Source: an uncultured Hyphomicrobiaceae bacterium
Lineage (GTDB): Bacteria; Pseudomonadota; Alphaproteobacteria; Rhizobiales; CALHAX01
Length of the DNA stretch: 33,640 nt
Assembly: GCA_937931785.1 (NCBI GenBank)
Contig: CALHAX010000094.1
Coordinates: forward strand, 1-33,640
Direction of reading: 5' to 3'
In this document: piece by piece, positions 1 to 33,640 of the stretch
Numbering within the stretch: the first letter of the stretch is position 1
Layout of the letters: the number at the start of each line of letters is the position of its first letter
Translations under genes and position numbers: made by a program
Notes under the pieces: model-generated
Database searches by the model: none
The model's input: the letters and a program-made list of their open reading frames with translations, nothing else
What the model was told of the DNA's origin: nothing

Positions 1-123
1 TTCCTGCCGGACGAGCTGTTCGAGAATTGCCAGATTTTGCCTGAGCTCATCGACTAATAGATCAAATGTTTCGCCACTAATCACGTTTTGCCAACCAGGT
101 AAAAGACCTGATCGAAATGGCAT
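1..123 (-). CDS. Partial hypothetical protein (N-terminal 41 residues)
   Basis: An open frame begins at an ATG at 123 and runs leftwards out of the window with no stop in 41 codons. It starts MPFRSGLLPGWQ and continues into a helix-like stretch rich in Leu, Glu and Gln (VDELRQNLAILEQLV). I do not recognise the family. No good Shine-Dalgarno is visible before the ATG and the preceding 200 bp are AT-rich. It is divergent from the H-NS-like gene. It may belong to a mobile or accessory segment bordered by the tRNA-Met gene, but the fragment is too short to be sure it is coding. Confidence 0.4.
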   Translation of the reverse strand, partial: MPFRSGLLPGWQNVISGETFDLLVDELRQNLAILEQLVRQE

Positions 124-279
124 GGGGGATGAGAATATACAATAAAATTAAATATGCATGACGCATGCAATTAATTTAACGCAAATGCGGTAGATTATAT
201 TATAAACGAGTAGACATTCATTACGCTTATTCTTATACGAAGGGAGATAGCACTCTAGCTGCGTGAAAATTTGGAAATA

Positions 280-309
280 GTGAATTGCGGAAATAACTTC
301 CTAATTCAC
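280..309 (+). promoter_or_regulatory. Inverted repeat in leader of the H-NS-like gene
   Basis: GTGAATT (280-286) pairs with AATTCAC (303-309), and inside it GGAA (289-292) pairs with TTCC (298-301), leaving a five-base loop. The hairpin ends 24 bases before the GTG start of the H-NS-like gene. It could be an operator or a leader-RNA structure; its function is inferred from position only. A shorter inverted repeat, TGCATG-3-CATGCA, lies at 155-169 in the same AT-rich leader. Confidence 0.4.
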
Positions 310-333
310 GATGCCAATAGATAAGGAACCACT

Positions 334-648
334 GTGACGGTTGATCTCGAAAAGCTAAGTTTGGCTGAGTTAAGCAAACTTGAGGACGAGCTGCACGCTG
401 CTAAAGCTGATCGCAAAGCTCAAGAACGCGACGCGATAAAGGCAAAATTAGCTGAACAAGCAATAGCTGCCGGGTTCACGATTGAAGAGCTATTTGGCAA
501 GCGCGGCAAGTCACGGGGCAAGGTGGCTCCGAAGTATCGCAATCCTAAGAATGCATCCGAGACTTGGACCGGTCGTGGCCGCAGACCTCGATGGCTTGAA
601 TCGGCGCTCCGCAAACGCGGCGTAAAACTTGACGACTTTGCGATCTAG
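334..648 (+). CDS. H-NS family nucleoid-associated protein
   Basis: This 104-residue basic protein has the two-part plan of the H-NS/HvrA/StpA group. Residues 3-50 form a charged coiled-coil oligomerisation region, then a basic linker (residues 55-68) leads to a C-terminal DNA-binding motif, TWTGRGRRPRWL, at 77-88. That motif carries the family's AT-hook-like R-G-R core, which binds the minor groove of AT-rich DNA. The start is a GTG at 334, preceded by AAGGA at 323-327 with good spacing. Length fits the family (about 90-135). Proteins of this kind silence horizontally acquired, AT-rich genes. Its place in an AT-rich, gene-poor stretch next to a tRNA suggests an accessory paralogue rather than the core chromosomal one. 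That placement argument is inference; the family call is firm. Confidence 0.88.
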   Translation: MTVDLEKLSLAELSKLEDELHAAKADRKAQERDAIKAKLAEQAIAAGFTIEELFGKRGKSRGKVAPKYRNPKNASETWTGRGRRPRWLESALRKRGVKLDDFAI

Positions 649-1008
649 GATCGCTGTAATCTCTCTGTCATTTGTCTACGCCGTCGGAAATTTGCCCACC
701 TCAGCGGTTGAAATCTGACACAGGCGAATTGCTTTCGTAGATGGTTGGAAATTGCTTCGTCGCAATCAGAACTTTGCAGTCTTGGTCCGGCATGTCCATT
801 GTTTCTGCGGAACGGACCAAATACCTTGTCGTATTGACTGATGCGAGTATTTCGGTTCATGGCCCCAAGTTAAAAATCTCAATTTGAGCACTGCGAGTCT
901 GGAGCTGGGGGTACTTCGAGCATGTTGTGTGCCCGACACCACGAGACCAATCGGTACTGAGTTATGCGCGCCAGTAATCTAATAGTTTCGGCTGAGCTCA
1001 CCAAGAAG

Positions 1009-1072
1009 CAGGCCCCACCTCCCGGAACCGCCCCAAGACAACGGCATGGGCGGCTCCGGGAAGCAGGGCCTG
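1009..1072. other. Long GC-rich hairpin
   Basis: The outer arms CAGGCCC (1009-1015) and GGGCCTG (1066-1072) pair perfectly. The inner arms CCCGGA-a-CCGCCC (1021-1033) and GGGCGG-c-TCCGGG (1048-1060) pair with one mismatch, around a 14-base loop. That gives about 19 base pairs, almost all G-C. There is no T-run on either side, so it is not a classical terminator. It could be a structured RNA, or a DNA structure or recombination site beside the tRNA. Confidence 0.5.
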
Positions 1073-1145
1073 GGTACCAATGCTAGTGTTGGGGTGCAGT
1101 GCGGCTGTGAGATTTGCAGTCATTCTGGTACCCATACGGTACCCA
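1071..1145. repeat. Three GGTACCCA octamers near the tRNA 3' end
   Basis: GGTACCCA occurs at 1127-1134 and 1138-1145 as direct repeats with an 11-bp period, and in inverted orientation (TGGGTACC) at 1071-1078. They lie 60-130 bp from the 3' end of tRNA-Met. Clustered short direct repeats at this distance resemble integrase or excisionase arm-binding sites. That reading is inference. Confidence 0.4.
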
Positions 1146-1202
1146 CAGCGGAAAGTGCACCCGCCAGATCATTGTAAAATTCGACTAAGTCATTGAAATG
1201 AT

Positions 1203-1279
1203 TGGTAGCGGAGGAGGGACTTGAACCCCCGACACGCGGATTATGATTCCGCTGCTCTAACCAGCTGAGCTACTCCGCC
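1203..1279 (-). tRNA. tRNA-Met (CAT anticodon, elongator)
   Basis: The minus strand folds into a 77-base cloverleaf with encoded CCA. The acceptor stem GGCGGAG pairs with CTCCGCT (one G-T pair at the end) and the discriminator base is A. The D-arm contains AGCTCAGCTGGTTAGAGC. The anticodon stem GCGGA/TCCGC encloses a loop with CAT at 1243-1245, and the T-arm has GGTTCAAGTCC. A G1-U72 acceptor end without the C-A mismatch of the initiator, plus a standard anticodon stem lacking three G-C pairs, indicate an elongator tRNA. A tRNA-Ile2 (lysidine-modified CAT) is the alternative, but the stems match elongator Met in alphaproteobacteria better. Confidence 0.93.
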
Positions 1280-1348
1280 CCAAGGCGCACGACGGAGCGG
1301 TCAGAGTGGCGGGCGCACCGCGCAGGCCGACCAAGGCCGCGTCGCGCG

Positions 1349-1377
1349 ATATAGGGACCCGAAGGAAGCTGTGTCAA
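1349..1377 (-). promoter_or_regulatory. Sigma-70 type promoter for tRNA-Met
   Basis: On the minus strand a perfect TTGACA (-35) at 1372-1377 is followed after 17 bases by CTATAT (-10) at 1349-1354. Transcription would start near 1341, about 60 bases before the mature tRNA 5' end at 1279. Both boxes and the spacing are close to consensus for a housekeeping promoter. Confidence 0.65.
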
Positions 1378-1444
1378 CCGTCTCATGGTCAAGATCAGCT
1401 GGATAACGGGTTGAACACGCCAGCAACACGTTCATACAACCTAT

Positions 1445-1552
1445 AGGGTGTGTTTTACTGAGGGCGGCTTCTGCGAAGTAGAGGCGCCAGGATGCCAGTG
1501 GAACGCCCTGGATCGCCGCGTCATGAGTCCATTTGCTTCAGACGCGTTATAG
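1445..1552 (+). repeat. Dispersed intergenic repeat, copy A
   Basis: It begins AGGGTGTGT and shares with the copies at 11630-11722 (reverse) and 23837-23928 a core from CCAGTGGA to CAGACGCG(C/T)TATAG (1491-1552 here). The first half of this copy differs from the other two, so it is the most diverged. The repeat carries no open frame of its own. It may be a small non-autonomous mobile element or a relic of one. Confidence 0.6.
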
Positions 1553-1696
1553 TGGCTTTCAATGTATAAAATGCATGAAGTCTCCCCATGCGCAGGGAAA
1601 AATGGACTGGCGAGACAGCTTGAGTCGATTCAGGAACAATGGAATCCAACACATCGTTGTGGGAAGCATCATTCAGTCTTGAAAAAATGGTCCGCG

Positions 1697-1729
1697 CACT
1701 TGGCCCTTGCACTTGACCCTTGCACTTGG
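1697..1729 (+). repeat. 13-bp tandem repeat, about 2.5 copies
   Basis: CACTTGGCCCTTG (1697-1709) is followed by CACTTGACCCTTG (1710-1722) and CACTTGG. It is non-coding as far as can be seen and lies about 200 bp downstream of the tonB stop. Confidence 0.6.
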
Positions 1730-1923
1730 ATTGGATGTTCTTGTTGTGGCGCACATACCAAATTCATCCTCATGTCTGCTGTCAACACCGCTTGAATTTT
1801 ACCCCACCTAACGTGCCGTTTCTTGCAGTACCAGTGTCATGGGTGGCTGATCCTCTCCCAATAATCTGGACCATCCTACAGTTGAGCAGACGTCCACTAT
1901 TGCTCCGGGAACTGCGACGCAGG

Positions 1924-2760
1924 TCAACGGAATGAGAATGGGATTGAGAACCGGAGCTGGTGAGCCGAAGCCCCAACCGGTGGACGGGGAAAGGGCGATG
2001 CCCGGCGTACGGCTGCAAGTGCTGCGCGGTCGAGGGTCGCATTGCCGCTTCCACGGCGAACGGTAGCGTAGCGTAATCCACCTGATTGTGTGATCGCAAA
2101 TGAAACAACGACACGCCCGCGGCCTGTCGCACTGGGACGCCTTGACAGGATACGAGCGCGAACACGTGACGCATACCCTTGAATTGATCCTGCGCTTGCT
2201 TTTCCTTTACCGCCACCTTCTCCGCGTGTTGTTCCAGCAGAGTTCTTTTTCCTGCTTCCTGCACGGCTTTTTTTCGATTTTTTTTCTCTACGCTTGGCCG
2301 ACCGACCTTTAAACGTCTTTTTCAACTTGAGTTGTTTTTTCTCGATTGCAACGGGTTTAATTTCCTCTATGGATTTTGCATCGACCGTTTGAACGGATGT
2401 AATTGCCTCTTGCGTTTCCGATAGAGCTTCAATTGCCGAGCTGGATGTAACCGCCGATGCCGCCTGGGTTTCGCCAAACGCTCTGTTACCTTCCGTTGGG
2501 TGGGTTTGGACGGCTTCAACCGCTGTATGGGTGGGCTCGGTTTCTTTTGTTTTTACCGGTTTCGCGGAGTCATGTTCTGCGACTTCTGCGATTGTTGCTC
2601 CGCCAAGAACGCGCGCCAGGCTACCGGATACAGTGACGGTTGCGCCGGATGGTTTTTCCAACGCACCATGCTTTTGTGGTTCCAGGCCGATGAGAAGTGC
2701 AACATGGATGGCTATGGCGCACGAGAGTGCAACGATCCATCCGAGAACACTGTGCCTCAT
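1924..2760 (-). CDS. tonB: TonB-family energy transducer
   Basis: This 278-residue protein carries energy from the inner-membrane ExbB-ExbD motor to outer-membrane receptors. Residues 7-26 are a single N-terminal membrane anchor that keeps a Ser (S13) and a His (H19), like the S-x-H face of TonB. A long periplasmic stretch follows, first acidic (65-140), then very basic with RSAKRREKKSKKSRAGSRKK near 153-172. Residues about 195-278 form the TonB C-terminal fold (GYASRVRARILSRRP, then the VVVSFAI strand and a PFPRPP loop). Its ATGA start overlaps the stop of the preceding exbD by four bases, indicating translational coupling. It is the last gene of the five-gene operon. The Lys/Arg-rich rather than Pro-rich spacer is unlike E. 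coli TonB. A TolA-like role is possible but less likely, because a separate tolA lies at 13222. Confidence 0.85.
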   Translation of the reverse strand: MRHSVLGWIVALSCAIAIHVALLIGLEPQKHGALEKPSGATVTVSGSLARVLGGATIAEVAEHDSAKPVKTKETEPTHTAVEAVQTHPTEGNRAFGETQAASAVTSSSAIEALSETQEAITSVQTVDAKSIEEIKPVAIEKKQLKLKKTFKGRSAKRREKKSKKSRAGSRKKNSAGTTRGEGGGKGKASAGSIQGYASRVRARILSRRPSATGRGRVVVSFAITQSGGLRYATVRRGSGNATLDRAALAAVRRASPFPRPPVGASAHQLRFSIPFSFR

Positions 2761-3167
2761 GGTTTTCGTACTCTTTCAGACATCACCGCAACCGTGTAAT
2801 GCCCTGCTGACTTGAGCTTGCGCGTGATCGCCATAAGTGTACGGGCATTGAGCCGAGCGTCCGCGACGATGATAAATGGTTGCCTGGAGAACGGGTCCGT
2901 TGGAGGCACAACAACGTCAATTAAATCGTCCAGAACTACCGTAGCGCCACGATATGTGAGTGTTCCGTTCGCATGGGCAACCAGATGTCCTGGTGCAACG
3001 GTGCTTCCCACGTCAGGTGCGATCTTTGTCAGTTCGATATCACGTGCAGAAAATGGGCGTAGTGCACCCGCAACAATGAAGAAGATGAGGATTAGGAAGA
3101 CGACGTTGATCAAGCCGGTCAGATCAACTTCTTTGCGCGAAGTCGGAGTGGTCTTCCTCAAGCGCAT
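2757..3167 (-). CDS. exbD2: ExbD/TolR-family protein with Asn in place of the key Asp
   Basis: This 136-residue protein has a short cytoplasmic tail, one membrane helix (residues about 16-38) and a periplasmic domain, as in ExbD. In ExbD and TolR the helix begins with an invariant Asp (IDVVFLL or VDVMLVL) that binds the translocated proton. Here the motif reads LINVVFLIL, so residue 21 is Asn (codon AAC on the minus strand). The rest of the helix, including the FF pair, is typical. A strong AAGGAGGT ribosome site precedes the ATG. It follows a normal exbD by about 40 bp and overlaps tonB by four. The Asn suggests that this subunit cannot carry protons alone and pairs with the first ExbD; that is inference. 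Confidence 0.85.
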   Translation of the reverse strand: MRLRKTTPTSRKEVDLTGLINVVFLILIFFIVAGALRPFSARDIELTKIAPDVGSTVAPGHLVAHANGTLTYRGATVVLDDLIDVVVPPTDPFSRQPFIIVADARLNARTLMAITRKLKSAGHYTVAVMSERVRKP

Positions 3168-3185
3168 GATTTTACCTCCTTAACG

Positions 3186-3227
3186 AACGACGCGTATGAT
3201 TTTTGACGTCAATCAACGACGCGTATG
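3186..3227 (-). repeat. 13-bp direct repeat across the exbD1 stop
   Basis: AACGACGCGTATG occurs at 3186-3198 and again at 3215-3227 (plus-strand reading). The second copy covers the last codons of the first exbD, and the first lies just past its stop, before the ribosome site of the next gene. This looks like a small local duplication of the gene end. Confidence 0.6.
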
Positions 3228-3622
3228 CTGGTGAATTGGCTCCGGCGCACCGGGATCAATGCAGAAACAAGATCGGCAACGCTTGTGCCTGGCATCGCCA
3301 CAACGACGGCTTGTGCGGCCCCCTTATCGATCAAGTTATCCAGTACTGTCGTGAGTGTTCCTGGCTCTATATTCAGCCCATTCACACGAAGAGCACCCTG
3401 GACACCGACATGCACAAGAACAGTCCTGGTTAGATCGACTGGCTTGTCGTTGATGCCAGCGCCCGTTGTATCAATCGTCACTGTGCCGAATTTCAAGAAC
3501 GTCGAGGACAGCATGAAAAACACGAGGAGGAGGAACACAACGTCGATGAGTGACGTCAGGCTGATGACGCGTCTGCGTGATGATGAATTATTCAGCCGCA
3601 TCGGGGGCAAGCCGGGTAACAT
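3209..3622 (-). CDS. exbD1: ExbD-family proton channel protein (canonical)
   Basis: The protein has the ExbD plan: a basic cytoplasmic tail, one membrane helix with the conserved motif SLIDVVFLLLVFFML and a periplasmic domain of about 90 residues. The proton-binding Asp is present (residue 27 from the first ATG, 20 from the second). The ATG at 3622 overlaps exbB by 35 bp. A start at 3601 (MRLNNSSS) would shorten this to a 14-bp overlap and gives a more usual ExbD length of 130; the choice is open. It forms the motor with ExbB and is followed by a second ExbD that lacks the Asp. Confidence 0.88.
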   Translation of the reverse strand: MLPGLPPMRLNNSSSRRRVISLTSLIDVVFLLLVFFMLSSTFLKFGTVTIDTTGAGINDKPVDLTRTVLVHVGVQGALRVNGLNIEPGTLTTVLDNLIDKGAAQAVVVAMPGTSVADLVSALIPVRRSQFTSIRVVD

Positions 3623-4373
3623 TGTCCAACAGTGCCGTGCTCGACGGTGGCGTTGGTCGCGCCTTGAGCCGCTCGGTAAACAAACTGGTCAGACTGGATT
3701 CGATTAAAGTGGTTTCGCGTTCGATGCGACCTTCGAACCAGTAGAGTGAGAACGCCGTTGGGATTGCGACAGCCAGACCGACAGCCGTTGTAATCAGTGC
3801 AACCCAGATACCGCCGGCGAGAACCGCAGGATCCGCGTTCGCACCGGAGGTTTGCAAGGCTTGAAACGCAGTCATCATCCCAATCACTGTGCCGAACAAG
3901 CCGAGCAGTGGTGCGATCTGCGAAATGGATTCAAGAACGCGGAGATAAGCCTTTGCGTCAGCAAGGAGTGTGAGCGCCACCCGTTCCGCATCCTCACGAA
4001 TTCGAGATTCTTCGATACCGTTTTCCATGCCGGACATAGCATGACGAAGGATAATGGCTGTTGGGTTCCAGGCGCGCGACAATGCTTTGATCGCCTCTTC
4101 ACGTTGTCCGGTAAACCAGGCGGCAAGTGCGTGTTCGGTTCGTCGTGTGCTGCCAATACCCTGTACCAGAAACTGGAAACTTTTGAGTAGGATTACAGTA
4201 AGCGCAACGACAGACATAACTGCAAGAATAGTCACGATCGGGCCACCGCGTTCAATCAGATCAGTTGCAGCACTCAGGTCGATTCTCAACGTTGAGAGCC
4301 AACCAGAAGCTGTGGCACTGGCTGCAAGGGAATCAAGTTCTGGCGTCACGACATTAGACAGATCGTCTTCCAT
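3588..4373 (-). CDS. exbB: ExbB / MotA-TolQ-ExbB proton channel
   Basis: This 261-residue inner-membrane protein has three helices, at about 45-66, 152-172 and 187-211. The second holds the family signature LGLFGTVIGMMTAF with conserved Thr162, and the third holds ITTAVGLAVAIP with Thr195/196. These Thr residues line the proton path in ExbB and TolQ. The large cytoplasmic part lies between helices 1 and 2. An AGGAGA ribosome site precedes the ATG. It is transcribed after a small periplasmic protein gene and before two exbD genes and tonB, so it powers TonB rather than Tol. The N-terminal 40 residues, before helix 1, are longer than in TolQ and carry no clear signal peptide. Confidence 0.9.
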   Translation of the reverse strand: MEDDLSNVVTPELDSLAASATASGWLSTLRIDLSAATDLIERGGPIVTILAVMSVVALTVILLKSFQFLVQGIGSTRRTEHALAAWFTGQREEAIKALSRAWNPTAIILRHAMSGMENGIEESRIREDAERVALTLLADAKAYLRVLESISQIAPLLGLFGTVIGMMTAFQALQTSGANADPAVLAGGIWVALITTAVGLAVAIPTAFSLYWFEGRIERETTLIESSLTSLFTERLKARPTPPSSTALLDNVTRLAPDAAE

Positions 4374-4382
4374 TGCGATCTC

Positions 4383-4805
4383 CTAAACGATAAACGGAAT
4401 TTCCATCCGGGATGATGGCGTCGTTGCCGCGAGACATGTCTCAGGAGTCAGGTCGTCACCGCGACACCGCGTGATGTCGTTCAGCAGAACACGACCAACG
4501 CTTGTACAGTCGAGATCTTTGAGATCGAACTGTTTGACCCGTGATTTTCCGAGTGGCAATTTTCCAGTTGATACCGTCACCAATTTGACGACGCGTTGAT
4601 CCTTGCCAAACAGAACGAGTTCGAACGCGAGGTCATCCAGGGCAACAGCCAACTCGTTTTTGATGAGAAATGTCGTCCGACATGCTGTTCCGGCGGGTGT
4701 CATGTTGTTCAACTCGATAGAAAGCCGAACCTTGTCCTGTGCCATTATCACCGATGGCGCCGTGATCAGGATCAGCGCAACACAGATTGTTTGGATCAAA
4801 CGCAC
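4383..4805 (-). CDS. Exported protein of unknown function, first main gene of the exb operon
   Basis: This 140-residue protein has a clean signal peptide (LIQTICVALILITAPSVIMAQ, cleavage after about residue 22). The mature part looks all-beta: alternating strands, a stretch TPAGTACRTTFLIKNEL, and four Cys that could form two disulfides. I do not recognise a named family; the strand pattern resembles a small immunoglobulin-like periplasmic domain. The start is a GTG at 4805 with AAGGA seven bases upstream. Its stop is 9 bp from exbB, so it is co-transcribed with the TonB motor. It may be an accessory of the energy-transduction complex. Function is unknown. Confidence 0.7.
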   Translation of the reverse strand: MRLIQTICVALILITAPSVIMAQDKVRLSIELNNMTPAGTACRTTFLIKNELAVALDDLAFELVLFGKDQRVVKLVTVSTGKLPLGKSRVKQFDLKDLDCTSVGRVLLNDITRCRGDDLTPETCLAATTPSSRMEIPFIV

Positions 4806-5366
4806 AGGTGTGTCCTTGGTTTCTAAAACTGTTCGACCTGTTCCGCGACGAGGTTTCGCTCCGCGTCACGGCGGATTCACGAAACTGTATCCTTAGAGCC
4901 TTGAACTTCCAAGGGGCTATGCGAGCACACTGGTCCAGAACGCGGTGAAACCAGATTGTAGACCAATAAAGCTGACAATAATTGTTTTAAGACGAATCTG
5001 CGTCGCAAAGTCGGACGGGGTGCGCTGTAGCAGCTTGGAAACTTCGACCTTCTTCACAAACGCCCGCCGAGGTAATGTCATCGTCCTCCCCGGAAACGTT
5101 ATCGACACCGAGGTCTACGTGTGAGCATGTCATGACGCCCTCGATTGGCTCCCAAACAGCTAGGGGGCAAAACGTTGTAGCTGTCACAACGTTCCACGGC
5201 ATTATTCACGTTATCGAAGTCGGATGCGATCGTCCCGCACGCCGAATTGTAACATCGAGATTGGCGTGACTTCACCAATGAATATATACTATGTTATTCC
5301 ACAATTATGTCATCTGCATCCGGAGCGCGTTATGCCCGGCCAGTCTGACAGGCAGGAGACGCCTTT
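4806..5366. other. Divergent region between exb operon and Rrf2-type regulator
   Basis: The 560 bp separate the minus-strand exb operon from the plus-strand regulator. The only coding candidate is a 54-codon minus-strand frame (4917-5081). An AT-rich stretch with TATATAC near 5281-5290 probably contains the regulator promoter. GTTTTAGAAA (minus strand, about 4819-4828) resembles one half of an iron-type TTTAGAA box, but the second half is missing. Confidence 0.5.
4917..5081 (-). CDS. Possible 54-residue small membrane protein upstream of exb operon
   Basis: A frame from an ATG at 5081 is preceded by GGGGAGGA, although the spacing of about 3 bases is short. It encodes a basic N-terminus (MTLPRRAFVKKVEVSKLLQR) and a hydrophobic C-terminal segment (TIIVSFIGLQSGFTAFWT). 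It lies on the same strand as the exb operon, about 110 bp ahead of its first gene. It is not HemP-like and I do not recognise it. It could be a small membrane peptide, an upstream frame, or chance. Confidence 0.33.
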   Translation of the reverse strand: MTLPRRAFVKKVEVSKLLQRTPSDFATQIRLKTIIVSFIGLQSGFTAFWTSVLA

Positions 5367-5873
5367 ATGAAATTGTCGAAGCAGACATCGGATGCGGTGA
5401 ACATCCTGATCTATTGCAAGCAGTCTGACGGGGAACTGGTCAAAATTGGCCATATTGCCGAGGAACTTGAGCTCACCAAGCAGATGGCGCTGAAGCTCTC
5501 CAACAGGTTGAGCCGCGCAGAACTGTTGGCAACGTTTCGTGGCCCCAAGGGCGGCGTTCAGTTATCGGAGCTGGCAAAGACCCTGCCGCTTGGCAAGATC
5601 GTGAGACGCCTCGAAGCTGTGCTACATGGTTCCGAAAACGGGCTACAAGCCAATCCCTTTGATGTCTATTTCGACGAAGCGTTTGAAGCGTTTCTCGACG
5701 TGCTGGATCAGCATACGCTTGCAGATCTTGCTACGAGCAAAGCCAAAGAGGCAAAGGCCATGAAGCCAGCACCAAAGAAGAGCACGGTTAAAACGCCTGC
5801 TGGAAAGAGTCGCGCTGCATTTATTGCGCCGTCCTCGAAACGATCGAAGGTCGTCCGTCGCGATAGTGCATAG
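5367..5873 (+). CDS. Rrf2-family transcriptional regulator without Fe-S cysteines, basic tail
   Basis: Residues 1-80 are an Rrf2 winged helix: MKLSKQTSDAVNILIYC, a recognition region LTKQMALKLSNRLSRAELL, and the wing motif RGPKGGVQLS. Residues 81-128 form the dimerisation helix. RirA, IscR and NsrR bind a cluster with three Cys in the loop near residues 90-105. Here that region reads AVLHGSENGLQANPFDV with no Cys, and the only Cys is residue 17. Residues about 125-168 are a Lys/Ala/Ser/Pro tail (PAPKKSTVKTPAGK) resembling histone-H1-like tails. Its ATG follows GGCAGGAGACG. It is divergent from the exb/tonB operon and may regulate it; that link is inference. Family call firm, ligand unknown. 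Confidence 0.85.
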   Translation: MKLSKQTSDAVNILIYCKQSDGELVKIGHIAEELELTKQMALKLSNRLSRAELLATFRGPKGGVQLSELAKTLPLGKIVRRLEAVLHGSENGLQANPFDVYFDEAFEAFLDVLDQHTLADLATSKAKEAKAMKPAPKKSTVKTPAGKSRAAFIAPSSKRSKVVRRDSA

Positions 5874-6078
5874 CGCACACCTGGGTCCATTGCCCGATGA
5901 GCTCGACACCGTTATTCCGGTTCGCGCTTGCGAAGCTTTCCCGAAACCCCAGAGAGATCATGCCCCTGTTGTGATCGAGGTTCTTGGCCGGATAAACATC
6001 TGTCGCAGCCTTGTAAGGTAAACTTGCTACGATCACGCGAGGTCCAAATATTTAAAAGTGACCCTCGTGGATGGGTTC

Positions 6079-7389
6079 TTATCCTTTTTGGCGCCGCAAT
6101 TCCAGACGGTCGAGCATGCCTTGCCACTTGATCGCAACAGATACCCCGAGGGGATGAAACCGATGGAGTGGGAACTTTTCTGGCGTCGTGACCGGGAACG
6201 GCAGTGTTTTGAGATCTTTGCCCAGAGCGTAATCGGCAAGCATGTGCCCCATCATCGACCCCATACCCACGCCCCTGCCGTTGTAACCCATACCAACGAC
6301 AAGCCCGCGATCGATTTCATGCACGAAAGGCAATTTGCTCCGCGTCATCGCAACACGGCCACCCCAGTGGTAGTCCCACCGGGTTCCGGCCAGATCCGGG
6401 AAAACTTCAACGACACGCCGCTTCACATCCTTGAAATCGCTCAGGGCAAAGTTGTCGCGCGACGGTCCATGATCGCCTGCGCAAAGACGTCCATCCCGAT
6501 CGTAACGAAAGTAAAGAATGAGGCGGCGCTTATCGACGAACGTAATCTGATTGGGCATCACCCTGGAACGCAGTTCCGGCGACAGAGGTTCGGACGCCAT
6601 CAAGACGCTCCGTACTGGAACCAGAGTTTCCTTCAAACCCGGGATAAGCTCATCAGTGTACGCATTCGTACAGATGAGCACCGTCTCGGCGTTGACACGC
6701 CCGCGATCAAGCACCAAATGCCAGCGTCCGGACTCCCTTTCCAAGGCATTCACTTGAGAATTGGTAAAAAGGCGCACGCCCTTTTCCATCGCAACGCGAG
6801 CAAGCTCTCGTGTGTATGACAGTGGATGGAGCGATCCGGCGGATGGGGAAAATAATCCGCCCTGATAACCGTGTGCGCCACTGCGCTCTTCGATTTCCCT
6901 GGAATCAAGAACGTCGAAGCGTGCGCCAAAGCGTTCAAAGTCGCGGGCCAAACTTTGCTGTGCTCCGAATTGACCCGGCGTCGCGGCACCTTGAATCCAT
7001 CCCTTCTGTACGGGATCACAATTCAGCTCATGACGCTTGATGAATTCAAAGACCTTGTTCGGGACCTGGGCGACGAATTCTGACAACCTTTCGCCGATGT
7101 CGTTACCGTACATCTTGATTAATGCCTGCGGGCCAAGATTGAGACCAAGGTTGACCTGACCTCCGCTGCGCCCGGATGCTCCGAAGCCGAGTTGTCCGGC
7201 TTCGAGAACTGCGACTGATGTTCCGGCTTCTGCGAGAGTGATTGCTGCATTCAATCCCGTGAACCCGGCGCCAACTATTGCGACATCAACATCGAGATCA
7301 CTATTCAGAGTTTCAGTCGCTGGTTCTTGAACTGCGGTTGTGCGCCAAAGCGCGTCTCTCGCACCGTCGATCGGGTATCGCGCACTCAA
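6079..7389 (-). CDS. FAD-dependent amine/amino-acid oxidoreductase (DAO family)
   Basis: This 436-residue enzyme has the D-amino-acid-oxidase/glycine-oxidase fold. An N-terminal lead of about 35 residues precedes the dinucleotide motif VAIVGAGFTGLNAA (36-49), and EAGQLGFGASGRSGG (63-77) contacts the FAD. The C-terminal HEIDRGLVVGMGYNGRGVGM loop closes over the flavin. The layout is that of gamma-glutamylputrescine oxidase (PuuB) and related amine dehydrogenases. The start appears to be a TTG at 7389 with GGAG upstream; no in-frame ATG precedes residue 93. It is transcribed 250 bp after a TauA-like binding protein, so a taurine dehydrogenase (TauY-like) role is possible. No TauX subunit is seen. 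The substrate is not determined by the sequence. Confidence 0.82.
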   Translation of the reverse strand: MSARYPIDGARDALWRTTAVQEPATETLNSDLDVDVAIVGAGFTGLNAAITLAEAGTSVAVLEAGQLGFGASGRSGGQVNLGLNLGPQALIKMYGNDIGERLSEFVAQVPNKVFEFIKRHELNCDPVQKGWIQGAATPGQFGAQQSLARDFERFGARFDVLDSREIEERSGAHGYQGGLFSPSAGSLHPLSYTRELARVAMEKGVRLFTNSQVNALERESGRWHLVLDRGRVNAETVLICTNAYTDELIPGLKETLVPVRSVLMASEPLSPELRSRVMPNQITFVDKRRLILYFRYDRDGRLCAGDHGPSRDNFALSDFKDVKRRVVEVFPDLAGTRWDYHWGGRVAMTRSKLPFVHEIDRGLVVGMGYNGRGVGMGSMMGHMLADYALGKDLKTLPFPVTTPEKFPLHRFHPLGVSVAIKWQGMLDRLELRRQKG

Positions 7390-7599
7390 GATGTGTCTCC
7401 GCCCTCTTCAAATTGAACCGCAGTGGCGAATGCCGGATGATCGCTTGATGGTTCCGATTGGACGCAACGCGGAAGGCAGCACTGCAGATCATCTGCTCAG
7501 GGCAGAGCGACTGGTGTCGAAGCCCTCTTTGCCAACCTTGCCGTCAGATGATTTATGCCACTCAAAGTTAGGAGTATCGATCGACGACTGTAGCGATAT

Positions 7600-7621
7600 G
7601 GAGAGGCCTCGCAGCCTCTCC
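7600..7621 (-). terminator. Hairpin downstream of tauA-like gene
   Basis: GGAGAGGC (7600-7607) and GCCTCTCC (7614-7621) form a perfect 8-bp stem with a six-base loop. It begins 18 bp past the tauA-like stop. No T-run follows on the minus strand, so it may be a weak terminator or an mRNA 3'-end stabiliser. Confidence 0.5.
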
Positions 7622-7639
7622 ACGATTTCGTTGTTACGC

Positions 7640-8602
7640 CTACTGCAGGAAAGACGGGTCGATTGTCTTGGCAATATCGCTGCTGTTCGAATCGCCTTTG
7701 AAGACCAGGCCAAGTGCACCTGCAGCCGATGCTGCAATGCCGTCTTTACCAAAGTACTTCTCAAGTTGCTCCTTGTTCGAAGGCGTAATGAAGGCTTTGA
7801 CCTGGTTCTTGGTGGTTTCCAAGTCCATGCCTGATGCTTCGGAGACAATTTTCCATTGCTCGTCTGTCCCCTTGAAGGATGAATTAGCGTCATCAGTCGC
7901 TTCGAGGAATGACTTCAGAAGTTCAGGATTTTCTGTCGCAAATTTTTCAGTCGTTGCAACGACGTCGAACGAACCGATACCTGCATCGACCTTGGCTTGT
8001 GTGCTCATGATCGGTGTACCGACCTCACCAGCAGCCTTGGATGACGCGCCACCAAAAATGCACGCCATGTCCACCGCACCGTCAGCAAGCGACTTGGCGC
8101 CGTCTGGTGGAGCCTGATCGACAATCTTCATTTTCGAAATGTCGACCTTGTAGTGCGCCATGTATTTGCGGAATGCAAAATCGGCCATGGTGTTCAAGGG
8201 AACAGCAACCGTCTTGCCCTCAAGTTCGGTCGCGTTGGACGCGTCGATGCCAATCCCGTTTCTCACGAAACAATCGTTGGCTTCATACACGACTGCAATA
8301 CCGACCATTTTCAGCGGCGCACCCTGCTGAATTGCCGTCACGAATGGCGCAAGGCCCTGAGAATAAGCGATGTGTATATCACCTGACAGCATGGCCTCCG
8401 TCATGGCGACGCCAGTTTTAAAGTCCGTCCAGTTGACCTTGACACCCATTGCCTTGTCATAGGTTTTGTTGACCTTCGCGATCATGTTGGGCGTGGCCCA
8501 TTCCAGGAAGAAAGCCACGTTGACTTCCTCAGCAGCCTGGGCGACTGAAACAGTCGATAGAGCCATGACACCAGCCATGGCCATTTTCAGAGTTCTTTTC
8601 AT
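7640..8602 (-). CDS. tauA: Taurine-type ABC transporter substrate-binding protein
   Basis: This 320-residue periplasmic binding protein has a signal peptide (MKRTLKMAMAGVMALSTVSVAQAA). The mature part begins EEVNVAFFLEWATPN, a typical TauA/SsuA strand-loop that places the sulfonate. GDIHIAYSQGLAPF and GKTVAVPLNTMADFAF are conserved in alphaproteobacterial TauA. The start at 8602 has a strong GGGAGGAAT site; the frame is open 29 codons further upstream, but without a signal. No tauB (ATPase) or tauC (permease) is adjacent, which is unusual. It must use components encoded elsewhere or serve another role. An FAD oxidase follows on the same strand. The binding-protein call is firm; taurine specificity is likely, not proven. 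Confidence 0.85.
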   Translation of the reverse strand: MKRTLKMAMAGVMALSTVSVAQAAEEVNVAFFLEWATPNMIAKVNKTYDKAMGVKVNWTDFKTGVAMTEAMLSGDIHIAYSQGLAPFVTAIQQGAPLKMVGIAVVYEANDCFVRNGIGIDASNATELEGKTVAVPLNTMADFAFRKYMAHYKVDISKMKIVDQAPPDGAKSLADGAVDMACIFGGASSKAAGEVGTPIMSTQAKVDAGIGSFDVVATTEKFATENPELLKSFLEATDDANSSFKGTDEQWKIVSEASGMDLETTKNQVKAFITPSNKEQLEKYFGKDGIAASAAGALGLVFKGDSNSSDIAKTIDPSFLQ

Positions 8603-8936
8603 TGTATTCCTCCCAAAATTTTCTGACTCCTTGCTGGAACACATAACAATGTATTCCGAGTCTGTTGGTACAATGAACGTACCGCCCATAAGGTGCCATT
8701 CGACACAATGGTTTGCAACCTCGGTAAAACAAGCCGAGCGACCTCAGCCCACCAGATCGCTCATCACAAAACACTTTCGGACTTTGTTTGGTGATCGGAT
8801 CTCGGGATTGATCAGCATTTCCGTCCTTTTACTTGTCGTGAATGTCGTTGCATTCTTGCGAACTAGAATGAAGTTGCGAGTCTTCGAGACCATCAAGCAA
8901 CCATTATGGAGAACGCATCGACATCTCCTATTCGCC
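8603..8936. other. Intergenic region between ABC exporter and tauA-like gene
   Basis: These 334 bp hold the tauA leader and the 3' flank of the exporter gene. An imperfect hairpin, ATCAC-a-AAACA (8763-8773) with TGTTT-g-GTGAT (8785-8795), lies in the middle, without a T-run. No gene and no clear promoter boxes were identified. Confidence 0.5.
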
Positions 8937-10748
<1,812 letters not shown>

Positions 10749-10841
10749 AAAAAGCGTCCAGGTCGAAGGCAACAGGGCAACTTGCGGACCATGACCTCAC
10801 AGGTCAGCGAACGCAAGCTGTCAGCACAACGACATGTCGCG

Positions 10842-11432
10842 TCAAAATTCCTGGAGAGCTGCCAGGGCAACGACACCAAGCATGGACAGCGCCATTGCGA
10901 TGTTGATTGTGAATTGTGTGCGCGGTGCGAGGTCGAGACGATGAATCGAGACGCCGGCAGCGAGCCAGAGCAGGTGAATCGTAATCCAGATGAGATTGAT
11001 CACGACAAACTTGGCCAAAATTTCAGCCTGGAGCGCTTCCTCCCAAATCGGGAAACCCGTGAAGAGCGTCGTGTTGACCACATAGGCTTTCGGGTTGATC
11101 GCCTGCAGCATCACGCCGCCAACGACGCCCGGCGCCTTTGGCGCGCCGATGAACCCCACCTTGGCACCTGCAAACGCGATGCGAAACGCCAGGTAGAGCA
11201 GGTAGGCGACCGAGAGCCAGAACGCGACGGTGCGGATGGTTGGTTCGGCGAGCAGGACAGCTGCCAGCCCTGTCACGACTGCAAGCGCGACAAGATTCGT
11301 GCCGATGAACAGACCGATTCCGTAGCTCAGACCGTCGCGATAGCCATAACCCGAACCGACACCCGCAAGCGTCAGGACACCCGGTCCCGGTGTGATGAAC
11401 AGCAGCAGGCAGGCGAGGGCAAAGGTGAGCAT
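10842..11432 (-). CDS. LysE/RhtB-family amino-acid exporter
   Basis: From the ATG at 11432 this is a 196-residue protein with six predicted helices, close to the family norm of about 205. The first helix carries the LysE signature FITPGPGVLTLAGVGSGYG, and the NPKAYV motif lies near residue 115. Members export lysine, threonine, homoserine lactone or other amino acids across the inner membrane. The frame is open to 11513, but the extra 27 residues are hydrophilic and atypical. No strong ribosome site precedes either start. The substrate is not predictable. It precedes the MsbA-type exporter on the same strand. Confidence 0.87.
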   Translation of the reverse strand: MLTFALACLLLFITPGPGVLTLAGVGSGYGYRDGLSYGIGLFIGTNLVALAVVTGLAAVLLAEPTIRTVAFWLSVAYLLYLAFRIAFAGAKVGFIGAPKAPGVVGGVMLQAINPKAYVVNTTLFTGFPIWEEALQAEILAKFVVINLIWITIHLLWLAAGVSIHRLDLAPRTQFTINIAMALSMLGVVALAALQEF

Positions 11433-11629
11433 GGTGACGCGGTTACTGGAGGACGCTTTCAGCACCGTAAAGCACACCCCAACATCTGAAGCATGCGAAA
11501 AATACGTGACCAAAATGACACGTGACTGAATGATTACCTATCGAGTCATCCATAGATGATGTCTTCAAGGCTCATGCTGACGAAAACCGCCGCTGGCTTC
11601 TGGACATACTGCGCGCCTCTTGATCTGAT

Positions 11630-11722
11630 CTATAGCGCGTCTGATTCAAATGAACTCACGACGCGATGGTCCAAGTCGTTCCACTGGGATTGCGGTATCT
11701 CCATTTAAGTCGGACATCCCCG
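11630..11722 (-). repeat. Dispersed intergenic repeat, copy B
   Basis: Read on the minus strand, it begins GGGGATGTCCGACTTAAATG and ends GAATCAGACGCGCTATAG. It aligns without gaps over its first 41 bp, and closely over the rest, with copy C at 23837-23928, in the opposite genomic orientation. The core also matches copy A at 1491-1552. Confidence 0.7.
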
Positions 11723-11902
11723 AACAGTTCGTGCCGCTCATGGCGCCTGTGATCCTGTTCCGAGCTCTCGACATGTCCATCATCGGTGCCCGATGACGGA
11801 TGTCCTTATCTCGCTCCCGCAGATATCTTCGGGCCGCAGCATCAAAGCCCTTGTTTAGACACAAAAACCGGGACACTTTGCGCGGATTCGAGGGCGCGGC
11901 TG

Positions 11903-11916
11903 CGCAGTATACTGCG
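11903..11916. promoter_or_regulatory. 14-bp perfect palindrome upstream of tolQ
   Basis: CGCAGTATACTGCG is identical to its reverse complement. It lies 105 bp before the tolQ start, a position suitable for a dimeric repressor or activator. The tol operon promoter is expected near here, but I could not assign boxes. Confidence 0.45.
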
Positions 11917-12021
11917 TGCATACGAACAGATCGATTCTCTGAAAGCCTCATGACCGCAGCAAAGCTGGTGATGTGGTATGCGGGATCGCATCATCGCAGC
12001 TGCAGTTAGGGACATCACTTC

Positions 12022-12756
12022 ATGCAAAGCGGCATCTTGTTACTCGCACAGGCGGTTGACGTTTCATCTATCGGTGCGACCGGCGGCGAGGGTGTGTCTG
12101 TGGTAGCGCTGTTCCTGCAGGCTCATATTGTTGTGAAAGTCGTCATGGTTGGTTTGCTGTTTGCATCGATCTGGTCATGGGCGGTGATTGTCGAGAAGAT
12201 CTTCACGTTCCGGAGCGCACGCAAGGCGACGGACCGGTTTGAGCAGATGTTCTGGTCGGGCCAATCGCTTGAAGAGCTCTATTCCGCAATGGCGCACCAG
12301 AAGACGCAAGCCATGTCGACGATGTTTGTTGCGGCGATGCGCGAGTGGAAACGAACCGTCGAGGGAAGCCCGAAGTCTTTTCGCGGCATTCAACTCCGCG
12401 TTGAGAAGGTCATGGACGTGACCATCAACCGGGAAATGGATCGGCTTGAGCGCCGACTGCTGTTCCTCGCATCCGTTGGTTCAACTGCGCCGTTCATCGG
12501 ATTGTTCGGCACGGTGTGGGGCATCATGACAAGCTTCCAGGCGATCGCGATTTCAAAGAACTCGAGCCTTGCGGTTGTTGCGCCCGGTATTGCAGAAGCA
12601 CTTTTTGCTACCGCGCTGGGCCTGCTCGCCGCCATTCCTTCCGTGCTGTTCTACAACAAGTTCAACAACGACTCGCAACGTCTCTCACAACGTCTGGAGA
12701 GCTTTGCCGATGAATTCGCCTCTATCATTTCCCGCCAAGTGGATGTGAGAACATGA
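12022..12756 (+). CDS. tolQ: TolQ, proton channel of the Tol-Pal system
   Basis: This 244-residue inner-membrane protein has three helices, at about 35-57, 150-175 and 184-211. The motifs APFIGLFGTVWGIMTSFQ (156-173) and ALFATALGLLAAIPSVLFYN are diagnostic of TolQ/ExbB, and the following tolR-tolA-tolB fixes the name. With TolR it forms the motor that energises TolA to constrict the outer membrane at division and recycle Pal. The N-terminus (MQSGILLLAQAVDVSS) is short and periplasmic. The ribosome site is weak. It is the first gene of the tol operon; no ybgC precedes it. Confidence 0.95.
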   Translation: MQSGILLLAQAVDVSSIGATGGEGVSVVALFLQAHIVVKVVMVGLLFASIWSWAVIVEKIFTFRSARKATDRFEQMFWSGQSLEELYSAMAHQKTQAMSTMFVAAMREWKRTVEGSPKSFRGIQLRVEKVMDVTINREMDRLERRLLFLASVGSTAPFIGLFGTVWGIMTSFQAIAISKNSSLAVVAPGIAEALFATALGLLAAIPSVLFYNKFNNDSQRLSQRLESFADEFASIISRQVDVRT

Positions 12757-12771
12757 TGGGGGACCGTCGCC

Positions 12772-13212
12772 ATGGGCGCTAGTCTGGGAGGCGGAGGAAA
12801 CCGCCGTCGGGGATCGCGGCGCATTCAGCGTGAGGCGATGAGCGATATCAATGTCACACCCTTCGTGGATGTGATGCTTGTGCTGCTCGTCATCTTCATG
12901 GTGACGGCGCCGCTGCTGACATCCGGCGTGCCGCTGGATCTGCCGAAAACAAAGTCGCAGCAACTCTCCACAGACAAGGAACCGTTGACGGTGTCGGTCA
13001 ACAATAAAGGAGAGATTTTTCTGCAGGATACAAAAATCACGCTCGAAGATGTCGGGGTCAAACTCAAGGCGATCAACAAGGGCGGACCGGACGAAACGAT
13101 CTTCGTGCGCGGCGATACCAAGATCGATTATGGTCTGGTGATCAAGGTGATGTCACGGATCAACGCAGCCGGTTTCAGCAAGGTCTCTCTGCTTACAAAT
13201 GGCGAGGGGTAG
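12772..13212 (+). CDS. tolR: TolR, proton channel partner of TolQ
   Basis: This 146-residue protein starts with a Gly/Arg-rich cytoplasmic tail (MGASLGGGGNRRRGSRR). One helix follows, opening with the family motif DINVTPFVDVMLVLLVIFMV, and then a periplasmic domain. The proton-binding Asp is residue 33 and is intact, in contrast to the second ExbD at 2757. The domain ends with the TolR strand-helix IKVMSRINAAGFSKVSLLT. A GGGGGA site precedes the ATG, 15 bp after tolQ. TolQ and TolR form the stator and rotor of the Tol motor. Confidence 0.95.
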   Translation: MGASLGGGGNRRRGSRRIQREAMSDINVTPFVDVMLVLLVIFMVTAPLLTSGVPLDLPKTKSQQLSTDKEPLTVSVNNKGEIFLQDTKITLEDVGVKLKAINKGGPDETIFVRGDTKIDYGLVIKVMSRINAAGFSKVSLLTNGEG

Positions 13213-13221
13213 CGACGTCTC

Positions 13222-14124
13222 ATGAAGCTCGGGCTTCTCATATCGCTGATCCTACACGGCAGCATTCTCGCATGGGCGCTGGTCTCCATCCAGTCGACCA
13301 AACCGACGATTACGCCCAAGCCCAAGCCAATCGTGGTCGACATTACGACAATCGACAAAATCACGCAGGCGACGAAAGGTGCGACCAAGAAGAAGCCGAA
13401 GAAGAAGGTCGAGATCAAGAAACCTCCCGTCAAGGCCAAGCCAAAACCGAAGGTGAAGCCTGCTCCGGTAAAGACTGCGGCGTTGCCGCCCCCCAAGGCA
13501 GAACCACCCAAGCCGGATCCGATCAAGGACATTCTGAAAAAGCCTCCACCGGAGAAGAAAAAGCCTGTCGTCAAGAAGCCTGCGCCCAAAAAGCCGGTGG
13601 TGAAGCAAAAGCCCAAACCCAAGCCGAAGAAGGTCGTGAAAAAGACCCGCAAAAAGGTAAAGGCTAAAACAAAGAGCGCGTTCGATACCGAGTCTATTGC
13701 GGCTCTGCTAAACAAAATTCCTGACGCGAAGGCAGGCCCAAAACCTAAAAAGGTCGTTCGCAAAAAGAAGGTTGCGAAAGTCGAATCCACTCAGGGTGCC
13801 GAAGATGGTGCAGCGAAGAAGCTGACGATCAGCGAATTCGATTTCTTCATCAAACAGATCGGCAACTGCTTTGCCATTCCGGCCGGAGCAAAAGATGCGG
13901 AGGCGTTTCGCCCAGTGGTGTCCTTTTCGCTACGGCGAGATGGTTCTGTTGATGGTATCCCGCGTGTCGCAAACACTGTGAACTCACCGTTTTTCCGGAT
14001 CGCTGCAGAGGCCTCGATCCGGGCTGTGCTTGAATGCCAGCCGTACGCCTTGCCCAAAGACAAGTACAACGACTGGAAAAAGAACAAGATTACGTTTGAT
14101 CTCAAGGCCATGATCGGCGGATAA
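13222..14124 (+). CDS. tolA: TolA, periplasm-spanning Tol protein
   Basis: This 300-residue protein has an N-terminal membrane anchor ([19 protein letters not shown]) that keeps the S-x3-H face used to contact TolQR. Residues about 35-190 form the spanning domain. It is made of Lys/Pro repeats such as [20 protein letters not shown] rather than the Ala/Lys/Glu helix of E. coli TolA, so it may be an extended polyproline rod. Residues about 200-300 are the C-terminal domain ([15 protein letters not shown], then [14 protein letters not shown]), with two Cys that match the TolA disulfide. It begins 9 bp after tolR and links the motor to TolB and Pal. Confidence 0.92.
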
Positions 14125-14134
14125 GACTGGATAT

Positions 14135-15478
14135 ATGACACATCGCAACGCACACGGACGGCTGGCCCGTCACCTGATATTCTCCATTTTTCTGGCGAGC
14201 TTTGCTGCCTTTGGGGCAACGCGCTCTGCAGATGCGGTGGAGGGCACTGTCACGACGGGTAACATCGATCCGATACGGATTGCGATTACCGAGTTCTCGG
14301 CCGGCGGTGGGGGCAACCCGCAACAAGCAGTGGCCGTGTCGAATCTGATTGCTGCAGACCTCGAACGCTCCGGCCTGTTTGAGTTGCTTGATCGGCAATC
14401 GTTCATATCGAAAGATAATGACGTCACTCGCACACCCCGGTTTAGCGATTGGCGAGTCATCAAGTCTCAGGCTTTGGTTCTGGGCCGCCTCAGTGAAGTG
14501 CCTGGTGGGAAAATTCGCGCCGAATTCCGTCTCTGGGATCCGGTATCGGGCAAACAGCTTGCAGGGCAGGTGTTCAACACCTCGACCCGTAACTGGCGTC
14601 GCATCGGACACATTATCGCCGATCTGATCTACGAGCGGATGACCGGCGAGAAAGGTTACTTCGACACGCGGGTTGTGTTCATCGACGAGAGCGGGCCAAA
14701 GCGCAAGCGGGTAAAACGTCTAGCGATCATGGACCAGGACGGTCACAACCTGCGTATTCTGACATCTGGACGCAGTCTTGTGCTGACGCCGCGGTTCAGC
14801 CCCTCGACACAGCTTGTCACATTCATGAGTTATCGCGGCGGCAAACCGCGTGTCCACCTCATGAACGTGGAAACAGGCCAACAAGACGTTGTCGGGGAGT
14901 TCCCCGGCATGACATTCGCGCCACGGTTTTCACCGGATGGGCAGCGTATCATCATGAGCCTGCAGTCAGAGGGCAATTCAGATATCTACGAGCTTGATCT
15001 GAGATCGCGCCAGCGGCGGCGCCTGACGCAAACGCAGGCGATCAATACGGGGCCGAGTTATGCACCGGACGGCCAGCAGATCGTGTTCGAATCTGACCGT
15101 GAAGGCGGGCAACAGTTGTTCGTGATGAACGCCGATGGTACTGCACAACGGCGGATCAGCTTTGGCGGTGGGCGGTATTCCACGCCCGTATGGTCCCCTC
15201 GCGGCGACCTGATCGCGTTCACGAAACAGCAATCCGGACGATTCCTGATTGGCGTCATGAATCCGGACGGCTCAGGAGAACGCATCCTGACAGGCGGTTA
15301 TCACAATGAAGGACCGACCTGGGCTCCAAACGGACGGGTGTTGATGTTCTTCCGGGAAGCGCCAGGCGAGAAGGGCGGCCCGAAGCTCTATAGCATCGAC
15401 CTGACCGGCTACAATGAGCGCCGCGTCCCCACGCCGACTTTCGCCTCGGACCCTGCCTGGTCACCAATCCTCAAGTGA
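14135..15478 (+). CDS. tolB: TolB, periplasmic beta-propeller of Tol-Pal
   Basis: This 447-residue protein has a signal peptide (to about residue 34: [18 protein letters not shown]). A D1 domain ([27 protein letters not shown]) is followed by a six-bladed propeller with the repeated motifs [32 protein letters not shown] and WAPNGRVL. It shuttles between TolA and Pal in the periplasm. It begins 10 bp after tolA and ends the tight tolQRAB cluster. A 39-residue lipoprotein gene and a terminator follow before pal. Confidence 0.95.
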
Positions 15479-15780
15479 ATTTTCCGCGCCCGAACTATGT
15501 GGCGGAATGGCAACGAATAGAGTTGCCAACCGATTAGAAGAGTGGATTCGTAACGCTTTTTCAACGCATTGGCTCGTGGCTGTGGGTGCGCAAATCGTGC
15601 CCTTGCGGCGAATCTGGCGACTGATCTAGGCTTTGTCCTGCAAAAGTCGTTCGTCGTGGTAAATTCGCATCATAGTCGCGTCAAAGTGTTGGAAATCTGG
15701 CACGTGGTCGTTGCTTTGAATCAGTGGAGACAGCTAGGCGAGTAGGTGGCTTTCGCCAATTCTGCAGAGGAGAGAAGACT

Positions 15781-15900
15781 ATGAAACATGCAGTGATCAT
15801 CGCTGTCATCGCAGCAGCTGCTCTTACAGCTTGCCGCAAGGAAGTTGCGCACGAAACACTCAAGTTCGGTGCTGAAGTTCCTGCTGTCGCAACTCAGTAA
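15781..15900 (+). CDS. Small lipoprotein, 39 residues, unknown function
   Basis: The frame has a good AGGAGAGAA ribosome site nine bases ahead of its ATG. It encodes a basic start (MKH), a hydrophobic stretch (AVIIAVIAAAA) and a lipobox LTAC with Cys at residue 18, where a diacylglyceryl anchor would be added. The mature peptide is only about 22 residues (starting CRKEVAHETLKFG). Arg at +2 rather than Asp favours outer-membrane sorting by the enterobacterial rule, which may not hold here. It sits between tolB and pal, followed by hairpins, so it is likely a real expressed gene. The family is not recognised; it may be a small entericidin-like or envelope-stress lipoprotein. Confidence 0.72.
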   Translation: MKHAVIIAVIAAAALTACRKEVAHETLKFGAEVPAVATQ

Positions 15901-15911
15901 TGAGTGCGACG

Positions 15912-15932
15912 GGTGATCCCCAGTGGATCACC
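15912..15932 (+). terminator. Hairpin after the small lipoprotein gene
   Basis: GGTGATCC (15912-15919) and GGATCACC (15925-15932) form a perfect 8-bp stem with a five-base loop, 12 bp past the stop. No T-run follows; it may act with the stronger hairpin at 15986. Confidence 0.4.
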
Positions 15933-15985
15933 TGACAATAAGGCGTTTGTTGTTTCTCTGAGACCTCAGATGCTGACTTATGGGA

Positions 15986-16026
15986 AAGCCACGACACCTC
16001 ACTTGAGGGTCGTGGCTTCTCTGTTT
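15986..16026 (+). terminator. Rho-independent terminator between small lipoprotein and pal
   Basis: AAGCCACGAC (15986-15995) and GTCGTGGCTT (16009-16018) form a 10-bp perfect stem. The loop can pair further (CCTCA/TGAGG). The T-rich tract TCTCTGTTTT follows to 16026. It separates the tolQRAB transcript from pal, which therefore needs its own promoter. Confidence 0.72.
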
Positions 16027-16172
16027 TCATCTTGCCTCAACAGGTTTCGCACATCTGGCCACAATTTGGTGAAAACCGGCACGTATCGATCTGCGAAATG
16101 GCTTTAGACGTGTCACAATGCAACTGTAAGTTCGATGCGTTTGGTTGAGGGTAGCTTTTGTAACGTTTGTCG

Positions 16173-16193
16173 TTTCCAACACCATTGGAAACT
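16173..16193. promoter_or_regulatory. Inverted repeat upstream of pal
   Basis: GTTTCCAA (16173-16180) and TTGGAAAC (16186-16193) form a perfect 8-bp inverted repeat with a five-base spacer, about 58 bp before the pal start. It may be an operator or a leader hairpin. Confidence 0.45.
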
Positions 16194-16250
16194 CGATACA
16201 CTTAAGCGAGCAGAGACAAGCGGCTATGCCGCTGGAATAAGGGGACCGCG

Positions 16251-16814
16251 ATGTCTGGCCTGCAGAACAATGCGGCGCCGCGTGCGCATAATCCAGTTTA
16301 TATGAAATCCCGTGTTACATCGTTTGCAATGGTTGCAACTCTTGCGCTTGCGCTCTCTGCCTGTGCAGGGCAGGGCAACAAACCCGGCGCCGGTCTTGCG
16401 AATGGCGGTATCAACGGTGGTGCTGCCGGTGGCCCTGTCAGCCCTGGAACCGAGAAAGATTTTTCGGTGAACGTTGGCAATACCGTTTATTTTACAACCG
16501 ATAGCACCGACCTGACGCCGGAGGCTGAACGCACGCTTCGTGCACAGGCGAGCTGGCTGAACCGTTATCCGCGCTACACCATTACGCTCGAAGGCCATGC
16601 CGACGAGCGCGGCACGCGGGAGTATAATATTGCACTTGGTGCGCGGCGTGCGACGACCGTGCGACGGTTCCTCTCAAAAACCGGCGTTAATGCGTCCCGC
16701 CTGCGGACCATTTCGTATGGTAAGGAACGCCCGGTTGCCGTGTGTGATGATATTTCATGCTGGTCGCAAAACCGACGCTCTGTCACAGTGCTGAACAAAC
16801 CTGCCGGAAGCTAG
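16251..16814 (+). CDS. pal: Pal, peptidoglycan-associated lipoprotein
   Basis: A lipoprotein signal (MVATLALALSAC, lipobox Cys at residue 38 from the first ATG) leads into a Gly/Asn linker and an OmpA-like domain. The domain shows YFTTDSTDLTPEAERTL, the peptidoglycan-binding core TLEGHADERGTREYNIALGARRA, and the C-terminal RRSVTVL. Pal anchors the outer membrane to peptidoglycan and is moved by TolB-TolA. The ATG at 16251 has a strong AAGGGGA site but adds 17 polar residues before the signal. An ATG at 16302 gives a standard signal but has no ribosome site. I keep the first and regard the second as possible. Confidence 0.94.
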   Translation: MSGLQNNAAPRAHNPVYMKSRVTSFAMVATLALALSACAGQGNKPGAGLANGGINGGAAGGPVSPGTEKDFSVNVGNTVYFTTDSTDLTPEAERTLRAQASWLNRYPRYTITLEGHADERGTREYNIALGARRATTVRRFLSKTGVNASRLRTISYGKERPVAVCDDISCWSQNRRSVTVLNKPAGS

Positions 16815-16916
16815 GCCGGGCGACACCCCGTTTGACTAGGCACCTTTTTACCTCAACGACCTGTTGGCGTGTGTTGTACTTATCGACAAGAGACACATTT
16901 TGGGAGTTATCGCGAC

Positions 16917-17861
16917 ATGCCTCTGATGTTTCGCTCCTGCAAATCAGGTGTTCTTCTGGCACTCGTAACAGCGTTGTGCCTCCTCACGATGTCGATCGTC
17001 GCAAATGCGCAGGCGAACGACGATGGTTTGACGGCACGCATCGAACAACTTGAGCAACAGATCGTAGAGCTTCAAGTTACGATTGGTACACTTGAGACGC
17101 TCGCCAAGAGCCGCCCGACGCGTGGGGCGGCTTATCAATCCAGTGGTTCAAGCGGTAATTCCGGTGACATAAGGCAGCTAGAAATTCAGATGCGTGCCAT
17201 GAGTGGGCAACTTGCAGCTCTGTCGCGCGATGTCCGGGCGCTCCAGAGCGGCGTCAGCAATTCCGGTTCGATCGCGAACAACAGCTATGCGCAACCGCTC
17301 AATCCCCAACCATCCCGTTCCGGGGGGGAACTTGATGGCTTTGGTTCTGTGACGGTTACGCCGGAACAGGGGCAATGGCAAAACCGGGGGCAGACGCAGG
17401 ACATCACCCGAGATCCGATTGGAAACATTCTCTCGAATGAACAGGCTGCGCCGAAGAAGGTGGCGTCTGCGCCAAGCGTACCGCCGCGTGAAGCTTACGA
17501 GAAAGCCTATGGGTATCTGCTCGTGCAGGACTATGGTGCTGCCGAAGCTGCGTTCAGTGATTTTGTGATCAAGCATCCGAAAGACAAACTTGCCGGTAAC
17601 GCGCAATACTGGCTGGGTGAGTCTCATTATGTGCGTGGAAACTACAGAGCGGCTGCCAATGCTTTTCTCAAAGGGTTCAAGACCTACAAAAGAAGTGCAA
17701 AGGCACCGGACAGCCTTCTAAAACTCGCAATGTCCCTCAGTCGACTGAACCAGAAAGACAGCGCATGCGCGACATTCCTGGAACTCACAAAACGATTCCC
17801 AAGCGCACCGACACATGTCACGCGCCGATCCGCAGCGGAGCGCCAGCGCGCGGGTTGTTGA
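16917..17861 (+). CDS. cpoB: CpoB (YbgF), periplasmic Tol-Pal coordinator
   Basis: This 314-residue protein has a signal peptide (SGVLLALVTALCLLTMSIVANAQA). A coiled-coil trimerisation segment follows (LTARIEQLEQQIVELQVTIGTLE, with a second heptad run near residues 85-110), then a linker and C-terminal TPR repeats (AYEKAYGYLLVQDYGAAEAAF, NAQYWLGESHYVRGNYRAA). In E. coli CpoB ties cell-wall synthesis to Tol-driven constriction. The ATG at 16917 has GGGAG upstream; an ATG at 16869 is in frame but would bury the signal peptide. Its end overlaps tilS by 47 bp. Confidence 0.92.
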   Translation: MPLMFRSCKSGVLLALVTALCLLTMSIVANAQANDDGLTARIEQLEQQIVELQVTIGTLETLAKSRPTRGAAYQSSGSSGNSGDIRQLEIQMRAMSGQLAALSRDVRALQSGVSNSGSIANNSYAQPLNPQPSRSGGELDGFGSVTVTPEQGQWQNRGQTQDITRDPIGNILSNEQAAPKKVASAPSVPPREAYEKAYGYLLVQDYGAAEAAFSDFVIKHPKDKLAGNAQYWLGESHYVRGNYRAAANAFLKGFKTYKRSAKAPDSLLKLAMSLSRLNQKDSACATFLELTKRFPSAPTHVTRRSAAERQRAGC

Positions 17862-19248
17862 TCGCTTGCGTGACGATCCGATCGAAGATGACGAGCTTGA
17901 CGGGCTTTTCGCAGATTTCCTGATGCACGATCGCATCCTGCTCGCCGTCTCAGGCGGCCGGGACAGTTTAGCTTTGCTGTTGCTTGCTGCCCGATGGTTG
18001 AGGACTCGGCGTGCTGAGAGAGTTGACCGACCAGAGCTTGTCGCCACCACAATCAATCATGGTCTGCGTCAGGAAGCTATCGCTGAAGCTGAATTCGTCG
18101 CAGAACACTGTGCCAGCCTCAGTGTACCCCATGTCATTCACCACGCTACGGTCACTCCACCTGGAAGCGGTCTCCAGGAATGGGCTCGGGACACGCGTTA
18201 TTCCGCTCTTCACGCAATCGCGCTGGAGACAAACTGCACAGCGATTGCAACAGGACATCAGGCAGAAGATCAGGCTGAAACACTGCTGATGCGTCTTGCA
18301 CGTGGATCCGGACTCAATGGACTTGCGGCCATGGAGACAACGCGTGCACTTGGAGACCTCAGATTGCTGCGCCCTCTGCTTGCGACGCCACGCGCACGAT
18401 TGTCAGCAACGCTGCGCGCGAACGAAATGAACTGGATCGATGATCCGTCAAACCTCGATTCACGATTCGAGCGCACCGCGTTTCAAACACATGCAACGTC
18501 GCTTGAAGCACTTGGACTAACAGCTGCGGCTCTCGGTAAAAGCAGTCGTCGGCTGCGTGGTGCTGTGGAAACGATGGAGTGGGCGACCAAACAGGCGCTC
18601 GATCAGATGCCGAGCTGCCGCAACGCATTGGCAACGGCAGTCTACGGTGTTCTACCGCGCGCGGTGTATGACGCGTTCCCTTTCGAGCTCCGTGTTCGAA
18701 TCTTGCGTTACATCATGGATCGCGTGCGCGGTGAGACCAAGCAAGTCCGCATCGACCGCCTTGATCGCGTTGAAACACTTGTTCGCGATCTTGAACTCAC
18801 AACCTCTCAAGACCAGCCCACACTCACGATTGGAGGCTGCCTGATTACGGCAAAGAACGATATGCTGTACGTCTGCCGCGAACCGGGCCGCAACGGGTTT
18901 CCCGTGTTGCAGTTGCATGCCAACATCGCCGCACACTGGGACAATCGCTTCATTGTGTCCGCTCCAGTTGAATTCAATGATCGCATCCAGGTTCGTGCCC
19001 TGTCCGATAGTCCTGCGGGGGCTACAAGGCACATTGATCAGCACTCTTTGCAGGCGTTACCGAAAGCGGCCCGAGACGCGATCCCGGCGTTCTGGGATGG
19101 AGCGACGCTGCTTGCAGTCCCGCAAATCGGTCATGTTGCAGCCGGTTTTCGTACGATCGTCACAATGCAGGACAAATTGAGCGATATGCCCCATAACGCC
19201 GCAGTTGGCTCACAGAAGGTATTTATGGCTGTTCCAAAGCCCGTATAG
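17815..19248 (+). CDS. tilS: TilS, tRNA(Ile)-lysidine synthetase
   Basis: This 477-residue enzyme converts C34 of the CAT-anticodon tRNA-Ile to lysidine using ATP and lysine. The N-terminal N-type ATP pyrophosphatase domain has the PP-loop LLAVSGGRDS (42-51), with Arg at the variable position. The TilS motif GHQAEDQAETLLMRLARGSGLNGL follows, then the helical and C-terminal substrate-recognition parts. The start overlaps the end of cpoB by 47 bp, which suggests coupled translation. Placement between cpoB and ftsH is the standard alphaproteobacterial order. The C-terminal third is weakly conserved, as is usual for TilS. Confidence 0.93.
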   Translation: MSRADPQRSASARVVDRLRDDPIEDDELDGLFADFLMHDRILLAVSGGRDSLALLLLAARWLRTRRAERVDRPELVATTINHGLRQEAIAEAEFVAEHCASLSVPHVIHHATVTPPGSGLQEWARDTRYSALHAIALETNCTAIATGHQAEDQAETLLMRLARGSGLNGLAAMETTRALGDLRLLRPLLATPRARLSATLRANEMNWIDDPSNLDSRFERTAFQTHATSLEALGLTAAALGKSSRRLRGAVETMEWATKQALDQMPSCRNALATAVYGVLPRAVYDAFPFELRVRILRYIMDRVRGETKQVRIDRLDRVETLVRDLELTTSQDQPTLTIGGCLITAKNDMLYVCREPGRNGFPVLQLHANIAAHWDNRFIVSAPVEFNDRIQVRALSDSPAGATRHIDQHSLQALPKAARDAIPAFWDGATLLAVPQIGHVAAGFRTIVTMQDKLSDMPHNAAVGSQKVFMAVPKPV

Positions 19249-19315
19249 CTTCCTCTGCCCTATCTGACGTGCTGCAAGGAACCTCCGCGACGGTCATAAA
19301 CCTTTCAGTTCCTTC

Positions 19316-19344
19316 CTTGGCAAAGCCTTTGCAGAACCTTATCT
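19316..19344 (+). promoter_or_regulatory. RpoH (sigma-32) type heat-shock promoter of ftsH
   Basis: CTTG at 19316-19319 is followed after 18 bases by CTTATCT at 19338-19344. This matches the alphaproteobacterial heat-shock consensus (CTTG, 17-18 bases, CYTATNT), with only the terminal G of the longer form missing. It lies about 80 bp before the ftsH start. FtsH is heat-induced in many bacteria, and this fits. Confidence 0.6.
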
Positions 19345-19425
19345 TTACGAGAACCATGCGAAACTCATCGTCAATCTTCACAATGACGTCTGTGACGCTC
19401 TCATCTCTTTAATCCAGGAGTTCAG

Positions 19426-21357
19426 ATGAACCCGCAATTCCGCAATTTCGCGATCTGGGTGATTATTGCCTTCCTGCTGTTGGCCCTGTTCAATCTGTTT
19501 CAGGCCCCCGGCAAGCGTGGTGCATCTGGCGAAATCAGCTACTCGCAACTCCTGAAGGAAGTGGAACTCGGAAAAGTTCGCAGCGTCCTTATCGCGGGGC
19601 AACGTGTTACAGGCGAGTTCAACAGCGGAAAACCGTTCAAGAGCTATGCTCCTGAAGATCCGAAATTCGTCGAGCAATTGCGAAACAAGGGCGTCACGAT
19701 CAACGCTCAGCCTGCAAACGAGGGCGGTGGATTGCTGGGTATTCTTGCGTCCTGGTTCCCGTTTTTCCTGCTGATCGGTGTGTGGATTTTCTTCATGCGC
19801 CAGATGCAGTCCGGTGGCGGTCGTGCGATGGGCTTCGGCAAGTCGAAAGCCAAATTGCTGACGGAACGTCATGGACGCGTGACCTTTGACGATGTGGCCG
19901 GTGTCGATGAAGCCAAGGAAGAGCTTGAAGAAATTGTCGAGTTTCTTCGGGATCCCGGAAAATTCCAGCGTCTGGGCGGCAAGATTCCGCGCGGTGCGCT
20001 TCTTGTCGGTCCTCCTGGTACAGGTAAAACACTTCTGGCGCGGGCGATTGCCGGCGAAGCCAACGTACCGTTCTTCACGATTTCCGGTTCGGACTTTGTC
20101 GAAATGTTTGTTGGTGTCGGCGCGAGCCGTGTCCGCGACATGTTCGAACAAGCGAAAAAGAACGCGCCCTGCATCATCTTCATCGATGAGATCGATGCCG
20201 TTGGCCGTCATCGTGGCGCTGGCCTCGGCGGAGGTAACGACGAACGAGAGCAAACGCTCAACCAGTTGCTTGTTGAAATGGATGGCTTTGAAGCGAACGA
20301 GAGCATTATTCTTGTTGCAGCCACAAACCGCCCCGACGTGCTCGATCCAGCCTTGCTGCGTCCGGGCCGGTTCGACCGCCAGGTAACCGTGCCACGCCCC
20401 GACATTGGTGGACGTCACAAAATCCTGAAAGTGCACGTGCGCCAGGTCCCGCTTGCGCCGGATGTTGATCTTAAGGTCATCGCACGCGGAACACCGGGTT
20501 TTTCGGGTGCCGACCTGGCAAACCTTGTGAACGAGTCCGCGCTTCTGGCTGCGCGACGTGGCAAACGTCTTGTGACGCAGCTTGAATTCGAAGACGCCAA
20601 GGACCGTGTCATGATGGGGGCGGAACGACGCTCCATGGTCATGTCGGATGATGAGAAAAAACTCACCGCCTACCACGAAGCAGGACACGCGATCGTCGCG
20701 CTGCACGTGCCGGACCATGACCCGCTGCACAAGGTCACAATCATCCCGCGCGGTCAGGCGCTTGGCGTCACCATGAGCCTGCCGGAACGTGACCGCCTAA
20801 GTTACACGCGCCAGTATTGCGTCTCGAAAATTGCCATGACATTCGGTGGACGTGAAGCCGAGATCATGACGTTTGGCCCCGACAAGGTGACCAACGGCGC
20901 CACAGGCGATATCCAGCAAGCCACCGGTCTGGCACGTGCGATGATCATGGAATGGGGCATGTCCGACAAGCTCGGACGCGTGCGCTATTCAAGCAACGAG
21001 CAGGAAGTTTTCCTCGGCCATTCCGTCGCGCAAACCACAAACATGTCGGAAGAAACAGCAAAGCTGATTGATTCCGAGGTGCGTCTCATGATCGAGGACG
21101 GCGAGACAACAGCGCGAACAATCCTACATGATTACGAGAATGAGCTTGAAGCATTGGCGCAGGGGCTTCTGGAATATGAAACCCTGACAGGACGTGAAAT
21201 CATTGATGTGATTGCTGGCAAACCGCCGGTACGTGACATGGGTGATGACACAGATGGACCAACGGCCTCTGCGGTGCCAAGTGCCGGTGCTGTGAAGCCA
21301 GCGCCGAAAGACGGCGGTGGCGCACCAACAGGTGATTTCGAACCAGAGCCTGCATGA
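19426..21357 (+). CDS. ftsH: FtsH, ATP-dependent membrane zinc protease
   Basis: This 643-residue protein has two membrane helices (8-25 and about 104-124) flanking a periplasmic domain. The AAA+ module shows Walker A GPPGTGKT (195-202), Walker B IIFIDEID (250-257), the pore motif around FVG (228-230) and the second region of homology [20 protein letters not shown]. The zinc protease has HEAGH at 417-421. It degrades misfolded membrane proteins and short-lived factors such as RpoH and LpxC as a hexamer. A CCAGGAG site precedes the ATG, and a heat-shock type promoter lies upstream. The C-terminal tail is Gly/Pro/Ala-rich and variable. Length is normal. Confidence 0.97.
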
Positions 21358-21445
21358 TTTCAGTCTCCTCTCCCTTCGTGGAGAGGAGACGTTTGTTCTG
21401 CGACGCGGGTTTTCCCAATCTCGTTCCGGCCTATCAGGCGTAGCC

Positions 21446-22297
21446 ATGACCGCAAAAACCTTTGCCGGACTCTCTCTCGACCGTACGCGGTTGATGGGTA
21501 TCGTCAATGTGACGCCCGACAGCTTTTCTGATGGCGGACAATTCGATAGCGTTCAGGCTGCCATTGATCACGCCCTGCGACTTGTCGACGAAGGGGCTGA
21601 CATTCTCGATATTGGCGGAGAGTCGACACGACCACGCTCGGAGCCGGTTGCGCTGGACGAGGAGTTGCGGCGCGTCATTCCGGTTATTGAAAAACTGACG
21701 GGTCAAACTGATGCCCGAATATCGATCGATACACGTAAAGCTGGCGTCATGCGCGAAGCGGCAGCGGCCGGTGCGCACATCCTGAACGACGTTTCTGCGC
21801 TCACCCACGATCCTGAAAGCCTGTCTGTTGCAGCGGAACTCAGCCTTCCAGTTGTGCTCATGCACGCGAAAGGCGATCCCAAGACGATGCAGGAAAACCC
21901 GACCTACGACAATGTCGTGAAGGAGATTTGCACGTATCTCAAGTCACGCACTGAAGCGTGCGTCGCGGCGGGCCTTCCGCGCGACAGAATTGCTGTCGAT
22001 CCGGGCATCGGTTTCGGCAAGACGATCGATCACAATCTGACGCTCCTGAAGCATATGGACGTATTCTGCGCAATGGACACACCGGTTCTCCTTGGCGTGT
22101 CGCGCAAGCGCTTCATCGGCACACTCGGCCATGTGCCCGAGGCAGAGCAACGGACCGCAGGCTCGATCGCCGCAGCATTGAGCGGCGTTGCGCGCGGCAT
22201 TCGTTTACTGCGCGTTCATGACGTTGCGGAAACCCGGCGCGCACTCGCCGTGTGGGAAGCGGTGGAACACGGGGTTTCGTGCGTTCCAGAGCATTGA
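21446..22297 (+). CDS. folP: Dihydropteroate synthase
   Basis: This 283-residue enzyme joins p-aminobenzoate to dihydropterin pyrophosphate in folate synthesis and is the sulfonamide target. The signature MGIVNVTPDSFSDGG occurs at residues 17-31, followed by LDIGGESTRP, SIDTRKAGVM and NDVSAL. The later motifs DPGIGFGKT and LLGVSRKRF are also present. The ATG at 21446 fits the family N-terminus; the frame stays open to 21317, inside ftsH, but those residues have no family character. It sits 88 bp after ftsH, as in many alphaproteobacteria. A GGAAC-type hairpin overlaps its last codons (22263-22288). Confidence 0.95.
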   Translation: MTAKTFAGLSLDRTRLMGIVNVTPDSFSDGGQFDSVQAAIDHALRLVDEGADILDIGGESTRPRSEPVALDEELRRVIPVIEKLTGQTDARISIDTRKAGVMREAAAAGAHILNDVSALTHDPESLSVAAELSLPVVLMHAKGDPKTMQENPTYDNVVKEICTYLKSRTEACVAAGLPRDRIAVDPGIGFGKTIDHNLTLLKHMDVFCAMDTPVLLGVSRKRFIGTLGHVPEAEQRTAGSIAAALSGVARGIRLLRVHDVAETRRALAVWEAVEHGVSCVPEH

Positions 22298-22311
22298 CGA
22301 GCCACCACCAT

Positions 22312-22353
22312 GATGCCAAGCCAACGTGTGTGGTGTCTTGCTTGCATGGCATC
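22312..22353 (+). promoter_or_regulatory. Inverted repeat between folP and glmM
   Basis: GATGCCA (22312-22318) and TGGCATC (22347-22353) are perfect complements around a 28-base interval, in the 174-bp gap before glmM. No T-run follows. It may be a leader structure of glmM. Confidence 0.35.
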
Positions 22354-22471
22354 CACTACGCACCGCACACAACCGAGCCTCACCTCATCTGTGTGTCTGT
22401 CGCGAGACAAAATTTGATGGCCGCGCGATGGCTGTAGACCGCTATCGTTCGTCATTTCTGAAGGAAACATA

Positions 22472-23821
22472 ATGGCTCGTCGCTATTTCGGAACCGATGG
22501 CATTCGCGGTGCTGCAAATTCAGCGCCGATGACGCCGGAAATCGCACTTCGCGTCGGCATGGCCGCGGGGAGTCTTTTCAGCAACGGTGGCGGACGTCCG
22601 CACCGCGTTGTAATTGGCAAGGACACGCGCCTGTCCGGTTACATGATCGAATCTGCTCTGGTCTCCGGATTTACCTCCGTTGGCATGAACGTATTCCAGC
22701 TCGGACCAATGCCAACGCCTGCTGTTGCGATGTTGACGCGTTCCATGCGTGCCGATCTCGGCGTGATGATTTCAGCATCGCATAACGTTTACACTGACAA
22801 CGGGATCAAGCTGTTCGGACCCGATGGTTACAAGTTGTCCGATGAGGTTGAACTCGAAATCGAACATCTGATGGATGATAATCCGGATCGCCGACTTGCG
22901 AAACCGGACAGCATCGGACGCGCGCGACGCGTAGACAGCGCTGTGGAACGATACACTGAATTTGCCAAGCGCACGCTGCCCCGCGAGTTGAGCCTTGAGG
23001 GCCTGCGTGTCGCCGTGGATTGCGCGAATGGTGCTGCCTACAAAGTCGCGCCAGCTGCTTTGTGGGAACTGGGCGCTGAGGTCATTTCAATCGGTGTCGA
23101 ACCGAACGGGCGCAACATCAACAAGGATTGTGGCTCGACCTCGCCCGAAATTCTTTCGCAAAAAGTACGTGAAGTACGTGCCGATATCGGCATTGCTCTG
23201 GATGGTGATGCGGACCGTGTCATCATCGTGGATGAAAAAGGTCAGGTTGTTGATGGTGATCAGCTTCTTGCCGTGATTGCAAACACATGGCAACAGCGGG
23301 GACGTTTGGCCGCCGGTGGTATCGTTGCCACCGTGATGTCGAACCTCGGGCTGGAACGCTACATTGAAGGACTGGGCCTGAAGCTTGAGCGCACGCCGGT
23401 TGGCGACCGCTACGTTGTCGAGCACATGCGCAAGCACGGCTATAACGTTGGCGGTGAACAATCCGGACACCTCGTGCTCTCCGACTTCGGCACAACAGGT
23501 GACGGACTTATTTCAGCGTTGCAAATTCTTGCATGCCTCATACGGGAGAACAAACCCGTGAGCGAGGTGTGCAAGCGCTTCGATCCACTGCCACAAGTTC
23601 TCAAGAACGTGCGCTACACCAACGGCAAACCACTGGACGCAAAAGACGTGAAAAATGCCATTGATGATGGCAAGTCGCGATTGGGTGACAAAGGGCGGCT
23701 GGTTATTCGACCATCCGGCACAGAACCCGTCATTCGCGTCATGGCAGAAGGTGATGATGAGACAATGGTAGATGAAGTGGTCAACGATATCTGTGACGTG
23801 ATCAGAACACACGCGGCGTAG
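22472..23821 (+). CDS. glmM: Phosphoglucosamine mutase
   Basis: This 449-residue enzyme converts glucosamine-6-phosphate to glucosamine-1-phosphate for peptidoglycan and lipopolysaccharide. The active-site loop is [15 protein letters not shown] with the phospho-Ser at 103; the usual SASHNP is SASHNV here. The metal loop DGDADR is at 244-249, the sugar loop is GGEQSGHLV, and the C-terminal phosphate site is [11 protein letters not shown]. The ribosome site AAGGAAA precedes the ATG. It is the last gene of the plus-strand block, and repeat copy C follows its stop by 15 bp. Confidence 0.96.
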
Positions 23822-23836
23822 GATGTTTGCGACTTA

Positions 23837-23928
23837 GGGTGTGTCCAACTTAAATGGAGACACCGGGATGCCAGTGGAGTGACCTGCCTCGTCGCGTCGT
23901 GATTTCTTGCGAATCAGACGCGCTATAG
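23837..23928 (+). repeat. Dispersed intergenic repeat, copy C
   Basis: It begins GGGTGTGTCCAACTTAAATG and ends GAATCAGACGCGCTATAG. It fills the gap between the convergent ends of glmM and the ABC permease gene. The other copies are at 11630-11722 (reverse) and 1445-1552 (partial). Confidence 0.7.
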
Positions 23929-23931
23929 TTG

Positions 23932-24636
23932 CTATGCTCCGCTACTTACCCGCGGCCGCGGCACGCGGTTTTCGAGCCAGCGAAACAACAGGACAATGAC
24001 ACCAGTCATGAGGATGTAAATGCCTGCGACGAACAGAAGTGGTTCATAGATCTTGTAGGTTTCCTGGCGCACCATGGTGCCGACCCCGAACACGTCGAAC
24101 ACGGTGATGGTTGCGGCGAGCGGTGTCGACTTGAGCGTGAACACACATTCGTTGGCAAGTGTGGGCATGACGTTCTGGACAGCGCGCGGCAGCCATATCC
24201 GACGTAATACTGTGAACGGGCGCATGCCCATCGCACGTGCGGCTTCCAGTTCGCCTTTCGGCACGCCTGCGAACCCGGCGCGCATGACTTCACCCGCATA
24301 ACCAGCAACGCTGATCGTGAATGCAAATATTGCATAAGGAAATGCCTCGCGCAGAATTGGCCAAAGCCAGCTTTCACGAATTCCCTCCATATACGGGAAG
24401 AGCGAGCCAATGCCGTAGTAGATCAACCAAAGCTGGATGAGCAGCGGAGTACCGCGAATGACCGTGCAGAACGCCAGTGCGAGCCATGACAGGACGCGCG
24501 GACCTGCGACCTGAACAAGCCCGATCGGCACAGCCAGTGACATTCCCATAATCAGCGAATACACCATCAGCTGAATAGTGATCCATATGCCGCCAATGAA
24601 TTTCGGCCCATATTCGGGCAGCCAGCTCCAATCCAT
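23932..24636 (-). CDS. Polar amino-acid ABC transporter permease (HisM/ArtM type)
   Basis: This 234-residue inner-membrane permease has about five helices. The EAA loop, GVPKGELEAARAMGMRPFTVLRRIWLP in outline, contacts the ATPase (E-A-A-x3-G pattern near residue 135). The ATG at 24636 has GAGGGG upstream; the frame is open to 24690, overlapping the previous gene. It pairs with the permease encoded just before it (13 bp from its stop). Family: His/Glu/Gln/Arg/opine (PAAT). The exact substrate is unknown. Confidence 0.9.
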   Translation of the reverse strand: MDWSWLPEYGPKFIGGIWITIQLMVYSLIMGMSLAVPIGLVQVAGPRVLSWLALAFCTVIRGTPLLIQLWLIYYGIGSLFPYMEGIRESWLWPILREAFPYAIFAFTISVAGYAGEVMRAGFAGVPKGELEAARAMGMRPFTVLRRIWLPRAVQNVMPTLANECVFTLKSTPLAATITVFDVFGVGTMVRQETYKIYEPLLFVAGIYILMTGVIVLLFRWLENRVPRPRVSSGA

Positions 24637-24649
24637 TACCGCACGCCCC

Positions 24650-25390
24650 TCATGCTGGTACCGCCTGGCCACGACGATACCGCCGTTCAAGCCAGCGGAA
24701 GAAAACTGTAGAGATGAGGGACAGGCTGAGATAGAGCGCCGCCGCTGCGAGATAGAACATCAGGTATTCACGTGTGGTTCCTGCGGCCTGTTTGGTGACG
24801 GTCGCCAGTTCCGTGAACCCCACAACGGCGAGTAATGCGGTGTCCTTGGTCACGATCAACCAGAGGTTTGCCATGCCCGGTAGCGCAAAAGGAATCATCG
24901 CGGGAATAGTGATACGTCTGTAGCGCTGCCAGAACGGCATGCCATAGGCCTTCGCTGCTTCGATCTGCCCGACCGGAACCGCCTGAATACCGCCGCGCAG
25001 CACTTCGGTGGCGTAGGCGCCCATCACGAAGCCAATGACATAAATGCCTGCGGCCAACCCTGAAATATCAACACGCTCGTATCCCAATGCCGCGAGACTG
25101 CGGTTCAGGAGATCAGTTCCTGCGTAATAGAGAAGGAGAATAAGAACAAGCTCTGGAACAGCGCGAATGATGGTGGTGTAGACCTCGAGCACAAATCTCG
25201 TGACCGGACCGCCGTGAAGTTTTCCAAGCGCACCTAACAACCCAATTGTCGTTCCAAGGAGATAGGCACCTATTGCGATCTGGATCGTACTTGCCAAACC
25301 CTGGAGCAAGTTTCGCCCCCAACCGGGCGGGGAATAGCTGAGCCATTCGATTCCAACCGGCTTGGCTTGCACGATAATGTCGATCACCAA
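24650..25390 (-). CDS. Polar amino-acid ABC transporter permease (HisQ/ArtQ type)
   Basis: This 246-residue protein is a second permease of the same PAAT system, with helices from about residue 27 and the EAA loop AVPVGQIEAAKAYGMPFWQRYRR. The start is a TTG at 25390 or the adjacent GTG at 25387, with GGAGGT upstream. It is transcribed after the binding-protein gene, but a strong terminator hairpin (25430-25463) intervenes. That would lower permease expression relative to the binding protein. It forms a heterodimer with the next gene product. Confidence 0.9.
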   Translation of the reverse strand: MVIDIIVQAKPVGIEWLSYSPPGWGRNLLQGLASTIQIAIGAYLLGTTIGLLGALGKLHGGPVTRFVLEVYTTIIRAVPELVLILLLYYAGTDLLNRSLAALGYERVDISGLAAGIYVIGFVMGAYATEVLRGGIQAVPVGQIEAAKAYGMPFWQRYRRITIPAMIPFALPGMANLWLIVTKDTALLAVVGFTELATVTKQAAGTTREYLMFYLAAAALYLSLSLISTVFFRWLERRYRRGQAVPA

Positions 25391-25429
25391 CCCTTACCTC
25401 CTGGCAAGTGGGCCCCCTGGTGAGTGGGC

Positions 25430-25463
25430 AAAAAAATCCCCGGCAGTGGAGGCTGCCGGGGAT
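25430..25463 (-). terminator. Intra-operon terminator after binding-protein gene
   Basis: On the minus strand, an 11-bp perfect stem (ATCCCCGGCAG with CTGCCGGGGAT, six-base loop) is followed by seven T. It begins 14 bp past the binding-protein stop and precedes the permease genes. Partial termination here would give more binding protein than permease, a common design in such operons. Confidence 0.85.
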
Positions 25464-25476
25464 CGTATCCGGCGCG

Positions 25477-26244
25477 TTATCCGCCGTAGATATCGAAGTC
25501 GAAGTACTTCTTCGTAATCGCATCGTATGTGCCATCAGCGCGGATCTTCTTGATCGCTGCGTTGAACTTGTCCCGCAGTGCCGTATCTTCCTTGCGCATG
25601 CCAACGCCGACACCTGGGCCGAACACGTCGACATCGGTCAACTCGCCCTTGACTTCAAAGCCCTTGCCCTCTGCGCTGTCGAGGAACGCCTTGATCGCAA
25701 TCGCGTCACCGACGACCGCATCAATACGACCGGCAAACAGGTCGGCGTTGTGCTCGTCAAACGCCTGGTAGGTTTTTACAGTTGCGTCCTTAAGATGCTT
25801 CTGGGCGTAATTCTGGTGCGTGGTTGAAACCTGAACGCCGATCGTCTTGCCCTTTACACTCGCCGGGTCTCCAGAAATGCTGGAGCTCTTGGCCGCGACG
25901 ATGACAGCGGGTGTGTTGTAGTATTTGTCGGAAAACGCGATCGTTTTCTGACGTTCCGCGGTGATCGACATGGATGCGACAATGGCATCAAGTTTCTTGG
26001 CAACGAGAGCCGGTATAATTCCGTCCCATGCAATCGGCGTCCAGACGCATTCTTCGCCCATCGCCTTGCACAGTGCTTCGCCAATTTCGATTTCCCAGCC
26101 GATCTGCTTGCCGGACGCATCCTTCGATGCAAACGGTGGGTAAGGTGATGAGTCGAGGCCGAGCTTGATCTGCGCGGAGGCCGATCCCGCGCCGAGGCCA
26201 ACAGCAACTGCCGCGATTGCGAACAGTTTGAACAAAGATTTCAT
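25477..26244 (-). CDS. Polar amino-acid ABC substrate-binding protein (HisJ/ArtJ type)
   Basis: This 255-residue periplasmic protein has a signal peptide (LFKLFAIAAVAVGLGAGSASAQ). The SBP family-3 fold begins IKLGLDSSPYPPF and has the ligand motif FDAIVASMSIT-like (LDAIVASMSITAERQK), where Ser/Thr and Arg bind the amino-acid group. The mature protein ends KKYFDFDIYGG. The ATG has AAGGGAG upstream. It lies between the ATPase gene (50 bp away) and the permeases. Arginine, histidine, lysine/ornithine or an opine are the likely ligands; I cannot tell which. Confidence 0.9.
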   Translation of the reverse strand: MKSLFKLFAIAAVAVGLGAGSASAQIKLGLDSSPYPPFASKDASGKQIGWEIEIGEALCKAMGEECVWTPIAWDGIIPALVAKKLDAIVASMSITAERQKTIAFSDKYYNTPAVIVAAKSSSISGDPASVKGKTIGVQVSTTHQNYAQKHLKDATVKTYQAFDEHNADLFAGRIDAVVGDAIAIKAFLDSAEGKGFEVKGELTDVDVFGPGVGVGMRKEDTALRDKFNAAIKKIRADGTYDAITKKYFDFDIYGG

Positions 26245-26294
26245 TGGTATACTCCCTTGTTATGTCTTCGATTTAGAGTTTGTCACGTCTTTCG

Positions 26295-27101
26295 TCACCT
26301 GCCAACGGTTTGAACGAATGCGCGGCATCGCTCGCTTGTGGCATTCGTAAAGACCTGTTCCGGTGTCCCCTCTTCCTCGACAAGCCCCTGATGCAGGAAC
26401 ATGACGTGGCTGGAGACGTCGCGGGCAAATGCCATCTCGTGCGTCACCAGGATCATGGTTCGACGTTCCTCGGCCAGATCCTGGATGACACGCAGCACTT
26501 CACCGACAAGTTCAGGATCGAGTGCCGACGTCGGCTCGTCGAAGAGCATGACCTTCGGTTCCATGGCAAGCGCACGCGCGATGGCAGCCCGTTGTTGCTG
26601 ACCGCCTGAGAGAAACGCCGGGTATTGGTCACGCTTGTCGATCAGGCCGACCCGCTCAAGGATCGCTTCGGCACGGTCCCGCGCTTCGGCTTTCGGGATT
26701 TTCAGGACGTGGACGGGCGCTTCGATGACGTTTTGCATCACCGTCATGTGCGCCCACAGGTTGAAGCTCTGGAAGACCATTCCGAGTTGGGTGCGCAGGC
26801 GTTCGACCTGGCGCTTGTCGGAGGGTTCTCGGTTGCCATCCGGACGCGGCGGATGAAATCTTACGGCCTCACCGGCGACGATGATGTCACCTGCGGAAGG
26901 TAATTCAAGCAAGTTTATGCAGCGCAGAAATGTGCTCTTGCCCGAACCAGATGCGCCGATGATAGAGACGACGTCGCCCTGGTGCGCATCCAATGACACG
27001 CCCTTGAGGACCTCAAGGTCACCAAAATTCTTGTGAAGATTTTGGACCAGAACGGCCGATGTGGTGTCGTCTTTTGCCGTTATCGGTGTCTGGTCGGTCA
27101 C
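26295..27101 (-). CDS. Polar amino-acid ABC transporter ATPase (HisP/ArtP type)
   Basis: This 268-residue ATPase shows Walker A GASGSGKST (49-57), the HisP-specific insert before the Q-loop (REPSDKRQVERLRTQLGMVFQ), signature LSGGQQQR, Walker B VMLFDEPTSALDP and H-loop ILVTHEM. It energises the two permeases further downstream. The start is a GTG at 27101 (GAGGATG upstream). Its start lies only 10 bp from the stop of the TRAP dctM gene, so TRAP and ABC genes are probably on one transcript. Confidence 0.93.
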   Translation of the reverse strand: MTDQTPITAKDDTTSAVLVQNLHKNFGDLEVLKGVSLDAHQGDVVSIIGASGSGKSTFLRCINLLELPSAGDIIVAGEAVRFHPPRPDGNREPSDKRQVERLRTQLGMVFQSFNLWAHMTVMQNVIEAPVHVLKIPKAEARDRAEAILERVGLIDKRDQYPAFLSGGQQQRAAIARALAMEPKVMLFDEPTSALDPELVGEVLRVIQDLAEERRTMILVTHEMAFARDVSSHVMFLHQGLVEEEGTPEQVFTNATSERCRAFVQTVGR

Positions 27102-27111
27102 ATTTTCATCC

Positions 27112-29742
27112 TCAAAAACTCAATGAGATATCACGGTGGACGGCGTTGCAACCTGCAATCTCAAGCGCCTGCGCGCGTGGGAGTTTAGGCTGGAGTCGCA
27201 AACCTATGGTGTCGCGAATGACGGCTTCGTACGTCTTGAGGCCGGGCAGTAAGCTTGCGGTAGCCTTCTGACGCCATTTGAGATCTTTCCGAAGTTCCTT
27301 GAGCGCATCGTCAAAGTGTTTTGCGAGTTTGGGATCGTCGAGCTTGCCTTTCTTGATCAGGCGACGGGCCTTTGAAAGACGCGATGCGATCTTCGACGAT
27401 CCTTTCGCCGCACGAATTTTCAGCGACACAGCCTTGATGGCGTCAATGGAGTCTGCAGGTTTCGCTGTCGCAGCGCTTGCAGCAATTGCAACGATTTCCG
27501 CCTCGACCCTGGCAAGATCTGCTGTTCCGTCCAGCACAGCAACGGTTTCACGAATGGGGTCATAGGCGCTGTCGACACTGCTGCGGTATGTACGACGCGC
27601 CTTCTGCTCGGCTTTCGTCAAAACGGCAAACACCTTATGTTTTTCGTCCCACTCCGGCGGAATGCCCGAAAGGAGCTCCTTCTTGCGTGCTTCAAGTTCC
27701 GTGATGTGGGTTCTTCCGATCTCGCCGTTGCGTTCGCGTTTGATGGCTGTGATCTCGCGATCGATCTGTCCGACCTGACGCTCAATCGCGCGCACCTCGC
27801 GATGCAGCGGCGCGTAATCGGGCGTTGCGGCCTCAACCGCTGTTGCGGTTTCCTTGATCCTGGCAATGTTCGAGAACGCAGCTTCAGCATCACCAAAACT
27901 TTCTTCGACCGGCCCCCTTACCTTCCTCGGCAGATCCTTCAGCGGCAGGGCCTTTGCCGCGGTGATGGCTGAGCGAATTTCGTCGCCGTCCTTCTGGAAC
28001 TTCACGAAAACGAATTGCTCGATGCAATGCTGCAGCCGTGGGTTCACCGGAGGCGGCGCCGTTTCTGACGTGAGCGACAGGCGCGATGGTAGGTAGTTCA
28101 CCAGGGGTGGGTAAGAGCCGACGATGCCAAGTGCGATCAACTGAAGGCAAATAAACGGCACAACACCCTTGTAGATGTCCAGTGTCTTGACGGCGGCTGG
28201 CGCAACACCGCGCAGATAGAAGAGCGCAAATCCAAACGGTGGCGTCAGAAACGAGGTTTGAATGTTAAGCCCGATCATGACACCGAGCCAAACGGCCGTG
28301 ATGTTGGCCGATGGGTCCATCAACAGGATCGGGGCAACGATAGGCACCACGACCACAGCTATCTCGATGAAGTCGAGGAAAAATCCGAGGAGAAAAATTA
28401 CAGCCATCACGATGATGAACTGAGACCAAAATCCACCTGGCAACGACGTCAGAAATTCCTTGACCAGTTCCTCGCCACCGAACGCTCGAAACGCAGCTGT
28501 CAGCATGGCAGCACCCAGCAGGATGATGAACACAAGCGATGTCGTCTTGGCTGTCTCCAGCATGACACCACGCAACGTGTCTTCAATACGGAATGTGCGC
28601 CACAGGCTCCAGAACACCGCAATCATGAAGCCCGTCACGGCTATGGCGGCAATTGTGATACCGAGGACATCGCTATCCGTCTTGATGCTGCGCACGTTGG
28701 TCGAGAAATTCTTCAGCACAAACGTAATCACAAGCAACGATACGACTGCGAGGATCGCCGGCCAGAGTGCGCGGGCCTGACCTTCCTTGAGCCGATAGCC
28801 AGCCATAATCGTCGCGCCGATCGCTCCGATCGCTCCAGCCTGATTCACGGTAGCGATACCCAGGATGATCGAACCGAGCACGGCGAAGATGAGTGTCAAT
28901 GGCGGGATAAGAATGAAGCCGACCTTGAGAGCGAGCCTTCTGTCGAACGTCCCCTCGAACGCAACGGATGGTGCCAGTTTGGGACGGAAGAATGCCAGCA
29001 CAAGGATGTAGAGCATGAACAGCCCCACGAGCACGAGCCCCGGGACCAGAGCGCCAAGGAACATATCTCCGGCGCTGGTTGAAACCACGCCAAACTCTGA
29101 CGGCAGGCCAAATGATCCTTCGTTGGTGGACTTGTAGAGATCCTTGCGCAGGTTCGCGGCCTGGTCGACGGCGCTGGACAGCTGGTCGGCAAGGATGATG
29201 AGCACGATGGACGGCGGGATGATCTGTCCCAGTGTACCGGAAGCGGCGATTGTGCCTGTGGCAAGCGGCGTGGAGTAGTTGTTGCGCAGCATGGCAGGCA
29301 ACGAGATCAACCCCATGGCAACAACGGTAGCACCCAGGATGCCTGTGGTTGCGGCCAGGAGTGCGCCGACAAAAACGACGGAAATTCCGAGGCCACCTTT
29401 CACCGGACCGAAGAGCTGCGCCATCGTCAGCAACAGATCTTCCGCAATCTTTGAGCGCTGGAGCATAATGCCCATGAACACAAACAGTGGAATAGCGATC
29501 AGGGTATCGCGCTCTACCTCCCAGTACACGCCGCGGAAGTTGGTGACGCCGGCCGTCAGCCAGTCAACTGGCCCGCCGCTCGCGAAGTAGGCACCACTGT
29601 CTCCTTCAAGGAGCGTACCGGTGGCGGCGGCCAGCAGGATGGTGATGATGGCGGAGCCAGGCAATGCGAAGGCGACCGGAAACCCGGAGCCAAGGGCCGT
29701 CGCCATGATGATGACGAGGAGGGCAAGGAAGAAAAGTTCCAT
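27112..29742 (-). CDS. dctM: TRAP transporter large permease (DctM) with long C-terminal tail
   Basis: This 876-residue protein is about twice the usual DctM length (425-460). Residues 1 to about 555 are membrane-embedded: typical DctM motifs include VFVGALLAATTGILGATVVAMGLISLPAML and GTLGQIIPPSIVLIILADQL. Extra loops and helices occur in the middle (about 190-380). Residues about 556-876 are hydrophilic and charged, with a coiled-coil-like stretch (EVRAIERQVGQIDREITAIKRE, about 648-669) and a Lys/Arg-rich part (SKIASRLSKARRLIKKGK). The frame is continuous with no sign of a frameshift. It is transcribed after dctP and dctQ. DctM moves the substrate with Na+ or H+; the tail may be a cytoplasmic regulatory domain. 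The family call is firm. Confidence 0.9.
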   Translation of the reverse strand: MELFFLALLVIIMATALGSGFPVAFALPGSAIITILLAAATGTLLEGDSGAYFASGGPVDWLTAGVTNFRGVYWEVERDTLIAIPLFVFMGIMLQRSKIAEDLLLTMAQLFGPVKGGLGISVVFVGALLAATTGILGATVVAMGLISLPAMLRNNYSTPLATGTIAASGTLGQIIPPSIVLIILADQLSSAVDQAANLRKDLYKSTNEGSFGLPSEFGVVSTSAGDMFLGALVPGLVLVGLFMLYILVLAFFRPKLAPSVAFEGTFDRRLALKVGFILIPPLTLIFAVLGSIILGIATVNQAGAIGAIGATIMAGYRLKEGQARALWPAILAVVSLLVITFVLKNFSTNVRSIKTDSDVLGITIAAIAVTGFMIAVFWSLWRTFRIEDTLRGVMLETAKTTSLVFIILLGAAMLTAAFRAFGGEELVKEFLTSLPGGFWSQFIIVMAVIFLLGFFLDFIEIAVVVVPIVAPILLMDPSANITAVWLGVMIGLNIQTSFLTPPFGFALFYLRGVAPAAVKTLDIYKGVVPFICLQLIALGIVGSYPPLVNYLPSRLSLTSETAPPPVNPRLQHCIEQFVFVKFQKDGDEIRSAITAAKALPLKDLPRKVRGPVEESFGDAEAAFSNIARIKETATAVEAATPDYAPLHREVRAIERQVGQIDREITAIKRERNGEIGRTHITELEARKKELLSGIPPEWDEKHKVFAVLTKAEQKARRTYRSSVDSAYDPIRETVAVLDGTADLARVEAEIVAIAASAATAKPADSIDAIKAVSLKIRAAKGSSKIASRLSKARRLIKKGKLDDPKLAKHFDDALKELRKDLKWRQKATASLLPGLKTYEAVIRDTIGLRLQPKLPRAQALEIAGCNAVHRDISLSF

Positions 29743-29748
29743 GACGCG

Positions 29749-30756
29749 TCAGTGTCCCGTCGCTGCAAGAATTGGGTCTTCGTCTTCGGGATGCTCACGA
29801 CCTCCAGGATCGCCACGATAATCAGCGACACTCTCCAACAAGTATCCGCAGAACTGGATCATCATGGTTACGGCAAACACACCGAGAAAACCGGCCATCA
29901 GATATTTCACGTACATGCCATAACCGGATTGCGATGTTTCAATGCTGATCAGAGGCGCGTTGATGACGCTCGATTTGCTGGCAAGCCCCAGATAAAGCAC
30001 AACCCAACAGAACAGGATCCCGAGCAGCACACAGCCTATGGCGTTCACCTTGCCCTTGGTCCGACGTGCAAAGCCGGCATAGAGCACGTCAACTCGCACG
30101 TGGCCTTCCTCGTGCAGCGTGTAGGCGCTGGCAAAAAGAAAGAGTGCCGCGTACCAGAACCGAACCAGATCTCCCATAAAAGCCTGCTCATAGGAGAAAA
30201 TAAATCTGGAGAGAACGATTTGCAGTTCTGCGATCACGACAAGCAGCGTGAGCCATGTGAAGCCAAGAGTGCGGGTGAAAATTGCTAAAATGAAACCGAA
30301 GATTATTAATGGAAAGTGCACCCAGGGACCGCGGAAACGTGACAGATCAAGTTTTGCAGCCAAGGCATCACCAAATACGGCAGGCAAGGCTCCTTCGACC
30401 CGAATGAAGGAAATGATCATGTCAGCAAGACCGACAAACAACACAGCCCAGAAGCAACCGCGGATCATGTAATTGACGATACCGGACATGACTTCGCTGT
30501 CCGTGCGCAGACTTCGCGAGGCGGTGCGCGAAACGAAGATAACAGGGATGAGGATGCAAGCGGCGTAGATAGCCCACTGCAGGAGGCTCAAAACGGTATT
30601 TCCGGAGCCAGAAAACGTAGCAAGCGGCCCTGGCCAGCCCTGCCAGTAGTTCAGATAGTTGTTCAGCAGAAAACCAAATGTGGCCGCGACTGTGCCCCAT
30701 GCAAACATCCGCAGCAAACTGGTTGATCTGGTCGCTTCAAATGCGTCTTCCGACAC
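29749..30756 (-). CDS. dctQ: TRAP transporter small permease (DctQ), enlarged
   Basis: This 335-residue membrane protein takes the place of the normally 160-200-residue DctQ. The DctQ domain is in the C-terminal half (LLVVIAELQIVLSRFIFSYEQAFMGDLVRFWYAALFLFASAYTLHEEGHVRVDVLY). The E-E-G-H-V-R-V-D motif is diagnostic. The N-terminal half carries four or five additional helices (GFLLNNYLNYWQGW onward). The start is a GTG at 30756 with GGGGGGAG upstream. Its stop is 6 bp from dctM. A hairpin separates it from dctP. Confidence 0.88.
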   Translation of the reverse strand: MSEDAFEATRSTSLLRMFAWGTVAATFGFLLNNYLNYWQGWPGPLATFSGSGNTVLSLLQWAIYAACILIPVIFVSRTASRSLRTDSEVMSGIVNYMIRGCFWAVLFVGLADMIISFIRVEGALPAVFGDALAAKLDLSRFRGPWVHFPLIIFGFILAIFTRTLGFTWLTLLVVIAELQIVLSRFIFSYEQAFMGDLVRFWYAALFLFASAYTLHEEGHVRVDVLYAGFARRTKGKVNAIGCVLLGILFCWVVLYLGLASKSSVINAPLISIETSQSGYGMYVKYLMAGFLGVFAVTMMIQFCGYLLESVADYRGDPGGREHPEDEDPILAATGH

Positions 30757-30847
30757 GAATGACTCCCCCCCTTAACGTTCTGCACCCGGTTCGCATTACA
30801 CCGGTTTCAATCGACCGTCGCATTCCGAACTACGCCCAACGATGAAC

Positions 30848-30874
30848 GGGGCCATGCGCACAATGCATGGCCCC
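30848..30874 (-). terminator. Hairpin between dctP and dctQ
   Basis: GGGGCCATGC (30848-30857) and GCATGGCCCC (30865-30874) form a 10-bp perfect stem with a seven-base loop, about 35 bp past the dctP stop. The following minus-strand bases (GTTCATCGTT) are only mildly T-rich. It probably attenuates transcription into dctQM or protects the dctP 3' end. Confidence 0.6.
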
Positions 30875-30909
30875 GGCGTTTTCAACCTCACGAGGAGGTC
30901 AGCGTACGA

Positions 30910-31992
30910 TTACTCGACACCCAGAACGCGGTTGCGTTCCTGGAGGTAAGGACCGTCGGACAGATTCATCCATCCCCCCACATCAGCGCGCGCTTTCAGG
31001 AAGCTGGCGTGTGTGCGTTCTGCGAGGTCCGAGTGGGCGCGTGCGGTTTCGAAGACTTCCTTGGCGGCTTCACCGAAGCTGTCGTAAACGTCTTCATTGA
31101 ACCGGCGAAGTTTCACGCCGTGTTCCTTGCGGAGTTTCGCGAGGAACGACCCGTTGTTGTTGTTGTATTCGGCCATCATGTAGTTGTTTTCCATGCCGGC
31201 CGCATGCTCGATCAGACGACGCTCGCCGTCTGTCAGGCCTTCCCACCAGGACTTGTTCATGCCGAGTGCAAGCTGTGACGCTGGCTCGTGCATGCCCGGG
31301 TAGTAGTAGTATTTCGCAGCTTCGTAGAACTTCATGAAGTAGTCATTCCACGGGCCGACCCATTCCGTCGCGTCGATCGCACCGGAGACAAGGTTTTCGT
31401 AAATCTGGCCACCTGGAAGTGACACGGGTGATGCGCCCAGTTTTGCCATGACGTCGCCGCCGAGGCCCGGGATACGCATTTTCAAACCTTTGAGGTCGTC
31501 TGCGGAGTTGATTTCCTTGTTGAACCAACCGCCCATCTGAACGCCCGTGTTACCGGCAGGCAAACACTTCAGACCGAAGCCACCAGCGAGTTCGTCCCAC
31601 AGCGCCTGTCCTCCGCCGTGGTAGACCCACGCGCACATTTCAGAATACGTGAAGCCGAAGGGAACAGCCGTGTAGTAAGCCCAGGCCGGGTGCTTGCCTT
31701 TCCAGTAGTAATCGGCAGCGTGGTACATCTGCGCATTGCCTGACGCGACGGCATCAAAGCTGTCGAATGCGCCAACGCGCTCACCGGCAGCAAAATATTG
31801 AATCTTCAACTGACCTTCTGAAAGGTCCTCGATACGCTTTGCAAGACGTTGTGCACCCGTGCCGAGCCCCGGGAAGTCGCGTGGCCATGTGGACACCATG
31901 ACAACTTCCTTGGCGGCTTTCACGATGGCAGGTGCCGCGACGGTTGCTACACCGGCAACACCCGCAGTCTGCAGAAATGAACGACGATCCAT
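30910..31992 (-). CDS. dctP: TRAP transporter substrate-binding protein (DctP family), Tat-exported
   Basis: This 360-residue protein begins MDRRSFLQTAGVAGVATVAAPAIVKA, a twin-arginine signal, so it is exported folded. The DctP fold shows LKGLKMRIPGLGG, where the Arg binds the ligand carboxylate, and LVSGAIDATEWVGPWNDYFM, a contact motif seen in keto-acid-binding members such as TakP. A 2-oxo acid or related carboxylate is the likely ligand; this is inferred from motif likeness. The ATG has GGGAGAAG upstream. It is the first gene of a transcript that continues to dctQ, dctM and probably the ABC genes. Confidence 0.92.
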   Translation of the reverse strand: MDRRSFLQTAGVAGVATVAAPAIVKAAKEVVMVSTWPRDFPGLGTGAQRLAKRIEDLSEGQLKIQYFAAGERVGAFDSFDAVASGNAQMYHAADYYWKGKHPAWAYYTAVPFGFTYSEMCAWVYHGGGQALWDELAGGFGLKCLPAGNTGVQMGGWFNKEINSADDLKGLKMRIPGLGGDVMAKLGASPVSLPGGQIYENLVSGAIDATEWVGPWNDYFMKFYEAAKYYYYPGMHEPASQLALGMNKSWWEGLTDGERRLIEHAAGMENNYMMAEYNNNNGSFLAKLRKEHGVKLRRFNEDVYDSFGEAAKEVFETARAHSDLAERTHASFLKARADVGGWMNLSDGPYLQERNRVLGVE

Positions 31993-32299
31993 ACGGTCTT
32001 CTCCCTTATGTCGTTATTGCCTGACGTTCTTTTACTAATGCTCCATTGCGAAAAAAAGGCGCGCCAGACTGGCACCAACCCCCTTCCCGTCGCGTCAGAG
32101 AACGGTTCAAACGGGCGCGCGAAGGGTCATAAAATGACACAACCCATGCCAGTTGCAGACACATTAGACACCAGATGACCAAATCGCAATTCGTCGTTTC
32201 AAACAGGATATTGGCACAATGGGGAAACCATGATTGGGGCCTGCCACTTCGCGCTACGGGACGAACCGGGGGATGCGCGTCGGTGGCAGGCCCTGCCAT
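31993..32299. other. Intergenic region upstream of dctP
   Basis: No gene is seen in this 307-bp stretch. It must contain the promoter of the TRAP operon, but no clear boxes were identified. A 15-bp near-palindrome (TGGCAGG-c-CCTGCCA, 32284-32298) lies directly after the stop of the secreted-protein gene and may form its mRNA 3' hairpin. Confidence 0.5.
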
Positions 32300-32797
32300 T
32301 CAACCGGCCCGCGCCTGCCGCACTGGACGTGGTCGAATGGAAATCCCGAACAGACGCCACTCCTCTTCGACGGGCGCAAACCGCAGGTCGAAGTGAATCC
32401 GCATGGGTGTGGTCGGGAAATAGCCTATAAGGCGCAAATGCCCTTCAGGATCGATCCAGGCTGGTTTCTTCAACAATGGATCGTACAAGATTGTTGGCGC
32501 CAGGCGGACCGGGCTATCCCGCAAGCGGGCAAAGATCTGCGCCAGACGTTCCGGATTGTTGGCGCGCTGGAATGCGGGCGCGGCAAGACTGCGCAGAACC
32601 TGATAGTTGCCGGTCCTGTTGGCCTGATCCAACGCAGCGACGGCGGAATGGACCAGCATTGCCATATGGTAGGCGCTCGGTACGGTGAGGGAACCGTTCT
32701 CACGGGTGGCTGCACCGAGCGACGTCGCGACCGACGTTACTGCGAGAGCGAGTGACACGCCAACTGCAGCGATACGAAGTATGTTCATTGTTTTCAC
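32300..32797 (-). CDS. Secreted protein of unknown function
   Basis: This 165-residue protein has a signal peptide (ILRIAAVGVSLALAVTSVATSLGA). The mature part has a helical stretch (SAYHMAMLVHSAVAALDQANRTGNYQVLRSLAAPAF) and then strands ending in DLRFAPVEEEWRLFGISIRPRP. It resembles small NTF2-like or DUF-type exported proteins of alphaproteobacteria (helix first, curved sheet later), but I do not recognise a named family. The start is a GTG at 32797 or an ATG at 32788. It lies 82 bp downstream of the autotransporter gene, on the same strand. Confidence 0.72.
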   Translation of the reverse strand: MKTMNILRIAAVGVSLALAVTSVATSLGAATRENGSLTVPSAYHMAMLVHSAVAALDQANRTGNYQVLRSLAAPAFQRANNPERLAQIFARLRDSPVRLAPTILYDPLLKKPAWIDPEGHLRLIGYFPTTPMRIHFDLRFAPVEEEWRLFGISIRPRPVRQARAG

Positions 32798-32879
32798 TCT
32801 TTCGAATTCACAAGGATGACAGTATCGACCGCAACACCTGCCTGCAGTTCAGCAGGGATATGCTGCGGTTGGCCGTGCG

Positions 32880-33640
32880 TTACCAGCCGACGGACAATCC
32901 GACACGACCGCCGACGTTGCCATGTCCAAGCCCCACGCCAATGCCGCCTGAGAGATAGACATTGTTGTCAATCAATGCCGCCCCGCCAAAGGCCATCGCG
33001 TTTTCCCCGCCAAAATGGCCGTAGCTGCCGGACAACGCGAATTCCTTGCCTGGAGGTAGTGCTGCGACACCCGACATGGCAAACGCCATGGCGATGCCTT
33101 CCGTATTTTCGCTGATTTGCTGGCTGTTCTTTTCGATTTTTCGGGAATTTTCCGCCACGCCGCCCGAACCGAAATTTTGCTCGAGGTTGGTGATACGTAT
33201 GTCGTGACCATCCACACGGGTATCGATGTTATCGATGTCCGTGCGGTTGCGATCGATATCGGTCCGGTTGTTCGAGATATTGGTCGTGTTGTTGGTAATG
33301 GCGGAAGTGTTGTTCGTGATCGCCGTCCGGTTGGTGGTGATGCTCGTGACGTTGTTTGCGATACCCGTTTCATTCGTTCCCACACGGTCCGTCAGATTGT
33401 CGATATCTGTTCGATTTGTCGTAATGCGTGTCTCGTGATTGGCAATCGACGCCGTGTTGGTGGTTATCGCGCCAGTGTTCGTTGCGATGCCTGTCGTGTT
33501 GGTGTCGATGTCCGTGCGGTTCGTCGCGATGCCTGCCGTGTTGGTGTTGATGTCCGTGCGGTTCGTTGCGATGCCTGCCGTGTTGGTGTTGATGTCCGTG
33601 CGGTTCGTCGCGATGCCTGCCGTGTTGGTGTTGATGTCCG
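32880..33640 (-). CDS. Trimeric autotransporter adhesin (YadA-like), C-terminal part
   Basis: The frame is open from the right window edge to a stop at 32880, giving the last 253 or so residues. A coiled-coil stalk of 14-residue units (DINTNTAGIATNRT) runs from the edge, becoming less regular (ITNNTTNISNNRTDID). A neck (VDGHDIRITNLEQNFGSGG) follows, then the YadA anchor: a helix (ENSRKIEKNSQQISENTEG) and four strands ending GGIGVGLGHGNVGGRVGLSVGW. Three copies form the 12-stranded outer-membrane barrel that displays the stalk. The final residue is Trp rather than the more common Phe. The N-terminal passenger is outside the window. An apparent GTG start at 33383 is internal and not the true start. 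Confidence 0.88.
   Translation of the reverse strand, partial: DINTNTAGIATNRTDINTNTAGIATNRTDINTNTAGIATNRTDIDTNTTGIATNTGAITTNTASIANHETRITTNRTDIDNLTDRVGTNETGIANNVTSITTNRTAITNNTSAITNNTTNISNNRTDIDRNRTDIDNIDTRVDGHDIRITNLEQNFGSGGVAENSRKIEKNSQQISENTEGIAMAFAMSGVAALPPGKEFALSGSYGHFGGENAMAFGGAALIDNNVYLSGGIGVGLGHGNVGGRVGLSVGW
33473..33640 (-). repeat. Four 42-bp tandem repeats in the adhesin stalk
   Basis: Units at 33599-33640, 33557-33598 and 33515-33556 are nearly identical (one or two silent changes). The unit at 33473-33514 is more diverged. Each encodes 14 residues, one full heptad pair of the stalk. The array probably continues past the window edge, and copy number may vary between strains. Confidence 0.9.

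Follow-up and report, generated by a model that had tools for sequence, protein, structure and literature searches.

The best described relatives of the locus reported here are the ExbB5-ExbD2 complexes of Escherichia coli and Serratia marcescens, which act with TonB and contain two identical ExbD chains, each with a transmembrane Asp. The ExbB pentamer surrounds the two ExbD helices, the two Asp25 residues lie in different environments, and this Asp has been called strictly conserved (PMC9008036). One TonB D-box, asymmetric, is held between the two ExbD domains (PMC10907165), and in E. coli ExbD D25N by itself is inactive (PMC11658791). In models of ExbBD, TolQR and MotAB, two identical Asp residues alternate between two pentamer sites (for example PMC9008036, PMC9389320); the two-site rotary versions proceed in 36-degree steps, with one ion per step and ten per turn (PMC9389320).

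Duplicated exbD genes are also on record. The hmu heme cluster of Ruegeria sp. TM1040 includes exbB, exbD1, a second copy of exbD, tonB and a gene for a hypothetical protein; the genome has one receptor, and growth on heme fell strongly when the gene for that receptor was disrupted (Hogle et al., 2017; PMC5225302). Stenotrophomonas maltophilia has tonB1-exbB1-exbD1a-exbD1b, an exbB followed by two exbD genes, and this set is linked to hemin uptake (PMC11002078). The AglR-AglQ-AglS gliding motor of Myxococcus, a different system, likewise combines one MotA/TolQ-like with two MotB-like proteins; the parts of the Agl literature consulted discuss a heterodimer as an open question, report the AglQ proton site as essential and report no Asn in AglS (PMC9389320, PMC9120999). 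It is thus already known that exbD is duplicated in Roseobacter heme clusters and that it occurs in tandem elsewhere, but as far as the text of these reports was available there is no earlier mention of an Asn in place of the proton-binding Asp. A wider look at the open-licence literature found no direct report of an Asn ExbD, of a heterodimeric or one-site ExbD pair, or of MotB D32N mixing; an earlier report may exist elsewhere.

How does the present locus compare? Along the minus strand of the window (the whole 33,640-nucleotide stretch of DNA that was analysed) the order of transcription is a secreted protein gene (positions 4383 to 4805, an open reading frame of 140 amino acids with a signal peptide), exbB (3588 to 4373, PF01618), exbD1 (3209 to 3622), exbD2 (2757 to 3167) and tonB (1924 to 2760; PF13103/PF03544, TIGR01352). 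A first-pass annotation had read LIDVVF in the first ExbD and LINVVF in the second, and both open reading frames bear this out: ExbD1 has the motif in the context VISLTSLIDVVFLLLVFFML, with the Asp codon GAC at 3544-3542, and ExbD2 has it in the context EVDLTGLINVVFLILIFFIV, where the codon at 3107-3105, the position of Asp25 in E. coli ExbD numbering, is AAC. The Asn is therefore no reading slip, as had been maintained. The strong ribosome site and the coupling to tonB that had been claimed for exbD2 were found as well, the former as AAGGAGG at 3181-3175, 7 bases 5' of the ATG, the latter as an ATGA (2760-2757) in which the tonB start overlaps the exbD2 stop. Spanning the end of exbD1 and the gap before exbD2 (3187-3233), ATACGCGTCGTT occurs twice, about 35 bases apart, a pattern that resembles a partial duplication of the exbD1 tail.

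Both ExbD proteins belong to the PF02472 family, with 42.5 bits for exbD1 and 34.4 bits for exbD2, above the Pfam cut-off of 25.4. Both fall outside the E. coli-like ExbD equivalog, the NCBIfam model TIGR02803 (ExbD_1), scoring 16.0 (exbD1) and 19.5 bits (exbD2) against a cut-off of 152.95. The AlphaFold model of ExbD2 (pLDDT 84) consists of a single transmembrane helix and an alpha/beta periplasmic domain; the ExbD2 profile matched ExbD chains in the PDB (best E 3e-19), and Foldseek matched the model to the ExbD structures 8PEK, 8VGC and 8P9R (E 1e-5 to 2e-4), with a TM-score of about 0.8 by target length against 8VGC, 8VGD and 8P9R. ExbD1 retains the transmembrane Asp and Thr21 of a functional ExbD (LTSLIDVVF), and ExbD2 lacks the Asp25 of a proton-carrying one. 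ExbD2 is thus an ExbD homologue by sequence and by fold, and is filed as an Asp-less partner paralogue and not as a functional ExbD alone. The likeness to the E. coli and S. marcescens complexes extends to the Pfam domains of all three proteins, the transmembrane helix sequence, the periplasmic ExbD fold and a TonB-dependent receptor in the genome; the differences are that two paralogues, one of them with Asn, replace two identical chains, and that ExbB usually is without its pore Glu.

One TonB-dependent receptor is encoded in the genome, together with two ExbB/TolQ genes and three ExbD/TolR genes (tolR and the exbD1/exbD2 pair). Apart from the Ton cluster, the ExbB/ExbD family is represented solely by tolQ and tolR (12010 to 13209, plus strand, as stop-to-stop frames), which lie outside the Ton system and serve as an internal control: TolR keeps the Asp (FVDVMLVLL) and TolQ the Glu (GIAEAL). 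The exbB-exbD1-exbD2 set is hence the only Ton motor of this genome. The same ExbD/TolR set is present in one genome with 10 TonB-dependent receptors (G337) and in another with eight (G369). With exbB and tonB linked and a receptor in the genome, exbB-exbD1-exbD2-tonB is, judged from its genes, a real Ton motor.

The Asn is a property of a conserved gene family and not a peculiarity of one genome. Among 171 distinct tandem ExbD pairs from all loci, 159 are Asp-Asn and 12 Asp-Asp, and the orders Asn-Asp and Asn-Asn do not occur. Ten of the 12 Asp-Asp pairs are from other ExbD subfamilies, so that within the window's own family ExbD2 has Asn in 159 of 161 pairs. Many of these loci were found with motifs that contain the Asn, and such counts are biased; loci fetched without an Asn motif, including those from a full-length protein search of 100 relatives, provide the unbiased ones, and here ExbD2 of the window's family has 32 Asn versus two Asp. 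The recurrence of Asn, in 159 of 171 pairs and in 32 of 34 family pairs fetched without it, is beyond chance. The motif-free search returned PLIN[IV]VFLxLIFF in the second ExbD of nearly every exbB-exbD-exbD-tonB cluster. ExbD2 sequences are very divergent (about 20-40 % identity) and yet share the Asn, and in 152 Asp-Asn pairs it is encoded 98 times by AAC and 54 times by AAT; since both codons are used, the amino acid has been held while the codon varied. Tyr takes this position in one fragment of the Asn family, which is cut off by a contig end (L026).

A family-profile scan of 84,980 species genomes gave at least 391 encoding loci, and the 80 that were retained are, where named, from Rhodobacterales, Hyphomicrobiales and other Alphaproteobacteria. 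When the motif was searched phylum-wide and in two additional orders, the same clusters came up beyond the window's class; in one such order 34 of 54 genomes have the motif, and clusters were confirmed in a sample of those 34. The scan and these searches are among those that relied on Asn-containing motifs. The expectation in the first-pass annotation that Asn would be conserved in the second ExbD of related clusters thus holds for the Alphaproteobacteria as well as for two orders of a second proteobacterial class, and the Asn proteins form one clade. Hundreds of species break the ‘strictly conserved’ Asp, some of them with this set as their sole Ton motor. Relatives with Asp in the second ExbD, which the annotation had named as evidence against its reading, do occur, in two lineages of about 160 (L009/G024 and L165/G157); these two lineages mean that the Asn is not absolutely required. 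In both (L009/L156 in G024 and L165 in G157) Thr21 of ExbD2 is still lost, and they are natural controls for a two-site version of the motor.

Motifs outside position 25 are distributed between the two proteins in a reciprocal manner. In an alignment of Asp-Asn pairs to E. coli ExbD numbering (152 ExbD1 and 151 ExbD2 sequences), ExbD1 has Thr21 in 150 and Asp25 in all 152 sequences, and Asp107 in just 20; ExbD2 has Thr21 in four and Asp25 in none, and keeps Asp107 in 150 and Gly126 in 143 of 151. The single ExbD and TolR proteins sampled mostly have all of these: Thr21 in 11 of 12, Asp25 in 12 of 12 (the Tyr fragment L026 set aside), Asp107 in 13 of 14 and Tyr112 in 11 of 14. Gly126, which single ExbDs retain, is absent from ExbD1. 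Tyr112, on which the interface of the ExbD homodimer is described as being centred (PMC10771500), is lost in both members of the Asp-Asn pairs, and adjoining it a new Gln113 is nearly fixed in ExbD1 alone (144 of 152), making it a candidate heterodimer contact. Apart from the residues noted, the transmembrane helices of the two proteins are alike. As a result of the reciprocal loss (Thr21 and Asp25 on one chain, Asp107 on the other), neither chain alone has the canonical residue set. Together with the altered homodimer interface this is the pattern expected of obligate partners, and it forms the main new argument for a putative heterodimer.

The motor has also changed at another conserved carboxylate. 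The window ExbB has Val (GGIWVALITTAVGL) instead of the conserved pore Glu, Glu176 of E. coli ExbB. Among 156 ExbB proteins of the GIW type from Asp-Asn clusters, 109 have Val and 33 Glu, the rest having Q, L, T, K, G or A; TolQ and the ExbB partners of single ExbDs retain Glu, and ExbB of the Asp-Asn clusters keeps GLFGTV and the TTA threonines. A strict coupling between the Asn and loss of the ExbB Glu had seemed plausible with Val in 101 of 109 ExbB/TolQ rows, but was weakened by the wider sample, in which 33 keep Glu. To judge from these counts, the ExbB Glu is under relaxed constraint and is not strictly tied to the Asn of ExbD2.

How did the pair originate? In a tree of 199 ExbD sequences (114 columns, made by a quick method, with deep forks poorly resolved), ExbD2 proteins are gathered in a single group (91 rows, SH-aLRT 95), opposite a group made up of their ExbD1 partners (91 rows). 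Asp-Asp tandems of other subfamilies are placed outside both groups; those sampled (L159-L164, L168, L172 and L173) have Asp in both proteins and lie far from the window's family. The Asp-bearing ExbD2 of L009 is best read as a reversion, as it is nested within the Asn clade. The simplest history suggested by the tree would be one ancient exbD duplication and one Asp-to-Asn change, retained since.

Sequences and their conservation, gene order, the reciprocal residue loss and the presence of a single Ton motor in the genome are consistent with an obligate ExbD1-ExbD2 pair that acts as a heterodimer in the ExbB pentamer, has one proton site and powers TonB-dependent import; we give this reading a probability of about 0.7. 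From these observations we infer the physical heterodimer, its one active proton site, its stoichiometry and, for the window's own system, the cargo. Taken by itself the heterodimer is quite likely, and given a heterodimer, function with a single site is highly probable. After duplication of a single exbD, the two products would have become an obligate pair occupying both ExbD places. ExbD1 would be the sole proton-carrying helix, taking up and releasing protons, and ExbD2 a permanently neutral, passive partner helix. In the periplasm the roles would be reversed, ExbD2 having kept the canonical residues, and both domains would jointly hold TonB. There would be one proton site per axle rather than two: in a rotary 5:2 scheme, about five protons and 72-degree steps per turn versus ten protons and 36-degree steps; in a single-stroke scheme, one proton per stroke, always delivered by a fixed chain.

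Among rotary motors there is a precedent in principle, the V-type ATPase proteolipids, where duplication followed by loss of one carboxylate led to fewer ions per turn; these proteins are unrelated to ExbD, and the analogy is one of principle only. We give even odds to a Ton motor, widespread in nature, in which the heterodimer is fixed and each axle has exactly one site for proton binding. It would have half as many proton sites as all other characterised 5:2 motors, the gear having been changed through subfunctionalisation of a subunit, and force generation would not require two alternating carboxylates. A conserved motor with Asp on one chain and Asn on the other is a direct test of alternation models, as a single proton site has to suffice for its stepping, rotation or pulling. 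ExbD2, if fixed in place, could also offer TonB one defined side to bind, and, with the two chains in a fixed orientation towards TonB, structures of the Ton complex could be freed from the two-fold ambiguity that now complicates them.

Could the two proteins work apart? ExbD1 homodimers might be the active motors, while ExbD2 sits apart in complexes that are inactive or mixed and serves as a brake or a reserve, tuning motor activity or binding TonB when idle. An ExbD2 without a proton site would suit such a role, and the equal gene dose of exbD1 and exbD2 makes mixtures possible, but ExbD1 is unlike a complete stand-alone ExbD, having lost Asp107, Gly126 and Tyr112, which single ExbDs keep. 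Several genomes have no other Ton ExbD, an Asn-ExbD was never seen without an adjacent Asp-ExbD at loci where the upstream side is covered, and a gene serving purely as a brake should have disappeared more frequently, all of which makes this explanation unlikely. Side chains of ExbB and TolQ take part in the proton paths of these motors, and the second proton might accordingly be carried by another acidic residue of ExbB, ExbD2 or TonB, leaving the motor two-site. This is more doubtful still: most Asp-Asn clusters have lost the ExbB pore Glu, the ExbD2 helix has gained no conserved acidic residue, and the acidic residue that precedes this helix (E/D in the columns of E. coli 17/18) is expected to be cytoplasmic.

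The Asn could instead be part of a changed binding site, with coupling to another ion or a conformational cycle independent of the proton motive force. Cation binding by Asn is conceivable, and the Asn chain has lost Thr21 too, but the canonical proton motif (T21, D25) is present in ExbD1 of nearly all pairs and the GLFGTV and TTA threonines are retained in ExbB, so that we consider this very improbable. Least credible is the view that the Asn reflects decay or neutral change of a redundant paralogue; nothing speaks for it beyond the loss of Asp itself. The annotation had argued against decay from the ribosome site and the tonB overlap; to these are added the periplasmic Asp107, kept in 150 of 151 ExbD2 proteins, and an Asn held over long branches at such low identity while AAC and AAT exchange freely. 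Conservation, codon exchange and the tree together rule out decay of exbD2.

The obligate one-site pair would power import through TonB-dependent receptors, and in Roseobacter relatives heme would be among the cargoes. A TonB-dependent receptor and hemS lie beside the Ton cluster in Tritonibacter and Epibacterium, and relatives in these genera and in Ruegeria have the Asp-Asn pair, most of them with the same secreted protein. The Roseobacter hmu cluster shares with the window's family exbB, exbD1, the duplicate exbD, tonB and the hypothetical protein; the available text of PMC5225302 describes the duplicate and does not mention an Asn, but by comparison with Ruegeria relatives the TM1040 duplicate presumably carries one. 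The tandem of S. maltophilia, compared here by its published description, resembles these clusters in its exbB-exbD-exbD order and its heme link. No receptor gene adjoins the Ton cluster in the window. The only TonB-dependent receptor of the genome lies on another contig (L217, G000:C92:12000-26000), where its neighbours are a RoxA-like cytochrome c gene, a LuxR-type regulator and a sulfite/nitrite reductase; no heme genes were found near it in that scanned stretch.

The secreted protein (4383 to 4805), the first gene product of the cluster, matched no Pfam or NCBIfam family. Its gene adjoins exbB in most cluster loci, and four Cys are invariant in the family alignment. AlphaFold predicts a beta-sandwich (pLDDT 92), for which the best PDB match, a weak one, is E. 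coli IrmA. It may represent an unrecognised periplasmic part of the Ton system, and probably corresponds to the product listed as ‘hypothetical protein’ in the heme operon of Ruegeria.

Two further groups of loci were noted. L223 (G613) and L224 (G611) encode ExbD-like proteins with altered motifs, LTSLMDIFTILLFF and IVSMIDVFAVLVFF, beside ExbB and TonB; they represent a different, Asp-keeping subfamily. A very divergent second cluster (L119, L120, L147 and L227) keeps the Asp-then-Asn order, with LTPLADAMFQLLIFF in ExbD1 and LAIVNIVLLLIFF in ExbD2, and its ExbB has Thr at the Glu site.
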